A stretch of DNA of 64,000 nt from Candidatus Saccharimonadota bacterium (GCA_017552385.1 JAFZQB010000013.1:62001-126000); one strand, 5' to 3'; shown: positions 1-64,000, counted from the stretch's first letter. Notes: a model not told the origin generated them from the sequence alone. Translations and numbers: made by a program.

Positions 1-1323
1 CATAAGCTTTCTCGTGAGTTCATGCAAAATATCCTTAGCTGCTTCTATGTCGGTTTTTGATACGGTCCATGGTTGCTTTTCGTTAATTTCTTTGTTCAAA
101 TCTTGGATTTTAGCCCATGCGTAGTCGAAGCCCTTAGAGAATTCGAAGCCATGCATTAGTTTCGAGTATTCGGTGTCTTCGTGCGCGATTCGTTTTGCTT
201 CTTGTCGGTCTGCGACACTTAGAGCAACGCCGTTCTTATTATCTAGGACAGCAAGACGTTGGACTAAATTGCCTAAATCGTTGGCAAGTTCGCCGGAATA
301 TGCTGCATCAAATTTTTCCCAAGTAAAATCGGAGTCTGCGAAGGTATCGATATGACGGAGGAAGAAGTAGCGGAAGGGGTCTAAACCGTATTTGTCGATG
401 ATATCAATAGGATCGATGACATTGCCAAGGCTTTTGCTCATTTTTTGTCCGTTAGCGAGAACATGTCCGTGAGAGAGAATAAGCTTAGGTAACGGTAGCC
501 CTAGAGCAAGAAGAATAGACGGCCAAATAATGGCATGAAATCTTAGGATATCTTTACCTACAAATTGTACTTCGGCTGGCCAAAAGTCAGAAATGTCTTC
601 TTCTGGATAGCCTAGAATGGTAATATAATTCGCAAGAGCATCAACCCATACGTACATAATCTGATCGTCGTCGTCCGGTACTGGGATGCCCCAGGACAGA
701 TTCTTTTTGGGCCTCGATATAGATACGTCTGGCGAGGTTTCTAGGAGCTTAAGAACTTCACGTTTACGAAAATCTGGTAAGATTTGCATTTCGCCGGACT
801 CGATAGCTGACGCGATACGCTCTCTAAAGTCAGAAATGCGTAGATAATAGTTTTTTTCTGATAGACGCTCATATGGCGCCTGATGATCTGGGCAAATGCC
901 GTGGTTTTCTTCGTATTCTTTGTCCGTAATGAAGCTTTCACAGCCGGAACAATACCACCCCTCATATGAAGATGGATAGATATGATCTTTGATTTTATCC
1001 CAGATTAGTTGGACGCGACGTTCATGATCAGGATTGGTAGTTCTGATAAAGTCAGTTGGCTCTACGCCTAGTTTTGCGATGAAGTCACGAAATTTTTGCG
1101 TGTTTTGCTCGACATATTGCTCGACTGGAATGCCTAGGCTGCTAGCCTTATTGAAAATCTTGTTCCCGTGTTCGTCTGTACCGGCTTGGAAACGTACTTT
1201 GATTCCCTGTTCCTTATAAAAGCGAAAATAAACGTCGGCAAGTAAGTAGTCGAGCGCATGTCCTACGTGCGGGGTTCCGTTGACGTAGGGTATAGCTGTA
1301 GTGATATATGGATTTTTGGACAT
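1..1323 (-). CDS. metG: Methionyl-tRNA synthetase, 3' end cut by window edge
   Basis: Charges tRNA-Met with methionine in the cytoplasm. Translating from the ATG at 1321-1323 gives a class I synthetase whose C-terminus lies beyond base 1; 441 codons are visible. The HIGH-type motif HVGH follows PYVNGTP near residue 20. A zinc-knuckle pair (CSGC, later CPDH) sits near residues 125-150. The signature GQKMSKSLGN is in the second half. It starts 5 bp after the stop of the upstream tail-anchored protein, so it is probably the last gene of the run G5/3D protein, rsmA, tail-anchored protein, metG. Firmicutes also keep metS near yabE and ksgA. Confidence 0.96.
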   Translation of the reverse strand, partial: MSKNPYITTAIPYVNGTPHVGHALDYLLADVYFRFYKEQGIKVRFQAGTDEHGNKIFNKASSLGIPVEQYVEQNTQKFRDFIAKLGVEPTDFIRTTNPDHERRVQLIWDKIKDHIYPSSYEGWYCSGCESFITDKEYEENHGICPDHQAPYERLSEKNYYLRISDFRERIASAIESGEMQILPDFRKREVLKLLETSPDVSISRPKKNLSWGIPVPDDDDQIMYVWVDALANYITILGYPEEDISDFWPAEVQFVGKDILRFHAIIWPSILLALGLPLPKLILSHGHVLANGQKMSKSLGNVIDPIDIIDKYGLDPFRYFFLRHIDTFADSDFTWEKFDAAYSGELANDLGNLVQRLAVLDNKNGVALSVADRQEAKRIAHEDTEYSKLMHGFEFSKGFDYAWAKIQDLNKEINEKQPWTVSKTDIEAAKDILHELTRKLM

Positions 1324-1328
1324 TTTTA

Positions 1329-1913
1329 CTAAATTGCGAAAGCTAGGATAAGAATGAGGGCAACGATGACGATTGTGCCTATGCCGAAAATGGCTAGCAT
1401 TGGACGGCTCTTTATTTTTTCAACGACTCCTGAAAGATCAACTTTTTTCCCTCCTTTACCGGCATCTGGTTGTTGAGCGGGGTCGTTAAATGCTACAGAT
1501 GGCGTGGTCTTCTGAGCTTCACTGTCGTTAGCTGGTGTGGCGTTAGGGTCGGCAGGTGTAGCAGGTGTTTCTTCGGGAGCCGAGAAATTTGCGGCTGGAG
1601 CTGCGCCAGAAAATGGAGAGGTTTCAGGACTAGCCGCAGGGGCCATTGGGTCGGTCGCTGCGATATTGTCGAGAGAGACTGCTGATGGCACGTTTGGCGT
1701 AGTGGCGGCAGCTTCTTCTGGGACGTCAGCTATGGCTTCTTGAAGAAGCGATGCATCAATAGTTGGGACTTCTGGTATTGCAGAGGGAGCGGGAGCAGCA
1801 TCAAGTGTTGGCGTGGCTGCCGCGGCTGGATTAGACATAGTGCCACCTAAATCAGTTGGCATCTGCGGTGTAGCTGGATTTGACGCAATTGGATTATTTG
1901 GATCTTGATTCAT
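1329..1913 (-). CDS. Pro/Ala/Thr-rich protein with C-terminal membrane anchor
   Basis: No family recognised; 194 aa. Residues 1 to about 155 are low-complexity, rich in Ala, Pro, Thr and Asn, with no cysteine. A short basic stretch follows (KGGKKVDLSGVVEKIKSR), then one hydrophobic helix (about residues 172-194) that ends the protein. This is the layout of a tail-anchored membrane protein. The ATG has a GGGAG SD and lies between rsmA and metG in the same orientation. Function unknown; the disordered head could be a linker or a wall-spanning region depending on topology. Confidence 0.75.
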   Translation of the reverse strand: MNQDPNNPIASNPATPQMPTDLGGTMSNPAAAATPTLDAAPAPSAIPEVPTIDASLLQEAIADVPEEAAATTPNVPSAVSLDNIAATDPMAPAASPETSPFSGAAPAANFSAPEETPATPADPNATPANDSEAQKTTPSVAFNDPAQQPDAGKGGKKVDLSGVVEKIKSRPMLAIFGIGTIVIVALILILAFAI

Positions 1914-1959
1914 TTTTCTCTCCCTTATGTTTTATAAAAAACTTACTTTAATTGTATTA

Positions 1960-2745
1960 TTATTTTATGGTTTTAGCAAGCATTATGTAATCCTGTAGGC
2001 TCAGATCTGCTGGTCGGGCATTTACGTTGAAGCCGAGATCTTCCAGGATGTCTTCGATTTTTGATTTAGAATGGTTCGTAAAAGCGGCAAGGTTGGCTGA
2101 TAGCTTTTTGCGAGGATTACCGAATGATTTGTGTATGAAATCGAGAGTGATTTTGTCGGATATTGGGCTTCTGCGAGGAGTGAGGATAATGACTCTGGAG
2201 TCAACTTTTGGTGGTGGGGTAAAATTATCTTTTGTAACTATTGGTCCGAGATGCGTCTCGGCATAATTATCAACAAATAAGCTAAGCGATGAGTTGTTGA
2301 GTTTAGACTCAATTGGGCAAATCTTGTCAGCGACTTCTTTCTGAACGAGGAGAACTATCTTCTCGGGACGGTTCTCGGCTGTTAATAGCTTCTCAATGAT
2401 GGGTGTAGTGATGTAATATGGTATGTTGCCTGCGACTACGTAAGGCTCCTTTACTTCTTCTAAATCATATTTAAGGAAATCTGCGTTGATGACTTTCAGG
2501 TTCTTGCCCGGGAACGATTTAGGAAGATTTGATGCAAGTTCTTTATCGACTTCGACAGCGATGACTTCGCTGAAGCGGCGTAGCAAACTAGATGTAAGCG
2601 TGCCTAAACCAGGACCAATCTCCACACAGAGCCCGATTTCTTTATCCAGAGATTCTTCTGGAAGATCGCAAGCCAAATCGGCTATAGCTTCGAGGGTTGG
2701 GCGATCTTTGAGCCAGTTTTGGCCAAGCGATTTTTTGTTTTTCAT
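1960..2745 (-). CDS. rsmA: 16S rRNA dimethyladenosine transferase RsmA/KsgA
   Basis: Dimethylates two adjacent adenines in the 3'-terminal helix of 16S rRNA during 30S maturation, using SAM. The 261 aa is the normal family length. Visible motifs are the N-terminal KKSLGQNWL (family consensus K-x-LGQ-(H/N)-(F/W)-L), the SAM motif VEIGPGLGTLT near residue 40, and GNIPYYITTPI near residue 107 (the N-I-P-Y catalytic motif). The start codon overlaps the stop of the G5/3D gene (TAATG), so the two are translationally coupled. Confidence 0.96.
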   Translation of the reverse strand: MKNKKSLGQNWLKDRPTLEAIADLACDLPEESLDKEIGLCVEIGPGLGTLTSSLLRRFSEVIAVEVDKELASNLPKSFPGKNLKVINADFLKYDLEEVKEPYVVAGNIPYYITTPIIEKLLTAENRPEKIVLLVQKEVADKICPIESKLNNSSLSLFVDNYAETHLGPIVTKDNFTPPPKVDSRVIILTPRRSPISDKITLDFIHKSFGNPRKKLSANLAAFTNHSKSKIEDILEDLGFNVNARPADLSLQDYIMLAKTIK

Positions 2746-3818
2746 TAGATGCCGTCTCTCCTAGTCCAGTCGGTGGCTAGATCGAATTGTTCTGGATTGG
2801 TGGTTGCGAATGTTCCAGTGTCGTAAACACGTCCAAGTCCGAGTGATGTTTCGACGATAGCACAGCGTGGATAGCGTGACAAATTCGCAGCGACAATTAC
2901 GTAGCCTTCGTCATCGATTTTGACTCCATCATCACGGACGCCGTATCCGGATTTTCCGCAAAACCCCATAACGCCGGACATATTAAGATCATAGTAAGTT
3001 TCTTGTCGTTCTACGTAATTCCCGTTGAGGTCTTTAGCCGTATAACGATTGCGGCCCATTGACGCAGTGAGCGGGACAGCATTTTGGATGGATGTGCCTA
3101 CGGCGATGATGCGCGTTACTGGTTCGCGGATGACCTCTTCATTTACCAGTTCACGAGTCTTTTCTTCACCGTTGATAGATTTGACCTTGTAAGTTTTCTT
3201 AACCTTTCCAAGTTCACCAAGCTGGCGAATTTCTTCTGACCCAGATGGAATATTATAGTCTTTGATTGTCTCGGTAGTGAATTCAATTTCTTCTTCCACT
3301 GTGACCGTATCGCCATTCCCGCGTGATATTTGGTACGCAGTTGAAATGCCGGATTCAAGGAAGCTCGTGACGGGAACAAGCGTTACCGAGTCGTCGTCGT
3401 ACACCGTAAAGCCGGCTGCTCTGGCGACGGCATAAGGTTCGTAGCTTGTTACTTGGGCGAGATGTGAATTAATGCCATCATAAATTAGAACCGGGTGCGA
3501 ACGATAAATATTTATAAAGTAGTTATCGGCATCAACGGCGGTTTCTAGACTTGGCGAAACATTGTCAGTTGGGTCTAACGTGATATCTAGTCGCTTGAGG
3601 ACGTCTGCAACGGTAGCTGCGTCTGTCTTTACGGTTTTCTTTGCTTCGCCATCATATACTGTGATGAAATGATCTGGTCCGGAATAACGGTATTCTACAT
3701 CTCCGTCGTCCTCTTCGGCGAAGGAGGCGGTAGGTGCTAGTTTGCTACCGAGCAAGAAAAAGCCAGCTATTAACAAAAAGCCAAAGAGATAAATTAATTT
3801 ATCGGATTTAATCCGCAT
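2745..3818 (-). CDS. YabE-like G5 / 3D-domain cell-wall protein
   Basis: 357 aa exported protein of the YabE/RpfB type. It has an N-terminal membrane segment (residues 8-25, single signal anchor). Next are DUF348-like ubiquitin folds (ITVYDGEAKKTVKTDAATV and the following copy), then a G5 domain (about residues 170-240, ending EPVTRIIAVGT). The C-terminal part resembles a 3D/double-psi barrel, with Asp in RVYDTGT and FDLATDW. Proteins of this kind are usually peptidoglycan-binding muralytic enzymes. The 3D domain is divergent, so catalytic activity is not certain. The gene sits directly before rsmA, as yabE does near ksgA in Bacillus. It has its own leaderless-type promoter. Confidence 0.85.
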   Translation of the reverse strand: MRIKSDKLIYLFGFLLIAGFFLLGSKLAPTASFAEEDDGDVEYRYSGPDHFITVYDGEAKKTVKTDAATVADVLKRLDITLDPTDNVSPSLETAVDADNYFINIYRSHPVLIYDGINSHLAQVTSYEPYAVARAAGFTVYDDDSVTLVPVTSFLESGISTAYQISRGNGDTVTVEEEIEFTTETIKDYNIPSGSEEIRQLGELGKVKKTYKVKSINGEEKTRELVNEEVIREPVTRIIAVGTSIQNAVPLTASMGRNRYTAKDLNGNYVERQETYYDLNMSGVMGFCGKSGYGVRDDGVKIDDEGYVIVAANLSRYPRCAIVETSLGLGRVYDTGTFATTNPEQFDLATDWTRRDGI

Positions 3819-3824
3819 GTTTTG

Positions 3825-3830
3825 ATTATA
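3825..3830 (-). promoter_or_regulatory. -10 box of the G5/3D gene (leaderless type)
   Basis: TATAAT on the minus strand, 6 nt before the ATG at 3818, with no SD. It occupies the 12-bp gap after the upstream protease gene. Confidence 0.6.
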
Positions 3831-5018
3831 CTAAATTTCTAAAGCTTTGTCCATCTGGGGATCACGAGAGTGATTAACGTCATCATAGGTGTTGACGACT
3901 TCATAATCTGGGCTAATACCGGTACCGTTGATGGTGTTGCCAAGGGGAGTATACCAGTGTGCAGAGGTCACTTTTAATGTAGTTCCACCAGAGAGATCTA
4001 ACATTGCTTGGACTACGCCTTTGCCGTAGGTGGTTTCGCCAACGACCGTGGCTTTGTTGTAGTCTTTGAGCGCGCCTGTAACTATTTCCGAGGCGGAAGC
4101 GGTATTGCCATTAACTAGCACTACTGTTTTTATATTGGCGAATAAGGCTTTGTTGCGTAGAGAGTAGGTGATGTCGTCAACAGACGAAAACTTTGATTTT
4201 TGAATAAGGACTTTTTCTCCGTCGAGCCAAAGACTGAGAATGTCACGTGCGGCACTGACATAACCGCCGCCGTTGCTACGTAGATCGAGAATAATCTTTT
4301 TGGTGCCCTTGCTAAGGATTTCGTCCGTGAAGCTTTGGACTAGCTCTCCTGTATCGGTGTCGAAGCGAGTGATTGTAATAACTGCGGTGTTATTTTTCTT
4401 GTAATCGACATAAGCAGAAACGTTGTTGATAGTTTCGCGAGTGAGCTCAAAAGATTTTTCTTTGCCATCACGAACGACCGTAAGTTTTACATTTGAGCCT
4501 TCAGCGCCGCGAAGGACTTTAGCAATGTCTTCGGTCGACCAATCATATACGTCTTGGTCATCGACTTTGTAAATTATGTCACCAGCGAGAATACCCGCTT
4601 CCCTGGCCGGGTTATCTGGAAGGGTGCGCAAGACACGCGTATACCCATCACGTAAACCCATTTCGACTCCTATGCCCGCACCTACATCGCCGTGCAGATA
4701 ATCATTAAACTCACTAGTTTCTTCTTTGTTCATGTAGACTGTATAGGTATCGCCCACGGCTTCTACTAGACCATGTTTAGCGCCATCAATGATAGTGGAT
4801 TTGTCGATTTCGCCGTCGTAATTTGACACGAGAGTATCATATACTTCGTTTAGCTCGTTCCAGTAGATACTGGTTCTTTGCGTGAATTTACCACCGAGAT
4901 ATGGAGCATAAGTACTCCAGCTATTTCCTATAAAAATACCTATAACTAGCGTTATGGTGGCGCCAACTATGGCACTACCAAGTTTAACCTTTTTTGCCTT
5001 CCAGTCTATTTTTGCCAT
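3831..5018 (-). CDS. S41 C-terminal processing protease (CtpA/CtpB type)
   Basis: 395 aa membrane-anchored serine protease acting outside the membrane. One N-terminal transmembrane helix spans residues 12-31. A PDZ domain covers about residues 112-185 (GVGAGIGVEM, PAREAGILAGD). The S41 catalytic domain carries the Ser in NTASASEIVTGAL (residues 306-317) and the Lys of YGKGVVQ (Lys333), a Ser-Lys dyad. It directly follows the PcsB-like hydrolase gene and precedes the G5/3D gene. This suggests it processes or degrades peptidoglycan hydrolases of the FtsEX system, by analogy with Prc and CtpB; that role is inference. Confidence 0.93.
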   Translation of the reverse strand: MAKIDWKAKKVKLGSAIVGATITLVIGIFIGNSWSTYAPYLGGKFTQRTSIYWNELNEVYDTLVSNYDGEIDKSTIIDGAKHGLVEAVGDTYTVYMNKEETSEFNDYLHGDVGAGIGVEMGLRDGYTRVLRTLPDNPAREAGILAGDIIYKVDDQDVYDWSTEDIAKVLRGAEGSNVKLTVVRDGKEKSFELTRETINNVSAYVDYKKNNTAVITITRFDTDTGELVQSFTDEILSKGTKKIILDLRSNGGGYVSAARDILSLWLDGEKVLIQKSKFSSVDDITYSLRNKALFANIKTVVLVNGNTASASEIVTGALKDYNKATVVGETTYGKGVVQAMLDLSGGTTLKVTSAHWYTPLGNTINGTGISPDYEVVNTYDDVNHSRDPQMDKALEI

Positions 5019-5024
5019 GAGACT

Positions 5025-5030
5025 ATTTTA
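5025..5030 (-). promoter_or_regulatory. Extended -10 of the S41 protease gene (leaderless type)
   Basis: Minus-strand TGC-TAAAAT lies 6 nt before the ATG at 5018. No SD is present, so the predicted transcript starts at or next to the start codon. Confidence 0.6.
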
Positions 5031-5036
5031 GCATAT

Positions 5037-6173
5037 TTACCATGTATGTTGGTCGAAATGAATGAAAACTAATCCAGCCGTAGAGACGCCATAACGGAAG
5101 CCATAGTCACCTTCTAGGCCGCTTGCGGACGAGTAAGGGTTGTTGTATTCGGATAGATTGATTGTGCCGTCACCATTAACGCTTTCTACCCACATGACGT
5201 GCCCCCAAGCACCATAGTTCGATACTGCCACTGTGAACGGAGCGGGATTGCGGTCGACTACGTAGCCACGAGCTACAGCTGCTTCATCCCACGAATAAGC
5301 GTTTCCCCAATAAGAAATGTCGGCGCCCCAGAACTCATATGCTTTGTATCCTGCATAGTGCACGCATTGGCAAACATAACCCCATTGATCTTGCCACCAA
5401 AGGTTGTGCGCTGGGCATTCGCCTTGCCATGGATATGTGTTGGAGCCACTACCAATGGAGCCACTACTGTTATTTCTAGCGGTTTCTTGTGCGATGAGGC
5501 GGGCTTTTTCGATACGAGCTGCTTCGGCTTCAGCGCTGTAATTTTCGGCGTTATCACGATATTGCGCGATGAGTTGGTTCTTCTCAGCCTTCTTTTGTTT
5601 AATGACCTCTTTTTGGTTGTTTTGGTCAACTACAAGGCGGTCGACTTCTCCCTTTTGTTCTTCAAGTTCTTCTTTGACGGATTTGATGTTTTTGGCGGAG
5701 AGGTTGATTTGCTGTTTGACGGTTTCTGCGCGTGCTTGGCGTTCGGTGAGGTCAGAGATACTGCTTGAACCGGCTAGTATCATGATAGTTTCTGGTTCAG
5801 AATCGAAATAGTTATCTACTAGAAGAGAGGCGAGAGCGGCTTTTTGAGCTGCGAGCTTGTCTTCGTTGGCTTGTATTTTTACGGCTAGATCAGCGGCGAT
5901 AGCTTCGTTAGACTTAATTTTGGCCTCTAGCGCGTAGATTTCTAGCTCAAGGCCCTGTACAACTTGCTCAAGATCCCTCGCGGTGGCGGCGGCTTCGGTG
6001 GCCTTTTGTCGTGCGTCTGCTTCACGCGCAGCAGCTTCTTTACAAGCGTCTGACGTACAATAATCAACAGCACTTGCTGTGTGATCATACGCACGGGTGA
6101 TAATAAGAATAGAAGATACAACCCCTATAACCAGGGCTAAGCCAATGATTTTAAATCTTCTAAGCATTACCAT
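5037..6173 (-). CDS. PcsB-like coiled-coil CHAP peptidoglycan hydrolase
   Basis: 378 aa secreted or membrane-anchored murein hydrolase. A signal/anchor helix covers residues 7-26. A long Ala/Glu/Lys-rich coiled coil (about 45-230) of the PcsB/CwlO/EnvC type follows, then a Gly/Ser linker and a C-terminal CHAP domain. The catalytic Cys is Cys270 (CQCVHYAGY) and His is His325 (WGHVMWVESV). It lies 56 bp after ftsX, as expected for a hydrolase gated by FtsEX through its coiled coil. Extra cysteines (CPAH, CQC) flank the active site and could form a disulfide. An in-frame ATG two codons downstream is an alternative start; the first ATG fits the leaderless promoter better. Confidence 0.92.
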   Translation of the reverse strand: MVMLRRFKIIGLALVIGVVSSILIITRAYDHTASAVDYCTSDACKEAAAREADARQKATEAAATARDLEQVVQGLELEIYALEAKIKSNEAIAADLAVKIQANEDKLAAQKAALASLLVDNYFDSEPETIMILAGSSSISDLTERQARAETVKQQINLSAKNIKSVKEELEEQKGEVDRLVVDQNNQKEVIKQKKAEKNQLIAQYRDNAENYSAEAEAARIEKARLIAQETARNNSSGSIGSGSNTYPWQGECPAHNLWWQDQWGYVCQCVHYAGYKAYEFWGADISYWGNAYSWDEAAVARGYVVDRNPAPFTVAVSNYGAWGHVMWVESVNGDGTINLSEYNNPYSSASGLEGDYGFRYGVSTAGLVFIHFDQHTW

Positions 6174-6179
6174 AATTCT

Positions 6180-6185
6180 AGCATA
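6180..6185 (-). promoter_or_regulatory. Extended -10 of the PcsB-like gene (leaderless type)
   Basis: TGT-TATGCT on the minus strand, 6 nt before the ATG at 6173; no SD. Confidence 0.55.
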
Positions 6186-6228
6186 ACACTTTATGCTTAA
6201 AAAAGCAATAATTCTAGAGGTTAATAGA

Positions 6229-7257
6229 TTATTTGGATGGATTGCGAAGGTATTTTTGAATTGCCAGGCGTGCTGAGATTGAGCCGATTAGCCCGCCAGC
6301 GAAAATCATGGCCAAAATGACAAGTACGAGCTTATTAGAGTTTAGGATGTTCGCCACGGTCGAGACGTTAATGCCGTAGCTAGACAATCTAGGCTCTATA
6401 AATCGGAAGCCAAAGAAACAAATGGTGGAGGCAAGAACACCAGAGACGATTCCTGATAACTGTGCTTCTACAAGGAATGGACCACGAATAAAGTAGCTAT
6501 CTGCGCCGACGAGTTTTTCCATATAAATCTCTTCGCGTCTAGAGAAGATAGCCATACGAATAGTGTTGAAGATTACTAAGATAGAAATAACGATGAAAAT
6601 AGCGGAGAGCGCTATGCCACCAGTTGTAGCAATGTTAGCCCATCGCGTAATGGTGGCTATTTCGGCTTGATTAACGTCATAGGTCGGCTCTTCAGTCTCG
6701 TCGAGATTTTTGACAAAGTTGATGTCGCTTGCCACTATGTTTTTGATTGGGTCGAGGTTATCGGTATCGTATACTTTAAGGCGCATAGTTGCTTGCATGG
6801 TAGAAATCATGACTGAGCGCATATCCATGCTTGGATCTTCAAGAGTCTCGATAAGAAGCTCGTTATCAGCATTCTCTTTGAGAAAGTTTTCGTATTCTTC
6901 TTCGCTAGTACGTGTCTCGACGGACTTGACATTTGGTTCCTTGGTGATTACCTGCTTTAATACTTCCAAAGTTTCTTTTCCGGTGCCAGGTTTAAAGAAC
7001 AGGGTGATATCGATTTTGTCTCGCATAGCGGTGGCGGTTTCAGAAAGTACAACGCTTGCGACGAATGTAACCGATAGGATAACGAGCGTGATAGTCATGA
7101 CGAGCGTTGCTGCGGTAGAAAGCCAAATATTGCGACCAAAATTGATCGCGCCATATTTCGCAATTCTGCGAGCAGAACGTATCTTCCGGGTGCGCCCGTT
7201 TTTGGTAAGAGTCTTTAAGTTTTTCTTAGTGGCTTTTTTAGCAGCAGAATTATTCAT
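6229..7257 (-). CDS. ftsX: Cell-division ABC-transporter-like permease FtsX
   Basis: Membrane partner of FtsE; it transmits ATP hydrolysis to a periplasmic or wall hydrolase. 342 aa with a basic N-terminus, a first TM at about residues 43-70, an extracellular loop of about 140 residues (from SETATAMRDKIDITLFF to the segment before ATITRWANIATTGG), and three C-terminal TM helices. This is the FtsX topology. It starts 3 bp after the ftsE stop and is followed by the PcsB-like gene, completing an ftsE-ftsX-hydrolase unit. The N-terminal extension of about 40 Lys/Arg-rich residues is longer than usual. Confidence 0.95.
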   Translation of the reverse strand: MNNSAAKKATKKNLKTLTKNGRTRKIRSARRIAKYGAINFGRNIWLSTAATLVMTITLVILSVTFVASVVLSETATAMRDKIDITLFFKPGTGKETLEVLKQVITKEPNVKSVETRTSEEEYENFLKENADNELLIETLEDPSMDMRSVMISTMQATMRLKVYDTDNLDPIKNIVASDINFVKNLDETEEPTYDVNQAEIATITRWANIATTGGIALSAIFIVISILVIFNTIRMAIFSRREEIYMEKLVGADSYFIRGPFLVEAQLSGIVSGVLASTICFFGFRFIEPRLSSYGINVSTVANILNSNKLVLVILAMIFAGGLIGSISARLAIQKYLRNPSK

Positions 7258-7259
7258 AG

Positions 7260-8099
7260 TTAAGCTACCTTCCTTTTAACACGGGACTTTTTAGGAGTGG
7301 CCGTTTTGGACGATTTGGTTTTTGGTTTAGCTGTAGACGAAATAATCTGGTCGCCTTTTAGTGCGAAGCCTGGGGCTTTTGGCGAATTATCGATAATGAC
7401 TTCTGGATCGCCATCGAGCTTATAAATACCATGGGTCTTTTGATCGGCAACAATACGTCCGTTCTTGAGGGTAATGACGCGTTTATCGAGATTGTTGACG
7501 ATTGCTTCTTCGTGTGTTGTAACGAGGACGGTAGTGCCGAAATCGTTAATCTTTTGTAGCAAGGAAATAATCTCGGCGCTAGTAAGTTTATCAAGGTTGC
7601 CGGTAGGCTCGTCGGCGATGAGAATCTTCGGTTGACGAGCGACAGAGCGTGCGATGGAGACGCGTTGTTGCTGGCCGCCGGAAAGTTGAGACGGGAACTT
7701 ATTGGCTTGTTCCGTAAGGCCGACTAGCTCGAGAACTTTCGGAACAGTATGTCGTATTTCTCTCGTTGACATGCCGGCTATTTCTAGTGCGAAGGCGACG
7801 TTTTCGTATACAGTGCGACGTGGTAAGAGTTTAAAATCTTGGAAGACGACACCTAGGCGGCGACGATAGTGCGGGATATGACGGCGTTTGATGTAGTCGA
7901 GATCGATGCCGCCAATGATGATCTTGCCGGAGTCTGGGTCTTCCTCTTTTGTGATCATTTTCATGAGAGTAGACTTGCCAGCGCCAGATTTACCGATTAG
8001 AAAAACGAATTCATTAGGCTCGATATGGAGTGTAACATCATCAAGAGCGGGCTTTTTGTCGCCTGGGTAAATCTTGGTGACGTGATCGAGCAATATCAT
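7260..8099 (-). CDS. ftsE: Cell-division ATP-binding protein FtsE
   Basis: ABC ATPase that drives FtsX. Walker A is GKSGAGKST (residues 36-44), the signature is LSGGQQQRVSIAR, Walker B is ILIADEPTGNLD, and the switch His is in VLVTTHEE. At 279 aa it is about 50 residues longer than typical FtsE. The extra C-terminus is Lys/Thr/Ser-rich and ends KKSRVKRKVA; it could contact membrane or nucleic acid. It lies downstream of prfB, as ftsE does in many Gram-positive bacteria. Confidence 0.96.
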   Translation of the reverse strand: MILLDHVTKIYPGDKKPALDDVTLHIEPNEFVFLIGKSGAGKSTLMKMITKEEDPDSGKIIIGGIDLDYIKRRHIPHYRRRLGVVFQDFKLLPRRTVYENVAFALEIAGMSTREIRHTVPKVLELVGLTEQANKFPSQLSGGQQQRVSIARSVARQPKILIADEPTGNLDKLTSAEIISLLQKINDFGTTVLVTTHEEAIVNNLDKRVITLKNGRIVADQKTHGIYKLDGDPEVIIDNSPKAPGFALKGDQIISSTAKPKTKSSKTATPKKSRVKRKVA

Positions 8100-8105
8100 G
8101 TAATA

Positions 8106-8111
8106 ATAATA
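8106..8111 (-). promoter_or_regulatory. Possible -10 of ftsE
   Basis: TATTAT on the minus strand ends 6 nt before the ftsE ATG. An overlapping TATGCT (8111-8116) is an alternative. No SD is visible. Confidence 0.45.
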
Positions 8112-8123
8112 GCATAAACGCTA

Positions 8124-9194
8124 TTATTGTTCAAGAAATGCATCAATGAATGGCATGATGTTGCCATCTAGGACGGCGTCTGCGTCGGTCTCTTCATATT
8201 TAGTGCGCGTATCTTTAACTAGTTTATATGGCTGTAGGACATAATTACGGATTTGCTGTCCCCATTTGGCGGATTCGCCAGCGCGGAGTTTATCGATAGA
8301 CTCGGCTTGTTGCTCGAGTTTCATTTGTGCAAGTTTACCACGAAGAATTTCCATAGCCTTCTCTTTGTTCTGAAGTTGGGATCGCTCATTCTGGATTGCA
8401 ACTACTGTGTTTGTAGGGAGATGAGTAATGCGTACAGCGGAATTTGTCGTATTTACTGATTGCCCGCCGTGGCCTCCCGAATGATAGACGTCGATACGGA
8501 GATCTTTCTCATCAATCTTGACGTCTGTATCAGACTTAATTACTGGTAATATTTCAACAAGCGAGAAAGAGGTTTGGCGGAGATTGTCTGCGTTAAAAGG
8601 AGAAAGGCGTACTAGTCGATGCACGCCGTGCTCGGACTTAAGGGTGCCGTATGCATTGCTACCCGTCACTTCATATACTGCGGTCTTGATACCAGCTTCT
8701 TCGCCCGCAACGCGTTCGATGAGAGTGGCTTTAAAGCCGTTTCTCTCAAAGAAACGAAGGTACATGCGCTCGAGCATTGATGCCCAGTCCATAGCTTCAG
8801 TGCCACCGACGCCAGCAGTAATGCGGATGATAGCGTCCAAATGGTCAAATTCTCCGGTGAAGCGGAGGACTTTTTTAAGGCTGCTATATGCATTTTCTAT
8901 AGCGGCGAACTGTTCTGTGATTTCCTCTTTAAGGTCTTCCCCGCCAAGGTCGATAATCCCCAGTAAATCTTCGACTTGAGTTTTGAGGAGCACCCATTGT
9001 TCAACTTCGTCTTTGAGGTGCGCAAAGGCTTCGTTCTTGGCCTTGGCGTTTTCAGGGTTATTCCAAAGTTCTGGTTCAGCTATTTCTGTTTCTAGTTTTT
9101 TTAGTTCCTGGGATTTCCTATCCAGATCTAATTTACCCCATGTGTCGGCAAGGCTTTGTTGTAGGGCAGAGACTTCTTTCTTTAATTCTTCCAT
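8124..9194 (-). CDS. prfB: Peptide chain release factor 2
   Basis: Terminates translation at UAA and UGA. 356 aa, normal length. The stop-codon recognition tripeptide SPF is in RLSPFNADNLRQ and the peptidyl-hydrolase loop GGQ is in [11 protein letters not shown]2 with SPF implies UGA is still a stop, unlike SR1/Gracilibacteria. The reading frame is open from the ATG, so the +1 programmed frameshift found in many prfB genes is not seen. It starts 1 bp after the murD stop and is probably co-transcribed. Confidence 0.97.
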   Translation of the reverse strand: MEELKKEVSALQQSLADTWGKLDLDRKSQELKKLETEIAEPELWNNPENAKAKNEAFAHLKDEVEQWVLLKTQVEDLLGIIDLGGEDLKEEITEQFAAIENAYSSLKKVLRFTGEFDHLDAIIRITAGVGGTEAMDWASMLERMYLRFFERNGFKATLIERVAGEEAGIKTAVYEVTGSNAYGTLKSEHGVHRLVRLSPFNADNLRQTSFSLVEILPVIKSDTDVKIDEKDLRIDVYHSGGHGGQSVNTTNSAVRITHLPTNTVVAIQNERSQLQNKEKAMEILRGKLAQMKLEQQAESIDKLRAGESAKWGQQIRNYVLQPYKLVKDTRTKYEETDADAVLDGNIMPFIDAFLEQ

Positions 9195-9195
9195 A

Positions 9196-10551
9196 TTATA
9201 AAGCGTTTACGAGTGTTTTGAATTGATCGCCACGATCTTTGTATGATTTGAACATATCGAAGGAGCTAGCGCATGGTGAAAGAAGAACTACGGGATTCTT
9301 AATGATTGGTTTTTTGTCTACGAGGCAAGTATCGGAAATTTCTTCTTCCTGATTTAGTTTAGCTTCTGCAAGTTCTTTGGCGGTTTGGATTGCAAGCCCA
9401 AAATCTGTACCGGCGAGGAAGTACTTTTCTGGATCTTCGTTGCCGGACAATTTCTTAGCGGTTTCGCCGATTAATACGGCCTTAATAAGGTTTGGATTAT
9501 CGAAAATCATGCGTTTGACTTCTGAGACATCGAAGCCCTTATCTTTGCCACCAGCGATGAGCACGAATGGAGTGTCCGGGAAGGAATTTAGGCAAGCGCG
9601 AAGGGCGGGGGAGACAGTTGAGAAGGAATCATCATAATACTTTATGCCATTTAGTTCACGAACAAATTCTATGTGGTGAGGCAGAGATTTGAAGTCATGA
9701 AGAGCTTTTCGAATAGCTTTGTCGTTTTCTTTTAGAAATGCTTCGAAGGTGAGCTTTTGGTCGCTGAGTTTAAAGAAGGCAAAAGCGGCTAGAATGGCAG
9801 CTTCGGCATCTTCACGGTTATGAGCTCCTGGGACTTGGAGCTCATCGAGCATGTCTGGTTCTGGATATGGATAGTCAAGCTTTTGGGCTTTGGTTGGGGC
9901 GATGAGCTTTTTGGTATCTTCATTTTCTTTGAAGTAAATACAGTAGTTGTTTTCTGTCTGGTAGTTAACGATATTTTGTTTAGCACTGACATATTCCTCG
10001 AAGTTTTCGTGAACGTCTAGATGGTCAGGCTCAATGCGAAGTACGACGGAGACAGTTGGCGAAACGTCCATGTCCCAGAGCTGGAAGCTAGATAATTCGT
10101 AGACGACGACGTCACTTTCTTTAACGTTCGGAAGCTCCTGTATAGAAGGAATGCCGATGTTGCCGACGAGATGAGCTTTGGGCCGATCGACTTCAAAGAC
10201 GACGTCTTGGTCCTTTGAATCAAAGATAGATTGGATGATATCACGTGTGAACGTGCAGGTTGTTCCTTTACCCTTTGTACCGGTGATGCCAATGATCGGG
10301 CAAGGGCAGCGGTGGAAGAAGTATTTAGTGCAGCTGGTTACTTTTTCTTCCGGAGCGTTTATGAATTTGGGTGGGATAGACGGCGTGCGGAATATCAAAT
10401 CGTAGCTAGAAAAGTCCTTAAAAAGTAGTTCTTCTTTGTTGAAATTATCGAGGATGTCGATATTGACGTGTTCAGGAGAGTTAGAGCTATTTTTGAAATA
10501 TTCTTCTATGGCTTTGCCCTCAACACCATAGCCCAAAATTAAGATATTCAT
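9196..10551 (-). CDS. murD: UDP-N-acetylmuramoyl-L-alanine--D-glutamate ligase
   Basis: Adds D-glutamate to UDP-MurNAc-L-Ala in peptidoglycan precursor synthesis (cytoplasm). The N-terminal Rossmann motif is ILGYGVEGKA, the ATP loop GITGTKGKGTT is at about residue 95, and downstream Mur-ligase motifs include PDHLDVH. The ATG at 10551 (MNILILGYG) is preferred over an in-frame upstream ATG at 10569 because an extended -10 box sits 6 nt before it. At about 451 aa it is a normal MurD length. Confidence 0.94.
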   Translation of the reverse strand: MNILILGYGVEGKAIEEYFKNSSNSPEHVNIDILDNFNKEELLFKDFSSYDLIFRTPSIPPKFINAPEEKVTSCTKYFFHRCPCPIIGITGTKGKGTTCTFTRDIIQSIFDSKDQDVVFEVDRPKAHLVGNIGIPSIQELPNVKESDVVVYELSSFQLWDMDVSPTVSVVLRIEPDHLDVHENFEEYVSAKQNIVNYQTENNYCIYFKENEDTKKLIAPTKAQKLDYPYPEPDMLDELQVPGAHNREDAEAAILAAFAFFKLSDQKLTFEAFLKENDKAIRKALHDFKSLPHHIEFVRELNGIKYYDDSFSTVSPALRACLNSFPDTPFVLIAGGKDKGFDVSEVKRMIFDNPNLIKAVLIGETAKKLSGNEDPEKYFLAGTDFGLAIQTAKELAEAKLNQEEEISDTCLVDKKPIIKNPVVLLSPCASSFDMFKSYKDRGDQFKTLVNAL

Positions 10552-10557
10552 GGTATT

Positions 10558-10563
10558 AGTATA
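10558..10563 (-). promoter_or_regulatory. Extended -10 of murD (leaderless type)
   Basis: TGT-TATACT on the minus strand, 6 nt upstream of the ATG at 10551; no SD. Confidence 0.6.
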
Positions 10564-10576
10564 ACACAAAGTAAGC

Positions 10577-11851
10577 TTATAAGTGGAGGCGGGCGGCGAG
10601 TTCTAAGATTAATGATTTATCACAGGAACCAACAGCAACGAGAGAAGAGATGTTAGACGAGATTAACTCTCTGGCTAGCTCAATGATTTCGGTTTTGTCG
10701 ACGGTACGGACTATATCTGGCATGAGTGAATAGTTTTCTACTTCATCTGCCTTGAAGAATTCTTCGGCATAAAAGTCAGCGAGTTGGCCAACGGTTTGAG
10801 CAGCCATTTGGAAGCGTCCAAGACAGTAACTTTTGGCGGCATCTAGATCCTTATCATCGATTTCGCCATTAAGAACGCGAGCGAGTTCTTTGCGAATGAG
10901 GTCAAATAATTCGATGGCATTTTCTTCGTCTACCTCGCCATCAAAATCCCAAGATGATTTTGATTCATCTAAGTTGAGTGACGACCCCATACCATAAACG
11001 AGACCGCGTCTACGCGCTTCACCAAAAATGCGTGACGACATTGTGCCGGTTAGAATGTGGTTAAGACAGGACATTGCAATAGTACATGCCGAGTCAAAGC
11101 GGCGTGGTGTCACGAAAGAGAATCCAAAGGTGATATTGGCGGCGTCTTTGCGTCGAATTAGGACTGGTTCGGAGCCATGTAAATCATCTAGAGGGACGTC
11201 TAAACGTTCGCCTGGTTTTAGGTCCCATGCGTTTAGCATTTTGATGAGTTTATGGCGACGACGGAAATTTAGATGTCCGGAAATGACAAAGCGCATGTTT
11301 TCTGCGGTATGTGTGCGACGATAATGTTCGCGGATATCTTTTAGCTCGATGTTTGGTATGGTACGGATACGCTCAGAGAGCGTGTCGACGTTCTCGCCGA
11401 TAGTTTTTTGGAGACGTGGCCAAAGCAAACGATTGTAATCGTTAGTGTAACCGGTAAGTTCAGATTTGACGTTTCCCTTTTCTGCGATAAACTCCGCTTC
11501 ATTAAATCTTGGTTCGGTAATAGCCAGGCGCTTGAGATCAAGAATACGATCCCATTCAAAGTCCGCGCATTCTGTTTCATAGCAGATGGAAAGATCGGAA
11601 GTCCACGCATTGTGATAGGCGCCATTTTTTGTGAATTCTGATTCATATGCGGACTCGGACTTATACTTGCTATTAGCACCAAAACTTAGATGTTCGACGA
11701 CATGGGCGATTTCGTAGAGCTCAGGTTTCTTACAAAAGCGTAGCCCTCCGCGGAATTGAACACGGGTAGCCATAACGCTCGCGCCTGGGACGTTGATAAG
11801 GAGTCCTTTCGCGCCGTTTTTTAATCTGACTTCTTCGATATAATGGCGCAC
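10577..11851 (-). CDS. M16-family (pitrilysin-like) zinc peptidase
   Basis: 424 aa. The inverted zinc motif HVVEH occurs in EIAHVVEHLSFG near residue 49, and a downstream Glu in EFIAEKGNVKSEL is the likely third ligand. The C-terminal half resembles the non-catalytic M16 repeat (FGFSFVTPRRFDSA, RRRGLVYGMGSSL). M16 enzymes degrade or process small peptides; the substrate here is unknown. No signal peptide, so cytoplasmic. It sits between secA and murD, 12 bp after secA. Confidence 0.88.
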   Translation of the reverse strand: MRHYIEEVRLKNGAKGLLINVPGASVMATRVQFRGGLRFCKKPELYEIAHVVEHLSFGANSKYKSESAYESEFTKNGAYHNAWTSDLSICYETECADFEWDRILDLKRLAITEPRFNEAEFIAEKGNVKSELTGYTNDYNRLLWPRLQKTIGENVDTLSERIRTIPNIELKDIREHYRRTHTAENMRFVISGHLNFRRRHKLIKMLNAWDLKPGERLDVPLDDLHGSEPVLIRRKDAANITFGFSFVTPRRFDSACTIAMSCLNHILTGTMSSRIFGEARRRGLVYGMGSSLNLDESKSSWDFDGEVDEENAIELFDLIRKELARVLNGEIDDKDLDAAKSYCLGRFQMAAQTVGQLADFYAEEFFKADEVENYSLMPDIVRTVDKTEIIELARELISSNISSLVAVGSCDKSLILELAARLHL

Positions 11852-11863
11852 GTTGTTAGTTCC

Positions 11864-14593
11864 CTAGCGACGGCGCTTTTTGTTTTGACGCTGTTGCTTA
11901 CGTTTCTTTTTGTTCTTATTGCGAGCAGTATTGGAATTTGTGTTGGAGCCAGATGATCTCTTGGGACCAGTTTCTTCTTTAAATTCTTTGTCGAGATTCT
12001 TATCACCGGCAGAGATTTCGTTGACGCCTTTTTCGGTAGCGGTTTCAGCCATCTTGGTGAGTTCGGAGTCGTATTCTTCGTCATTGTTCTCTGGAAGAGC
12101 GGCTTCTTGCTTCGTCAGAGTGAGAAGGACGCGCAAGACTTCTTCGCGGAGATTACGTTCCAAATTATCGAATAATTTCTGAGACTCAGAGCGGTATTCA
12201 ACCAATGGATCGCGTTGTCCAACGGAACGCCAGTGAATGCCTTCACGAAGATGCTGCATATTCTCGAGATGTTGCATCCAGAGCGCATCGAGGACTTTCA
12301 AATAGACCTCGCGTTCGACTTTGCGCATAGTGTTGGCGCCAATCTCTTCTTCTTTGAGCGCATAGGCTTCTTCGACGGCGATACGTGCGAGATGAGCGCG
12401 ATCTTTTTCCTTACGGATCTTTCCGATTTCATCGATTAGATCTTCATCGATGGTGTTGAAAATAGAGTGGAATTGGTCATTGAACTCTTTATTAACACGA
12501 GATGAGTCGCGTGTAAGGAAGTCGGTTTCGTTCTTGATGAGGCGCATGATTTCTGGACGAATATCTGCTCCTTCCAAGATTTGGCGTCGCATTGAGTAAA
12601 CGACCTTACGATGACGGTTAATGACGTTATCGTACTGGACAACGTTCTTGCGCGAGTCAAAGTTGAAGCCCTCGATTTTCTTTTGGGCGTTTTCTAGAGT
12701 TTTCGAGATAGATTTGGTCTGGATAGGTGTATCCTCATCTACGCCAAGACGGGACATAAGCATAGCAACACGGTCGCCTTGGAAAATGCGCATGAGGTCA
12801 TCCTCGCAGGAGACGAAGAATTGCGTAGTGCCAGGATCCCCCTGACGACCACCACGACCACGTAACTGGTTATCGACACGGCGAGAATCATGACGGGCTG
12901 AGCCGATGACTACTAAACCACCGAGTTCTCTGACGCCTTTCCCTAACTTGATATCGGTACCACGACCAGCCATGTTAGTAGCCAAGGTGATAGCACCTTT
13001 TTCTCCGGCTTTTTCGATGATAGCGGCTTCGCGTTCGTTATTTTTAGCGTTCAAAATTTCGTAGCTGATACCACGTTGGTCGAGATAACGTGCGATTTCT
13101 TCGTTATTGGCGATGGAATCTGAACCGACAAGGACAGGCTGCCCTTTGGCGTGGTATTTTTCGATTTCATTAGCAATGGCGCGGAGTTTACCAGCTTTAG
13201 TGCGGAAGATAAGATCGTCTTTGTCGACGCGAGTGATTGGTTTATTGGGCGGAATTTGAATTACGTCGAGTGCATAGATTTGTTGGAATTCTTCTGCTTC
13301 GGTAAATGCAGTACCGGTCATGCCGGATAGTTTTTTATAAAGACGGAAGAAATTCTGGAAGGAGATGGTGGCGAGAGTCATGGACTCTTGTTTTACGGCA
13401 ACGCCTTCTTTAGCCTCGATGGCCTGATGCAAGCCTTCATTGTAACGACGACCTTGCATGAGACGGCCAGTGTGTTCGTCGACGATAATGACTTCGCCAG
13501 AATTGGTGACGACATAGTCTTTATCGCGCTTAAAAATGGTTTCAGCGCGGAGTGCTTGCTCCATGTGATAGACGAAGTTGGTGTGTTTAGTGGAGTAAAG
13601 CTCATCGATACCGAGGAGATCTTGGACTTTTTCAACACCTTTGTCTGTAAGCGTGACGGAACGGTGTTTTTCGTCTAGGACGTAGTCGTCTGGAGTAAGT
13701 TGAGATGCGATACGCGCGAAAGCATAGTAAGCGTCTGGATTATCTCCGGCTGGAGCCGAGATAATGAGTGGCGTACGGGCTTCATCGATAAGAATCGAGT
13801 CGACCTCATCTACGATGGCGAAGTTGAGTTCGCGTTGGCGAAGATACTTGACTTCGCTGGTCATGTTATCGCGTAGGTAGTCAAAGCCGAATTCGTTGTT
13901 TGTACCATAAGTAATATCAGCATTGTATGCGTCTTTACGTGTGGCTGGTTTGAGGTGGCGGAAGCGTTCATCGGCATGCTCCTCGTTGATATAATCCTTA
14001 TCGTAGATGAAAGATGCGTTATTAATGATGACACCTACGGAAAGACCAAGGAAATCATAGACTGGGCCATTCCAGCCAGCATCACGTTGAGCAAGATAAT
14101 CGTTGACCGTTACGACGTGGACGCCTTTGCCTTCTAAGGCATTGAGAACGGCTGGTAAAAGAGCGACGAGAGTTTTACCTTCACCGGTTTTCATTTCGGC
14201 TACGTTACCTTCGTGGAGAACGATGCCACCGATAAGCTGCACATCGAATGGACGCATGCCGAGGATACGTCTGGTAGCTTCACGGCAGAGCGCGAAGGTG
14301 TCCGGGAGAATATCATCAAGTGTTTTCTTCTTGAGTTTTTCTTTTAGGATAGCAGTTTGGGCGGCCAACTCTTTGTCGTCCATCTTTTTGTATTTTGGTT
14401 CGAGGCTGTTGATTTCTAAAGCTCTTTTGTAGAGACGTTTGAGAATTTTCTTTTGTGCGTCGCCGAAAATACCTTGTAAAAACTTGTCGAGCTTGGTTTT
14501 ATCGGCAAGCTTGTCAGTTGGCTTCTTTTCTTTGATTTTCTTCGGTTTTTCGGTCTTAGGGGGCTTTGCAGCCTCGGCTTTATCTTTGGTCAT
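11864..14593 (-). CDS. secA: Preprotein translocase ATPase SecA
   Basis: Motor of the Sec export channel. 909 aa. Walker A is KTGEGKTLVAL, the DEAD-like box is VDEVDSILIDEA, and the helicase motif is NMAGRGTDIKLG with QLRGRGGRQGDPG. The C-terminal zinc-binding Cys motif of classical SecA is absent; instead it ends in an Asn/Lys/Arg-rich tail (KKKRKQQRQNKKRRR), which may contact the membrane or ribosome. The start is the ATG with a GGAG SD. hpf lies immediately upstream, as in Bacillus. Confidence 0.97.
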   Translation of the reverse strand: MTKDKAEAAKPPKTEKPKKIKEKKPTDKLADKTKLDKFLQGIFGDAQKKILKRLYKRALEINSLEPKYKKMDDKELAAQTAILKEKLKKKTLDDILPDTFALCREATRRILGMRPFDVQLIGGIVLHEGNVAEMKTGEGKTLVALLPAVLNALEGKGVHVVTVNDYLAQRDAGWNGPVYDFLGLSVGVIINNASFIYDKDYINEEHADERFRHLKPATRKDAYNADITYGTNNEFGFDYLRDNMTSEVKYLRQRELNFAIVDEVDSILIDEARTPLIISAPAGDNPDAYYAFARIASQLTPDDYVLDEKHRSVTLTDKGVEKVQDLLGIDELYSTKHTNFVYHMEQALRAETIFKRDKDYVVTNSGEVIIVDEHTGRLMQGRRYNEGLHQAIEAKEGVAVKQESMTLATISFQNFFRLYKKLSGMTGTAFTEAEEFQQIYALDVIQIPPNKPITRVDKDDLIFRTKAGKLRAIANEIEKYHAKGQPVLVGSDSIANNEEIARYLDQRGISYEILNAKNNEREAAIIEKAGEKGAITLATNMAGRGTDIKLGKGVRELGGLVVIGSARHDSRRVDNQLRGRGGRQGDPGTTQFFVSCEDDLMRIFQGDRVAMLMSRLGVDEDTPIQTKSISKTLENAQKKIEGFNFDSRKNVVQYDNVINRHRKVVYSMRRQILEGADIRPEIMRLIKNETDFLTRDSSRVNKEFNDQFHSIFNTIDEDLIDEIGKIRKEKDRAHLARIAVEEAYALKEEEIGANTMRKVEREVYLKVLDALWMQHLENMQHLREGIHWRSVGQRDPLVEYRSESQKLFDNLERNLREEVLRVLLTLTKQEAALPENNDEEYDSELTKMAETATEKGVNEISAGDKNLDKEFKEETGPKRSSGSNTNSNTARNKNKKKRKQQRQNKKRRR

Positions 14594-14635
14594 TACTTAC
14601 TCCACGGGATTATATATCTGTATAATTCTATCACA

Positions 14636-15001
14636 CTAGCCGCGTTTGAACAAACCTTTGAGGCCGCGTTTTTCTTTCTTCAAATGTGGGTTTTGTTCGA
14701 GTTTGAAGCGGCGGATTTGACCGGTGAGTTTAGCTTCGACAATGTCGATACCAGCATATAAATTGGAGCATTCGTCTTTTGCGGAGATGACTTTGCCGCC
14801 AGGTATTTCCATCGCAACGGAGAGTTCGTATTTGTTACCATGATCTCGGTTGACCTCAGTGACGACGACTTTGGCGACGACATCTTTCTTGTGGCCGCGT
14901 GGTAGATAGCGATCAAGCTTACCAATCTTTCTTAAGACATATTTCTTAAAGTTCTCTTCAATCTTGTAATTAGAACCAGAGATGTCGATTTTATTAATCA
15001 T
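14636..15001 (-). CDS. hpf: Ribosome hibernation-promoting factor (HPF/RaiA)
   Basis: 121 aa short-form HPF, which binds the 30S decoding region and silences ribosomes under stress. The beta-alpha fold pattern is ISGSNYKIEENFKKYVLRKI, then KVVVTEVN, then SAKDECSNLYAGIDIVEAKL. It lacks the C-terminal dimerisation domain of long HPF, having only a basic tail. It starts 3 bp after the serS stop, with its SD inside the end of serS, and precedes secA. Confidence 0.92.
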   Translation of the reverse strand: MINKIDISGSNYKIEENFKKYVLRKIGKLDRYLPRGHKKDVVAKVVVTEVNRDHGNKYELSVAMEIPGGKVISAKDECSNLYAGIDIVEAKLTGQIRRFKLEQNPHLKKEKRGLKGLFKRG

Positions 15002-15004
15002 GGT

Positions 15005-16312
15005 TTATAATTCCTCCTTGTTGTTTAAATAGGGTTTTAGAACGGTTGGGATTTTGACTTTGTTATCGGCGGTTTGATAGTTTTCGATAATAGCGACCAT
15101 AATACGGCCGAGAGCAAAGGCTGTAGCATCGTTTGTGTGAACAAGTTCGAGTTCACCAGAATTGCGGCGGACGCGTGTGTTGAGACGGCGTGACTGGTAA
15201 TCGGTCATGTAGTCAGCGGTGTGAGTTTCACGGTATTTGTTCTGGCCTGGGAGCCATACTTCCATATCAATACCACGGGCATCTGGTTTGCCAATATCGA
15301 AGGTACATTTGCGGATAACGCGATAAGGGAGTTCTAATTGCTCTAGTAGCCAGCGCTGGATAGCGACAAAGAATTCATGTTCCTTGCGGGAGGTTTCTTT
15401 AGTAGAGAAGCTTTCCATCTCCAGTTTGTCGAATTGGTGCATGCGGATAATACCTTCCATATCTTTGCCGTAAGTCCCGGCTTCTTGGCGGAAGGAAGTA
15501 GCGTATCCAAGATAACGGATGGGGAGGTTGGCTTCTTCAAAGATTTCACCAGCGTGCATGCTGCCGAGTACATGTTCGGCGCTGCCCTGGAGCCACAATT
15601 CTTCTCCTTCGATTTTGTAGCGGTCCTCACGAGGCTCAAGTCGATCCATGGCGTCATACATTTCGGTACGGAGCATGAGCGGCGGAAGGACAGGCGTGAA
15701 CGGCTTGTCTGAAAGTCCGTCGAGTTTGTACGAGTCAATGATATTCTTGATGACGGATTGATCTGTAAGAGAGTTAATGACGAAGTTAATGATAGCCATT
15801 TGGAGTTTGACGAGATCACCTTTGATATAAGCAAAGCGGGCGCCAGTGACTTTGGCGGCGCGTTCCTTATCAATCCAATCTCGGATTGAGGCTAACTCGT
15901 AGTGATTCTTAGGCGTAAAATCAAATTTGGTAGGTTCGCCGATGATTTCTGCGACTTCGTTTTCGTCTTCAGACAGGCCGTATGGGACATCCTTCTCTGG
16001 GACGTTCGGCACAGACTTAAGCAAATTTATATAGGCTGGCTCGATCTTGGCTAGTTTATCTTCGAGCTTAGATAGTTCGGCTTTGATTTTTTTGCCAGTT
16101 TCAATGAGTTTTGGATCTGGTTTGCCGCCGAGACGTTTGATTTCAGCAGAATTAGCATTGCGAGATTGTTGGAGCTGTTCAATCTGTTGAGTAAGGGATT
16201 TGCGTTCGTCGCTGAGGCGGAGTAGTTCATCGAGGTCGACTTTATACGCCTTGGACTTGATGGCATACTCGACGTCCGCTTTATGGGTGCGGATAAAATT
16301 AATGTCTAACAT
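15005..16312 (-). CDS. serS: Seryl-tRNA synthetase
   Basis: Class II synthetase charging tRNA-Ser. 435 aa. The N-terminal helical tRNA-binding arm covers about residues 30-105 (SLTQQIEQLQQ, KKIKAELSKLEDKLAK). Motif 2 is RYLGYATSFRQEAGTYG and motif 3 is in the C-terminus (DATAFALGRIMVAIIENYQ). The HTADYMTDYQSRR element fits SerRS. A leaderless-type promoter is present. Confidence 0.96.
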   Translation of the reverse strand: MLDINFIRTHKADVEYAIKSKAYKVDLDELLRLSDERKSLTQQIEQLQQSRNANSAEIKRLGGKPDPKLIETGKKIKAELSKLEDKLAKIEPAYINLLKSVPNVPEKDVPYGLSEDENEVAEIIGEPTKFDFTPKNHYELASIRDWIDKERAAKVTGARFAYIKGDLVKLQMAIINFVINSLTDQSVIKNIIDSYKLDGLSDKPFTPVLPPLMLRTEMYDAMDRLEPREDRYKIEGEELWLQGSAEHVLGSMHAGEIFEEANLPIRYLGYATSFRQEAGTYGKDMEGIIRMHQFDKLEMESFSTKETSRKEHEFFVAIQRWLLEQLELPYRVIRKCTFDIGKPDARGIDMEVWLPGQNKYRETHTADYMTDYQSRRLNTRVRRNSGELELVHTNDATAFALGRIMVAIIENYQTADNKVKIPTVLKPYLNNKEEL

Positions 16313-16318
16313 GGTACG

Positions 16319-16324
16319 ATTATA
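16319..16324 (-). promoter_or_regulatory. Extended -10 of serS (leaderless type)
   Basis: TGA-TATAAT on the minus strand, 6 nt before the serS ATG; no SD. Confidence 0.65.
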
Positions 16325-16351
16325 TCATATATTGTGACTTGTCGGGCAGTT

Positions 16352-18052
16352 TTACCAGCCGCCGCCCCCGCCGCCTCCGCCGCCACCGCCGGAGAAGCCA
16401 CCGCCGCCCCCGCCAGATGACCCGCCGGAGTCGCTGGATACTGTAGCAGAGGCTACTGACGACATGGTCGAAGTGCTAAAACTTCTAAAGTCGGAGGATG
16501 AGAGGAGCAATCCAGTTGTTAGCCAATCAGGCTCTTCAACGTCGGGGAGTTGATAGTATTTGTTTAGTTCTTCTAGCCATGAGTCTTCGCAACCAAAGAT
16601 AATTGCGTAAGGCAAGAGCTTTTCGTAGAGTTTAACAATACCGGCGTTAGAAACATCTGCGCCCTTGACGGAGTGGAGGAACTTAATGCGATCTTTCTCG
16701 GCGAGCTCGACATATTCTTTTAGCCCATCGAAGTAATTTGAGGCTTTGATACCATTAATAGTTCGCTCTTCGTATTTATTGTACTTTGAGGCAAGGACGT
16801 AGTGTTTTTGATTCCCTTCTGATTCGAAAAGACCTTTAGCTCGCAGATCAGCTTTGATGTCTTTGGTGTACTGCGTTGCTAAGGATGCAAGCTTCGAGGA
16901 ATAAGATTGATTCTTGACTTCGATGATGTCGCCATCTTTGACAGTTGAACCGCCGTTTAGAATTTGCAAGACAATGGTTTGTTCTCGGGAGACGCCATTT
17001 AGACTTTTGACGTGAATCTTCCAAGCGTTGGACTTAATCTTTAAGAATTTGGATTCTCTCTCAAATTTTTCGAGTTCGATATGGTGGCGGACGGCGAGTT
17101 CCATAAGAGAAGCTACTTTAGAGTCGGCGGAGCTTGAGCTCATCCAGACTTCTTTAGCTTGGGCGACGGAAAGGTCTGCACGCGGGGTGTACTGGACAGG
17201 TTTTGGTTCGTCTGCAGCAGAGATTTTATCCGCGTTGCGTTCTTTGGCTTTCTTTTTAGTATGAATCGATCTGGCTACAATCCCTGCAATTGCGCCGATA
17301 GTAAGCGCGCCGGCGATGTATGGTTTGAGGTCTTTTTTGACGTAGAAGGTTTCTGGCTTAAACTCGATATTAAGGGTCAAGTTTTCTGTAGCTGCGAGTG
17401 AGTTCGTGGAAAAGATGATAGTTTTTCCGGACTCAGAAATGTCTGTAGTACAACGTGACATTGCTGTTTGGCCAGCGGTTCCATATCTGCCCACATAACA
17501 TGAAGTCTTGTTTAAGAAAGCAGAGGCGACGTCGTCGGAAAGATGAACAGTGGCGGTGAGCTTGTCAAATTGTTGGTACCACCCAGTACCATTAGTATCC
17601 CAATAAAGTTCTTGGTTAGTTGAATCGTTTGGCTGAAGGATGACGTTATCTAGGTTGTAGGTGATTTCGTAGATTTGAGTTCCATGAACGTAGGTGCTGG
17701 CATTGCCGATTCTGAAGCAGGCGAGCCCATCGTCGGTGTTTGTGGAGTAATTTTCTTTAACGCCATTGCGGGCGACGTAGAAAGAAGAAGTGTCAAGAAT
17801 GTTGACCCCGCGATATTCTGTGGGTATACAGCGTTCGATACCGTGATTCTGATCATAATCTGGAAAAACGGCCGTGAGTACTTCTTTGACTCTCATATGC
17901 GAGGAATTGTCGGCGTTCTTAGAGAGATAATAATCAAAGGTGGAGTCAGAAAAATAGAAATCGTTGGTGCTGGCGAAGGTGGGGGTTGTGCCTATGAGTG
18001 CACCGGCGAGAATTAAAGTTGATGTGCTGAGTGCCAAAAATAACTTCTTCAT
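16352..18052 (-). CDS. DUF2207-type secreted/membrane protein with poly-Gly C-terminus
   Basis: 566 aa. A signal peptide (about residues 1-27) is followed by a beta-rich extracellular domain matching the DUF2207 pattern (ELYWDTNGTGWYQQFDKLTATVHL). A TM helix spans about 245-263, then a cytoplasmic region follows. The protein ends in a Gly-rich tail (SGGGGGGFSGGGGGGGGGG). DUF2207 proteins are widespread in Saccharibacteria and other bacteria, with unknown function. Cysteines in the external domain could form disulfides. Confidence 0.82.
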   Translation of the reverse strand: MKKLFLALSTSTLILAGALIGTTPTFASTNDFYFSDSTFDYYLSKNADNSSHMRVKEVLTAVFPDYDQNHGIERCIPTEYRGVNILDTSSFYVARNGVKENYSTNTDDGLACFRIGNASTYVHGTQIYEITYNLDNVILQPNDSTNQELYWDTNGTGWYQQFDKLTATVHLSDDVASAFLNKTSCYVGRYGTAGQTAMSRCTTDISESGKTIIFSTNSLAATENLTLNIEFKPETFYVKKDLKPYIAGALTIGAIAGIVARSIHTKKKAKERNADKISAADEPKPVQYTPRADLSVAQAKEVWMSSSSADSKVASLMELAVRHHIELEKFERESKFLKIKSNAWKIHVKSLNGVSREQTIVLQILNGGSTVKDGDIIEVKNQSYSSKLASLATQYTKDIKADLRAKGLFESEGNQKHYVLASKYNKYEERTINGIKASNYFDGLKEYVELAEKDRIKFLHSVKGADVSNAGIVKLYEKLLPYAIIFGCEDSWLEELNKYYQLPDVEEPDWLTTGLLLSSSDFRSFSTSTMSSVASATVSSDSGGSSGGGGGGFSGGGGGGGGGGGW

Positions 18053-18059
18053 AATGTAT

Positions 18060-18065
18060 ATTATA
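18060..18065 (-). promoter_or_regulatory. -10 of the DUF2207 gene (leaderless type)
   Basis: TATAAT on the minus strand, 7 nt before the ATG at 18052; no TG extension and no SD. Confidence 0.55.
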
Positions 18066-18084
18066 TATGTTTTTTAAAAATTTA

Positions 18085-19002
18085 TTAAGCTCGAACGTGG
18101 AGTGATTTGATTGCTTCTTTGAGTGTGTTGACAGACTTCTGGTATTGTATTCCTTCTTCTTCGGAGAGTTTGATGTCTAGACGCCTAATTGCGCCGTGTC
18201 GGCCGACAATAGTTGGGAAACCAGTAAAGACGTCGTTATAGTCATCATACGAAGAGACTGGGAGAACGCGACGCTCGTCGTTCAGGATGCTGTGGATAAT
18301 GTGTGTGGCGCAAACGCCAATGCCGTAATGGGTAGCGCCTTTTTTGGCAATGATTTCGTAAGCCTCGTTTCTGGCATAGTCTTCGATTTCAGCAAGGGCT
18401 TGTTCGTTGAGCAGGCTCGTGATAGGTTGGCCAGATATGCTTGCGGTAGACCAGAGTGCGAATTCGCTGTCGCCGTGTTCGGCAACTTGGAAGGCATGGA
18501 TAGACTTCGGGTTGATATTGAGACGCTCGGAAAGTTTTAAGCGTAAGCGTGCGGAATCGAGTACGGTGCCAGAGCCTATAACATGATCAGAAGGCAAGCC
18601 AGAGTACTTCCAAGTAATGTAAGTCATGATATCCATTGGATTGGTGATGATGAGAAAGATGCCGCGGAAGCCGTTGGACATGATTTCTTTGATCATCGGA
18701 CGGAAGATGGATGAGTTCTTCTTAAGTAAATCAAGGCGAGTCTCTCCCGGCTTTTGATTGGCGCCAGCGGTAATAACGATGATGTCGCAGCCACGGGCGT
18801 CAGCATATGTTCCAGCCTTAATTTTCATGTAGCTTGGAGCTACAGCAAGTGCGTCGCGAAGATCCATAGCTTCGCCTTCTGCATCTGCGGTATTAATGTC
18901 GACTAGCACTAATTCGTTGACGGCAGTGCGTTGGTTGATTAGAGAAAAGGCAACAGACGCACCAACGTTACCAGTTCCAATAATCATGACTTTGTTTGAC
19001 AT
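18085..19002 (-). CDS. ldh: L-lactate dehydrogenase
   Basis: Reduces pyruvate to L-lactate with NADH, recycling NAD+ in a fermentative cell. 305 aa. The NAD motif is IIGTGNVGASVAFS, the substrate-specificity loop is NQKPGETRL with Gln83 (LDH rather than malate dehydrogenase), and the catalytic His is His176 in AEHGDSEF. Monocistronic, with a leaderless-type promoter. Confidence 0.94.
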   Translation of the reverse strand: MSNKVMIIGTGNVGASVAFSLINQRTAVNELVLVDINTADAEGEAMDLRDALAVAPSYMKIKAGTYADARGCDIIVITAGANQKPGETRLDLLKKNSSIFRPMIKEIMSNGFRGIFLIITNPMDIMTYITWKYSGLPSDHVIGSGTVLDSARLRLKLSERLNINPKSIHAFQVAEHGDSEFALWSTASISGQPITSLLNEQALAEIEDYARNEAYEIIAKKGATHYGIGVCATHIIHSILNDERRVLPVSSYDDYNDVFTGFPTIVGRHGAIRRLDIKLSEEEGIQYQKSVNTLKEAIKSLHVRA

Positions 19003-19008
19003 AAGCTT

Positions 19009-19014
19009 ATTATA
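19009..19014 (-). promoter_or_regulatory. Extended -10 of ldh (leaderless type)
   Basis: TGA-TATAAT on the minus strand, 6 nt before the ATG at 19002; no SD. Confidence 0.65.
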
Positions 19015-19108
19015 TCATAAGCATTATAAAAGCAGAAGGAGAAGCGTGATTCTGCCGTAGACGTGTAAAATAAGGGGTAGTCTAATTGATTTTGCTTGGG
19101 ATTTATGT

Positions 19109-19114
19109 TATTAT
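19109..19114 (+). promoter_or_regulatory. Extended -10 upstream of the orphan gene at 19176
   Basis: TGT-TATTAT about 60 nt before the start codon. It is followed by an inverted repeat ATACTG...CAGTAT (19115-19134) that overlaps the likely transcription start. Confidence 0.45.
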
Positions 19115-19175
19115 ATACTGACAGTGGGCAGTATCTTAATAAATTATGCTATTTATTGAAGGGAGTTGAGCAGAT

Positions 19176-20132
19176 GTGTTGAACCCAATAGTCGGAAAAG
19201 ATGGTTCTATTTTGGCAAAAAAATTATCTACTATCTTAGAAAATCCTGGATGTTACCTTTCGGATAGTAGGCGTATGGCAATTAAAACGGCGATTGATTG
19301 GTTAACCGGCAAAGAGATGTCCGTTGATAAGGCTGGTCTAGTAGAGAAATTTGCCTGGGTTCACTCTTTTGCGGAAGCATTTGTTTCGCCGGTCGGATTA
19401 CCCGAGCTGCTTTCTGAGACAATAAGCTTGCTTGAGTTGCCAAGTGTAGTTCCGCTGAGCAAAAAGGCCTTTATGAAGGTGGATGTGAGTAGCTGGTCTT
19501 TCGAAGATCCGTTTATAGCTGACCATCGGCCAGCTTCGCCTGAAGAAGTTGAGCTTAAACGGGCCATTTGCAATCTTATGCTGGAGCATAGAGTGGACGA
19601 TTTTTATTGTCCCACGATACATCCATCGCATGAGGGCGATGTAGGCGTTAAGCAGCATTTCAATCAAGCCTACATGGATGATTATACTACTCATCCTGGA
19701 GATGGTATCCTTTTCTTTCACGATAATTGTGAGATTTTTACGGGTGTTGATTATGGCTGGTGGGAGAAGAAAGCAAAATCTTTCTCGCCCGGTAATAGTA
19801 GGATGGGAAGCGAAAACGAATACGTAATCTTTTGCGGGTTCCTGATTCGCAGCTTAATTAAGGAAAACTGGTCAATTCATGAAGCGTGGGGTGCAGTATG
19901 CAATAATAGACCTGTACTTACGAATGGAGTATGCGGATTTAAAAATTTAGATCATCACCCTAAGATTCTTGCCGCAAGCCATAGCTACCTCGGGAGAGAT
20001 TACAGCCTGGGTGGCGGAGAAGGTACCCCTGTCGCTAATATTTATGTACCGAGTACTAGCGATTCCCTGCAGCCGACAAACAGTGGAGGTTGGATTGTTT
20101 GCGAAAGGAATCCAACTGAAACAGTGGCGTAA
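19176..20132 (+). CDS. Orphan protein of unknown function
   Basis: 318 aa; I do not recognise a family. GTG start with GGGAG 10 nt upstream; the next in-frame TTG is an alternative. No TM or signal is visible. It is rich in His, Trp and Asp in the middle (DDFYCPTIHPSHEGD, GILFFHDNCEIFTG, GVDYGWWEKK). The end is Gly/Ser-rich (SLGGGEGTPVANIYVPS). Clustered His/Asp/Cys could bind metal. It stands alone between ldh and lysS on the opposite strand, with its own promoter and terminator, which suggests an acquired gene. Confidence 0.72.
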   Translation: MLNPIVGKDGSILAKKLSTILENPGCYLSDSRRMAIKTAIDWLTGKEMSVDKAGLVEKFAWVHSFAEAFVSPVGLPELLSETISLLELPSVVPLSKKAFMKVDVSSWSFEDPFIADHRPASPEEVELKRAICNLMLEHRVDDFYCPTIHPSHEGDVGVKQHFNQAYMDDYTTHPGDGILFFHDNCEIFTGVDYGWWEKKAKSFSPGNSRMGSENEYVIFCGFLIRSLIKENWSIHEAWGAVCNNRPVLTNGVCGFKNLDHHPKILAASHSYLGRDYSLGGGEGTPVANIYVPSTSDSLQPTNSGGWIVCERNPTETVA

Positions 20133-20142
20133 TTAATACTTT

Positions 20143-20165
20143 ACCCGGGCTAGACCCGGGTTTTT
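20143..20165 (+). terminator. Rho-independent terminator after the orphan gene
   Basis: Stem ACCCGGG / CCCGGGT with a 5-nt loop, followed by TTTTT on the plus strand, 10 bp after the stop codon. Confidence 0.85.
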
Positions 20166-20167
20166 GC

Positions 20168-21673
20168 TTATTTGATAGACTTAATAATTGGGAATGGGAC
20201 AGCCTCGCGGCCAGAGACGCCTTCTAGCAGCCAGAAATTGCGTTCGCTGTTACCCCAGCCACAAGCTGGCGGCATGCCGTATTCGAGCATTTCAACAAAG
20301 TCCATATCGAGCATCTGAGCTTCGGTATCGCCAGCATCGCGCATGGCTTGTTGTTTCTGGAATCGTTCGAGTTGGTCGAGCGGGTCATTTAGCTCTGAAT
20401 AGCCGTTCCCCATTTCGGTACCAGCGATGATAGGATGGAAACGTTGAGTAACGAGTGGGTTGTTTTCTACAGTCTTAGCGAGAGGTGATAGCGCGAGCGG
20501 TTCTTCAATAAGCCAGTACGGGCCAGCAGATGTTTTGCGGATGAGCTTCCAGACATGATCGATAAGGCGTTCGGTCGAAGCGGTTTCTAGAGTATGTTCG
20601 AGGGATTTTTTGGCGGCAGCGTCATTCTTATCTTCGGATTTTGCAAATTCGGTGCGAAGAATATCTGTGAGTTGATCCCGGTCAGGGTTGAATACATCAA
20701 CGTCGTATTTAGCTTTCAAAAGATCGGCGTACTTGATGCGTGGCCAAGGCTTGCCGCCATTGTCAAGGTCGATATCAAATCCACCAACGTTAAACTTGAG
20801 TGTGCCCCAGGTTTCTTTGGCTACATATTTTAGCATATCTTCATAGAAGGTCATGCCGTCTTCGTAGTCTTCGTAGGCCGCGTATGACTCAAAGGCTATG
20901 TGTTCTGGAAGATGCTCGTCGTCGACGCCTTCATTGCGGAAACGCGGGCCAATATCATAGACTTTTTCGAAGCCACCGCCGAGAAGACGCTTGAGCGGAA
21001 GCTCCTGAGAGATACGAAGATAATAATCTTCGTCAGTAGCATCCATATGAGTGGTAAATGGTGTAGCATCGGCACCGCCAGTAGTATGTTCCAAGACCGG
21101 TGTATTAACTTCGATGAAGCCATGAGAGTTCATGTAATCACGAGTAGCCTGCCAGAATTTGCTGCGACGGATTAAACGATCGCGCACTTCTGGGTTGACG
21201 TTCATGTCGACGTAACGGCGACGATAGCGTTCTTCTTTGTTAGTGAAGCCGTCGCGACCAGGAAGAGGGCGAAGGGTCTTACCAAGTAGGCGAACGAAAT
21301 CGGTAAAGACGGAGATCTCACCAGTGGAGCTTTTACCTACCTTGCCAGTGGCTTCGATGAAATCGCCAGAGTCAAGGAGTTTCAACCTTTTGGTATTGAA
21401 TAGCTTATCGTTTTCGAGATCTTTTTGTGTCATGAAAATCTGGACTTCGCCAGACATGTCGCTAACTTTAACGAAAGCAAGCTTACCAAAAGAACGGATT
21501 GCGGTGATACGGCCAGCGATAGTAACTTCTTTGTCGGATAGGGCGTCAAAATCAGACAGGATTTGGCTGATTTTGGTATTGCGAAAAGTCTTGGCTGGAT
21601 ATGGATTAATGCCAAGGTTTTTAATTTCGTTAAGTTTTCGCAGCCTTTCGTTGCGATAATCGTCTAATGTCAT
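20168..21673 (-). CDS. lysS: Lysyl-tRNA synthetase, class II
   Basis: Charges tRNA-Lys. 501 aa. An OB-fold anticodon domain (EVTIAGRITAIRSFGK) precedes motif 2 (FRNEGVDDEHLPEH) and motif 3 near the C-terminus. Motif 3 is atypical: GWGNSERNFWLL replaces the common GxGIGIDRxxMLL. The essential Arg is kept, but Asp is replaced by Glu. Leaderless-type promoter. Confidence 0.94.
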   Translation of the reverse strand: MTLDDYRNERLRKLNEIKNLGINPYPAKTFRNTKISQILSDFDALSDKEVTIAGRITAIRSFGKLAFVKVSDMSGEVQIFMTQKDLENDKLFNTKRLKLLDSGDFIEATGKVGKSSTGEISVFTDFVRLLGKTLRPLPGRDGFTNKEERYRRRYVDMNVNPEVRDRLIRRSKFWQATRDYMNSHGFIEVNTPVLEHTTGGADATPFTTHMDATDEDYYLRISQELPLKRLLGGGFEKVYDIGPRFRNEGVDDEHLPEHIAFESYAAYEDYEDGMTFYEDMLKYVAKETWGTLKFNVGGFDIDLDNGGKPWPRIKYADLLKAKYDVDVFNPDRDQLTDILRTEFAKSEDKNDAAAKKSLEHTLETASTERLIDHVWKLIRKTSAGPYWLIEEPLALSPLAKTVENNPLVTQRFHPIIAGTEMGNGYSELNDPLDQLERFQKQQAMRDAGDTEAQMLDMDFVEMLEYGMPPACGWGNSERNFWLLEGVSGREAVPFPIIKSIK

Positions 21674-21679
21674 GGTTAA

Positions 21680-21685
21680 ATTATA
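21680..21685 (-). promoter_or_regulatory. Extended -10 of lysS (leaderless type)
   Basis: TGG-TATAAT on the minus strand, 6 nt before the ATG at 21673; no SD. Confidence 0.65.
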
Positions 21686-21691
21686 CCATAA

Positions 21692-22516
21692 TTATCCCAT
21701 TCCGAGAATGTAGACGAGGACGAAGGCGATGGTGTTCTTGAGCATGTGCAGCAAGATGCCAGAATAGATAGTGCCAGTTACTTCTCGCAGGGCACATAGG
21801 ACGACGCTCATTGCGAAGACATTGACACCAACATTCCATTGGCCGTGTAGAATTCCGAAGAGGACTGACACTAGAAATATAGAAAGAATGAGTGAGAGAC
21901 GCTTGCCGGGGATGATATTGCGGAGCTTAGCATAGAGCCAGCCACGGAAGACCAACTCTTCGGCGATTGGCGCAACGATGCAGAGCGCGAAGAATGCGAC
22001 GATGCGATCAAATCCATTGATAAGATTGTACCCTAATTCCTGAGCCTGGTTGGCGTCAAAGAATGAGAAATTGGAGAAGATTGCGATGAGAATGACGGCT
22101 AGTACGAGATAGACAATAAGTCCGGCTGGGGCAAGGCCGATATCTGCCCATGTTGGAAGATCTTTAAGGCCGAGCTCGGTACGGTCTGGGTGTGGTTTTT
22201 TAAGAAATTTGACTGGGACCCAGATGATGAGAAAAGTTGCTATTGAATAGATGAGCGCATTAGCGACAGTAGTCCACATCGGCGTTGTAAGCTGTTCGCG
22301 ACCAATAAGATAATATAAGCCAAAAATAATTGCGTATTGAACCGCAATCATAACGGCGGCGACCCAGACCAGAAGTCCTGCGACGATGGAAAAACATTTC
22401 CAGAAAGTAGGCTTTTGTTCAACTTTTTTTACAGTTTCAGCCCGTTCTTTAACAGGACGCTTTGCGTGGGCTGTTGGTTGTTCCTTGGTTTTCTTATTGT
22501 TATCTTGTTTTTCCAT
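21692..22516 (-). CDS. CPBP-family intramembrane protease (Abi/CAAX type)
   Basis: 274 aa with a basic cytoplasmic N-terminus (about 40 residues) and six or more TM helices. The first signature is EELVFRGWLYAKLR (Glu-Glu...Arg) in the C-terminal half. The second is the His of FGILHGQWN. CPBP proteins cleave within membranes or act in bacteriocin immunity. It follows rseP by 3 bp, so two intramembrane proteases are encoded in tandem. Confidence 0.9.
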   Translation of the reverse strand: MEKQDNNKKTKEQPTAHAKRPVKERAETVKKVEQKPTFWKCFSIVAGLLVWVAAVMIAVQYAIIFGLYYLIGREQLTTPMWTTVANALIYSIATFLIIWVPVKFLKKPHPDRTELGLKDLPTWADIGLAPAGLIVYLVLAVILIAIFSNFSFFDANQAQELGYNLINGFDRIVAFFALCIVAPIAEELVFRGWLYAKLRNIIPGKRLSLILSIFLVSVLFGILHGQWNVGVNVFAMSVVLCALREVTGTIYSGILLHMLKNTIAFVLVYILGMG

Positions 22517-22519
22517 ATT

Positions 22520-23917
22520 CTAAAATAGTTTAATTATATCGAGAACGGTTATTATCGCCATGAGAATGAGCAAGAAGACAACTGCTTTTGAGATGATGGC
22601 TTGTTCACGTTCTTTGGAGAGTTTCTTGTGACGAAGGCGCGCTATGAATATCATGAACCATCGTCCGCCATCTAGGGCAGGGATTGGGAGAACATTCATA
22701 CAGGCTAAAGATATAGAGATGACGGCGGTGAACAAGAGGATATAAGTAAGGCCGGCGGAAAGTAAATTTGGGAAGTAATTGCCGACGATGCCGACAATGC
22801 CCGATACACTGTTCGATGCGTCTTCGAGTTGCTCTTTTCCTTCTTGTCGGACGGATTCATCGCTTGAGACTTGGCGGGCGGCACCCGTGACTAAGTCTAC
22901 AACTAGCTTACCGAGGCCTTTGAAAGTTTCTAAAGTGGTTTGGGCGGTGAGCCCAGCAGCGACCACAGGCGCAGACCAAGTATATTGTCGAATGATGGTT
23001 GGTCTGGACATAGTTACGCCAAGGAGATATTCTGAGCCAGTTTCGTTTAAGGTGGCTGTAAGTGTAAATATGTGCGTTGGGTCATCTTCGGCGTAGGGTT
23101 GGCACTCATTGATGCAATCATCTAGTTTGTCTAGGTCATCTGAAAAGCGTGAAGTACAATCCATAGCACACTCCTGAAGATATCGTCGCTCAACAGTATA
23201 CGTGACAATGTTTCCAGCGTGTGCTTCGTTAAAATCAGTTACATCGGATGGACTGTTGATGATGATGGTATCAATGTCGTCGCATGGATTATGTCCATCG
23301 GCTGTTATACCCATGGCCGCACATTGTTCTGCGGTGTATTTGTGTGCTTCGGCGCTAATAAGTTGATCGGCGGCGAGGAAGCCGGCTTTCTCGGCGGGAG
23401 AGTTTTCTTTGACGGTCCCAACCGTAACGTGAGAGTCGGTTGAGATACTTTCGTCGGATTTAATGGAGAATTGATTGTCGAGAATTTCTGGCAAGCCAAC
23501 CCAACAAAGGATGGTGAGTATGAAGAAGGCTACCAGCCAGTTCATCATAACGCCGCCGAAGAGAATCTTGGTCTTTTTCCAGAAATTTACGGAGCCGAAG
23601 GTGCCGGGGCGAGTTTCGTCGTCTGACTCCCCATCCATGGCGCAGAAGCCACCAATCGGGAGATAGTTGAGAGAAAATACGAGTGAACTTTGTTCTTTCT
23701 TCCAATCTTTTCTGGAGATTTTGTGCCATTTGCCCTTTTTCTTGCCGTGCTCGGGTTTACTGCGAACCCAAGCAGCGGCTCGTGGTGGAAAGCCAATACC
23801 GAACTCTTTGACTCGGACGCCAGAACGGCGTGCCATCAAGAAATGACCGAACTCGTGCGCGGATATAAGGAAAGTTAGGACTGCGAATCCTAGAATAATA
23901 CCTAACGCAACTTCCAT
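22520..23917 (-). CDS. rseP: Site-2 zinc metalloprotease RseP
   Basis: Regulated intramembrane proteolysis and signal-peptide turnover. 465 aa. The zinc motif is AHEFGHFLMA at residue 20-30, a PDZ domain follows (ENSPAEKAGFLAADQL), and the second metal motif is LPIPALDGGRWF near residue 408. The region between carries a long Cys-containing insertion (QECAMDCTSRF, DDCINECQPY) not typical of RseP, perhaps two disulfides outside the cell. Upstream frr is on the same strand. Confidence 0.94.
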   Translation of the reverse strand: MEVALGIILGFAVLTFLISAHEFGHFLMARRSGVRVKEFGIGFPPRAAAWVRSKPEHGKKKGKWHKISRKDWKKEQSSLVFSLNYLPIGGFCAMDGESDDETRPGTFGSVNFWKKTKILFGGVMMNWLVAFFILTILCWVGLPEILDNQFSIKSDESISTDSHVTVGTVKENSPAEKAGFLAADQLISAEAHKYTAEQCAAMGITADGHNPCDDIDTIIINSPSDVTDFNEAHAGNIVTYTVERRYLQECAMDCTSRFSDDLDKLDDCINECQPYAEDDPTHIFTLTATLNETGSEYLLGVTMSRPTIIRQYTWSAPVVAAGLTAQTTLETFKGLGKLVVDLVTGAARQVSSDESVRQEGKEQLEDASNSVSGIVGIVGNYFPNLLSAGLTYILLFTAVISISLACMNVLPIPALDGGRWFMIFIARLRHKKLSKEREQAIISKAVVFLLILMAIITVLDIIKLF

Positions 23918-23924
23918 GCTGATT

Positions 23925-23930
23925 ATTTTA
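23925..23930 (-). promoter_or_regulatory. Extended -10 of rseP (leaderless type)
   Basis: TGC-TAAAAT on the minus strand, 7 nt before the ATG at 23917; no SD. Confidence 0.55.
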
Positions 23931-23950
23931 GCACAAGCGGACTAATTACG

Positions 23951-24493
23951 CTAGATTTGCATTATTTCTGATTCTTTGACTTTGAAGGCGGCGTCGATCT
24001 TGTCGTTGAATGATTTAGTGAGATCGTCGATAGCTTTTTCGGCGCGCTTCTTGGCGTCTTCTGGAAGTTCGGCAGCTTTTAGATCTTTACGGGCGTCTTC
24101 ACGAACGTTGCGGACTTTGACTTTTGCGTCTTCGACAGACTTGGAAGCAGTCTTAACGATCTCTTTGCGGCGTTCCTCAGTGAGTGGTGGAATGGGGACA
24201 CGGATAACGCGGCCATCATCGGCTGGATTAAGTCCGAGGGATGAATCAGAGCGAATGGCGTTCGAAATTGCTGGGATAGTAGATGGATCATAAGGCGTAA
24301 CGAGGAGCATAGTGCCGCCAGAAACGGTGACATTTGCAACTTGGTTTAGTGGCATCCATTGACCGTAGGCTTCGCATTTGACGCCAGCAAGCATGTCTGG
24401 GTGAGCGCGGCCGGTGCGGACCTTTTTGAGATCATCGCTAAACTTGGCAAATGCGGCATCCATTTCTTTTTGATACTGGTCAGTGTCGAACAT
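23951..24493 (-). CDS. frr: Ribosome recycling factor
   Basis: Splits post-termination ribosomes with EF-G. 180 aa, usual length. Conserved RTGRAHPDML occurs near residue 26, and RVPIPPLTEERRKEIVK near residue 118 joins the two domains. An AAGGAG SD lies 7 nt before the ATG. Confidence 0.96.
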   Translation of the reverse strand: MFDTDQYQKEMDAAFAKFSDDLKKVRTGRAHPDMLAGVKCEAYGQWMPLNQVANVTVSGGTMLLVTPYDPSTIPAISNAIRSDSSLGLNPADDGRVIRVPIPPLTEERRKEIVKTASKSVEDAKVKVRNVREDARKDLKAAELPEDAKKRAEKAIDDLTKSFNDKIDAAFKVKESEIMQI

Positions 24494-24535
24494 ATAAACT
24501 CCTTCTTAATGATATTATTATATATGATTCTGTGT

Positions 24536-24541
24536 TATAAT
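24536..24541 (+). promoter_or_regulatory. Extended -10 of the sortase gene at 24549 (leaderless type)
   Basis: TGT-TATAAT 7 nt before the ATG; no SD. Confidence 0.65.
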
Positions 24542-24548
24542 TCTATAT

Positions 24549-25808
24549 ATGGATTCAAAAACCGGTGGGCTTTCTTCTGATGATAAGCAGCGAATGGCGG
24601 CCGCAGAGATAGCGAGACGTAAGGTTTTGATGGCTTATGAGCAGAAAGAAGTGGACAAAGCTACCGATTTTATTAAGAGACAAGATAAGGCGATTTATTC
24701 CAATACCTTCTCGCAGCCTAAGTCCACGTTTGTTCCTACGCAGCGACAATCTTCTCCTAGTAATGTTTTAGGCACTTCTGCTACGCCAGTATTGAAGACT
24801 GTTTCGAACGAAGAATGGAAGAAATACCACACTGCTTGGCAAGATTATTATCAGAAATACTATAGCGAATATTACATGAATGCGGCTAAGGAATATGTGG
24901 CCAAGCAACAAGTAAAGCAGATTCGCGAAGATGCCGTAAAGCGTGATGTCGCTGAGACTTACAGCGGCAAGACGGCAGCAGAGATAGCTAGTAGTATGAG
25001 CGCTAATTCCGAGCAACAGGAACGGGAGAGTGACTTCAAGGCGAAGATTCAGGAACGGGCTATGGAAAAAGCCAAGAAGACTTCTAGACGTAGGAAGCTA
25101 ACGCCAATTTTTGCTGGCATTGCAGTAACGCTGACGATTTTATTCTTACAGTATAACCGTTTGATTTTCGCCCCGATTGCAGCGTACGTAAGCCCGGGCG
25201 ATTCGCCAGCGGAGGAGATTTCGGCAGTTGATCCGACAGTCACTTTGACGAAGGTATCGCCCGAAAATAAGTTAATTATTCCGAAATTAAATGTGGATGT
25301 GCCATTAAATTTTGGTGTGGGTCTAGATGGCGTCATGGATGCCATGAATCGAGGCGTAGTGCACTATCGTGTGAACGGTGCTAGTGCCTATCCTGGTGAA
25401 GTTGGGAACTTTGTGGTAATGGGACACTCCGCGGGTGATATTTATTCTAGCAACCAATACAAGTTTATCTTCTCTGGTTTGGAGCGGTTAGAGGTTGGCG
25501 ACATTATGTATGTGCACTATGATTCTATTCGTTATACCTACAAGATGGTGGGAAGCGAAATAATTTGGCCAACCGAGGTAGGTAAGTTGGTGATTGATAC
25601 TGATAAGCCTATGATGACGCTCGTAACTTGCTGGCCGCTCGGGACAAGCCAAAAGCGCTTGCTCATTTCTGCAGAACAGATTAGCCCATCTACGGAAGAT
25701 GCTGCCGTGCAAGAAGAAGTTGAAGAGACTGAAGAGGATGTTGAATTGCCACAGAACGAAGATACGCTGTTTGACAGAATCCGCAAGTGGCTGTTTGGAG
25801 ATGAATAA
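24549..25808 (+). CDS. Sortase with long cytoplasmic N-terminal extension
   Basis: 419 aa transpeptidase that would attach surface proteins to the wall. The first ~180 residues are hydrophilic, rich in Lys, Gln and Tyr (YYQKYYSEYYM), and predicted cytoplasmic. A TM helix covers about 185-202. The sortase domain covers about 240-380, with His293 (VVMGHSAGD), Cys361 (TLVTCWPLG) and Arg370. The C-terminal tail is acidic. Sortases normally have a short N-terminus, so the 180-residue extension is unusual and may sense or bind a partner. Confidence 0.92.
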   Translation: MDSKTGGLSSDDKQRMAAAEIARRKVLMAYEQKEVDKATDFIKRQDKAIYSNTFSQPKSTFVPTQRQSSPSNVLGTSATPVLKTVSNEEWKKYHTAWQDYYQKYYSEYYMNAAKEYVAKQQVKQIREDAVKRDVAETYSGKTAAEIASSMSANSEQQERESDFKAKIQERAMEKAKKTSRRRKLTPIFAGIAVTLTILFLQYNRLIFAPIAAYVSPGDSPAEEISAVDPTVTLTKVSPENKLIIPKLNVDVPLNFGVGLDGVMDAMNRGVVHYRVNGASAYPGEVGNFVVMGHSAGDIYSSNQYKFIFSGLERLEVGDIMYVHYDSIRYTYKMVGSEIIWPTEVGKLVIDTDKPMMTLVTCWPLGTSQKRLLISAEQISPSTEDAAVQEEVEETEEDVELPQNEDTLFDRIRKWLFGDE

Positions 25809-25838
25809 TTAAGCTATTTATGATATAATGTCCGTATT

Positions 25839-25925
25839 GGGCGAATGGCGGAATTGGTAGACGCGCCAGACTCAAAATCTAGTTCCAGCAATGGAGTGAG
25901 GGTTCGATTCCCTCTTCGCCCACCA
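25839..25925 (+). tRNA. tRNA-Leu(CAA)
   Basis: Acceptor stem GGGCGAA/TTCGCCC, D-arm GGCGGAATTGG, anticodon loop CTCAAAA (anticodon CAA, codon UUG), long variable arm TCCA-GCAA-TGGA, T-arm GAGGG-TTCGATT-CCCTC, encoded CCA. The anticodon stem CCAGA/TCTAG has a C-A mismatch at 28-42. An extended -10 TGA-TATAAT lies just upstream (about 25824-25829). Confidence 0.95.
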
Positions 25926-25960
25926 GAAAAGTGTATAATAATGACACGTTAAGTAAAAAG

Positions 25961-25979
25961 CGCCCGTGAGGGCGTTTTT
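25961..25979. terminator. Bidirectional terminator between tRNA-Leu and the minus-strand gene
   Basis: Stem CGCCC/GGGCG with GTGA loop, T-run on the plus strand and A-run on the other side. It can serve tRNA-Leu(CAA) and the gene ending at 25991. Confidence 0.75.
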
Positions 25980-25990
25980 CGGGATAAAGT

Positions 25991-26221
25991 TTAGTTTCTT
26001 TTTTCTAATAGTGGGGTGTAGGATGTCTCGCTTGGTATTAATGCGCCGGTTTCGTCACTTACGTCCCAAGTAGTATGCTGGTGGGCGTGTGGATAGTCTA
26101 CGTAGTCGGTACAGTGGGCCGCGATAGTAACGTCTTTAGCCCAGGCCTCGATTAGAATAGTGCTTTTACTTGAGTTGGCTAATTCGGGGTATCTTTCGGC
26201 ATTTCTTTCTGCGATAGTCAT
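25991..26221 (-). CDS. Small unknown protein, 76 aa
   Basis: MTIAERNAERYPELANSS start; soluble, His/Asp/Tyr-rich middle (CTDYVDYPHAHQH). The ATG at 26221 is preferred over an upstream in-frame ATG because GGAGGGG sits 5 nt before it. Family not recognised. The mRNA leader carries a stable 5' hairpin with a GCAA tetraloop. Confidence 0.65.
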   Translation of the reverse strand: MTIAERNAERYPELANSSKSTILIEAWAKDVTIAAHCTDYVDYPHAHQHTTWDVSDETGALIPSETSYTPLLEKRN

Positions 26222-26243
26222 GCTTTCCCCTCCTTCTCCCGTC

Positions 26244-26279
26244 ATAAAGTACTCTTATTGCTAAGGTATCTTTATTATA
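26244..26279 (-). promoter_or_regulatory. Promoter and 5'-terminal hairpin of the gene at 26221
   Basis: -10 TATAAT at 26274-26279. Immediately downstream on the minus strand a stem (TACCTTA / TAAG-GTA, one bulge) closes on a GCAA tetraloop at 26250-26268, extendable by ATAAAG/CTTTAT. The SD follows after the hairpin. Confidence 0.5.
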
Positions 26280-26305
26280 CTTTTTCTAATGGTAATGTCA
26301 AAAGG

Positions 26306-26860
26306 TCAGGCGAGCTTTTTACAGTCTTTAAAGAGAAGAGTACTTAGGATAATCTCTGCGACAACGATGAAGGCGGCAATGGCCACGTTACCGAGATAGA
26401 TGCCAATAATTAGTGCTCCGAGAGTTTCTACGATAGACATGACGAGGTAGGCTTTGCTGTTATATATCCAGCTGAATGGTAATAGATGGGCCCCAAATAC
26501 CATGGCATAAATCATTAGCATAGAATCTGGGCTCCGGTCAAAGGCCCACATTACAATCAATATATAAAGAAATTGGTTGAGCGTGCAAAGAAGCGCTAAT
26601 TTATTGATTGGGTTTTTTGTCTTCTTGAAAATATCGGCTTTGACTAATTTAGCAAATAGAATTGCAAGAGGCGTCAAGAGACAACAGGACGCGAAAGTGT
26701 AGAGATTGGTCGTTCGCGCGTCAAGGTTTAATAGCTGCATGGCTATGATTAACGCCCAAATAACAATAGAAGCTAGGATGTATGGTAAACCATTCTTCTG
26801 ATTATCTTTGGCCTCTAGTTTTAGTTTGTTTAAAGCGTCTACGGAAGTTTCGTTTTTCAT
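26306..26860 (-). CDS. Multi-pass membrane protein of unknown function
   Basis: 184 aa with a short polar N-terminus (KNETSVDALNKLKLEAKDN) and about six TM helices. Short loops contain Asp/Arg (NLDARTTN, FDRSPDS). No family recognised. It starts 8 bp after the 60-aa membrane protein gene and is co-transcribed with it. Confidence 0.7.
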   Translation of the reverse strand: MKNETSVDALNKLKLEAKDNQKNGLPYILASIVIWALIIAMQLLNLDARTTNLYTFASCCLLTPLAILFAKLVKADIFKKTKNPINKLALLCTLNQFLYILIVMWAFDRSPDSMLMIYAMVFGAHLLPFSWIYNSKAYLVMSIVETLGALIIGIYLGNVAIAAFIVVAEIILSTLLFKDCKKLA

Positions 26861-26868
26861 GTAGGCTC

Positions 26869-27051
26869 TTATTTCTTTTTGGTCTTAAATTCTAGTTGGC
26901 CGACCATGAGTAGGATTATAGATAGGAAGGAAATGAGATAGACGGGATCGAGAGTCTTAGCAATAATGCTATAAATGATGTAGGCAAGGTGGATTATGGC
27001 GACGATTAAGGTCGCAACGAAGAGATAGGTTCGATCTTGTTTAATTTTCAT
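26869..27051 (-). CDS. Small two-TM membrane protein, 60 aa
   Basis: MKIKQDRTYLFV then two hydrophobic helices (about 9-31 and 36-52) and a basic C-terminus (KTKKK). First gene of a two-gene unit with the larger membrane protein, suggesting a shared complex. Function unknown. Confidence 0.6.
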   Translation of the reverse strand: MKIKQDRTYLFVATLIVAIIHLAYIIYSIIAKTLDPVYLISFLSIILLMVGQLEFKTKKK

Positions 27052-27155
27052 TGGTGTTCCTTTGCGTTAGATTGTTTCGTTTATTTTATCATGGTTAAGG
27101 ATTTGTAGCTATTATTTTTGGGCAATATTCTAGTATATTACTAAAGTAAATGTGA

Positions 27156-27161
27156 TATCAT
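27156..27161 (+). promoter_or_regulatory. Extended -10 of the HD-domain gene (leaderless type)
   Basis: TGA-TATCAT 6 nt before the ATG at 27168; no SD. Confidence 0.5.
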
Positions 27162-27167
27162 AGGTCT

Positions 27168-28301
27168 ATGAAGAGAGAAATTAATCCGGAGGTTTGCCGT
27201 TATATTGGGAACGAGATTCTTCCCAAATATCGCCAGCTTAAAGGCCATACTGATTCGCATATTACTGACGTGATCGAACGTAGTCTTAAGATTGCGCAGG
27301 ACTTGGAAGATATTAACATTGACATGGTTTATGTGATTGCGGCGTATCATGATCTAGGTCGGCTCATAGACAATAAAACCCACCATATTGAATCTGGAAA
27401 GATGCTGCGTGCAGACAAGATCCTGAGGACGTTCTTCAACGACGAGGAGATCGAGATTATGGCGGAAGCGGTCGAAGATCATCGTGCAAGCTTGAAGAGC
27501 GACCCGCGTAGCCTTTATGGCAGAATTGTCTCATCAGCTGATCGTTCTTGCGACGTAAACGAGATTCTTGCTCGTGCGTATGACTATAATCGCGCGCTTA
27601 ATCCGGATCTGTCCGAGAGAGAAGCGATCGAAGTAATCCGTCTAATTCTCCGTGGGAAGTATATTCCTGGGGCCTATGCAGACAAGAAGATGTATTTTCG
27701 CACGCCAGAATATGATATTTTCCTGCGAAAGGTGGAAGAAATTACCGCTACACCTGAGGGCTTTTATAAAGTTCAAACTGAGTTTAATCGAAAAAGGTTT
27801 GGTGATAAGACAGGTTGCGCCAAGCGGAAGAGCATTGTAATAATTGGCGCTAGCCGAAAAGGCTATGAAATGGCGCAAAAAAGATTCGGCAAAAGACATA
27901 GAGTTCTTAGAGTTGACCCGGATAATGTAGCGGATGCCAAAAAGAACTTCGCTGAACTAATTACTGATAAGACTCCGATTGTGGTCTTTGGCCCTGTCGG
28001 TTCGAACGTGATCCCGATTGGCACAGAAGTATATGTAACCGAATGTCGTTGGCTTGATGCTAAACTGCCTAATGCCTCACTTGCGAGGCTTAGAAAACCT
28101 CGTCTTTCGGGTGCTCCTAGTCTTGGTGTTCCGTGCTACACAAATGATAAATTTGTTACTGAAACCGACATAAAAGAGCCGGTAGTCTTTGACAAAGTGC
28201 TTGCCTATTTGATTCGCGACGGATTTAACGTGGTTTCTTCTTGGAGAATCGTGTCCGACAACCTATCGAAAGAGCAATTCAAAGAATTTATAGATCACTA
28301 G
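27168..28301 (+). CDS. HD-domain hydrolase fused to an unknown alpha/beta domain
   Basis: 377 aa. The N-terminal half is an HD metal-dependent phosphohydrolase: His27/His31 region, HD pair His61-Asp62 (AAYHDLGRL), His105 (VEDHRAS) and Asp125 (SSADRSCD). From about residue 220 a second domain begins, with a beta-strand/turn pattern (KSIVIIGASRKGYEMAQ, then PIVVFGPVGSNVIPIG, then GAPSLGVPCYTNDKF) that I cannot name. The HD half resembles predicted nucleotide hydrolases of the YfbR/RelA type. The fusion suggests a sensor or substrate-binding partner. Monocistronic. Confidence 0.8.
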   Translation: MKREINPEVCRYIGNEILPKYRQLKGHTDSHITDVIERSLKIAQDLEDINIDMVYVIAAYHDLGRLIDNKTHHIESGKMLRADKILRTFFNDEEIEIMAEAVEDHRASLKSDPRSLYGRIVSSADRSCDVNEILARAYDYNRALNPDLSEREAIEVIRLILRGKYIPGAYADKKMYFRTPEYDIFLRKVEEITATPEGFYKVQTEFNRKRFGDKTGCAKRKSIVIIGASRKGYEMAQKRFGKRHRVLRVDPDNVADAKKNFAELITDKTPIVVFGPVGSNVIPIGTEVYVTECRWLDAKLPNASLARLRKPRLSGAPSLGVPCYTNDKFVTETDIKEPVVFDKVLAYLIRDGFNVVSSWRIVSDNLSKEQFKEFIDH

Positions 28302-28312
28302 TTCATGAAAAA

Positions 28313-28330
28313 AGCGCCTTGCGAGGCGCT
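28313..28330. terminator. Bidirectional terminator
   Basis: Stem AGCGCCT/AGGCGCT with a short loop between the HD gene and the 46-aa gene. The A-run at 28307-28313 gives a T-run for the minus strand. Confidence 0.75.
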
Positions 28331-28347
28331 TTGTTGTTATTGATTGT

Positions 28348-28488
28348 TTAGTCTCCCATCATCATGATCATTTCTGACTGGTTTTCTGGGTTGGCGCCGG
28401 GATGGTACTGGAGCTTGTTGTCTTCTTCTTTTTCGCTGCCGCTGTTGTCGTTGTTCTGGTTGTCTTTCTTGGGATCGCATTTACTCAT
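28348..28488 (-). CDS. 46-aa acidic small protein
   Basis: Encodes MSKCDPKKDNQNND, then a Ser/Glu/Asn-rich stretch and a C-terminus ending MIMMMGD. A strong SD (GAGGAGG) sits 7 nt before the ATG, which argues for real translation. It lies 33 bp after the 124-aa gene on the same strand and before a terminator, so it is the second gene of a two-gene unit. One Cys near the N-terminus. Function unknown. Confidence 0.62.
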   Translation of the reverse strand: MSKCDPKKDNQNNDNSGSEKEEDNKLQYHPGANPENQSEMIMMMGD

Positions 28489-28521
28489 TTGTTTGTCCTC
28501 CTCGGTAAAGTCTATGCATTT

Positions 28522-28896
28522 TTAAGCCTTTGCTACTTCAATTCTGAAGTAATGTGACGAGAATCCGACATGAAGGAACCGATCATTGTCCAGATTCATT
28601 TCTTCGGTGACCGTAAATCCGGCTTGCTCTAGTAGTTGTTTGAAGGTGGCGTAGAACTTCGCTACCTTTTCTTCTTTATGCTGGCGCATGTCACTTAGTG
28701 GGATAAAAAGCAATACGTCGCCTGATCCTTTTTCGACGCCTGAAGTGGAACCGGTCATCCCGCCGCCGAGTGGGCCAAAGCATTGACCTTTTGCGTCTCT
28801 AAGGATTTCCGAAACGCGTTTTACGTTTTCGTTGGGCTCAAAGGATATGGTATCGAGTCTGTAGGCTTTTTCCAGCGGGGTGTTTTTTGCATCCAT
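28522..28896 (-). CDS. 124-aa protein of unknown function
   Basis: Soluble alpha/beta protein with a Gly-rich turn in the middle (CFGPLGGGMTGSTSGVEKG), then VLLFIPLSDMRQHKEEKVAKF and a C-terminal strand HVGFSSHYFRIEVAKA. I do not recognise it. SD AAAGGA. The leader begins with a 5'-terminal hairpin. Co-transcribed with the 46-aa gene. Confidence 0.65.
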   Translation of the reverse strand: MDAKNTPLEKAYRLDTISFEPNENVKRVSEILRDAKGQCFGPLGGGMTGSTSGVEKGSGDVLLFIPLSDMRQHKEEKVAKFYATFKQLLEQAGFTVTEEMNLDNDRFLHVGFSSHYFRIEVAKA

Positions 28897-28921
28897 AAAA
28901 AATCATCCTTTCAGAATAATC

Positions 28922-28956
28922 ATAGTAATGTGCTCCTGGTGGATACTATAATTATA
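28922..28956 (-). promoter_or_regulatory. Extended -10 and 5' hairpin upstream of the 124-aa gene
   Basis: -10 TGC-TATAAT at 28951-28956. The predicted transcript begins with a hairpin ATAGTA-TCC...GGA-TACTAT (28922-28949) and then the SD. Confidence 0.5.
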
Positions 28957-28992
28957 GCACAAATATAAGAAATATGTTATAATATGTAGCTT

Positions 28993-29649
28993 TTAGAAAC
29001 CAAATTCGGTGGACTCTTGGAGAAGCGCCGGGTAGAATCCGTGAGCATTAAATTCGGGTTCACAAGCAAAGTCCATAAAATCAAAGCTAGAAATACTTAG
29101 TTTCTCTTTGATAAGCGATTCTGCGACTGGCACGGTGAGAACTTTATCTCCGAACTCGAACTTATGCCAAGAGAGGCGTTGCAGATCTTCAATTGTGGTT
29201 TTTAGCGACCTAGCTTCGTTATTGGTGTATACCTTGAGGCGTTCTAACTGATTTGGTGTGAGTATAAAGGACTCTGATTCGGTAGTCTCAAAATGGGTTA
29301 GACTAGGGCGTAATTCTTTCGCCAGACAAAGTACGGAGGCTGAAAAGTCAATTTGATCATCTTTCTCCCATGCAACAAGCATTTCGGCGAGGAGATTTAT
29401 GACGGTCTTTTTTTGCTCATTTTCGTAGTAGATTAAACGGCGATGTCCTTCTTCGGACAATCCGAGATCGCCAAAAGAACGGCGAGTCGCTTCCCAAAGT
29501 GCTTGCCAAGAGGTATAAAATCTGGTGATAATATCTAGTGCTTCGTTGCGTTGAATCTCCCAAAAAGGAGTCTCAGAAGAGGTATCATCTTCGATTTCGC
29601 TGAAATTAATAGAGAATGTCTTTGGTTTTCTTAATAAAAAATGAGGCAT
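28993..29649 (-). CDS. 218-aa protein of unknown function
   Basis: Mostly alpha-helical soluble protein, rich in Glu, Leu and Trp (ALDIITRFYTSWQALWEATR, TVINLLAEMLVAWEKDD). No TM or recognised motif. GGAGG SD. Full consensus promoter upstream. No neighbour suggests a role. Confidence 0.65.
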   Translation of the reverse strand: MPHFLLRKPKTFSINFSEIEDDTSSETPFWEIQRNEALDIITRFYTSWQALWEATRRSFGDLGLSEEGHRRLIYYENEQKKTVINLLAEMLVAWEKDDQIDFSASVLCLAKELRPSLTHFETTESESFILTPNQLERLKVYTNNEARSLKTTIEDLQRLSWHKFEFGDKVLTVPVAESLIKEKLSISSFDFMDFACEPEFNAHGFYPALLQESTEFGF

Positions 29650-29663
29650 TTTTGCCTCCGTTT

Positions 29664-29711
29664 GTAAAAAGTTTACTCTTTAATTATACTATTTTTTGCT
29701 ATAAATGTCAA
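29664..29711 (-). promoter_or_regulatory. Consensus promoter and 5' hairpin of the 218-aa gene
   Basis: -35 TTGACA (29706-29711), 17-bp spacer, -10 TATAAT (29683-29688) on the minus strand. A hairpin GTAAA-CTT-TTTAC (29664-29676) follows the predicted start and precedes the SD. Confidence 0.7.
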
Positions 29712-29745
29712 TATATTTATGCTATTTTCGCTTTTTGGGACTAAA

Positions 29746-29772
29746 AAAATGACCCCTGTAAGGGGGCCATTT
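29746..29772 (-). terminator. Terminator of the alpha/L13-S9 ribosomal unit
   Basis: Minus-strand stem around GGCCCCC / GGGGTC followed by seven T, 17 bp after the rpsI stop. Confidence 0.75.
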
Positions 29773-29788
29773 CTCCATTCTTAGGCGT

Positions 29789-30187
29789 TTAACGCTTGCT
29801 GAACTGTTCTTTCTTGCGTGCAGAGCGAAGGCCGTATTTCTTCCTTTCCTTCTCGCGCGGATCGCGTTTGACGAATCCTGCTTTCTTGAGAACCGGACGA
29901 AGATCTGGAGCTTCGGTCTGAAGAGCTTTAGAAATAGCTAATTTAATAGCGTCAACTTGGCCAGCTAGACCACCACCCGTAACGCGTACGGAGATGTCGT
30001 AATCCTTTTGTTTCTGAGCGAGAGCAAGTGGATCAGTAATCTCGGCGAGCATGCTCTTATTACCAGAGAAGTAATCTAGAGCTGGTTTGCCGTTGATGGT
30101 TATTTCGCCCTTGCCTTTGTAAAGGCGAGCGCGGGCAGTAGCGGCTTTGCGACGGCCTAGGCCGTAAATATATTTCTTGTCAGCCAT
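29789..30187 (-). CDS. rpsI: Ribosomal protein S9
   Basis: 30S head protein whose C-terminal tail reaches the P site. 132 aa with YGLGRRKAATARARLY at the N-terminus and the conserved C-terminus KKYGLRSARKKEQFSKR. Last gene of a run that starts at infA; start overlaps the end of rplM. Confidence 0.97.
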   Translation of the reverse strand: MADKKYIYGLGRRKAATARARLYKGKGEITINGKPALDYFSGNKSMLAEITDPLALAQKQKDYDISVRVTGGGLAGQVDAIKLAISKALQTEAPDLRPVLKKAGFVKRDPREKERKKYGLRSARKKEQFSKR

Positions 30188-30612
30188 TATTTAATCTCCT
30201 TTGGATTTTGAGCTGTATGGGCGTGCTCTGTACCGGCAAAGATGCGTAGACGAGCGAGGCGATCAGCTGCTAATTTGTTCTTCGGGAGCATTCCCTTGAC
30301 AGCTTCGCGAATAGCTAGGCTTGGGTCTTTTTCGATGACTTCTTGTAGGCTGAGCTCGGTAAGACCACCTGGGAAGCCAGAGTGGCGATAATATTTCTTG
30401 TCGGTAGCTTTAGCACCAGTAACTTTGAGGTCTTTGGCGTTAATTACGACGACGTAATCACCGTTGTCGATGTGTGGAGTAAAAGTGACTTTGCTTTTCC
30501 CCATTAATTTGTCGGCAATTACAACTGCGAGCTTGCCAAGTGGCATAGTGGAGGCATCAACGAGCCACCACTCGCGGGAAATCTCGGAAGACTTCTGAGA
30601 ATAGGTTTTCAT
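30187..30612 (-). CDS. rplM: Ribosomal protein L13
   Basis: Early-assembly 50S protein. 141 aa, family-like REWWLVDASTMPLGKLA and LPKNKLAADRLARLRIFAG. rplM-rpsI directly after rplQ is the Gram-positive order. Confidence 0.97.
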   Translation of the reverse strand: MKTYSQKSSEISREWWLVDASTMPLGKLAVVIADKLMGKSKVTFTPHIDNGDYVVVINAKDLKVTGAKATDKKYYRHSGFPGGLTELSLQEVIEKDPSLAIREAVKGMLPKNKLAADRLARLRIFAGTEHAHTAQNPKEIK

Positions 30613-30614
30613 AA

Positions 30615-31016
30615 TTATTTATCCCCTTTCTTTTTGTCGGTCTTTTCGGTGTTTAGATCGATATCATCGACAAAGGAAATCGTACCCATCTCAGCGTGGT
30701 CACCTTTACGGTAGCCAGCGCGCTCAATCTTGAGGTAGCCAGAGTTGCGCTTGATTTGTGGAGTAATTACGTCAACGAGAAGGTCGGCAGTCTCCATATC
30801 ATCAAGTCGAGCAATCACGAGGCGACGAGAAGCGAGGTCATTTTTCTTAGCGATAGTGATGAGCTTCTCGGTATCGCGACGGATTTCTTTGGCACGAGCA
30901 AGGGTAGTGGTGATAGATTGGTATTTGATCAGGGAGCACATGAGCCCACGAACTAGTGCTGTGGCCTGATCGGTCTTGCGGCCGAATTTGCGGCCTTTAT
31001 ATCCGTGGCGGTGCAT
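30615..31016 (-). CDS. rplQ: Ribosomal protein L17
   Basis: 50S protein near the exit tunnel. 133 aa. N-terminal MHRHGYKGRKFGRKTDQA is the standard L17 start. The ATG overlaps the rpoA stop (coupled). Confidence 0.96.
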   Translation of the reverse strand: MHRHGYKGRKFGRKTDQATALVRGLMCSLIKYQSITTTLARAKEIRRDTEKLITIAKKNDLASRRLVIARLDDMETADLLVDVITPQIKRNSGYLKIERAGYRKGDHAEMGTISFVDDIDLNTEKTDKKKGDK

Positions 31017-31966
31017 TATTTTCTGAACTCCGTTATTTTTTCTTGAACTTCCTCGAGTGCCTTAGTGCCGAAACCTTTGAGATCTTTGAGTTGTGCATCG
31101 GTGAGACCGATAAGCTGGCTCAAGTTCTTGATCCCGTTGTTGGTAAGGGCGTTAGCAGTACGAGCGGAAAGGCCGAGCTCTTCGATTGGGAGGAGAAGGC
31201 CAATGTTGTCTTCTTCAGTGTCGCAACCAGGCACTGGTGCATTTTCGACTTTGGTCGAGCCTGCAAGAGCTTGGTATTGGTTGACAAGGATTGCAGCAGC
31301 TTCTTCGAAGGCATCCTTTGGAGTGATTGTTCCATCGGTGTCAATGGTAAGAGTGAGCTGTTGCAAGTTGGTATCACGTCCAACGCGTGTGTTCTCAACT
31401 TTGTAGCGAACGCGAAGAACTGGCGTAAAGACGGCATCGAGAGCGATCATATCGCTGTGGATGCGATCTTTGCTAGATTCATCAATAGTGAGGTAACCGC
31501 GGCCGGTTTCGATGACGAAATTCATTTTGAGAGTGTAATTTGGATCATCGATATGGCAGATGACTTGATTTGGGTTGCCGAGTTCGACGTCAGCTGGAAG
31601 CTTGATATCGGAAGCGGTAACGCGCTTATCACCATCTTTTTCATGTTGATCGCTACCCTTGATTACGAGGGTTGCTTCAACTGGTGTGTCACTATGGGAT
31701 TTAAGACGAATAGTCTTGAGGTTTAGCATGATGTCGACGACATCTTCACGAATACCTGGAATAGCAGTGAATTCATGAGTGGTTCCTTCAATAGAGAAGG
31801 AAGTGATGGCGGCGCCTTTGATGCTGGAGAGAAGAACACGGCGGAGAGAGTTGCCAAGAGTGTTTCCGTAACCGTAGTATAGAGGGCGGATTACGAATTC
31901 AGCGCTGTTCTCGCCAAGTTCTTTAACTTCTGCAAGCATTGCATCGTTGATAGCTTTTGTTGTCAT
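31016..31966 (-). CDS. rpoA: RNA polymerase alpha subunit
   Basis: Alpha subunit needed for core assembly. 316 aa. The N-terminal domain contains LYYGYGNTLGNSLRRVLLSS. The C-terminal domain is a helix-hairpin pair (IEELGLSARTANALTNNGI, LKDLKGFGTKALEEV) that contacts UP elements. Full-length for the family. Between rpsD and rplQ as usual. Confidence 0.97.
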   Translation of the reverse strand: MTTKAINDAMLAEVKELGENSAEFVIRPLYYGYGNTLGNSLRRVLLSSIKGAAITSFSIEGTTHEFTAIPGIREDVVDIMLNLKTIRLKSHSDTPVEATLVIKGSDQHEKDGDKRVTASDIKLPADVELGNPNQVICHIDDPNYTLKMNFVIETGRGYLTIDESSKDRIHSDMIALDAVFTPVLRVRYKVENTRVGRDTNLQQLTLTIDTDGTITPKDAFEEAAAILVNQYQALAGSTKVENAPVPGCDTEEDNIGLLLPIEELGLSARTANALTNNGIKNLSQLIGLTDAQLKDLKGFGTKALEEVQEKITEFRK

Positions 31967-31985
31967 AGGTTTTCTCTCCTTATCC

Positions 31986-32588
31986 TTAGCGTGAGTAGAA
32001 CTCGACGATTAATTGTTCGTTAATGCCCACCTCAGCTTCTTCGCGCTTTGGCAAACCAGTAACTTCGATTTTAAGTTTTTTGGTATCAGCTTTCATCCAG
32101 GAAAGTGGTTGGACCATACCCTCAACAGATTTGAAGAAATCTGACTTTTGAGATTTTGGACGGACTTCAAGCACATCACCAGGATTCAAACGAATTGATG
32201 GGATATTGATGCGCTTGCCGTTTAGAAGGAAGTGGCCGTGAGAAACTAATTGGCGAGCTTGGCGGCGTGTAGTCGCGAAGCCTGCACGATAGACGACGTT
32301 GTCGGCGCGGCGCTCGAGGAACTGGAGAAGATTTTCGCCAGTGAGGCCTTCAGCGCGAGTCGCTTCTTTCATGAGCTTAGCAAATTGCTTTTCGAGAAGT
32401 CCATACATACGGCGGACTTTTTGCTTTTCGCGAAGCTGAACTAGATAGAGGCTTTGGGAACGAGAACGTTGACCAGAGTGCTCACCTGGGATCCCGCTTT
32501 TCTTGGCCATAATCTTGGCAGACTTTGGCGCAAGTGCGTAACTTTCGCGGCGGCTTTGTTTGACAATTGGAGAATTATCGCGAGCCAT
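31986..32588 (-). CDS. rpsD: Ribosomal protein S4 (zinc-free form)
   Basis: 30S assembly protein. 200 aa with an S4 RNA-binding domain (RRADNVVYRAGFATTRRQAR). The N-terminus lacks the zinc-binding cysteines of C+ S4 proteins (no Cys in the protein). In the alpha-operon order rpsM-rpsK-rpsD-rpoA-rplQ. Confidence 0.96.
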   Translation of the reverse strand: MARDNSPIVKQSRRESYALAPKSAKIMAKKSGIPGEHSGQRSRSQSLYLVQLREKQKVRRMYGLLEKQFAKLMKEATRAEGLTGENLLQFLERRADNVVYRAGFATTRRQARQLVSHGHFLLNGKRINIPSIRLNPGDVLEVRPKSQKSDFFKSVEGMVQPLSWMKADTKKLKIEVTGLPKREEAEVGINEQLIVEFYSR

Positions 32589-33019
32589 TACGGTTTCCTT
32601 TCTCCCTTAGGTCGCACACCACCGTGAGCGATTGGGGTTATATCAGTGATGCTGTTGATCTTGATACCGACAGTGCTGACGGCGCGGATGGCGCTATCGC
32701 GACCGAGACCGATACCTTTGACGAAAACGTCAACGGAAGATAGACCGTGGTCTTTCTTTGCAATTTCGAGTGCCTTCTCAGCTGCAATTTGAGCTGCGTA
32801 GGCAGTGCCTTTCTTGGAACCACGGAAACCGTTGGCGCCGGCGCTGGAATTTGCAAGGACTTCGCCTTTGCTATCACTTATGCTGATAATAGTGTTGTTG
32901 AAGGTTGCTTGGATGTGGACTTGGCCAGTTTGGACAATTCTTTTACCCTTTTTAGCCTTCTTAGTGGCTTTAGCTTCTGCCACAGGAGCTTCGATTGGAT
33001 TATTAACTTCTTCAGACAT
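32588..33019 (-). CDS. rpsK: Ribosomal protein S11
   Basis: 30S platform protein. 143 aa with QATFNNTIISISDSKGEVL and the C-terminus PIAHGGVRPKGERKP. The N-terminal ~25 residues (VEAPVAEAKATKKAKKGK type) are an Ala/Lys extension. Stop overlaps the rpsD start. Confidence 0.96.
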   Translation of the reverse strand: MSEEVNNPIEAPVAEAKATKKAKKGKRIVQTGQVHIQATFNNTIISISDSKGEVLANSSAGANGFRGSKKGTAYAAQIAAEKALEIAKKDHGLSSVDVFVKGIGLGRDSAIRAVSTVGIKINSITDITPIAHGGVRPKGERKP

Positions 33020-33028
33020 GTTCGCTCC

Positions 33029-33415
33029 TTATGTTTTACTTGCTGCCTTAGGTTGAGTGCCGCCAACAGCGATAGCTTTACCCTTGCGAGTACGCGCATT
33101 CGTACGGGTACGCTGGCCATTTACCGGAAGACCGGCTTTGTGGCGCAAACCTTTGTAGGAATTAATGTCTTTAAGACGTTTGATATTATTGGTCACGAGG
33201 CGTTTCAAATCACCTTCAACGGAATATTTCGAAGAAATAATATCGTTGAGTTTTTGTTCTTCAGCCTCGGTGAGATCTTTCACCCGAGTGGTAGGCTCAA
33301 TCTTTGCCTCCGCAAGGATGGCTTTACTTGTCGTCGGCCCGATACCGTAGATGTAAGTCAGAGCGGTTTCGACTTGCTTCTCGGAAGGGATGACAACGCT
33401 AGCAATTCGTGCCAT
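33029..33415 (-). CDS. rpsM: Ribosomal protein S13
   Basis: 30S head protein contacting the P-site tRNA. 128 aa, [17 protein letters not shown] and [21 protein letters not shown]. Follows rpmJ by 2 bp. Confidence 0.96.
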
Positions 33416-33417
33416 GC

Positions 33418-33534
33418 TTAACCCTGCCTTTGTTTATTCTTAGGTTTTTTCTTATTGATAACACGTAGTACACCTTTGCGGCGGACGATAATGTCATCTG
33501 GGGAGATTTTTTTAACACTGGCGCGTACTTTCAT
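33418..33534 (-). CDS. rpmJ: Ribosomal protein L36, zinc-free
   Basis: 38 aa; begins [16 protein letters not shown] and ends KPKNKQRQG. The typical L36 zinc ribbon (three Cys and one His) is entirely replaced: MCEKC-type positions read ISPDD, and no Cys or His remains. The length, ends and position between infA and rpsM establish identity. Below the usual ORF-finding cut-off. Confidence 0.92.
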
Positions 33535-33595
33535 AGTGTAAAAAATTCCTTGTTTAAGGTTGATATATGTAATTCTCGCCCCGTGTAAGTGCGAG

Positions 33596-33814
33596 TTACC
33601 GGCGGAAGCTGATTCTGCCCTTTGTAAGATCGTAAGGGGTTAACTCAACATCGACCGTATCACCAGGCACAAGACGGATAAAGTTTTTGCGCATTTTTCC
33701 GCTCATGTGCGCAATGATAATATGGCCATTCTCAAGTTCTACCCGAAATTGAGCATTAGGCAACGCCTCAACGACTTTGCCTGTGAGTTTAATCACTTCC
33801 TTTTGACTAGCCAT
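33596..33814 (-). CDS. infA: Translation initiation factor IF-1
   Basis: Small OB-fold protein binding the 30S A site. 72 aa with [18 protein letters not shown] and RISFRR end, the standard length. First gene of the infA-rpmJ-rpsM-rpsK-rpsD-rpoA-rplQ-rplM-rpsI unit. A sequence TAGAAT lies 13 nt upstream of the ATG. Confidence 0.96.
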
Positions 33815-33884
33815 AAATTACCAGAATATTCTAGCAAATTTTTCAGGTTTTGTAAAGAGTATTTTTATTTTTTTGGCTAGTTTT

Positions 33885-34673
33885 TTATTCGACTAAAATG
33901 GCGCGGGTAAATTGACGATGGTCGTATGTTTGTTTGTTGTAATTCCATCCTCCAATACACGAAATGATAGTTAACGATTCGGTGCCCGGTAGCGGGGAGG
34001 AAAATGCGACAGACATATATTGATTCGCATCCGCTAATGGTATCTCTTTGTTTTCAATGACTTTATAGGTAAATTTGGCGCCATCTCCACGTTCGATAAT
34101 AATGAGATCATCGCTGTAAAGTTGATTTAGTTTTTTAAATATACCGTCGACACCTGGGCCGCCATTGTGTCCGTCCATCACGAGTACGCCACCGCTTCCC
34201 GGCTTGCTAGAACGACTATACCAACCAGCGTCGAATATGTTATACGGGGTATCAAGTGCGCCATCCGTAGTTAGACCTACGGAAATGATACGGGCGTTAT
34301 AGATGCCAAGTTTTTCGATGGTGAGATAGCGTGGTTCGTCCGGAGCAACCGTATGGGCGGCACGTTGTTCTTCGGTTACTTCGGTTTCGTCTACCTCAAT
34401 AGATTCGGTTACCGCATCTGGATCTACACTTTCGACCGGTGCACGACTACTACCTTCTTTTTCTTGATAATAGTAATATTCCCAGACGGCGGTTTTGACA
34501 AAGAAGAAGGCTATTAGCGCAACGATGATTCCAAATATGACTTTACTGATGATGTTTTTTGTATGATCAATTCCTAGTTCGTTAGTTTCGGAGCGCTCTT
34601 TGCCTAATCGAATATTTTTTGCTAGACGTTGAGCTCTTGTGTCGCTGTTCTTAGTTTTTTCTTCCTTTTTCAT
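33885..34673 (-). CDS. Sortase (class D/E/F-like)
   Basis: 262 aa with one TM helix (about residues 42-62), an acidic linker, then a sortase domain. His169 (VMDGHNGG), Cys239 (TIISCIGG) and a nearby Arg (DHRQFTR, residues 253/257) form the catalytic set. It lies 15 bp after secY and before infA, the place normally held by adk and map, and is probably co-transcribed with secY. This links wall anchoring with the Sec pathway, though the link is inference. Confidence 0.92.
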   Translation of the reverse strand: MKKEEKTKNSDTRAQRLAKNIRLGKERSETNELGIDHTKNIISKVIFGIIVALIAFFFVKTAVWEYYYYQEKEGSSRAPVESVDPDAVTESIEVDETEVTEEQRAAHTVAPDEPRYLTIEKLGIYNARIISVGLTTDGALDTPYNIFDAGWYSRSSKPGSGGVLVMDGHNGGPGVDGIFKKLNQLYSDDLIIIERGDGAKFTYKVIENKEIPLADANQYMSVAFSSPLPGTESLTIISCIGGWNYNKQTYDHRQFTRAILVE

Positions 34674-34688
34674 ACCACCCTTTCAAGA

Positions 34689-36173
34689 TTATTCTGCTTC
34701 TAATTCAGCTGTTTTACGTTTCTTGAAACGTTTTTGTTTCTTAGTCTTAGTTTCTTTGCCGTAATCGTCGTATGTAACCATGAGGGCGCGGGAGTCAAGT
34801 GCGCGGAGATTTTCGAGCGAGATTGTAACGATAAGTAGGAGTCCAGTGCCAGACAAAGAGAGGCCTGCTGGGGAACCCTGAACGACAATGAATATATAAT
34901 CGGTGATAAACGGTAGCATAGCTACAAAACCGAGGGAAAGTGATCCGAACAAGTTGAGACGTTTGACGATCTTGCCTAGGTGGTCAGCGGTTTGAAGGCC
35001 AGGTCGTACTCCTTCGATAAAGCCGCCTTGTTTTTGTAGATTGTCTGCAATTTCTTTGGTGTTGAAGTTCACACTAGAATAGAAGTAGGTAAACATGACG
35101 ATGAGGAGGAAGAGAACGGCTGGGTAGATGAACCATTTCCAGGTGATGCCTAGTGGATATAGATCGGAAAAGTTACTAGCGTTTGGAGCAGAGAAAATGG
35201 CGACGAGCTGTTGGCCGAGGGCAGAATCAGCGTTCTTGGATATGATGACTTGGCCGATAAGAGCTGGCAAGGAGAGGAATGCGGTTGCGAAAATAACTGG
35301 AATAACGCCCGCAGAGATGAGTTTCAGCGGTAGAATTGAACGAATATCGCCATAGGCAGAGTTCCCATGTACACGCTTAGCGTAGTTGATGGTCAGGATG
35401 CGTTGAGCCTCGTTGAGCTTGGTGAGGAAGTAGATTACTACGACGATCGCAATGATGAAGCCTAGTGTAATCCAGAATGTAGCTGGGTTGACTGGGAGGT
35501 TGAGCCAACCAAAGAGGCTAAGAGTACCGGCGGAGGTATCCGTGAGGCTAGACCATAGAGCTGCGAGGGTCTGTGGTAGAGATGAAACGATAGAGGCAAG
35601 AATCAATGTGGACATACCGTTGCCGATTCCCTGTTCGGTCATGAGCTCGCCGAGCCACATAAGGATAATAGAGCCGGCGACCATGGCGATAATAGCGATG
35701 GCCCATTGTAATAGAGTGAGATCTGGGGTGATAGCGGTTGCAGATGCTAAGACGTTTTGATTGAGGATATAGATATAGGCAATCGACTGGACAACAGCCA
35801 GCGGGACAGCTAGGACGCGAGTCCATTGGTTGATCTTCTTGCGTCCAACTTCGCCATCTTCTGACATCTCTTCTAGAGATGGGATAGCCTTGGATAGAAG
35901 CTGCATGACGATGCTGGCCGTAATGTATGGTGAGATGCCTACCAAGATAATAGAGAAGTTAGTAAGGCCACCGCCGGAGATCATATTGATGAAAGAGCCG
36001 AAGTTGGAGGAATTGATGAGGTTATGCACGGCGTCGCGGAAAGTGGTGACTTCACCTAGAGGCAAGGGGATGTGTGCTAGGAAACGATATGCAAATAAAA
36101 TACCGATGATGATTAGGAATTTCTTCAGCATATCCTTGTTCTTTAGGGATTTGAAAATAGTTTTGAAATGCAT
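34689..36173 (-). CDS. secY: Protein translocase channel SecY
   Basis: Ten-TM channel protein of the Sec system. About 494 aa. TM1 ILFAYRFLAHIPLP, the GMSTLILASI region, and the cytosolic loops KRVHGNSAYGD and IEGVRPGLQTADHLGKI are SecY hallmarks. The start is one of two adjacent ATGs (36173 or 36176) after GAGG; the upstream in-frame codon is TTG. Promoter -10 TGC-TATATT at 36204-36209. The terminator of rplO separates it from the spc genes. Confidence 0.94.
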   Translation of the reverse strand: MHFKTIFKSLKNKDMLKKFLIIIGILFAYRFLAHIPLPLGEVTTFRDAVHNLINSSNFGSFINMISGGGLTNFSIILVGISPYITASIVMQLLSKAIPSLEEMSEDGEVGRKKINQWTRVLAVPLAVVQSIAYIYILNQNVLASATAITPDLTLLQWAIAIIAMVAGSIILMWLGELMTEQGIGNGMSTLILASIVSSLPQTLAALWSSLTDTSAGTLSLFGWLNLPVNPATFWITLGFIIAIVVVIYFLTKLNEAQRILTINYAKRVHGNSAYGDIRSILPLKLISAGVIPVIFATAFLSLPALIGQVIISKNADSALGQQLVAIFSAPNASNFSDLYPLGITWKWFIYPAVLFLLIVMFTYFYSSVNFNTKEIADNLQKQGGFIEGVRPGLQTADHLGKIVKRLNLFGSLSLGFVAMLPFITDYIFIVVQGSPAGLSLSGTGLLLIVTISLENLRALDSRALMVTYDDYGKETKTKKQKRFKKRKTAELEAE

Positions 36174-36222
36174 CATGAACCTCAACTAGAATTTACTCTA
36201 TCTAATATAGCATATATTTCCC

Positions 36223-36250
36223 AAAAAAATAACCCCTAAGTGGGGTTATT
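36223..36250 (-). terminator. Terminator after rplO
   Basis: Stem AATAACCCC/GGGGTTATT with a run of T on the minus strand, between rplO and secY, so secY is a separate unit. Confidence 0.85.
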
Positions 36251-36272
36251 TTATGCATATATATTATATATA

Positions 36273-36740
36273 CTATTTGTCTTCAACTTTTTTTGCTCTC
36301 ATCGGAACAGCGGCTTTTTTAAAGGATCCGCCGGCTTTCTTGATGGCCTCGATAGCGGTCTTAGAAGCAAATTGAGTTTCAATGTCGATTTTGCTCTTAA
36401 GCTCACCGCGGGAAAGAATCTTTACTTTAACATATGGGCTAGAGATAAAGTTTTTCTCGGCGAGAACAAAGTTATCGATGTTGCCTTTTAGCTCGTTGAG
36501 AGTGTCGGTATAGACGATTTCGGCTTTATCATGAAGAGTTTTGAAGCCTTTGAGCTTCGGGATAGCTTGCATGATAGCGCGTTGGCCGCCCATGAATCCA
36601 GCTGGCATTTTGCGGTGGCCGGTGCGGGCTTTTTGACCTTTGGTACCACGACCAGCAGTCTTGCCTTGGCCAGCAGAAATACCGCGACCCTTGCGGGATG
36701 GGCGAGTGTTTTTGTTGACGACTAATTCGTTATACTTCAT
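36273..36740 (-). CDS. rplO: Ribosomal protein L15
   Basis: 50S protein. 155 aa with GRGISAGQGKTAGRGTKGQ and MGGQRAIMQAIPKLKGF. It directly follows rpsE with no rpmD (L30) between, the CPR pattern. Confidence 0.96.
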   Translation of the reverse strand: MKYNELVVNKNTRPSRKGRGISAGQGKTAGRGTKGQKARTGHRKMPAGFMGGQRAIMQAIPKLKGFKTLHDKAEIVYTDTLNELKGNIDNFVLAEKNFISSPYVKVKILSRGELKSKIDIETQFASKTAIEAIKKAGGSFKKAAVPMRAKKVEDK

Positions 36741-36742
36741 AA

Positions 36743-37570
36743 TTATTTCTCCTTCTTGGCTGCGGCTTTCTTAGCGGCAGGTTTTTTAGGAGCAGCTTTT
36801 TTGGTAGCAGTAGCTTTCTTGGCTGGAGCCTTCGCGGCTTTAGCGGCTGGCTTGGCTGCGACCTTCTTTTCTACGGCTTTTTCTGCTTTTGGAGCAGCTT
36901 TGGTTTCAGCTTTCTTTTCTGCTTTTGGAGCGTCTTTTTCTACCTTTGGTTCAGAACCTTTAAGGGCAGTAGTGGTCCACTCTTTGCGTGGAGTTTGTTG
37001 GCGGAGACCTTCAAGTACGGCGTAGGCGATGTTGACCTTATTAGTGGAGCCGAGGCTCTTAGAAATAAGGTTCTTAACACCAGTAAGACCGATGATTGAA
37101 CGAACGACGCCACCAGCGATAATACCAGTACCAGGAGCAGCTGGCTTCATAAGGACATTAGCACCAGTGATCTTGACTTCGACTTCGTGGCAGAGAGTCT
37201 CGCCATCCATGTGGAAGGTGACCATATTTTTCTTAGCTTTGGTAGTTGCTTTTTGAACAGCAGAAGTAACATCGTTACCTTTGGCGACAGCAACACCGAT
37301 TTTATTCTTGTGATTTCCAACAGCTACGAGAGCTTTGAAACGCATACGGCGACCACCTGCAACGGTGCGGGAGACGCGGTAAATGTGAATAGTAGTCTCA
37401 TCGAATTCTTTTGGGGCATCATTTGCGCGGACACGATCGCGACGGTTGTTGCGATTCATGCGGCGGCCGGAGATGTCACGAATTTGACGAGTAGCAGCCA
37501 TTTTGTCGCTCATTTTGAGCGTGCCGGACTGGTTGATGACCTTTGCGTTGGTATCTTTAGGTTCGGGCAT
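36743..37570 (-). CDS. rpsE: Ribosomal protein S5 with long Lys/Ala tail
   Basis: 30S protein for decoding accuracy. The S5 core is at about residues 55-210 (VSRTVAGGRRMRFKALVAVGN, AAPGTGIIAGGVVRSI). At 275 aa it is about 100 residues longer than usual. The C-terminal ~65 residues are a histone-H1-like Ala/Lys/Pro tail (KKATATKKAAPKKPAAKKAA), and about 50 basic residues precede the core. Such tails probably bind rRNA. Confidence 0.95.
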   Translation of the reverse strand: MPEPKDTNAKVINQSGTLKMSDKMAATRQIRDISGRRMNRNNRRDRVRANDAPKEFDETTIHIYRVSRTVAGGRRMRFKALVAVGNHKNKIGVAVAKGNDVTSAVQKATTKAKKNMVTFHMDGETLCHEVEVKITGANVLMKPAAPGTGIIAGGVVRSIIGLTGVKNLISKSLGSTNKVNIAYAVLEGLRQQTPRKEWTTTALKGSEPKVEKDAPKAEKKAETKAAPKAEKAVEKKVAAKPAAKAAKAPAKKATATKKAAPKKPAAKKAAAKKEK

Positions 37571-37572
37571 AG

Positions 37573-37902
37573 TTAAAACTCCAATCCTTCTTTTCTAGCA
37601 GCGTCAGCAAGTGCAGACATGCGGCCAGCGTAAAGTTTAGAACCGCGATCAAAGACGGCTTTCTTGATACCAGCTTTGCTGGCTTTCTTACCGAGCTCTT
37701 CGCCAACTTTGGCGCAGAGTTCAGTTTTGGTGCCTTTAAGCTTGCTACCTACGGTAGTAGCGTAGACGAGCGTAGCACTTTTATCGTCGTCAATGAGCTG
37801 AGCGGTGATGTGTTGATTACTAATATTAACGCTTAGACGCGGGCGCTCTTTAGTACCGTGAATCTTAGCGCGAGTGCGGTTAGCGCGGAAAATAGCTTTC
37901 AT
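37573..37902 (-). CDS. rplR: Ribosomal protein L18
   Basis: 5S rRNA-binding 50S protein. 109 aa; RPRLSVNISNQHITAQLID and the C-terminus FDRGSKLYAGRMSALADAARKEGLEF. In the order rplF-rplR-rpsE-rplO. Confidence 0.95.
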   Translation of the reverse strand: MKAIFRANRTRAKIHGTKERPRLSVNISNQHITAQLIDDDKSATLVYATTVGSKLKGTKTELCAKVGEELGKKASKAGIKKAVFDRGSKLYAGRMSALADAARKEGLEF

Positions 37903-37903
37903 A

Positions 37904-38440
37904 TTATTTCTTTCCTGCCTTTCCGGCCTTGCGGAGAATTACTTCGTCCACATATTTAATGCCCTTACCCTTGTATGGTTCAGGTTTCTTGAGGGCGCGA
38001 ATTTCAGCGGCACATTGACCGACTTTTTGTTTGTCGATGCCAGTGACGATGATATTCATCTTGTCGACTTTGAGTTCGACACCCTCTGGGGCAGTATATT
38101 TAACTGGGTGAGAAAAGCCTAAGGCCATCTCGATTTGTTTGCCGCCACCTTGTAGGCGGAAGCCGACGCCGTTAACTTCAAGTTCTTTCTTGAAGCCTTG
38201 AGTGACGCCGATGACTGCGTTGTTGAGAAGGGCGCGTTGCAAACCATGCCATGCACGAGATTCTGGCTCGTCATCTTTGCGGGTCACAACGATTTTGTCA
38301 CCTTCAACAGCAGTTTTCGTATTTTGTTGAACCGGAACATTGAGCGAACCCTTAGGTCCAGCGACAGTAATCTCTTTGTCGCCGACCGTAATTGTCACTC
38401 CTGCCGGAATTTGGATAGGTTGTTTTCCGATACGACTCAT
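37904..38440 (-). CDS. rplF: Ribosomal protein L6
   Basis: 50S protein at the stalk base. 178 aa from the ATG at 38440 (MSRIGKQPIQIPAGV), chosen over an in-frame upstream start because AAGGAAA lies 5 nt before it and this is the family N-terminus. C-terminal PEPYKGKGIKYVDEVILRKAGK is the L6 signature. First gene of this unit; rpsH, which normally precedes it, is not here. Confidence 0.96.
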   Translation of the reverse strand: MSRIGKQPIQIPAGVTITVGDKEITVAGPKGSLNVPVQQNTKTAVEGDKIVVTRKDDEPESRAWHGLQRALLNNAVIGVTQGFKKELEVNGVGFRLQGGGKQIEMALGFSHPVKYTAPEGVELKVDKMNIIVTGIDKQKVGQCAAEIRALKKPEPYKGKGIKYVDEVILRKAGKAGKK

Positions 38441-38471
38441 TTGTTTCCTTATTGTTAATAATATCCCGCGT

Positions 38472-38500
38472 ATTTTATCACATCTTATACGTTTTTTCAA
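38472..38500 (-). promoter_or_regulatory. Promoter of rplF-rplR-rpsE-rplO
   Basis: Minus-strand -35 TTGAAA (38495-38500), 17-bp spacer, -10 TGA-TAAAAT (38472-38477), about 32 nt before the rplF ATG. Shows that the spc genes are transcribed from within a split operon. Confidence 0.7.
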
Positions 38501-38510
38501 GGTGGAAATG

Positions 38511-38534
38511 AAAAAGGGAGCCATGGTGGCTCCC
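38511..38534 (-). terminator. Terminator after the first small paralogue
   Basis: Stem GGGAGCC/GGCTCCC followed by five T on the minus strand, 24 bp after the stop at 38558. Confidence 0.8.
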
Positions 38535-38557
38535 GAAAGAAATGCGCGTTTATTTAG

Positions 38558-38887
38558 TTAGGTTATGATTTTAACCCAGCCCTCTTGTCTGCAGGTGTCG
38601 TAATGCCCGCTACAGAGCTTACTGTCATTAAGGACGGGCGTATCGCCGTCGAAGACGGTTTTGCTGAGTATTCCTGAAAAGTCAAATCGGTTGGAGCTTT
38701 CATCGGAATGCTGGATGTTCCTGAGCCTTACATAGGCGGTAGACGGGACGTGGTTTTCGTCCTGGAGTTCGAATTGACATTTTTTCATTCCGTCGTAGTA
38801 GGGATAGGCATCGGCGAATGCTTCCAAGAATATTTGCCGGTATGGTCCTTTGACGATCGTGTATTCGACTTCTCTCTGCTGTGCCAA
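38558..38887 (-). CDS. Small paralogous protein, copy A
   Basis: 109 aa. Probable TTG start at 38887 with AAAGGAGG 8 nt upstream. It shares with copies B and C an N-terminal GPYR element, then an AF..Y..YDGMKKCQFELQDE-type strand, and a C-terminal SGHYDTCRQEGWVKI. Soluble, beta-rich by pattern. Function unknown. Conserved two-hairpin leader and its own terminator. Confidence 0.65.
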   Translation of the reverse strand: MAQQREVEYTIVKGPYRQIFLEAFADAYPYYDGMKKCQFELQDENHVPSTAYVRLRNIQHSDESSNRFDFSGILSKTVFDGDTPVLNDSKLCSGHYDTCRQEGWVKIIT

Positions 38888-38907
38888 AATAAGCGCCTCC
38901 TTTAAAG

Positions 38908-38957
38908 ATCTTGCCGAAAGGCAGATTATCTAGCGGACGCTAGATTTTTATATTATA
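38908..38957 (-). promoter_or_regulatory. Promoter and conserved two-hairpin leader, copy A
   Basis: -10 TGG-TATAAT at 38952-38957. Hairpin 1 TCTAGC-GTCC-GCTAGA (38929-38944) starts at the predicted transcript end. Hairpin 2 is ATCTGCC-TTTC-GGCaAGAT (38908-38926). A TTTAAAGGAGG SD follows. Confidence 0.6.
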
Positions 38958-38990
38958 CCATAAATATTATATTTTATCAAGTATAAAGAT

Positions 38991-39015
38991 AAAAAAATGC
39001 CCCGATTAAAGGGGC
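38991..39015 (-). terminator. Terminator after copy B
   Basis: Stem GCCCC/GGGGC with seven T on the minus strand, 19 bp after the stop at 39034. Confidence 0.8.
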
Positions 39016-39033
39016 GAAAAAGAGGTGGTTAGG

Positions 39034-39360
39034 TCATATGAGTCTTGTTATGTCGAGAAACCCTGTGCCGGTCTTTGCGTCGTAATTTCCTGATGCGAGC
39101 GACGGGTTGCCGCCACGCATAGGACTGTAATAAATGAGTCCAGATACTTCGAAGTTGTCGCATGATCTAATATCTGCGTATTTGATACTATCGGGCTTGA
39201 GGTCAACTGCATATGATGTCTCGTCGGGTTTATCGCGGAGTTCAAACTTGCATTCATATTCGACGGCTTCGTCACGCGTATAAAGGAAAGCATCTGTTAA
39301 TTGAAACCGGTTGGGTCCAGAAATAATTTCAACTCGTTTTGGACCGGATGATGTGCTCAT
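39034..39360 (-). CDS. Small paralogous protein, copy B
   Basis: 108 aa with ATG start. Parallels copies A and C: IISGPNRFQLTDAFLYTRD, ECKFELRDK, FEVSGLIYY, SGNYDAKTGTGFLDIT. No TM or signal. The common core suggests one fold with a conserved (S/K)G(H/N)YD turn near the C-terminus. Function unknown. Confidence 0.66.
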   Translation of the reverse strand: MSTSSGPKRVEIISGPNRFQLTDAFLYTRDEAVEYECKFELRDKPDETSYAVDLKPDSIKYADIRSCDNFEVSGLIYYSPMRGGNPSLASGNYDAKTGTGFLDITRLI

Positions 39361-39380
39361 ATAGGCACCTCCTTTAAAGA

Positions 39381-39428
39381 TCTTGCCAGAAGGCAGAGTA
39401 TCTAGATAGACTAGATGGACTTATAATA
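39381..39428 (-). promoter_or_regulatory. Promoter and conserved two-hairpin leader, copy B
   Basis: -10 TGT-TATTAT (39423-39428). Hairpin 1 ATCTAG-TCTAT-CTAGAT (39400-39416). Hairpin 2 TCTGCC-TTCT-GGCaAGA (39381-39397). SD TTTAAAGGAGG. Confidence 0.6.
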
Positions 39429-39497
39429 ACATAAATGGTTTATACAGTGAATGTGCACTAGAGGTCGGGAGAGAAGTTGAGCTTAGTGCTGAGATAT

Positions 39498-39525
39498 AAA
39501 AAATGCCCCGGTGTTGTTCCGGGGC
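39498..39525 (-). terminator. Terminator after copy C
   Basis: Stem GCCCCGG/CCGGGGC with six T on the minus strand, 15 bp after the stop at 39540. Confidence 0.82.
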
Positions 39526-39539
39526 GGATAAGGGGTGTC

Positions 39540-39860
39540 TTAGAAGGGGATGCCTACGCAGTCTACTGTTGTGACGTGGCCTGTGCGTTTCTGTGCATCG
39601 TAATGACCTTTGACTTGGACGGACATCTTGTTTCCAGGAAAACCATGATAAACGAATCCTTCGAACATGTAGCTCCCGGATCCGTTCTCGTGAGATATTT
39701 TCTGGAGCAGGATGGAAACGTCCTTTTTCTTTTCGGACTGATTTTGCAATTTATATCTTGCGATTTTCAGTCCGATATCTGCGTCACATGCATACAAGAA
39801 AGACATAACAAAGTCGTTCCGGTTGGGGCCATCAATGATTTGGTAAACGTGTGTACTCAT
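39540..39860 (-). CDS. Small paralogous protein, copy C
   Basis: 106 aa from the ATG at 39860 (MSTHVYQIIDGPNRNDF), with a GGAGG SD 9 nt upstream; an upstream in-frame ATG would lie inside the leader hairpins. Shares GPNR, SFLYACD, KLQNQ, FEGFVYHG and KGHYDAQKRTGHV with the other copies. Function unknown. Confidence 0.66.
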   Translation of the reverse strand: MSTHVYQIIDGPNRNDFVMSFLYACDADIGLKIARYKLQNQSEKKKDVSILLQKISHENGSGSYMFEGFVYHGFPGNKMSVQVKGHYDAQKRTGHVTTVDCVGIPF

Positions 39861-39888
39861 CCAAGCACACCTCCTATAAATGTTCTCG

Positions 39889-39932
39889 CCGCAAGGGCGG
39901 ATGCCTAGCATACACTAGACTCTTTAATTATA
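39889..39932 (-). promoter_or_regulatory. Promoter and conserved two-hairpin leader, copy C
   Basis: -10 TGC-TATAAT (39927-39932). Hairpin 1 GTCTAG-TGTATG-CTAGGC (39903-39920). Hairpin 2 CCGC-CCTT-GCGG (39889-39900), then AGGAGG. The stems differ in sequence from A and B but keep pairing. Confidence 0.58.
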
Positions 39933-39976
39933 GCATAAGTTGTATAAAAAGTCAATATCTATTGGGGTGGAGATTG

Positions 39977-39998
39977 AAAAAGGAGCCTTAGCGGCTCC
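39977..39998 (-). terminator. Terminator after luxS
   Basis: Stem GGAGCC/GGCTCC with a T-run on the minus strand, 30 bp after the luxS stop. Confidence 0.78.
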
Positions 39999-40027
39999 CG
40001 TAGAAAAGGTGATTCTTGAACGGCGGA

Positions 40028-40540
40028 TTATTCTGGATAACTGAATGGGTAATAGTTAGGCTCTTTCTCCATATCGAAGACCTCTAGCCATTTTTGCATG
40101 GCTGCTTTGGCGCCCTGGATGTCGTGGTCACGATAGTTACCACATTCTTCTTCCGTTGCTCCCGGAATTGGCTTATCTTCTGGCCACTCGACGATATGCT
40201 TCGCCATAGCTAGGAATAGATGGCGTGTGCGCTGCTCGACGGATGGATGTGGCCCATCGAGGACGGCGTAAAAGCCGGTGCGGCAGCCCATTGGCCCGAA
40301 GTAGATGATAGCTTTCTCCCACTCCTTGTTACTACGTAGATAATTGGCGCCGAGATGTTCGATAGTGTGCATTGCTGCTGTAGAGAGTGGCGGATTGTCA
40401 TCACTGTTAGGTTGGACCAAGCGCATATCTATAGTGGTGATACAACGGCCACTGTAGGCCTTAGTGTCCGAATACAGTCCTGGTCGAAGGCGTCTGTGAT
40501 CTATCTTGAAGCTTTTTACCCCAGTAGCATTCTCCCCCAA
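40028..40540 (-). CDS. luxS: S-ribosylhomocysteine lyase LuxS
   Basis: Cleaves S-ribosylhomocysteine to homocysteine and DPD, the autoinducer-2 precursor, in SAM recycling. The metal motif is HTIEH (His58, Glu61, His62), the catalytic Cys86 is in GPMGCRTGFY, and the third metal ligand Cys133 is in CGNYRDHD. 170 aa from a TTG start with AAAAGGAG 8 nt upstream; a TTG ten codons earlier is less likely because it lies in the leader hairpin. Monocistronic; no pfs or other cycle gene is adjacent. Confidence 0.93.
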   Translation of the reverse strand: MGENATGVKSFKIDHRRLRPGLYSDTKAYSGRCITTIDMRLVQPNSDDNPPLSTAAMHTIEHLGANYLRSNKEWEKAIIYFGPMGCRTGFYAVLDGPHPSVEQRTRHLFLAMAKHIVEWPEDKPIPGATEEECGNYRDHDIQGAKAAMQKWLEVFDMEKEPNYYPFSYPE

Positions 40541-40566
40541 TTTAATCACTCCTTTTCTAGTAAAGT

Positions 40567-40624
40567 CCAATCCGCTACAAACGGATGGCTAAGAAGATTT
40601 TACTATATATAATACCTATGTCAA
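40567..40624 (-). promoter_or_regulatory. luxS promoter and 5' hairpin
   Basis: -35 TTGACA (40619-40624), 16-bp spacer, -10 TAAAAT (40597-40602). Hairpin CCA(T)TCCG / CGGATTGG type (40567-40588) at the start of the predicted transcript, then an SD. Confidence 0.6.
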
Positions 40625-40639
40625 TTTATTTTTAGCAAC

Positions 40640-40666
40640 AAAAACCCCACTTTTTAGAAGCGGGGT
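40640..40666 (-). terminator. Terminator after rpsB-tsf
   Basis: Stem CCCC-CTT / AAG-GGGG with TTTTT on the minus strand, 11 bp after the tsf stop. Confidence 0.78.
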
Positions 40667-40676
40667 AGTTGTTTGA

Positions 40677-41267
40677 TTATTCAGTTACGCCGAGCTCGAT
40701 GCGCTTGAATTGGCGGACAGTGATGTTTTCGCCAGTTTTAGCGATGGACTCTTTAATGAAGGCTTCGACAGTCTTGGTGTCATCAAGAATATATGGTTGA
40801 TTCATGAGGACTTTGTCTGCGAAGGATTTCTTGATTTGGCCACCAAGGATTTGTTCCTTCATTTTTTCTGGGCCTTTAAAATTCTCTTCAAGCTCTTTCA
40901 TCTTGGCTGCTTTGACATCTTCCGGGATATCGTCTTCAGAGACATAAAGTGGGTTCATGGAAGCAACTTGCATAGCTAATTTATGAGCGAGATCTTTGAA
41001 CTCATCAGTCTTAGCGACGAAAGAAGTTTCGCAGTTGAGCTCTACGATAGCGGCGATACGGCCATCATGGACGTAGGCGTCGACAAGACCTTCGCGAGTT
41101 TCGCGATCACCGCGCTTCTCAGCTTTGGTAAGGCCTTTTTTGCGCATAGCTTCTAGAGCTTTGTCGAAATCGCCGTTGGCTTCAACGAGCGCGTTCTTGG
41201 CATCGGTTAGACCTACGCCAGAAAGCTCTTTGAGTTTTTTGATTTCTTCGATAGAAATGTTTGACAT
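40677..41267 (-). CDS. tsf: Elongation factor Ts
   Basis: Nucleotide exchange factor for EF-Tu. 196 aa, the short form with one core subdomain. N-terminal UBA-like KELSGVGLTDAKNALVEANG and the exchange motif RETREGLVDAYVHDGRIAAIVELNCETSFVAKTDEF region. SD GGAGG. Follows rpsB by 12 bp. Confidence 0.96.
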   Translation of the reverse strand: MSNISIEEIKKLKELSGVGLTDAKNALVEANGDFDKALEAMRKKGLTKAEKRGDRETREGLVDAYVHDGRIAAIVELNCETSFVAKTDEFKDLAHKLAMQVASMNPLYVSEDDIPEDVKAAKMKELEENFKGPEKMKEQILGGQIKKSFADKVLMNQPYILDDTKTVEAFIKESIAKTGENITVRQFKRIELGVTE

Positions 41268-41279
41268 ATTGCCTCCTAA

Positions 41280-41966
41280 TTATTTTTTAACGTCTTTGAT
41301 AGTTTCAACGAAGTAGTTCAAAACGAGCTCTTCAGCTTTGATTGAATCGTCGTTCATTGGAATGACGTAGTTGATGCCAGTTGGGTCAACATTGGTGTCG
41401 CAGAAAGCGATGACTGGGATGTGGAGAGTTTTTGCTTCCTTGATAGCATTTTTATCCTCAACGGCGTCGGTAACGATGATGGCGGCTGGTTGTTCGGACA
41501 TCTCTTTGATGCCACCATAGCGCTCATTGAGCATGTCGATTTCTTCCTGGAAGCGTTGAACCTCGAGCTTGGAATAGCGAGATTCGAGCTCGCCGGAAGC
41601 CATTTTCTTTTCGAGATCTTTGAGCTTGCGGATTTGTTTGTTGACGGTCTCAACGTTAGTGAGCGTACCACCGACCCAACGGACGGTGACGTAAGGCATC
41701 TCGACAGCTTCTGCGGCTGCTTTAACTGGGGCCTTAAGTTGCTTCTTGGTACCGACGAAAAGAACTTTTTTGCCATTCTTTACGGTATCGGCGGTGAAGG
41801 CGAGAGCCTTCTCTAGACCGTCTACGGTCTTGTCAAGGTTAATAATGTGTGCGCCATCGCGCTTGCTGTGAATGTAGCCGGCCATTTTTGGGTGCCAACG
41901 GCTGGACTTGTGCCCAAAATGTGCGCCTGCTTCAAACAGTGCTTTCATATCGACAGAAACTGCCAT
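41280..41966 (-). CDS. rpsB: Ribosomal protein S2
   Basis: 30S protein. 228 aa; MKALFEAGAHFGHKSSRWHPKM start region and FCDTNVDPTGINYVIPMNDD near the C-terminus. Heads the rpsB-tsf operon. Its leader contains a hairpin that may be a regulatory site. Confidence 0.97.
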   Translation of the reverse strand: MAVSVDMKALFEAGAHFGHKSSRWHPKMAGYIHSKRDGAHIINLDKTVDGLEKALAFTADTVKNGKKVLFVGTKKQLKAPVKAAAEAVEMPYVTVRWVGGTLTNVETVNKQIRKLKDLEKKMASGELESRYSKLEVQRFQEEIDMLNERYGGIKEMSEQPAAIIVTDAVEDKNAIKEAKTLHIPVIAFCDTNVDPTGINYVIPMNDDSIKAEELVLNYFVETIKDVKK

Positions 41967-41987
41967 AATATGATTTCCTTTCTCTTC

Positions 41988-42057
41988 CTCGGGAGATTAC
42001 CAAAACGAGGAAATCTCCTCCCGAGTGATTCTTTAATGTTATTACGGGACAATTTTA
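41988..42057 (-). promoter_or_regulatory. rpsB promoter and structured leader
   Basis: Extended -10 TGT-TAAAAT at 42052-42057. The leader forms a stem CTCGGGA / TCCCGAG (41988-42025), continued by GATT/AATC after a GGA bulge on the 5' strand. It ends just before the SD. A candidate S2 autoregulatory site. Confidence 0.5.
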
Positions 42058-42089
42058 ACACGAGATTTGAAAGAATGCAAGAGTCATGT

Positions 42090-42114
42090 TACAATATATA
42101 CAGGTCTCGCGAGA
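42090..42114 (+). promoter_or_regulatory. Promoter and palindromic leader of the gene at 42142
   Basis: Extended -10 TGT-TACAAT (42090-42095). A perfect 10-bp palindrome TCTCGCGAGA (42105-42114) lies near the predicted 5' end. GGGGGAG SD follows. Confidence 0.45.
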
Positions 42115-42141
42115 GATACTTTTAGATTGGGGGAGTACTTT

Positions 42142-42534
42142 ATGAGAACTAAGGTTGAGCAAATTTTTGCAACGAACCGCGATGACGACGATCCGGTTAT
42201 TATTTCCGAGGACGGGAACTTGAAACGGAGAATGTTGCTGGCTATGCTGAAGAAGGGCGACGTGAAGCCTTCTCCTGCTGTTGTCACCTTGTTAGGTGAA
42301 GCTATCGCGGAAATTAGGGTCTACTATGATTCCCTTCCTAGAGATTTCGGTGTCAGCAATGAGAAGTTTAACAAACTGTGGGGCTCGACGATGCAGCTGA
42401 TTGAAAATGACTTGATGGATCCTACTTCTAAGTTGACTGTGGATACGCTTTATGCAGCACATTATGAGCTGGACGAGCTGATTAAGATCGCAAGAAGGCT
42501 GGATCGCCACAATCGCCAAGTGGCTGCTACATAA
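42142..42534 (+). CDS. 130-aa helical protein of unknown function
   Basis: ATG at 42142 with GGGGGAG 6 nt upstream; an in-frame ATG at 42067 is upstream of the promoter and is rejected. All-alpha pattern, charged, with no Cys or TM (NLKRRMLLAMLKKGDV, YAAHYELDELIKIARRLDR). Function unknown. Terminator follows. Confidence 0.68.
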   Translation: MRTKVEQIFATNRDDDDPVIISEDGNLKRRMLLAMLKKGDVKPSPAVVTLLGEAIAEIRVYYDSLPRDFGVSNEKFNKLWGSTMQLIENDLMDPTSKLTVDTLYAAHYELDELIKIARRLDRHNRQVAAT

Positions 42535-42557
42535 GCCGAAAGTTCAACTACATTATA

Positions 42558-42581
42558 GGGAGCAAACGTGCTCCCTTTTTT
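42558..42581 (+). terminator. Terminator after the 130-aa gene
   Basis: Stem GGGAGC/GCTCCC with six T on the plus strand. Confidence 0.85.
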
Positions 42582-42608
42582 ACGCTTTACTTTTCCTGAT
42601 TTCTCTGG

Positions 42609-42614
42609 TATAAT
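42609..42614 (+). promoter_or_regulatory. Extended -10 of rpmE
   Basis: TGG-TATAAT 10 nt before the ATG at 42625; the leader would be about 3-4 nt, with no SD. Confidence 0.55.
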
Positions 42615-42624
42615 GTCGACAATT

Positions 42625-42957
42625 ATGAGTAATGCAGAAAAACAACCTAAAGATTATCGCTTTGTAGTCTTTTCTGACGACGCCGCCAAGTTTTCTTTCT
42701 TGACTCGTTCGACAGCTAAAAGCGATGAGACCATCAAATGGACTGATGGTAAAGAATATCCACTAGTTAAGATTCAGATTTCTTCCAAGAGCCACCCATT
42801 CTTTACTGGCGAAGAGAAGATTATCGATACCGAAGGCCGTGTCGACCGCTTTAAGGCTCGCGCTGAGCGTGCCGCTAAGCTTCGTGCTTCTCTTGGCAAC
42901 AAAGTAAAGAAAGCCGAAAAAGAAGCCGCTCGTAAAGCTGAGAAAAAGTCTAAATAG
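42625..42957 (+). CDS. rpmE: Ribosomal protein L31 (type B, zinc-free)
   Basis: 50S protein bridging the central protuberance. 110 aa. [23 protein letters not shown] is the L31 hallmark. The N-terminal half lacks the Cys residues of zinc-type L31 (no Cys in the protein). The last ~35 residues are a Lys/Ala helix tail. The ATG at 42625 is chosen over the ORF start at 42568, which lies upstream of the -10. Confidence 0.9.
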
Positions 42958-42976
42958 ACTTAGAATTCGCTGATAA

Positions 42977-43003
42977 AAATCGCTCCTGACGGGGCGATTT
43001 TTT
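42977..43003 (+). terminator. Terminator after rpmE
   Basis: Stem AAATCGC/GCGATTT with a T-run, directly abutting the -10 of the next gene. Confidence 0.78.
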
Positions 43004-43004
43004 G

Positions 43005-43010
43005 TATAAT
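43005..43010 (+). promoter_or_regulatory. -10 of the DUF3137 gene (leaderless type)
   Basis: TATAAT 6 nt before the ATG at 43017; no SD. It sits in the T-run of the upstream terminator. Confidence 0.65.
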
Positions 43011-43016
43011 AGTACT

Positions 43017-43979
43017 ATGAGCGAAACAAATGAGATTGATATAAATAGTCTGAATCAGCTGAAACGCGAGAGCGATAGGTGGGTTGTAGCATTCCTTGTC
43101 CTCATAGCTATTGTGTTCTTGGGGCCGTTCTTATTTATTTTGATTGCTATAGGGTCTAGAGCGTTTGGCATTACTAGAGATGTTGGGTTGGTCTCTAAAT
43201 GGCTCAGTGGTAGCGCTGTACTGTTTTTTTTGGCTTTCCTCATTGCTTTTGTCTTCTTCGTCGTTGTTTTTATAATGATGGCGAAGAAAAGGTCGGCTTA
43301 TCGCACGGCGTATAAGACTTACTTTTCTCATCGTGTACTTAAGAGTCTACTAGAGAATTATAAGTACGATCACGCGAGTGGTATATCTCCTGCGGAGCTG
43401 TTTAATACCGGTATGGTGAGGTTAGGAAACAGATTCCGTTCCGAAGACTTTGTGTCTGGTAGATACAAAGACATTGGCTTTATGCAATCAGATTTGCTAG
43501 TTGAATACGAATATACAGATTCGGATGGTGATACCCATACAGATACATATTTTAAGGGACAATGGCTTGTATTTGAATTCCCGAGAAACTTTGCTGCAAA
43601 GTTAGCCGTGGTTGGTCGAGGCTGTCGTGAATTTATTTACCCTAGAAAGATGGAAAAATTTGCGACTGAATCGACTGAGTTTAATAAGATGTTCAAAGTT
43701 TTCATGCAAGATGGTGTAGAAATGTTTTATTTGCTTGACCCGAAGATGATTGAGGCAATGCAGGCTTTAGGAGAAAAATATAAAGGCAAACTTTCTTTCT
43801 TGTTTGTTAACCATAAGTTGCATATCGGCCTTAATAATGGGGCAGACTCTTTTGAACCACCAAAGCGTTTGGGTGGCGAGATCAAAGAAGATGAGGAAGT
43901 GAATAGGCTTTCGGAAGAATTCAAGACGGTGTTTAATTTGATTGATGCGCTTGAGCTCAACAAAAAAATATTTAAATAG
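43017..43979 (+). CDS. DUF3137-like membrane protein
   Basis: 320 aa. Two N-terminal TM helices (about 22-46 and 62-88) are followed by a cytoplasmic domain with the DUF3137 look (VEYEYTDSDGDTHTDTYFKGQW, VFEFPRNFAAKLAVVG). Function of the family unknown. The ATG at 43017 (MSETNEID) is set by the promoter; an in-frame ATG five codons earlier overlaps the -10. Confidence 0.78.
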   Translation: MSETNEIDINSLNQLKRESDRWVVAFLVLIAIVFLGPFLFILIAIGSRAFGITRDVGLVSKWLSGSAVLFFLAFLIAFVFFVVVFIMMAKKRSAYRTAYKTYFSHRVLKSLLENYKYDHASGISPAELFNTGMVRLGNRFRSEDFVSGRYKDIGFMQSDLLVEYEYTDSDGDTHTDTYFKGQWLVFEFPRNFAAKLAVVGRGCREFIYPRKMEKFATESTEFNKMFKVFMQDGVEMFYLLDPKMIEAMQALGEKYKGKLSFLFVNHKLHIGLNNGADSFEPPKRLGGEIKEDEEVNRLSEEFKTVFNLIDALELNKKIFK

Positions 43980-44008
43980 CAGGTTGCCTATGCTATACTA
44001 AGCTAAGC

Positions 44009-44085
44009 GGATCTTTAGCTCAGCTGGCTAGAGCGTACGATTCACATTCGTAAGGTCGCTGGTTCGAGCCCAGCAAGATCCACCA
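44009..44085 (+). tRNA. tRNA-Val(CAC)
   Basis: Acceptor GGATCTT/AAGATCC, D-arm GCTCAGCTGGCTAGAGC, anticodon arm TACGA-TTCACAT-TCGTA (anticodon CAC, codon GUG), T-arm CTGGTTCGAGCCCAG, encoded CCA. Upstream extended -10 TGC-TATACT (about 43994-43999). The repeat island begins about 35 bp downstream. Confidence 0.95.
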
Positions 44086-44120
44086 AACGGTTTATGAAAT
44101 TATTTTTATCTATTCCGTAA

Positions 44121-44240
44121 TCTATAATTGTCTGTTAAATCCCTTGCAAGAATAGAGGGCTATTTTTGTGCCATTTTTACGACAAAAATACGTCGAGAAT
44201 CGTAATTTGCCTCTATAATTTTGTCTGTTAAATCCCTTGG
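44121..44240. repeat. Island repeat element 1 (one 93-bp module)
   Basis: Two near-identical copies of TCTATAATT..GTCTGTTAAATCCC start points at 44134 and 44227, exactly 93 bp apart. Between them lies an imperfect hairpin with terminal stem TAGAGG / CCTCTA and an A/T-rich inner stem ATTTTT/AAAAAT. It lies between tRNA-Val and the GNAT gene. Confidence 0.75.
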
Positions 44241-44250
44241 AATCCAGGTT

Positions 44251-44757
44251 TTATAATGGAATTCTCGTATAATAATGCGTATTATCCTCGCGCACAATTT
44301 TAGCGCCATTTTTTTGCTGTACTTTTAGAGATGCGGGGTTGTTCTTTAATACTGATAAATACAGCTCATCGGTGTCTATAGGCAATTTACGGGCTTCCTC
44401 AATGATGAGACGCAAACCCTCCGTGGCATAACCGTGGCCACGATATTCTTCTGCGACTCCATAGCCAACATGTCCAGCATTGTCCCTCAGCCAATCGTTT
44501 AGATAATGGCGCAGCTTAAATATTCCTACTGGGGTGTCGTCTACCCATAAGAAATAACAGGTGTCTGGCACATGTCCATCATCTAGGTTTTTTCCTTCAT
44601 CGTAGTCAAGCCACCTGGGGATAGTTTTATTTACGAATTCCTCAAAAGAAACACCGTAAGCCTTATTCTCGTAGCCATTTTCTTGAGCTGGAATTTTTTG
44701 TGCTAGTTCGTATTCTTTCGTGGCGTCCTCAAGATTGGCTTTCCTCAGATAAATCAT
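44251..44757 (-). CDS. GNAT-family N-acetyltransferase
   Basis: 168 aa. The acetyl-CoA motif A reads GVAEEYRGHGYATEGLRLI (Arg-Gly-x-Gly-x-Ala), followed by ELYLSVLKNNPASLKVQQKNGAKIV. Resembles the acetyltransferases seen in accessory regions; substrate unknown. Minus strand within the repeat island; leaderless-type promoter. Confidence 0.88.
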   Translation of the reverse strand: MIYLRKANLEDATKEYELAQKIPAQENGYENKAYGVSFEEFVNKTIPRWLDYDEGKNLDDGHVPDTCYFLWVDDTPVGIFKLRHYLNDWLRDNAGHVGYGVAEEYRGHGYATEGLRLIIEEARKLPIDTDELYLSVLKNNPASLKVQQKNGAKIVREDNTHYYTRIPL

Positions 44758-44763
44758 ATTATT

Positions 44764-44769
44764 ATTATA
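44764..44769 (-). promoter_or_regulatory. Extended -10 of the GNAT gene (leaderless type)
   Basis: TGG-TATAAT on the minus strand, 6 nt before the ATG at 44757; no SD. Confidence 0.6.
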
Positions 44770-44790
44770 CCACGTCCGGCAGAATTCTTC

Positions 44791-44990
44791 CTTATAGGCT
44801 ATTAATACCTGGCTAATTTTGTTCCATCAAGACGTATTAAAATCGGCAAAATGGCCGATTTTTTAGTAGTAAATTTCTGTTAAGTACCTTGTATGTTCTA
44901 GGGTGATATTTTGCATCGATTTTACACGAAAAATGGGGCAAAAATTACCATTCTACCCCTATAAAGTCGTCTGTTAATACCCTAAACCAT
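44791..44990. repeat. Island repeat element 2 (78- plus 94-bp modules)
   Basis: Boundary motif copies (A/G)TTAATACC, GTTAAGTACC and GTTAATACCC begin at 44801, 44879 and 44973. The first module holds a terminator-like hairpin AATCGGC...GCCGATT with six T. The second holds an A/T-rich hairpin between TAGGG and CCCCTA. No ORF is seen in the 308-bp gap 44758-45065. Confidence 0.75.
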
Positions 44991-45065
44991 TTGGTCTATA
45001 TGCTATAATATGAATGTTGGGCGCGAGAGCACACTCTCATTCTTAACGGAAGAGATCAAGCCAAC

Positions 45066-45761
45066 GTGATGTTAATATTTAATATTTTTTCGAAAGCGAA
45101 GTCAATCTATATGCGATCTACAATTGATAACCTTCAAATACTCTGGGATTTTCTCGTCAAGGAAGACTCTCTTGTGCAATCGGATATTATTATTGGATTT
45201 GGAAGCAACGATATCATGGTTGCTCACCGTGCTGCAAGTCTATATAAACTAAATTATGCACCACTGATTCTATTTACTGGTGGATTAGGGAAAGGAACGG
45301 CTGATAGTTGGAGCGAAAAGGAAGCGGATTTATTCGCGAAAATCGCTATAGATGATGGTGTGCCACTAGAGAAAATTGTAATAGAAAATAGATCGACTAA
45401 TACAGGAGAAAATATTCGCTTCTCCAAAGAGTTATTGTATAATCGAGGAATAACGGTCAATCTTGCAACGATTGTCCACCAGCCCAATATGGGACGACGA
45501 ATATACGCGGCGTTAAGAAAACAGTGGGCTGATATCAATGTTCAAATAGCACCTAGTAACTGCACGCTAAAAGAGTATATTCAGAATTTGAAGGCTACAG
45601 GCGTTGATGAAAACGAAATATTCTCAGACATCGTTGGAGATTTTCAACGAATTGATGTATTTGCAAAACAGGGGTACCAAATTGAGCAAAGTGCCCCCGA
45701 AGAGGCTTGGCAGGCGTTCTATTCTCTTTGCGAAGACGGTTATAATAAGTACATTGTATGA
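45066..45761 (+). CDS. DUF218 / YdcF-like protein
   Basis: 231 aa; the ATG at 45111 (MRSTIDNLQILWDF) is an equally good start. DUF218 pattern: DIIIGFGSND, LILFTGGLGKGTADSWSEKEADLFA, then IVIENRSTNTGENIRFSKELL. Proteins of this family are uncharacterised; some bind SAM or act on the envelope. Ends in TGA. A short leader hairpin GAGAG-CACA-CTCTC precedes it. Confidence 0.85.
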   Translation: MMLIFNIFSKAKSIYMRSTIDNLQILWDFLVKEDSLVQSDIIIGFGSNDIMVAHRAASLYKLNYAPLILFTGGLGKGTADSWSEKEADLFAKIAIDDGVPLEKIVIENRSTNTGENIRFSKELLYNRGITVNLATIVHQPNMGRRIYAALRKQWADINVQIAPSNCTLKEYIQNLKATGVDENEIFSDIVGDFQRIDVFAKQGYQIEQSAPEEAWQAFYSLCEDGYNKYIV

Positions 45762-45894
45762 AAAGCGTACTGCAACAATGAAAGAATTATAACAGAGACA
45801 AAATACAGTAATTTTTGTTGAAATAGGACCTACAAAATTAAATACGATACATCTAACATATTCCACTTATAGTTTATAAATAACCAGTTTATTC

Positions 45895-46105
45895 CTTATG
45901 TCTTCTCCATGCAGTGTTAATACCTGCCCAATTCGCCTCCACCAGATTTTATATAAGTCGGCATTTTGGCCGATTTTTTAGTGATAAATATCTGTTAAGT
46001 ACCTTGTATGTTTTAGGGTGCGATATTTAGGCATTTTTGCAGCAAAAACCGCCGAAAATGCGGTTTTTACCCCTGTCAAAATGTCTGTTAATACCCTAAA
46101 CAATG
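45895..46105. repeat. Island repeat element 3 (78- plus 93-bp modules)
   Basis: Boundary motifs GTTAATACC (45916), GTTAAGTACC (45994) and GTTAATACCC (46087). The 78-bp module carries GTCGGC...GCCGATTTTTT. The 93-bp module carries TTTTTGC-A-GCAAAAA and ACCGC...GCGGT inside the AGGGT/ACCCCT stem. The rest of the 398-bp gap 45762-46159 has no convincing gene. Confidence 0.75.
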
Positions 46106-46126
46106 AGGATGCAGTGCCAACCATTA

Positions 46127-46155
46127 AAAAACCAGACGAAAACGCCTGGTTTTTG
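46127..46155. terminator. Terminator of the gene at 46657
   Basis: Stem AAACCAG/CTGGTTT with T-runs in both directions; stop codon at 46160. Confidence 0.72.
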
Positions 46156-46159
46156 AGTT

Positions 46160-46657
46160 TTATGTTGCATGAGTGATAATATCTTTGCAACAGTGAATTT
46201 GTTCAAGGAGCTCGTCATTGCCATTTATTCCTTTATCGAGAGCACAATATTCGGCTTTTATACGATTCTCCTCTTCCTCTGAATAAACCTCTTCTGTGAC
46301 AATAACCTTTGATTTTCCTTGCTCTTGGAAGTATCCGAAGATGGATAGTGCAGCCCATGAACCACTCTCTGGATTTGTCAAGTCTGGCACAACATACATG
46401 AGCGGAGATTGCTCAGGATCATTTGACATCTTATAAAATGCAATACCTCTTGCCCCATTCCGACCATTTGGCGCAAAAGCCCCAGCAATGTATCGAATTC
46501 GATTGATGTCAGACATGTCGCTACGGTAAAGCTCGTCACAAAAGCCAAAGAATTCATCCTTTTCATTTACGACGATTTTCCCAGAAAAGGATGGATCAGG
46601 TTCTGACCATCTTCCAAATTGTACAAAGTTCCCAGAAATACTTAAAATACGACTCAC
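46160..46657 (-). CDS. Unknown protein, 165 aa, in repeat island
   Basis: GTG start at 46657, 8 nt after GGAGG; the earlier in-frame GTG overlaps the SD. Soluble mixed protein (FVQFGRWSEPDPSFSGKIVV, RYIAGAFAPNGRNGARGIAFY). C-terminal part acidic with a Cys pair (QIHCCKDI). Family not recognised. Confidence 0.65.
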   Translation of the reverse strand: MSRILSISGNFVQFGRWSEPDPSFSGKIVVNEKDEFFGFCDELYRSDMSDINRIRYIAGAFAPNGRNGARGIAFYKMSNDPEQSPLMYVVPDLTNPESGSWAALSIFGYFQEQGKSKVIVTEEVYSEEEENRIKAEYCALDKGINGNDELLEQIHCCKDIITHAT

Positions 46658-46734
46658 ATTTATCACCTCCTTAAAGTGAGTATGTGTCTATATTATAACA
46701 TTAAAACTTACAGATATCAACTAGCCCACCACGA

Positions 46735-46945
46735 ATGTCCTCTTTATAGATTGTTAATGCCTGCCTAATTCGCCCCCACCAGATTTTATAGAATCCCGAT
46801 TTTTCGCCATTTCGCCCCTGTAATTCGCTGTTAAGTAGCTTCGCGAGTTCAGGGGCTAATTTTTTTGACGATTTTTCCAGAAAATCGAGCCATGGATACG
46901 GTTCTACCTCTATTGTTTTGGCTGTTAAATCCCTAACGACTCGCT
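46735..46945. repeat. Island repeat element 4 (77- plus 93-bp modules)
   Basis: Boundary motifs GTTAATGCC (46753), GTTAAGTAGC (46830) and GTTAAATCCC (46923). The inner hairpin is CGATTTT-TCCA-GAAAATCG. Sequence beyond the last motif (ACTCGC) pairs with GCGAGT inside the module. Most diverged copy. No ORF in the 346-bp gap 46658-47003. Confidence 0.72.
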
Positions 46946-47003
46946 ACAATGCTGTAGGGCGTTTCATGGTATAATATAGCTAAAGATAAATTAAGGAGAA
47001 ATA

Positions 47004-47438
47004 ATGCCGGCAGTAATAGTGGGTGGGGTATTGGAAAAAGATAACAGGTATCTTCTCGTCCAAGAAGCTAAAGAAAAATGTCGAGGTAAGTGGAATTTGC
47101 CAGCTGGACATCTAGATCCTAATGAAACTATTTTTGAAGCCGCCAAGAGAGAGATAAAAGAAGAGAGTGGTCTAGATGTAGAATTGTCTGGAGTCTGTCA
47201 AATTGGTAATCGAAAACTTGAAGACGATATTTTTGTATCGGTAATTTTTTCAGCAAAGCTCTTAAATAACGATATACATTACGATCCAGACGAAATTCTT
47301 GATGTTAAATGGTTTACTTATGAAGAAATATTGTCAATGAAAGAATCGCTCAGGAATGAGCACCTGATTCTAGGAGCTATAAATAACGTACGCGATAATT
47401 TAGTGGCGCCAATTAGTATTGTGGAAATGTACGATTAG
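47004..47438 (+). CDS. NUDIX hydrolase
   Basis: 144 aa. Complete Nudix box GHLDPNETIFEAAKREIKEE followed by SGL (GX5EX7REUXEEXGU). Substrate class unknown (nucleoside diphosphate derivatives in general). SD AAGGAG; -10 TGG-TATAAT upstream. Last gene of the repeat island. Confidence 0.9.
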   Translation: MPAVIVGGVLEKDNRYLLVQEAKEKCRGKWNLPAGHLDPNETIFEAAKREIKEESGLDVELSGVCQIGNRKLEDDIFVSVIFSAKLLNNDIHYDPDEILDVKWFTYEEILSMKESLRNEHLILGAINNVRDNLVAPISIVEMYD

Positions 47439-47508
47439 GCATCCTCGAACCGTATGCCCCGCTGATCAATAAACGGACAAACTAATCGTCCAATGTAAAC
47501 TGTTGCGC

Positions 47509-48297
47509 TTATTCTTGTCGTTGTTTATTTAATAGAGAATCATAGGTATCATATGTTCCGTCCGAATATATTAGTGCAGAAGTTACATATCCAGAACCAC
47601 CCTCATTTTCTTCAGCATCTTTACGTTTTGCAAAAGCACCTATCTCATCTATCACATCAGTAACGAATCCATAGACATTAAGCTGCTTTGTAGAAATATC
47701 GGTTGTTTTGAGCGCATCATCCAATGGGAAATACCTAACCGTACCATCTTGCATTATAAAGACAATGAGAGGATTCCCCGCTTGACCGTGGGCTAAATAG
47801 TCAGTTTTATATATTTTTCCAGAAATGCCTAAAACACTACATTCGTGTTGCAAAACAGATTCTGTGCTAGATAGCTCGCAGTCTACTATACTACCGCCTC
47901 TCAGGCTAAGCCCAAGTGAATAGTTTTTGCCTGTTTCGTAGTCGTATATATGAAATTTTTTAGTAATCGTGTAAGTCTGAACAAGGTCACCTTCAGATGT
48001 TGTTGCCGGAATGATTGGATTCTGGCTCCTTGCTTCATGGCCTACAGTAGTTGCAGTCTGCGAACCATCATTGGCATCGGAGACGTTTTTTTCTTCATTT
48101 GATCCTATCTGGACTTTTAAGTCAGAGATTTGATTGTCTTTTTGCGCACTTTGCATCATACCATAAACACCAAAGCCAATGCCACAAATTGCCACAATAC
48201 ACGCAACCACGGTGGCGACCTTTAACACATTATTGCTTTTTTGTTTATCTTCTAACACTGGTATTATAGGCGCCCCAGTATCGATATTTTGCTCCAT
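47509..48297 (-). CDS. Membrane-anchored extracytoplasmic protein
   Basis: 262 aa. N-terminal ~25 polar residues, one TM helix (about 26-49: LKVATVVACIVAICGIGFGV), a short coiled segment (SAQKDNQISDLKVQIGSNEEK), then a beta-rich domain (IYDYETGKNYSLGLSLRGG) with two Cys (VDCELSS, HECSVLG). No family recognised. ATG at 48297; AAAGGA SD. Confidence 0.68.
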   Translation of the reverse strand: MEQNIDTGAPIIPVLEDKQKSNNVLKVATVVACIVAICGIGFGVYGMMQSAQKDNQISDLKVQIGSNEEKNVSDANDGSQTATTVGHEARSQNPIIPATTSEGDLVQTYTITKKFHIYDYETGKNYSLGLSLRGGSIVDCELSSTESVLQHECSVLGISGKIYKTDYLAHGQAGNPLIVFIMQDGTVRYFPLDDALKTTDISTKQLNVYGFVTDVIDEIGAFAKRKDAEENEGGSGYVTSALIYSDGTYDTYDSLLNKQRQE

Positions 48298-48396
48298 CAA
48301 ATTTCCTTTCTAAATACTTATGTTTCAATCATAACATGATCTGCTTTTGTTGTATATCTTTCTTGCGAAGTTTGTGTCTGCGTAGCCCGGGGTTTA

Positions 48397-48444
48397 TTGA
48401 CAATTTAATGCATAAGTGGTATAATGAAAGTATAGGTTTTCCTA
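48397..48444 (+). promoter_or_regulatory. Full-consensus promoter plus 5' hairpin at 48.4 kb
   Basis: -35 TTGACA (48397-48402), 17-bp spacer with TG extension, -10 TATAAT (48420-48425). Hairpin TAGG-TTTT-CCTA (48433-48444) at the predicted 5' end. Drives the 73-aa gene. Confidence 0.75.
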
Positions 48445-48486
48445 CGTCAGTTTTAAAGTAATATATCATTATAGGGAGGGTTTGAG

Positions 48487-48708
48487 ATGGCAGAGGAACG
48501 CTTCGTAGCTTTGTCGCACAAAACCGCTGCTGATGGCTGGGTCGAAGTTGGACCCTTGTACCAGCGGGAAGACGGAACTACATTCCTGGTACCGCCGAAA
48601 AAAGTGCATTCGGTTATTGGTGGGGACTATGTCACTTATGGAGAATATTCGCCGGCGGAGCTGAAAGCATTCAGTGACGCAGATAAGAAAGCATGCTCCG
48701 GTAGCTGA
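48487..48708 (+). CDS. 73-aa protein of unknown function
   Basis: Starts MAEERFVALSHKT; SD GGGAGGG. Soluble, Gly/Asp/Tyr-rich (VIGGDYVTYGEYSPAEL). A perfect promoter and a clear terminator suggest high expression. No family recognised. Confidence 0.68.
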   Translation: MAEERFVALSHKTAADGWVEVGPLYQREDGTTFLVPPKKVHSVIGGDYVTYGEYSPAELKAFSDADKKACSGS

Positions 48709-48723
48709 TGTAGAACAATCCCT

Positions 48724-48751
48724 GAGCGGGGCGCACGTGTCCCGCTTTTTC
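48724..48751 (+). terminator. Terminator after the 73-aa gene
   Basis: Stem AGCGGG/CCCGCT with T-run. Confidence 0.8.
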
Positions 48752-48796
48752 TTACCAGATTAAACTCAGGAAGTTATAATATCGATTGACTTTTTG

Positions 48797-49405
48797 TTAT
48801 ATATTATTTTTATTTTGCTGTTCGTAAGATTTTAGTATTTCTTTTATTTTGTCTTTTGGGACATTTTCTAACTCGGATTGGAACGCTAGGTCGAGCATTT
48901 TGTTATTCCAGAGCTGAACTTTCTCGCCGTGTAGGCTCTTAGAATATATATAACAATCATAAGGTAGCTCCTCGGCGGAATATTTTTCTCCAACGAAGCC
49001 TAATTTTTCATATAGTTTTATGGCCGTAGCGTTGCTGATAGCGTCAGTGTATAGTCTTATTACGTTGAAACCTTTCTGCTTGGCTATTTCGATGGTTTGC
49101 GCTATGATTCTTTCTCCATAGTGTTTCCTGCGTTTATCTGGCAGTACTCCGAACCATGCTAGCCAAGCCGACTCTCGATCATTGTTGTAATAATATAATC
49201 CGGTTATCCCCACCGCTTCATCTTTGTGATAAGCGATATAGTATTTGACGTGATCATCTTCGTAGAATAACCCAGTTTTTTGCATAAACAAGTCCCTATC
49301 GAGAGATGCCAGAATATTTATAGTTCCATCTTCTTCTGGGAAGATTTCTTTTTGCATCTTGATGGCTTTCTTATAGTTCGTGAAATCGACGGGGGCTAGT
49401 TTCAT
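48797..49405 (-). CDS. GNAT-family N-acetyltransferase
   Basis: 202 aa from the ATG at 49405 (MKLAPVDFTNYKKAIK); an in-frame start at 49456 is upstream of the predicted promoter. Motif A: LAWFGVLPDKRRKHYGERIIAQT, then YEKLGFVGEKYSAEEL. Substrate unknown. -10 TGC-TATAAT about 30 nt upstream. Confidence 0.86.
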   Translation of the reverse strand: MKLAPVDFTNYKKAIKMQKEIFPEEDGTINILASLDRDLFMQKTGLFYEDDHVKYYIAYHKDEAVGITGLYYYNNDRESAWLAWFGVLPDKRRKHYGERIIAQTIEIAKQKGFNVIRLYTDAISNATAIKLYEKLGFVGEKYSAEELPYDCYIYSKSLHGEKVQLWNNKMLDLAFQSELENVPKDKIKEILKSYEQQNKNNI

Positions 49406-49548
49406 TGCCTGTTCTTTCCTTATATTAGTATTATAGCATCTTTGATGAACAGACAAGATTTAGTTGAAAAATTTGCGGTTTGTGTTATTATATATGAATA
49501 ATCCAAAGAGGTTTGTACATTTATTTTTTTGAAAGGAAGGTTTTATGA

Positions 49549-50316
49549 ATGAAACGGATTGGCATCATTGGGGGAATGAGCTTCGAATCGACCGTTCACT
49601 ATTACGAGCAAATTAACCGTCAGGTTAATGAGCAGGCTGGCGGACTTACTTCTGCTGATATTGTGCTCCGGAGCGTGAACTTCGGGGAGTATTGCGAGCT
49701 GATGGAATCCGGAGCTTGGAATGAGATTGCTCGAAAACTCAGCACTGAGGCTCTTGATCTTGTTCTTCTGAACAAATGTGACTATGTTGCTATCGCGACC
49801 AATACTATGCACAAAGTTGCCGACAAAGTTGAGGGACCTCACGCGGTATCTGACAATATCTGGCCGCCTACGGTAAACTATGTTGATGTTCCGCTGATTC
49901 ATATTGGCGACTGTGTAGCTGAAGAGTGCGTTGCCAAGGGGTTCAACCGTGTTGCTATTATCGGTACGAAGACAACGATGGTTGAGAATTTCATGAAAGA
50001 ACGTTTGCGTCGAAATAACCTTGATGTAGTCGATACGTTTGAAGACGGCGAGATCAATGAGATTAACCGGATTATCTTCGAAGAGCTTTGCCATGGGAAA
50101 ACTGAATGGAAATCGCACGAAAAGATTCTGAATATTCTGATGGAAGTTGAAATACGCGACAAGAAGAGTGGTGGTCGTGGATTTGATGCGGCTATTCTTG
50201 GTTGTACTGAACTTGGAATGCTATATGGCGATTTCCCCGGAATCAAAAATCACTTTGCTATTCTTGATTCAACCAAGGTACATATCGATAGGATAGCCGA
50301 CCTTTGCCTTTCGTAA
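49549..50316 (+). CDS. Aspartate/glutamate racemase homologue lacking one catalytic Cys
   Basis: 255 aa, YgeA-like (MKRIGIIGGMSFESTVHYYE). Two-Cys racemases use CTNTMH and GCTE. Here the first motif reads ATNTMHKV (Ala83 in place of Cys, codon GCG) while Cys219 (ILGCTELG) is kept. An insertion follows (about residues 96-113). Cofactor-independent racemisation needs both Cys, so this may be a lyase, an isomerase of one hand only, or a binding protein. SD GGAAGG; the overlapping out-of-frame ATG at 49545 is ignored. Confidence 0.85.
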   Translation: MKRIGIIGGMSFESTVHYYEQINRQVNEQAGGLTSADIVLRSVNFGEYCELMESGAWNEIARKLSTEALDLVLLNKCDYVAIATNTMHKVADKVEGPHAVSDNIWPPTVNYVDVPLIHIGDCVAEECVAKGFNRVAIIGTKTTMVENFMKERLRRNNLDVVDTFEDGEINEINRIIFEELCHGKTEWKSHEKILNILMEVEIRDKKSGGRGFDAAILGCTELGMLYGDFPGIKNHFAILDSTKVHIDRIADLCLS

Positions 50317-50321
50317 AAACA

Positions 50322-50346
50322 CCCCGGAGTTTCTCCGGGGATTTTT
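50322..50346 (+). terminator. Terminator after the racemase homologue
   Basis: Stem CCCCGGAG/CTCCGGGG, 3-nt loop, T-run. Confidence 0.88.
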
Positions 50347-50353
50347 GTGTACA

Positions 50354-50382
50354 TTGACTAATAGCGGTAATTATGATATAAT
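50354..50382 (+). promoter_or_regulatory. Promoter at 50.35 kb
   Basis: -35 TTGACT (50354-50359), 17-bp spacer, extended -10 TGA-TATAAT (50377-50382). A TATAG-ACGA-CTATA hairpin lies in the leader. Confidence 0.65.
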
Positions 50383-50440
50383 ATAGGGTATTGGAGTACT
50401 TTCACAATCTATAGACGACTATATTTGAGGAGGAGAATGT

Positions 50441-50551
50441 ATGAACAGACCTGTGATATCTGAGACAAAGTTCGTCGACAAGGCTGACGCCGCCATCAAC
50501 TCAATGGTACTGAGGGAATATTCAGGCACACAAGAACAGGTTTCCTGTTAG
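50441..50551 (+). CDS. 36-aa ORF, possible 5' part of a frameshifted gene
   Basis: ATG with strong SD (GAGGAGGAG) gives MNRPVISETKFVDKADAAIN and stops at TAG 50549. The next gene has no SD and its frame is open upstream back to TGA at 50485, overlapping this ORF in the -1 frame. Either an upstream leader peptide or the N-terminus of the 121-aa protein separated by an indel. Confidence 0.4.
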   Translation: MNRPVISETKFVDKADAAINSMVLREYSGTQEQVSC

Positions 50552-50580
50552 AGCGCGCAGATCTCCCGCTATTTTCACAT

Positions 50581-50946
50581 ATGCAGAAAGTGTGGGGAAT
50601 TCGCATTGAAGACCAGCATGATAAGGGCGAAAGTGAGCCCCACTATATCCTGGAAGTCGGCCTCGGAGATTACAAGGTTAAAACCCGACACGCCCTCTAT
50701 TCTGTAACTTATTGCGATTATCGTTCTGTACTGAAAGGAGAAGAAGAGGGAGTCGAGGAAAATTCTATTCTGCTCAACCCGGGCAAATATATGATTCATA
50801 TCTGGTTGCCTGAGAATGAGAATAAGACGACGTTTTCTTCATTTGCGAACAAGGTTAATCACGCCTATTACGACGCAATGAAGGAAGCGCTGCCCAACTA
50901 TGCTATTCTCGCTGATGAGATTTATTATGAAGGCTCACTCCTGTAA
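50581..50946 (+). CDS. 121-aa protein of unknown function, possibly 5'-truncated by frameshift
   Basis: MQKVWGIRIEDQHDKGE start, beta-rich (PHYILEVGLGDYKVKTRHALY), helical C-terminus (NKVNHAYYDAMKEAL). No SD before 50581. Family not recognised. See the 36-aa ORF upstream. Confidence 0.6.
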   Translation: MQKVWGIRIEDQHDKGESEPHYILEVGLGDYKVKTRHALYSVTYCDYRSVLKGEEEGVEENSILLNPGKYMIHIWLPENENKTTFSSFANKVNHAYYDAMKEALPNYAILADEIYYEGSLL

Positions 50947-50957
50947 GTATTCCAAGT

Positions 50958-50982
50958 CCCCAGCTAACGCTGGGGGATTTTT
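50958..50982 (+). terminator. Terminator after the 121-aa gene
   Basis: Stem CCCCAGC/GCTGGGG with T-run. Confidence 0.85.
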
Positions 50983-50987
50983 CTTGC

Positions 50988-51893
50988 CTAATTTACTTTG
51001 TTGATTGGTTCACTTACGGTCGAGATTATGGTCTGAACCCAGATATCGAACATTCTTTCGAGGGATTCTTTAGTGTAATAGGCATTCTTTGGAGTGACGA
51101 AGACGTTACCTTTGTATTCCTTACTTAAATCGTTATCTTCGAAGGCTACGCCGCCTAGTTTACCTTCTTCTACCATCTTGGCCATGCGGAGGGCTACGTC
51201 TTCGAAACCGTTGGCCACGATGATGACTTTGGTTTGAGGTCTAAATTTGGATAAGTCGTCGAACAAAGCGAGGCTTTCTGAATTCTTGGAAATGGTGATA
51301 AACATGTACTCGCTTTTTTCTAACATAGCGTCGAAATCTACATAGTGATACTCTGGATCGTTCTTGTCGTGTGAATAATAGCAGATCTCTTTTCTACCTA
51401 CGATGCCATCTAGTTTCTTTGCAAGTGCATGGCCAATGGCGCCAAAGCCAATTATGTCGGTAGGCTTGTCGTACATATCTTCGCCGATAAATTCTTTGTC
51501 CCAATTCATCTTTCCGTCTTTTTCGAAGAGCGGGAGCTTCTTTGCTAGAGCTAGAGCCATCATTACGCATTTCTCTGCGACGGAGTTCGTAGCGTAGTGA
51601 GGGACGTTAGTGACGGCAATTCCCTTCTTGGAACAATAATCGCAATCAACCCATTCATATCCAGTAGTTTCTAAACAAATAGCTTTCAAATTCGGGGTTT
51701 TGTCGATAACTTCGTTCTTGAATTCCCAACCTACTACGTCTGGGTCCAGAGCGATAGCTTTATCGTTTTTGTCATTATATAAAGGTTCATAATCAGGTTT
51801 ATCTATTATCTCGACGCTCTCGAACTTGTCTTTCAGAGTGTTTACCTGGTTTGTGGTTAAATCACTTTGTCGACAGTAAATATATAGATTCAT
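50988..51893 (-). CDS. D-2-hydroxyacid dehydrogenase homologue without catalytic Arg/His
   Basis: 301 aa. Fold clear: N-terminal catalytic-domain pattern (LKAICLETTGYEWVD, NSVAEKCVMMALALA) and Rossmann GFGAIGHALAKKL. The catalytic Arg (usual N-x-x-R-G) reads IVANGF (about residues 225-230). The catalytic His (usual TPHIA) reads TPKNAYYT (Lys269). So dehydrogenase activity is doubtful; it may bind NAD(H) as a sensor. Closest by motif to D-lactate dehydrogenases (AYYT). Monocistronic. Confidence 0.82.
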   Translation of the reverse strand: MNLYIYCRQSDLTTNQVNTLKDKFESVEIIDKPDYEPLYNDKNDKAIALDPDVVGWEFKNEVIDKTPNLKAICLETTGYEWVDCDYCSKKGIAVTNVPHYATNSVAEKCVMMALALAKKLPLFEKDGKMNWDKEFIGEDMYDKPTDIIGFGAIGHALAKKLDGIVGRKEICYYSHDKNDPEYHYVDFDAMLEKSEYMFITISKNSESLALFDDLSKFRPQTKVIIVANGFEDVALRMAKMVEEGKLGGVAFEDNDLSKEYKGNVFVTPKNAYYTKESLERMFDIWVQTIISTVSEPINKVN

Positions 51894-51964
51894 TTTGGCT
51901 CCTTTTTGATAATTATACCAGACTCTTTGGTTGGTTTATAAGATATTCGTCACGATAGTGTTAA

Positions 51965-52029
51965 TGGACAATAAACTGTAATTATGTTATAATAATGTGC
52001 TATGTGGTGCTGCTTTGCAGCTAGTACAT
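51965..52029 (+). promoter_or_regulatory. Promoter and long leader hairpin at 52.0 kb
   Basis: -35 TGGACA (51965-51970), 17-bp spacer, extended -10 TGT-TATAAT (51988-51993). The transcript begins with an 8-bp outer stem ATGTGCTA/TAGTACAT (51995-52029) enclosing GCTGC-TTT-GCAGC, just before the SD. Confidence 0.6.
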
Positions 52030-52045
52030 TAAAGGAGGAATGCAA

Positions 52046-52354
52046 GTGGTCAGCTATATTTTTTATCCGATTACCAGTACTGTGTTTGCCGTCATGAGAA
52101 AGGAGAGTGAGTCGCAGAAGTTTGTTAGTCATGCTTTAGGAGATTGCTATGAGTCGATTGCTGTGGATGCGTTCGTAATCTTAAAGAAGGATGAATCTGC
52201 CCAAAATGGCTATAAAGTAAGGCATGAACTTACTCGTAAACATGTTTGGCATGGTGGCGATATGGATAAAATTGTAAACGCAATTATCGACTATGTTAAA
52301 ACCAAAGGTACATCGAAAGAGCAGTTCTCCACGTGGGGATACTTTGATGTTTGA
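52046..52354 (+). CDS. 102-aa protein of unknown function
   Basis: GTG start at 52046 with GGAGG 7 nt upstream; the in-frame ATG at 52040 is only 1 nt from the SD. Soluble alpha/beta protein (YIFYPITSTVFAVMRKESESQ, ESIAVDAFVILKKDE, NAIIDYVKTKG). No family recognised. Confidence 0.65.
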   Translation: MVSYIFYPITSTVFAVMRKESESQKFVSHALGDCYESIAVDAFVILKKDESAQNGYKVRHELTRKHVWHGGDMDKIVNAIIDYVKTKGTSKEQFSTWGYFDV

Positions 52355-52365
52355 TTCTTCCCTGT

Positions 52366-52388
52366 CCGCCCGCTAAGGGCGGTTTTTT
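52366..52388 (+). terminator. Terminator after the 102-aa gene
   Basis: Stem CCGCCC/GGGCGG, GCTAA loop, six T. Confidence 0.85.
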
Positions 52389-52391
52389 ATG

Positions 52392-52415
52392 AAAAACGGA
52401 GCCTGATGGCTCCGT
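52392..52415 (-). terminator. Terminator after the VanY-like gene
   Basis: Stem ACGGAGCC/GGCTCCGT followed by T-run on the minus strand. Confidence 0.82.
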
Positions 52416-52429
52416 GTTGCTATTTGCGG

Positions 52430-53164
52430 TTAGGGCGTTAATGTACTGATGTATTCTTCGAGGCATAGGTTGTTATCCATGATGGCATGTGCAACTTCTT
52501 TGCTGCCGACAAAACGAATTTCACTTGGATTGTAGGCAATCCCAGTATATGATTCTTTCCCCTTGGGATAACGGATGATAAATCCATAGTCTGGTAAGAT
52601 CTCATGAAGGGTATTGAATGCGGTGCTAGATTTAACTTCTTCTGGTACAGATTCGTCTGTCAGAACAGCGAGCTCACTGTAGTAATATTCTCCTACCTCG
52701 ACAATGATATCGAGCAAGAGCCCAGTATGGTGTTCGGAATAGCCGGGCTGTCCCGTAGTGTAAGTAGCAAGGCCACTTTCAATCAACCACTGCTGATCAG
52801 CGACTGTCCGGTATCCATCATATAGAGCTACATTGATCCCGTATTTATTTCTGAGATCCCATTGCAAACGAGTGAACGCGAGATATGCGGCCTTTTCTAC
52901 GGCCATAGTGTCACCATCGACATAGTTTGGAAGATAGACCAAATCTGGCTGAAGCGCTTCTATGTATTCTTCCGGGATGGGCTGACTGAACCCAACTATT
53001 AAGTAGTCGCGGTCTGGATTCTTGGCGATGTCGACGTTATCTTTGGGTAGGAAGTAGACGGTTTCTGCGACTTCTGCGCCACCTGTGAAGAAAATGCAGG
53101 ACAAGACACATAAACATACGGCTAGGGCGAGCAACTTCAGGGGGTTTACGGGAGTAGAAGACAT
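52430..53164 (-). CDS. VanY/LdcB-like M15 peptidase with degenerate active site
   Basis: 244 aa exported protein: signal or anchor helix about residues 9-27 (with Cys-rich core), then the M15B fold. The first zinc motif SEHHTGLLLD (His145, Asp152) is present. The second motif, normally E-P-W-H before (F/Y)R(F/Y)VG, reads NPSE (212-215): the catalytic Glu and third zinc His are both lost. C-terminal NNLCLEEY fits LdcB. Either inactive or with altered chemistry; it may still bind peptidoglycan stems. Confidence 0.84.
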   Translation of the reverse strand: MSSTPVNPLKLLALAVCLCVLSCIFFTGGAEVAETVYFLPKDNVDIAKNPDRDYLIVGFSQPIPEEYIEALQPDLVYLPNYVDGDTMAVEKAAYLAFTRLQWDLRNKYGINVALYDGYRTVADQQWLIESGLATYTTGQPGYSEHHTGLLLDIIVEVGEYYYSELAVLTDESVPEEVKSSTAFNTLHEILPDYGFIIRYPKGKESYTGIAYNPSEIRFVGSKEVAHAIMDNNLCLEEYISTLTP

Positions 53165-53276
53165 GTGAACACCTCCAAATTTTTAATTTGCAAATAGCCG
53201 TATAATTATGCATTATTTTATTATAAAAGTCAATTAAAACCGAGCATAGATGTGTGGTATAATGATTGTATGGCTC

Positions 53277-53363
53277 CCCCGAGTGGCGGAATTGGTATAC
53301 GCGGCGGACTTAAAATCCGCTCCCTTTACCGGGTTATGGGTCCGAGTCCCATCTCGGGGACCA
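53277..53363 (+). tRNA. tRNA-Leu(UAA)
   Basis: Acceptor CCCCGAG/CTCGGGG, D-arm GGCGGAATTGG, anticodon arm GCGGA-CTTAAAA-TCCGC (anticodon TAA, codon UUA), variable arm CCC...GGG, T-arm ATGGG-TCCGAGT-CCCAT, encoded CCA. Extended -10 TGG-TATAAT upstream. Confidence 0.95.
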
Positions 53364-53375
53364 ATTTGTATTAGA

Positions 53376-53397
53376 AGCCGACGTCTCGGCTTTTTTG
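53376..53397 (+). terminator. Terminator of tRNA-Leu(UAA)
   Basis: Stem AGCCGA/TCGGCT with six T. Confidence 0.8.
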
Positions 53398-53398
53398 T

Positions 53399-53425
53399 AA
53401 AAGACGTCCCTTTAGGGACGCCTTT
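53399..53425 (-). terminator. Terminator of the prepilin-like gene
   Basis: Stem GGCGTCCC/GGGACGTC with TTTT on the minus strand, 17 bp after the stop. Confidence 0.72.
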
Positions 53426-53441
53426 TGGATTTAGCTTGAGT

Positions 53442-55853
53442 TTAAGGATGGCCGTTGATGGTAGAATTTTGGCTTTTAACAACGACTTTACCGTCTGCCT
53501 GTAGCGTGATTGTGCATACGTACCAAGATATGCCCTTCTTTTTGTAATCAGAATGAGAGCGCATTACCGAGTCGTAATCTAGAGTTACGATTGGGGTCTT
53601 GTCCCTCGGGAATTGACCGCGGCCTGCAGACGCATAGCCAGTGTATACTCTGACTTTTAGGCTATTGCCGCTTAATCTTTCTTTATTATAGTCGTGTGTA
53701 TAGAATTTGTAGGTGCCAGGCCGGAGATCGCGCATGGCGATTATCTCGATGAAGCCATCACCACAATTTATGCCAGCCGCATTTGGATCGCAGTTCGTAT
53801 CGCTAGCTGAATTGTAGTTTTTTGTATTGCGAGCGTCAACGTCAAGATAGAATTGCTTAACTATGGAGCCATCTTGTAGGGTGACGTCGTTACCGTAGCT
53901 TGGGGTTGAGTAGTAGATGCGCATATTGCCGCGTACTAGATAAGAGTCGACGTCAGAATTATTTTTCCAGGTAGTAACGACGAAGATACTGGAGTCATCT
54001 AGCGTTGAAGGAATCTCCTCTTCACCGACTTCTTCTCCCCCAGAAGGAGGATCTGCATAAACTGCATATATTGTCCTATCTGCGGTGAGGGTAATTACGT
54101 TGCTAGCTTGATAGTTTGGCACGACTGCCGTATTGGTTGTTGCCCAACCGTTGAATACCTTGCCTTCTTTAGTTGGGGAAGTATTTGGTATTGTCACGGT
54201 ACATCTTGGTTCGGTAGTAGTGCAGCTGACTGTGTTTGTCGTGCTGCCGGAAGAAAACTTCCCGCCATTTGCATGCATTGTCAGAGTAAAGGTGCGAGTC
54301 TCGACTTGCGGCTCTGGTTCAGGTGGAGGGGCGGTGGAGTACCTTACGCAGTCACCGTCGGATGTAACAGTGCTTGGGTCGTGATTGGTCATAAGAATAC
54401 CCGTTAGATAGACTTTAGAAATGCAACCACATCCATGCCCTGAATGCTTGAAGTTGTAGTCAATCTCGGCGTTTTCGCCACCAGTTGCGGTTTTACAGGT
54501 CGAATCTACACATACTTTATAAGTGGTCTCGTTTTTCTCTAGAAGAAGATGGAAGTTTCTGCTATTGATGGTATCAGCAGTGCTGCCATTGACTTTAAGC
54601 GTAACGCCGGTGGATGGATCAACTTCGGCACTGATTGGCCCAAGGGTAACTGTAAAGACGCCTCCTGGGTGAGCTAGAATCTTAGATGCATCAACTTCTA
54701 TATCGATGGTAAAATGTTTGATTCCTTCGATTACGTGGCTAAGGCCTTCGTCCATATCTCCGTTGGTGTAGCCAGAAAAGACTAGGTCTACGGTATTATC
54801 GCTATTGGTTGAAGTGATGACGTGTTCATTGGAATAAACTCCTTCGACTTTTGTACAGTTAGTGGATCTAGTATCACCATCACAGCTCGTGCAATCACCC
54901 CCGACACTTGACTCCGTCATATGAGATTGTATTCGGTCGTATTTGGTCCAAACGACATTGTCGAAGGTGATAGCGTTCTTTTTGGATGTAAGTGCAACTT
55001 GGTCTGGATTGAAGAGCCTGACGGTGGAGCCGATAGTAGAGGCGATATCGCCCGCTACGGAATCCCAACAAGTTTGGATATGAAAATCGTAATAATCTGG
55101 GCGGAATTCGTAATCGCTGCTGTCTGGCTTTTTACATTGGACACCGTCTTCTGATGAGATAGCGGTTACCCAGATGCCTTCGGCGCGCTGGAGTTCTTTG
55201 CTAGAATCACTGGTGGTCAGGACATTGTTCTCGACGGTTGCGTCGGACATAATGTCGTCATCATTTGGGTTATAAATGAGACGCGGATAAGTGCCAGAGG
55301 TGCTTACAGTATCACTTTTAGAGATGATTTTTTTCAGGTCAGTACTATCTAAGTCAGCGCTGCCTAAACGGCGGGGATTAAGAATGAAGGACTTAGCTGG
55401 TATAGAAAAACTAGTTGTAGAGCCGCCGCCAAGACGGAATAGTTCATCACAATTTTTGCCTGCCACAGTAGTGCGTGAATAGAAATCTGGGTCATTACCG
55501 CCAGTTGGTTTGGTGACCCATTTGGTCTCATGATCGCCGTCTGAAGGATACACGTATTCTTCGGAGGTGATACATTTCCATATATCGCGATAAGATTGTG
55601 GGTCAGAACAAGGATTCTCGGAAAGGGTAGCTTTAGTGGTGATATAGGCGTTTTGGAGGAAGCGCAAGACTTCGGCTTGGGTGTCGATTTCTTGACGTGC
55701 CATGGTTACTTCTAGCGTATTTTGGGCTGTAGCTAGACCGCGGTTCATGAGCGAGATAGCACCGACTGCTGCTAGGCCGAATACACCAACAGCAAACATA
55801 ACTTCGATTAATGTGTCGCCATTACGAAAAGAAGTCCGAATACGGTTAAGCAT
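53442..55853 (-). CDS. Large prepilin-like surface protein with InlB-type repeat
   Basis: 803 aa from the ATG at 55853 (leaderless promoter); an in-frame ATG at 55871 is upstream of the -10. The N-terminus is a type IV prepilin signal: basic leader, Gly12, then [17 protein letters not shown] with Glu at mature position 5 (Phe1 replaced by Asp). The long Ser/Thr/Asp-rich body has many Cys. An InlB/Flg_new-like repeat lies around residues 535-610 ([26 protein letters not shown]). Probably a giant minor pilin or adhesin of a type IV pilus; pilus assembly genes are not in the window. Confidence 0.82.
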
Positions 55854-55859
55854 ATTTTT

Positions 55860-55865
55860 ATTATA
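55860..55865 (-). promoter_or_regulatory. Extended -10 of the prepilin-like gene (leaderless type)
   Basis: TGC-TATAAT on the minus strand, 6 nt before the ATG at 55853; no SD. Confidence 0.65.
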
Positions 55866-55905
55866 GCACATATTCTAATATGGGAATGCTTATTTTTCGT
55901 TATGT

Positions 55906-55911
55906 TATAAT
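55906..55911 (+). promoter_or_regulatory. Extended -10 of prfA (leaderless type)
   Basis: TGT-TATAAT 7 nt before the ATG at 55919; no SD. Divergent from the prepilin promoter 40 bp away. Confidence 0.65.
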
Positions 55912-55918
55912 AATATGC

Positions 55919-56971
55919 ATGGACTATGATTTTGCTTCTATAGAGAAAGAGTACGAAGATATTCAGGCTTTTTTGGCGCGGCCAGACGCTTACGCGGATG
56001 CAGATTTTGCGGCTAAGTCTAAACGCGGCGCAGAACTTGCTGGTATATTGGATCTTCGTAAACAAATACTTGCTGATGAAAAGGCTCTTGGTGAGGCTAA
56101 AGATTTATTGAATGACCCAGAATTGGGTGAATTAGCTAGGGCGGATGTAGAAAATTTGACTGGAAGACTTGAAAGTGAAAAAGCTGAACTAGAAGAAAAA
56201 CTATTGCCAAAGGATCCACTTGATGACCGTCCGGCTATCATGGAAATTCGTGCGGGAGCGGGTGGCGATGAAGCTTCTCTTTTTGCAAGTGAGCTATACC
56301 GCATGTATGTTCGATATGCGGAAAGAATTGGGCTAAGGGCTGAATTGATTTCTCAAAACGAGAACGAAGCTGGTGGTATGAAGGAAGTAATTTTCAAAAT
56401 TACAGGTGATGACGCGTATGGACATCTGAAGTTTGAGGGTGGCGTGCATCGTGTTCAGCGCGTTCCCGTGACAGAGAGCCAAGGACGTATCCATACGTCA
56501 ACGGTTACTGTCGCCGTGCTTCCTGAGGCAGAAGAGAAAGATATAGAAATACGAGAAGAAGATTTGCGTATAGACATTTATCACTCCGGTGGCCATGGTG
56601 GTCAGAGCGTCAACACAACCAACTCTGCGGTGCGTATTACGCACCTTCCTAGTGGGATTGTTGTCGCGATGCAGGACGAACGATCGCAACGTCAGAACAA
56701 AGAAAAAGCAATGGCCGTCTTGCGCTCTAGATTAGTCGAACGACAACGCGAAGAAGAACGAAAGAATGCTAGCGAAGCAAGAAAGTCTTTGATTGGTACT
56801 GGCGATAGAAGCGAAAAAATACGCACGTATAATTTCCCGCAAGATCGAATTACTGACCATAGAATTCATTATTCTAGGAGTAATATTGGCGCTGCGATGG
56901 ATGGGGATATTGAAGATATAGTTGAGGAGCTAAGGAAATATGAGCGAGGGCTCATTTCCGAAAGCATATAA
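55919..56971 (+). CDS. prfA: Peptide chain release factor 1
   Basis: Terminates at UAA and UAG. 350 aa from the ATG at 55919 ([13 protein letters not shown]), fixed by the promoter. The recognition tripeptide PVT is in [13 protein letters not shown], and GGQ is in GGHGGQSVN. The last 32 nt overlap prmC. Confidence 0.96.
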
Positions 56972-57602
56972 GGATGGGTTTAAAGAGTTTTTTGGACGTG
57001 ACTTTCTGGTTTCGTCTGATGTTCTAATTCCCCGCCCTGAGACTGAGACTGCAATTGAGATTATATTAAGCCTTGCTGGCAAGCCGTATATTAACGGCGT
57101 GACTGTGCCGGAGCGTGTACTTCCGGAAAAACCCAGAATTCTTGATGTGGGCACTGGAAGTGGCTGTATTGCTATAACACTGAAGCTTGAATTGCCGGAA
57201 GCCGACTTATATGCTTGTGACGTTTCTTCGGCTGCTTTAAAAATAGCAATGGAAAATGCAAAGAAGTTAACTGCCGATGTAGAGTTTGTAAAAAGCGATT
57301 TGCTAGATAATATTGATGGGCACTTTGATGTGATAGTGGCTAATCTACCATATGTAGACAGGAATTGGCCGTGGAATTCTGGTATCGAGCATGAGCCAGA
57401 GTTGGCTTTATATGCGGAGAATGGAGGGCTAGAGATAATATATAAATTGCTAGAGCAAGTCGAACACAGGACGAAGTATTTGATTTTAGAAGCAGACCCT
57501 GTTCAGCACGAGAAGATAATATCAAAAGCAAAATCTCAAGACATGGAATGTCTTGAGATTCGTGGCTACCAATTATTGTTCAGAGTACTCAGTGAGAGTT
57601 AA
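56940..57602 (+). CDS. prmC: Release-factor glutamine methyltransferase PrmC (short)
   Basis: Methylates the GGQ glutamine of RF1/RF2. 220 aa. SAM motif [13 protein letters not shown], catalytic NLPY (usual NPPY) in [13 protein letters not shown]. Retains VLIPRPETE. The N-terminal helical domain of classical PrmC (about 60-70 aa) is mostly missing. Starts inside prfA after AAGGAAAT (coupled). Its 3' end overlaps the convergent HtrA gene by 30 bp. Confidence 0.93.
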
Positions 57603-58769
57603 GTTTTTGGTTTGTTTTTCGTTATCACGTAGGATTGTGAGGGTAATTGTATCCCCAACGGCGTGCTCGCCAAGAAGTGTACCGAGAGAGGTTGAAGCGC
57701 CAATTTTGACCCCATCAACAGCTAAGATAATATCCTCTTTTTTAAGTCCTGCTTGGTCGGCCGGAGAGCTTTTAATGACGCTTGATACGTAGGCGCCAAA
57801 AGTAGAGGCAAGATCTTCTTCGATGGCAGTAGCTGCGTCAATACTGGAATAGGTGATACCTGCGTAGGCGCGCTTAGCTTCGCCTGTTGCGAGAATGGTT
57901 TTCAGCATACCTTTGACGGAAGAAATCGGAATAGCAAAGCCGATGTTATTACCTGAGGATACGGCCGTGTTGATACCGATTACTTCTCCGGCTGCGTTCA
58001 CTAATGGGCCGCCGGAATTACCGGAATTGATTGCAGCGTCGGTTTGAATCATATCGGTAAGCGTTTCGGCGTTCTGGTATGAAGAATCGGTAGCGGTGAG
58101 AGAGCGACCGGTACCAGATATGATGCCGGACGTGACGGTATTCTGGTATTGGCCGAGCGCGTTGCCGATAGCGATGACTTGCTCACCTACGGTAATGGTT
58201 TTGGAATCTCCTAATGTGGCGGGGGTCAAATCATCTACATTGTTGATTTTGAGATAAGCGACGTCATTGAGTGGGTCTGTACCGATTAGATCCACGTCCT
58301 TGCAAACTGTGCCATTATCAAGAACTACGTATATCTTGGTGGCGTCTTCTATAACGTGTTTATTGGTGAGGACATATCCATCTTTTGACACAATGATACC
58401 AGTGCCAGCAGCCTCGCTGGTTGACTCGGTGGGGCCATAGAAGAAGTTGTAGCTTGTAGTTTTAATTTCTGTAATGATTGACACAACAGATGCGGATACT
58501 CTGTTTGCCACTTCGGCAATGCTACCTTCCGTGAAATTAGCGGAGTTGCCGTCTGGTGTGAATTCGGTGACAAAATTATTAGAAGGTTCGTCGAACAATG
58601 GTGAAGTGATAATGCCGCCACATAGGATAAACAACATTGCGCCACAGGCTAGTGCGGAGACGATTGAAACTATTAGTGCAGTAATTGCTAAGTTCTTGCT
58701 TGATTTTTCTGTTGTCTCAGACGTGTGCTCTGGTTTATCTACATCCTTAATAATATCTGCTTCTTGCAT
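57573..58769 (-). CDS. HtrA/DegP-type serine protease
   Basis: 398 aa. Cytoplasmic N-terminus, TM helix about residues 27-52, trypsin domain with His138 (TNKHVIED), Asp169 (LNDVAYLKI) and Ser252 (GNSGGPLVN), then one PDZ domain (KSSPADQAGLKKEDIILAV). Extracytoplasmic quality control. SD AAAAGGAGG. Confidence 0.95.
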   Translation of the reverse strand: MQEADIIKDVDKPEHTSETTEKSSKNLAITALIVSIVSALACGAMLFILCGGIITSPLFDEPSNNFVTEFTPDGNSANFTEGSIAEVANRVSASVVSIITEIKTTSYNFFYGPTESTSEAAGTGIIVSKDGYVLTNKHVIEDATKIYVVLDNGTVCKDVDLIGTDPLNDVAYLKINNVDDLTPATLGDSKTITVGEQVIAIGNALGQYQNTVTSGIISGTGRSLTATDSSYQNAETLTDMIQTDAAINSGNSGGPLVNAAGEVIGINTAVSSGNNIGFAIPISSVKGMLKTILATGEAKRAYAGITYSSIDAATAIEEDLASTFGAYVSSVIKSSPADQAGLKKEDIILAVDGVKIGASTSLGTLLGEHAVGDTITLTILRDNEKQTKNLTLTEYSEQ

Positions 58770-58792
58770 AAATTACCTCCTTTTAGATGTCT

Positions 58793-59581
58793 TTATACAT
58801 TGAATATTGGTTCACTGAATCCGATTATGACGATAGCTAAAACAGCTAGCCCGAAGAAAATTGGTGCAGCGGCGTCTTTGAATCGGAACTGTCCGTCGTG
58901 TTTCTCTACGGAATGGAAGATTCGTTCGGTCGTGAAACTGAAGATAGCGAGAATAATAGAAAGCTGAGGAATGATTATACCGAGATTCGTAAAGGCGTAG
59001 ACGATAAGCCAAGAGTGGCAAAGTAGAGCAATTTCAGCAAAGATAGCGCCAAAGATGAGGGCAGGATAACCGTTGTCGTTAGTGTTGTCGTTTTGTGCTA
59101 GGACATGACGGGTCGCACTATAACCAATGATGAATTCGAGTAAGACTAGAACGATAGGGTTGAGGCTTGCGCATAAAATGCTTGCTGCGGTTGTGCCGAG
59201 GAAGACAGAAGAAATAGCTTGAACTAGAGTCCATGATTCGGTGGTTTGAGGTTTGACGATAGTCAACCAAATTACGTAGCAAATTGCCAATATGTAGTGG
59301 ACAATGAGTATTTCGGAACCTGAAAAGTAGGCCAGTAATACGAAGCTGGAACCAACTATGAGATCTACTAAGTTGCTTTTGATATTAAGCCATAGATAGT
59401 GTGGACGAACTGCGAATGTGCGCCATTTACTAAGTAAGACTAAGGCGAAACCAATGATCCAGGATCCGGAAACAATCGTGACAAATATGGAGCCGATACC
59501 GAGAAGAATATTGAGGATAGTATGAAGAATAGTGGATAGTGTATTGCGGCTTTTACGAATGAATATATAGTCTGATGCCAT
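58793..59581 (-). CDS. Multi-pass membrane protein of unknown function
   Basis: 262 aa with seven to eight TM helices; loops contain RPHYLWLNIKSN and NDNTNDNGY. No family recognised with certainty. It lies upstream of the HtrA gene on the same strand (23 bp), possibly one unit. Two -10-like boxes (TATACT 59586-59591, TATAAT 59591-59596) precede the ATG. Confidence 0.72.
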   Translation of the reverse strand: MASDYIFIRKSRNTLSTILHTILNILLGIGSIFVTIVSGSWIIGFALVLLSKWRTFAVRPHYLWLNIKSNLVDLIVGSSFVLLAYFSGSEILIVHYILAICYVIWLTIVKPQTTESWTLVQAISSVFLGTTAASILCASLNPIVLVLLEFIIGYSATRHVLAQNDNTNDNGYPALIFGAIFAEIALLCHSWLIVYAFTNLGIIIPQLSIILAIFSFTTERIFHSVEKHDGQFRFKDAAAPIFFGLAVLAIVIIGFSEPIFNV

Positions 59582-59657
59582 ATGTAGTATATTATATCAA
59601 AAATCATAAAATAAAACTTAAAAGTTTAAAAAATTGCATAAGCAATTTTGGGTGTGT

Positions 59658-59663
59658 TATAAT
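59658..59663 (+). promoter_or_regulatory. Extended -10 of lepB (leaderless type)
   Basis: TGT-TATAAT 7 nt before the ATG at 59671; no SD. Confidence 0.65.
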
Positions 59664-59670
59664 GATTCAT

Positions 59671-60336
59671 ATGGTAAAAGATTTTAGTCAAGCGACTTTT
59701 TTTCAGAGGCATCCTCTTCTTAAGGACATTTGTAGCCTCCTTTTGTTTGTCGGTGCGGTAGCTTTAGGCACGGTGATATTAAATCTTTTCGTTTTTAAGT
59801 CGTATAGCGTGGTTGGTGGGAGTATGGAGAATACTTTGCTTGGCGATGATCGTGTGATTGTCAACAGGCTGGTGGTCTCTTGGTCGCATTTTCTAGGCAA
59901 AGAATATGTGCCGAATCGTGGTGATGTAATTGTGTTTGCAAACGGCAGTTCTAGTGGTGAAATGACCTGTGCGGCGCCTGTTGGTATAAAAGACCAATAC
60001 ATTATCAAGCGCGTGATTGCTTTCCCTGGCGAAAGAGTACAGGTCAAAGATGGAGTATTGACCGTTTATCAAAAGGATGCGGAAGCTGATGACTGGGATG
60101 AAGGCACGGTTTATGATGAATTATGGCGTAAAGCTGAAGATGATGGCCCGAAAGCACATACGAGTGGGGAGATTGATATTGTGGTGCCGGAGGGAGAGTT
60201 GTTTGTTTCTGGCGATAACCGCGAAGGTTCTAATAGCTATGATAGCCGTAATGGCCTAGGCACGATTCCTTATTGTCGTATTGCTGGTCCGGTGATTATG
60301 CGACTGTTCCCGATAAATCGTTTTAGACTTTTTTAA
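59671..60336 (+). CDS. lepB: Signal peptidase I
   Basis: Cleaves signal peptides of Sec-exported proteins. 221 aa from the ATG at 59671 (MVKDFSQATFF), fixed by the promoter rather than an in-frame start at 59575. TM about 20-41, Ser51 (GGSMENTLL), Lys113 (YIIKRVIAFPGE), and the C-terminal SGDNREGSNSYDSR box. Divergent from the membrane-protein gene. Confidence 0.95.
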   Translation: MVKDFSQATFFQRHPLLKDICSLLLFVGAVALGTVILNLFVFKSYSVVGGSMENTLLGDDRVIVNRLVVSWSHFLGKEYVPNRGDVIVFANGSSSGEMTCAAPVGIKDQYIIKRVIAFPGERVQVKDGVLTVYQKDAEADDWDEGTVYDELWRKAEDDGPKAHTSGEIDIVVPEGELFVSGDNREGSNSYDSRNGLGTIPYCRIAGPVIMRLFPINRFRLF

Positions 60337-60352
60337 TTTATAGCCTAAGAAA

Positions 60353-60375
60353 GACCCCCTTTCGGGGGCCTTTTT
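60353..60375 (+). terminator. Terminator after lepB
   Basis: Stem around CCCCC/GGGGG with TTTC loop and five T. Confidence 0.82.
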
Positions 60376-60382
60376 CGAGCTA

Positions 60383-60634
60383 TTATGCGCGAGTTAGGTG
60401 CCAACTAAGATCAGTTGAGTTGAACTCCAACATATATCTTGTCTGGCCCGCGATAATATCGAAGATGTGATGCGCTGCTGTGCCAACGAATTTGATGTGA
60501 GTACGGACAAGTTCCGTAACCTCGACTTCCGATTCGCCCCGCTTTTTGAATGAAAGCGGTTGGCATGGCGTCATCTCGTACCCAAAAAGGGCCATTACTT
60601 CGACGCGCTCGGTTGTAGTTTTATTATTTTTCAT
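60383..60634 (-). CDS. 83-aa protein with structured leader
   Basis: MKNNKTTTERVEVMALFGYE start; SD AAGGAG. Soluble, beta-rich middle (VEVTELVRTHIKFVG), C-terminal YMLEFNSTDLSWHLTRA, one Cys. No family recognised. Its ~140-nt 5' leader has competing helices, so expression may be regulated by RNA structure. Confidence 0.62.
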   Translation of the reverse strand: MKNNKTTTERVEVMALFGYEMTPCQPLSFKKRGESEVEVTELVRTHIKFVGTAAHHIFDIIAGQTRYMLEFNSTDLSWHLTRA

Positions 60635-60663
60635 AAGTAACTCCTTGGATTTAATTCTAAAGA

Positions 60664-60786
60664 GTCATTTATGTGAGCCCAAACTTTTAAGGCTCTTGGC
60701 AGACGGAAGTAAATGACGTAACTTCCAACTGCTACGTTGATTTTGTCTAGACGGTGACCGTAGTATGACTAGACGCTTTAATTATA
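60664..60786 (-). promoter_or_regulatory. Structured, switch-like leader upstream of the 83-aa gene
   Basis: -10 TATAAT at 60781-60786. Helix 1 GTCTAG/CTAGAC (60745-60774) with an inner ACGG/CCGT. Helix 2 GGAAGT/ACTTCC (60705-60726). Helix 3 GTCATTTA/TAAATGAC (60664-60717) containing GAGCC/GGCTC. Helices 2 and 3 share bases and cannot form together. Confidence 0.55.
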
Positions 60787-60839
60787 GAAAAAACACAATC
60801 GATTTTGTAGTCTTGACATTGGCCCTATCTGATTGTTTA

Positions 60840-61079
60840 CTAGACGGCTAATGTTTTAAGTGCTTTTTTGATGGCTGGGCGATCAAAACCAACTATTTTG
60901 GCGATCTCTTTGCCATCAGAATCTGTGAAGATGGTTACTGGGACAGAAGAAATGCCGAGCTTAATAGCTTCGTCGGAGGTCGTAGCGTCGATTTCTTCAT
61001 ATTTGATATTATGCTCGTCGAGCCAATCCATAAGGGCGTGGCAATAGATACAAGTTGGGGTTGTAAATACTCTAATCAT
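60840..61079 (-). CDS. Glutaredoxin-like protein
   Basis: 79 aa thioredoxin-fold protein: MIRVFTTPTCIYCHAL with the CIYC redox pair at residues 10-13, cis-Pro in SSVPVTIF, then VGFDRP. The ATG at 61079 is set by the -10; a longer in-frame start is upstream of it. Probably reduces protein disulfides. It lies downstream of the sensor kinase, 33 bp apart. Confidence 0.9.
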   Translation of the reverse strand: MIRVFTTPTCIYCHALMDWLDEHNIKYEEIDATTSDEAIKLGISSVPVTIFTDSDGKEIAKIVGFDRPAIKKALKTLAV

Positions 61080-61085
61080 GAGACC

Positions 61086-61091
61086 ATTATA
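61086..61091 (-). promoter_or_regulatory. Extended -10 of the glutaredoxin-like gene (leaderless type)
   Basis: TGT-TATAAT on the minus strand, 6 nt before the ATG at 61079; no SD. Confidence 0.65.
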
Positions 61092-61112
61092 ACACAGCTT
61101 ATGTGCCATTTT

Positions 61113-62063
61113 TTACGCGAAACGCAGTTCGAATGAGGTGGTGTTTTTATCTGATTTGACGGATAGCTGCCAGTTATTCCTTTTAGCCAAAGAGTCTGCT
61201 ATAGCTAGTCCAAGACCAGAGCCAGAGCTGGCTTTGTCTACTTGATAGAAACGATCAAAGACGTGGGCTAGTTTGTCATTGGGTATAGTCGTGCCATCGT
61301 TTGTGATGGTCAAGTTTTTTGTTGTGACCGTAATAACAATGGACTTGTCGCAGTACTTGATGGCATTGTCTAGTAAAATCTCGAAGATTTCTTTGAAATC
61401 GCTGCGGTTTATTTTAATCTTTTTATTTGTTGTGTTGTTTTTGAGCTTGATACCCTTATTTTTAATGCGGGACGAGAATGATGTGATAATACCACTAACC
61501 GTACGTTTTAGATCGAATTCTTCGATGGTGAGCTTTTCTTGGACAGCATCTGTTTTGGCTAGTCGAAGGAGAGCTAAATTTAAAGTTTCGATTTTATCGG
61601 CTTCTATTTCTATATTTTTTATCCAGTGGTTTTCTTCGCTTAAGTCTGCCGCTTCAAGGTTTGCTTTGATGGCGGCAACCGGGGTTTTGATTTCGTGCGA
61701 GGCGTTGGCGATGAAAATTTTCTGTGTCTCGTATGCTGTTTTGACTGGTTTAATCGCTTGCTCGGCAAATATGTATGAGAAGATAGAAACAATTATTTCT
61801 ACGGCTACGCCGATAATGATCAAAGTGATGAGTAGTGATCTTAGGGAAGCTTCTCGATCGGCGATAATGCGTTCTTCCATGATTTGGCGGAATTTAGTAT
61901 TTCCGTCTGGTAGTTCCTCGATTGTTATTTCGAGTGGAATGGGACGGCGAGCGTCAGAAGAGTTTTTCGCGACGATATAGATACTGGAAAAGGCTGCAAT
62001 CAAGATGAAGGACGTGGTAGCCAGATTGATTAGAATAAAGTGGTTTCGGAGCTTTCTAAACAT
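61113..62063 (-). CDS. Sensor histidine kinase
   Basis: 316 aa. Two TM helices (about 9-31 and 76-100) flank a small extracellular loop of about 45 residues. H-box NASHEIKTP (His123), N-box ILLDNAIKY, G-box GSGSGLGLAIADSL. No HAMP or PAS is obvious. Pairs with the response regulator directly upstream (25 bp). Signal unknown; the tiny sensor loop suggests a partner or membrane cue. Confidence 0.94.
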   Translation of the reverse strand: MFRKLRNHFILINLATTSFILIAAFSSIYIVAKNSSDARRPIPLEITIEELPDGNTKFRQIMEERIIADREASLRSLLITLIIIGVAVEIIVSIFSYIFAEQAIKPVKTAYETQKIFIANASHEIKTPVAAIKANLEAADLSEENHWIKNIEIEADKIETLNLALLRLAKTDAVQEKLTIEEFDLKRTVSGIITSFSSRIKNKGIKLKNNTTNKKIKINRSDFKEIFEILLDNAIKYCDKSIVITVTTKNLTITNDGTTIPNDKLAHVFDRFYQVDKASSGSGLGLAIADSLAKRNNWQLSVKSDKNTTSFELRFA

Positions 62064-62069
62064 ATCTTT

Positions 62070-62075
62070 ATTATA
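62070..62075 (-). promoter_or_regulatory. Extended -10 of the histidine kinase gene (leaderless type)
   Basis: TGC-TATAAT on the minus strand, 6 nt before the ATG at 62063, inside the regulator-kinase gap; gives the kinase its own start. Confidence 0.6.
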
Positions 62076-62088
62076 GCAAACTATATTG

Positions 62089-62751
62089 TTAAGCTTTGGT
62101 TACGAGCTTGTATCCAAGTCCGCGGACTGTTTTGATTTCTACTTTCGAATGGAGAGATTTGAGTTTCTTGCGGAGGTAAGACATGTAAACTTCGACGTAA
62201 TTGTCTTCGGCCATCATATCGGCGCCCCAAACGTGGGCGAGTATATAATCTTTCTGCACGGTTTTCTCGCCAGATTTGATTAGCATCTCTAGAATTTCAT
62301 TTTCTTTCTCAGTGACTGAAATACCGTTTAAAGTTCGATTTTCCGAATCTAGTTCTAGATCTTCGTACTTTAAGATTTTTGATTCGCGAAGTGCTGGCCG
62401 ACGCGTGAGCGCATTTAATCTTGCGATGAGTTCCTTGGTTTTAAATGGTTTAGCTAGATAATCATCCGCACCATTTTCTAGCCCTTTGACTTTATCTTCA
62501 ACTTCGGATAGGGCAGACAGCATAATGACGGGTGTTTTGACTCCGCGTTTGCGGATCGACTCAAGTATTTCGAGCCCTGACATTTTTGGCAACATAATAT
62601 CGAGAACAATAGCGTCGTAGACAGGTTTTATGGCTAGATTAAAGCCCTCCTCTCCGTCGGCAGCCCAGTCAACATTGATGCCTGATTTTTTTAGCAAATG
62701 TGTGACCGCATCGGCTAAAAGTTGTTCGTCTTCTACGTATAATATTCTCAT
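62089..62751 (-). CDS. OmpR/PhoB-family response regulator
   Basis: 220 aa. Receiver: Asp51 (IVLDIMLPKMSG) and Lys101 (YLAKPF). DNA-binding winged helix: NRTLNGISVTEKENEILEML, then VEVYMSYLRKKL and TVRGLGYKLV. SD AAGGAAG. First gene of the pair with the histidine kinase. Confidence 0.95.
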   Translation of the reverse strand: MRILYVEDEQLLADAVTHLLKKSGINVDWAADGEEGFNLAIKPVYDAIVLDIMLPKMSGLEILESIRKRGVKTPVIMLSALSEVEDKVKGLENGADDYLAKPFKTKELIARLNALTRRPALRESKILKYEDLELDSENRTLNGISVTEKENEILEMLIKSGEKTVQKDYILAHVWGADMMAEDNYVEVYMSYLRKKLKSLHSKVEIKTVRGLGYKLVTKA

Positions 62752-62844
62752 TTATTCTTCCTTGTTTATATTATAATAGTATTACGAATGCTTAAAATGA
62801 AGCTTAAAAAGTTTACAAAGTTTTAAGGTTTATAAGGAGGTAAC

Positions 62845-63183
62845 ATGGAAAATAGTGAAATCGTTGACGCGCTTTCCGGTGTATGGTATCTTGCCACTAC
62901 CGAAGATGATCAGCCGCATGTACGCCCATTGGATAAAGCGGCCGAAGTGAACGGTAAGGTTTATTTTGGTACATCGCGAACAAAAAAGATGTTCGCACAA
63001 ATAGAGCAGAGCCCGAAGGTTGAAGTATTTGCAATGAATGAGTTTGGAGCATGTAGGTTTATGGCTGAGGCGTATCCAGAGGAAGATGAGGAGGTTTCGA
63101 AAGAAGCCTTTGAAAAAATGGGAAAGCCCTTTGATGATAATAGCTCCGTTGCCATTCGGTTTGAAAGAATACGCAAGGCATAA
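62845..63183 (+). CDS. PNPOx-like flavin-binding protein
   Basis: 112 aa pyridoxamine-phosphate-oxidase-like split barrel (VWYLATTEDDQPHVRPLDKA, VYFGTSRTKKMFAQIEQSPK, VAIRFERIRKA). Likely binds FMN or a related cofactor; the substrate is unknown. SD AAGGAGG. Confidence 0.88.
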   Translation: MENSEIVDALSGVWYLATTEDDQPHVRPLDKAAEVNGKVYFGTSRTKKMFAQIEQSPKVEVFAMNEFGACRFMAEAYPEEDEEVSKEAFEKMGKPFDDNSSVAIRFERIRKA

Positions 63184-63184
63184 G

Positions 63185-63212
63185 AAAGCCCCGCTTTAAG
63201 GCGGGGCTTTGA
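63185..63212. terminator. Bidirectional terminator
   Basis: Stem AAAGCCCCGC/GCGGGGCTTT between the convergent PNPOx-like gene and the 240-aa gene. Confidence 0.78.
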
Positions 63213-63935
63213 TTATGAGGGGTATTGACGTACGTTAAGTATACCGATACGCTGAGGTGCTCCAGCGAAGACATTTTTTCTATATGCTTCGCCTGTTTTT
63301 TGATACTTTGCCTTGAGCCAGGGATCGTCGTAGAAGAGATTTTTCTCTACACTTAAGACGTTAAAAATTCGGCTTAATTGTTCAAGCGTCGTGTCTAATG
63401 GCATCGATAGGCAATCGTGACGGCTTCGTTCGTATAATTGGACCAATGGGAATGCAAGGAGCAAAATTGTATTGGCTGCACAATTTAGTTCGCAAATGGT
63501 GCTATTATCAAACTCTGGGTCTTCACTGCTTAAGTAACGGATTTTTAGTTGTCGTCTGTACGTTTCTACTTTCCACATTGCGGTGCGGACATCTTCGTCT
63601 GAGAGTTGTTGCTCCGGATAGAGATGAATCAGATGATAATATAGCCTGATATAGTTTCCTGCTCTTTTAAGAGAATGGTTAATTGACGCGACTGCGTCTT
63701 CCTGACTACACTTGAACGACTCGAAAACATCTGCGTATAGTTTTTCATCTGAACTATCGAAGTTTAATTCTTTTTCTAGGTCAAAACTATCTGGCGCTGA
63801 TTGTATTGTTTCTGGTGTCGTGGTGCTTTCGTCCTCCTCCTCCTTCTCTTTGTCATAATCGATAAAGACATATTTCGTGAAATCATAGATAAGCCAGATT
63901 ACAGTAATAAGGCCGATCGTTGCAAAGAACTCCAT
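63213..63935 (-). CDS. Membrane-anchored protein of unknown function, 240 aa
   Basis: N-terminal TM helix (about residues 2-24), then a very acidic Glu/Asp/Thr stretch, then a helical domain (VETYRRQLKIRYLSSED, CELNCAANTILLLAF). No family recognised. GGAGG SD. Confidence 0.68.
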   Translation of the reverse strand: MEFFATIGLITVIWLIYDFTKYVFIDYDKEKEEEDESTTTPETIQSAPDSFDLEKELNFDSSDEKLYADVFESFKCSQEDAVASINHSLKRAGNYIRLYYHLIHLYPEQQLSDEDVRTAMWKVETYRRQLKIRYLSSEDPEFDNSTICELNCAANTILLLAFPLVQLYERSRHDCLSMPLDTTLEQLSRIFNVLSVEKNLFYDDPWLKAKYQKTGEAYRKNVFAGAPQRIGILNVRQYPS

Positions 63936-64000
63936 GCAGCCCCCTCCTTTTAAGGTGCAAATTTTCTATATTATAGCATAATTATGCAGTTTTCGCAATT

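Follow-up and report, generated by a model that had tools for sequence, protein, structure and literature searches.

The gene island downstream of tRNA-Val(CAC) in the window (the whole stretch of 64,000 nucleotides analysed here, Candidatus Saccharimonadota bacterium, GCA_017552385.1, JAFZQB010000013.1:62001-126000) is very probably made up of non-autonomous integrative elements, usually with one gene each, which are arrayed in tandem from the tRNA gene onward and are moved by a site-specific recombinase acting in trans. The repeat element between the genes is an attachment (att) site, consisting of a left arm P, the core CCACCA and a right part P'. This core, which is also the 3' end of the tRNA, was overlooked in an earlier note on the island and makes sense of its layout. 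At the level of sequence comparison, the site, the moving unit, the breakpoint in the core, the tRNA 3' end as target, the tandem arrays and the transfer of cassettes from species to species and from tRNA to tRNA could be demonstrated.

In the proposed mechanism, a free cassette would be a circle carrying one att site P-core-P' with the core CCACCA. The trans-acting site-specific recombinase, presumably of the tyrosine type, would join the core of the cassette either to the CCACCA that closes a tRNA gene or to the core of a cassette already in place, and the arms would be its putative accessory binding sites. The product would read tRNA-core-P'...gene...P-core-flank with the tRNA undamaged, and successive insertions would build arrays of a single orientation. 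The circular intermediate is one that we infer; an excised circle was not observed.

The island in the window

The four genes named in the earlier note were confirmed in their alternating orientation, and the features of the island are as follows.

44009-44085, + strand: tRNA-Val(CAC), the insertion platform (ARAGORN)
44080-44085: recombination core CCACCA, the encoded 3' end of tRNA-Val(CAC) (from core identity and empty-site comparison)
44086-44236, + strand: attL-like site, P' of type A with arms GTTAAATCCC at 44134 and 44227
44086-44829: cassette 1, type A at both ends
44251-44757, - strand: GNAT acetyltransferase, cargo of cassette 1
44802-44982, + strand: complete att site P-core-P' no. 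1, with P (type A) at 44802-44823, core CCATCA instead of CCACCA at 44824-44829 and P' (type B) at 44830-44982
44830-45944: cassette 2, type B at both ends
45066-45761, + strand: DUF218 protein, cargo of cassette 2
45917-46096, + strand: complete att site no. 2, with P at 45917-45938, core CCACCA at 45939-45944 and P' (type B) at 45945-46096
45945-46781: cassette 3, type B at both ends
46160-46666, - strand: 168-aa protein without assigned function, cargo of cassette 3
46754-46933, + strand: complete att site no. 3, with P at 46754-46775, core CCACCA at 46776-46781 and P' (divergent subtype) at 46782-46933
47004-47438, + strand: NUDIX hydrolase, cargo of cassette 4, which starts at 46782
47509-48300, - strand: gene of the MEQN family, a recurrent cassette-cargo family, 3' of the NUDIX gene

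The window holds one truncated copy of the element, which takes its core from the tRNA-Val 3' end, and three complete ones. The left part is missing from the first copy because the tRNA-Val(CAC) gene itself, with its encoded 3' end, provides the CCACCA. The boundary motifs reported in the earlier note were found in place, with trivial differences only (46924 in place of 46923, and ATTAATACC at 44801), and the motif variants GTTAAGTACC and GTTAAGTAGC at 44879, 45994 and 46830 differ trivially from the motif it gave. Its spacings were reproduced as 93, 78+94 and 78+93 bp, and only the last pair had to be revised, to 77+94 bp from a final value of 93. What the note took for the boundaries of the units, the GTTAA motifs, turned out to be arm-like flanking sites, and the recombination occurs at CCACCA.

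No recognisable right border was found for cassette 4. The homology of the neighbouring MEQN gene to its other copies stops at about 48365, just short of their P arm, and the right border of the island (attR) has therefore been lost in this genome. Relatives of the cargo genes were found in cassettes elsewhere: the NUDIX family of cassette 4 also forms a cassette at tRNA-Ala(CGC) in locus L048 and at tRNA-Val(CAC) in L078, and a close relative of the 168-aa protein, from another genus, is flanked on both sides by att sites of this kind (L259:14236-14742). Farther downstream, at 50988-51893, a D-2-hydroxyacid dehydrogenase-like gene shows 76% identity over 933 bp to cassette genes of L066 and L260 and has no recognisable att site; accessory DNA seems to reach on toward tRNA-Leu(TAA) at 53277.

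Structure and distribution of the att site

Alignment of the copies gave a common layout: an arm (T)GTTAA(N)(N)CC, about 12 bp, CCACCA, 48-49 bp, a second arm, 83 bp and a third arm. The P part is about 22 bp long, and P' is about 150 bp long with two GTTAANNCC arms spaced 93-94 bp; counted from the core, the GTTAANNCC arms of the whole site lie near -29, +48 and +141. Two main types were distinguished. Type A has P = GTTAAAACCTGG and P' arms GTTAAATCCC; type B has P = GTTAAT(A/G)CCTGCC, P' arms GTTAAGTACC and GTTAATACCC, and a terminator-like hairpin immediately 3' of the core. The P' at 46782-46933 and those at L026:6572, L029:7632 and L083:5287 have GAGCCATGGATACGG in common and make up a third, rarer subtype, perhaps a third recognition group.

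The constant module length remarked in the earlier note proved to be constrained across the genus, where the arms are spaced 93 or 94 bp in 62 of 76 unique modules and the distance from core to first arm is 48-49 bp in 69 of the 76. The note had also described an AGGG...CCCT closing pair; in type A its sequence is conserved (95% paired), in type B the paired share is only 57%, and covariation is lacking within types. A structured RNA or hairpin element, as the note suggested, was rejected: three of the four window elements fold no better than shuffled sequences, only the tRNA attains the Rfam threshold, and within-type covariation is missing from the sites as a whole.

The repeat is far beyond chance. 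With the copy after tRNA-Val as DNA query, the non-tRNA part was matched in other genomes with E-values down to 1.9e-41, and within the genus the query of tRNA plus repeat found matches both behind tRNA-Val and elsewhere. A strict count of the triple motif in the window's own genome was uninformative, the middle arm being deviant. A profile of the four window copies recovered 31 copies in 20 relative loci, and 85 of the 118 genomes of the genus, with at most 10 copies per genome, were matched by a model built on sequence only. Across the order, matches were obtained in 3 of 132 genera, all three within one family. Where the records bear a name, they are Candidatus Saccharibacteria genomes, the majority from gut samples of sheep, goat, cattle, buffalo and yak.

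Cassette arrays and their tRNA targets

Maps of about 80 loci revealed a common plan, in which a tRNA ending in CCACCA is followed by P', a gene, a complete site, a further gene, a further complete site and so on, up to a last P-core alone. A cassette accordingly reads core-P'-gene-P-core, usually with one gene, and the orientation of the sites relative to the tRNA was uniform across the mapped loci. The occupied targets were tRNA-Val(CAC, TAC), Leu(CAA), Ile(GAT, TAT), Met, Phe, Ala(CGC) and Gln(TTG, CTG). Among the examined loci, 53 of 113 tRNAs ending in CCACCA were occupied, versus 0 of about 63 with other ends; the loci had been picked for repeats and the occupancy is hence biased, with the contrast by tRNA end still clear. 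The occupied tRNAs of these loci all end in CCACCA except the two Gln genes, which end in CCAGCCA, and the Gln(CTG) cassette has the same CCAGCCA as its right-border core. The half-sites that terminate the arrays (attR, P-core only) are often followed by a hairpin resembling an intrinsic terminator, which would fit the displaced terminator of the tRNA.

Evidence for site-specific movement

Each cassette carries matching arm types at its two ends, with 37 AA, 20 BB and no mixed cassettes (n=57; Fisher p=8e-16). Where P and P' adjoin at a junction, by contrast, their types are freely combined (15/8/6/9, p=0.19). Matched ends together with mixed junctions are what a crossover in the core during excision and insertion predicts, and would be hard to obtain otherwise.

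Homologous cassettes at different tRNAs, for example those of L048 (tRNA-Ala) and L078 (tRNA-Val) or of L051 and L057 (tRNA-Leu), are 87-97% identical, and on the right their alignments break off at the core, with an offset of 0 to +6. On the left side the alignments begin at the core or continue into the conserved tRNA sequence. Between genomes, identity in the core-gene DNA beside the tRNA (nrd flank) is mostly about 70-85%.

The locus between tRNA-Val(CAC) and nrd, a gene that follows this tRNA in many genomes, was compared for gain or loss of whole units, as the earlier note had proposed, and this was seen. The tRNA and nrd are contiguous in G008 (L086), G156 and G014, and whole gene-plus-site units lie between them in G116 (L079), G135 (L074) and G061 (L104). 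The empty site of G008 reads tRNA-Val...CCACCA/TTTTTTGTG... and attR of G116 reads ...GCCCCACCA/TTTTTTATA..., and the sequence after CCACCA in the former (TTTTTTGTG...) matches that after the core in the latter (TTTTTTATA...) down to the same nrd leader. This is an orthologous empty site, joined exactly after CCACCA. With the empty site, the end-type matching and the breakpoints in the core, the idea of mobile gene cassettes with a recombination element between them was borne out. The same genes without repeats in related genomes, or repeats surviving as degraded terminators of no conserved length, would have spoken against it according to the earlier note; both were looked for and neither was found.

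Cargo of the cassettes

Measured between sites, the 59 cassettes have a median length of 936 bp, and they hold about one gene each. An open reading frame of at least 120 aa was present in 51 of them, pointing toward the tRNA in 42 and away from it in 9 (p=3e-6). A median of 78 bp separates the start codon from P, which by its length may leave room for a promoter of the gene's own. The cargo includes NUDIX, GNAT, DHH, serine hydrolase, short-chain dehydrogenase, ABC transporter, peptide deformylase, VanY, cupin, PIF1-like helicase, LRR protease-like, HAD, methyltransferase, LysE and MEQN-family proteins and a type II restriction-modification pair; no recombinase was found among the cargo of the mapped cassettes. 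The restriction-modification pair, an EcoO109I-like endonuclease with a C5 methylase, is complete in a tRNA-Gln(CTG) cassette (L261:4176-6219). In the MEQN family the N-terminus (MEQN...) is conserved, a hydrophobic segment is present and the C-terminal parts are highly variable; besides the window copy (47509-48300), members were found in L037, L049, L057, L063, L068, L080, L272 and L275, with two different members in consecutive positions in the L063 array.

The recombinase and alternative explanations

The earlier note had reported no recombinase in the window, which agrees with our searches: the genome has just two tyrosine recombinases, both of Xer type and both on other contigs, and no serine recombinase was found in it. 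No integrase was found within any mapped array (about 80 loci), and 40 loci around extra tyrosine recombinases, which many genomes of the genus possess, contained no att site; the enzyme therefore acts in trans. A recombinase whose presence tracks with the repeats, which the note had suggested looking for, was sought and none was found. Serine recombinases occur in 36 of 60 genus genomes and were rejected, being absent from the window's own genome and from the carriers G003, G009, G017, G024, G028, G035, G062, G068, G071 and G078. An Xer-type tyrosine recombinase is nearly universal in the genus (60 genomes). It is the sole tyrosine recombinase in G003, G009, G024, G028, G035, G068 and G078, all of them cassette carriers, and the only recombinase detected in these seven; it is also present in cassette-free genomes, and its presence does not track the cassettes. 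The housekeeping Xer is the simplest candidate for the enzyme, a guess to which we give somewhat less than even weight. A consensus search for dif in the window's own genome gave no convincing or recurring candidate for comparison with the core.

A different source of the enzyme is equally possible, if short of probable: the cassettes could be cis-mobilizable elements proper, served by an integrase whose gene lies on another mobile element (phage, plasmid or conjugative element) that has the same att arms and is present only transiently. Tyrosine integrases typically have an att layout of this kind, with a core at the tRNA 3' end and arm-like direct repeats, extra tyrosine recombinases are present in many genomes, and tandem accretion at tRNA 3' ends is already known (PMC5704250), but the extra recombinases of the 40 loci are all distant from these att sites, and the seven carriers have Xer alone. 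Among IMG/VR viral contigs, three patterns for the type A/B site gave no match, and a looser pattern gave 30 matches, none significant by the full model. No autonomous element with the same att sites was found in the mapped loci, the 40 recombinase loci or the IMG/VR patterns. In inserting behind a fixed short motif without target duplication, and in having a long left end that is non-coding, the cassettes resemble the IS200/IS605 and IS110 families. Transposition of gene-carrying ends in trans, by an enzyme of the HUH (IS200/IS605) or the bridge-RNA (IS110) kind, is nevertheless very unlikely, with Y1 transposase and IS110 in 2 of 60 genomes each, generally not the cassette-rich ones, and a conserved structure absent.

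The likeness to integrons drawn in the earlier note does not hold in the sense of a true cassette integron, with IntI and folded attC-type sites. Single-gene cassettes are arrayed behind one platform, arms such as GTTAAAT are compatible with the half-site GTTRRRY, and the integron-integrase model TIGR02249 does match Xer; yet the match is far below the cut-off (125.7 bits vs 265 for the own-genome Xer, which lies above the XerA cut-off), and IntI is absent from the genome. An RYYYAAC partner for attC pairing was found in only 2 of 76 modules (chance 0.95), and many tRNA genes form the platform. The integron reading, to which we assign hardly any probability, is refuted by the position of the breakpoint, which lies at CCACCA, 48-141 bp away from the GTT arms, and not at G/TT of GTTRRRY. 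Equally remote is an accumulation of non-mobile repeats (terminators, REP-like or regulatory) after tRNAs, in islands shuffled by homologous recombination: the terminator-like hairpin of type B right after the core and the variability of the neighbouring genes would suit it, but not the exact empty site, the end-type matching, the 6-bp core breakpoints or the P-core half-sites as right border.

Comparison with known systems

Among known mechanisms, the accretion of cis-mobilizable elements (CIMEs) at tRNA genes and the Xer modules come closest. Tandem accretion of att-flanked, integrase-free units (CIMEs) at a tRNA 3' end has been reported (PMC5704250). Like the cassettes, CIMEs have att sites at both ends, lack integrase and transfer genes and stand in tandem at a tRNA 3' end, but they are described as decayed ICEs or IMEs, whereas the cassettes are one-gene units of about 1 kb with intact, compact, type-matched att sites, occur at many tRNA isotypes and have no autonomous parent that we found. 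Integron cassettes are similar in being single-gene units with one att site each, in arrays grown from a platform and with very diverse cargo; they differ in that here there are no IntI or attC half-sites, the breakpoint is CCACCA, a tRNA gene is the platform and about 5/6 of the genes point toward the tRNA. The pdif modules of Acinetobacter are genes flanked by sites that the housekeeping Xer could use (PMC7399989), and their sites are short XerC/XerD sites without accessory sequence, in contrast to the CCACCA core, the arms over about 150 bp and the tRNA anchoring found here. Tycheposons, cargo elements of 4-200 kb at tRNA genes, carry a tyrosine recombinase (PMC10872708); the location at tRNA genes is common to both, whereas our units are about 1 kb and recombinase-free. 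The Dehalococcoides genomic islands at ssrA stand in tandem at an RNA gene, and some are integrase-free (PMC3146451), but unlike the cassettes they are large, have a serine recombinase module, occupy one locus and share only a 20-bp repeat. No published description of the present system was found in the literature searched, which comprised open PMC papers. It is distinct by unit size, one-gene content, compact matched att sites, many tRNA targets and the failure to find an autonomous element, and there is a fair chance that it deserves a class of its own. A fuller version, in which all CCACCA-ending tRNAs form the platform of a separate gene-capture class analogous to integrons, with the chromosomal Xer moving single-gene circles and a cassette pool shared by reduced-genome epibionts, is put forward tentatively and is on balance doubtful.

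Saccharibacteria combine very small genomes with a life on other bacteria, and to our knowledge little is known of how they acquire genes. Cassettes anchored at tRNA genes would explain the entry and exit of single accessory genes, such as those for NUDIX, GNAT, restriction-modification and surface-like proteins, and the att site would offer a simple signature for locating mobile genes in these genomes. The system would be a second, IntI-independent route to integron-like arrays and, should the enzyme prove to be Xer, gene capture would be driven by a housekeeping recombinase.

Additional observations

A second Xer-like recombinase of the window's genome, interrupted by a contig end, was located at G000:C10:1-648 (L084); its relatives in G001, G031, G067, G083 and G007 have no att sites nearby. 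Extra tRNA 3'-end fragments adjoin att sites at L028:13770-13830, L035:19073, L034:10207 and L066:6560 and are probably scars that were left at these genes by other elements integrating into tRNAs. A type A site is also borne by L232 (CADAQV010000050.1), which is filed under a Lachnospiraceae genome and is most likely a misbinned Saccharibacteria contig. Many assembly contigs break off within about 1 kb of att sites (for example at G085:C3:274, G091:C11:35, G076:C29:126 and G087:C27:738 and at the ends of G008:C2 and G123:C1), as would be expected of populations whose members differ in their cassettes, or simply from the repeated nature of the site.
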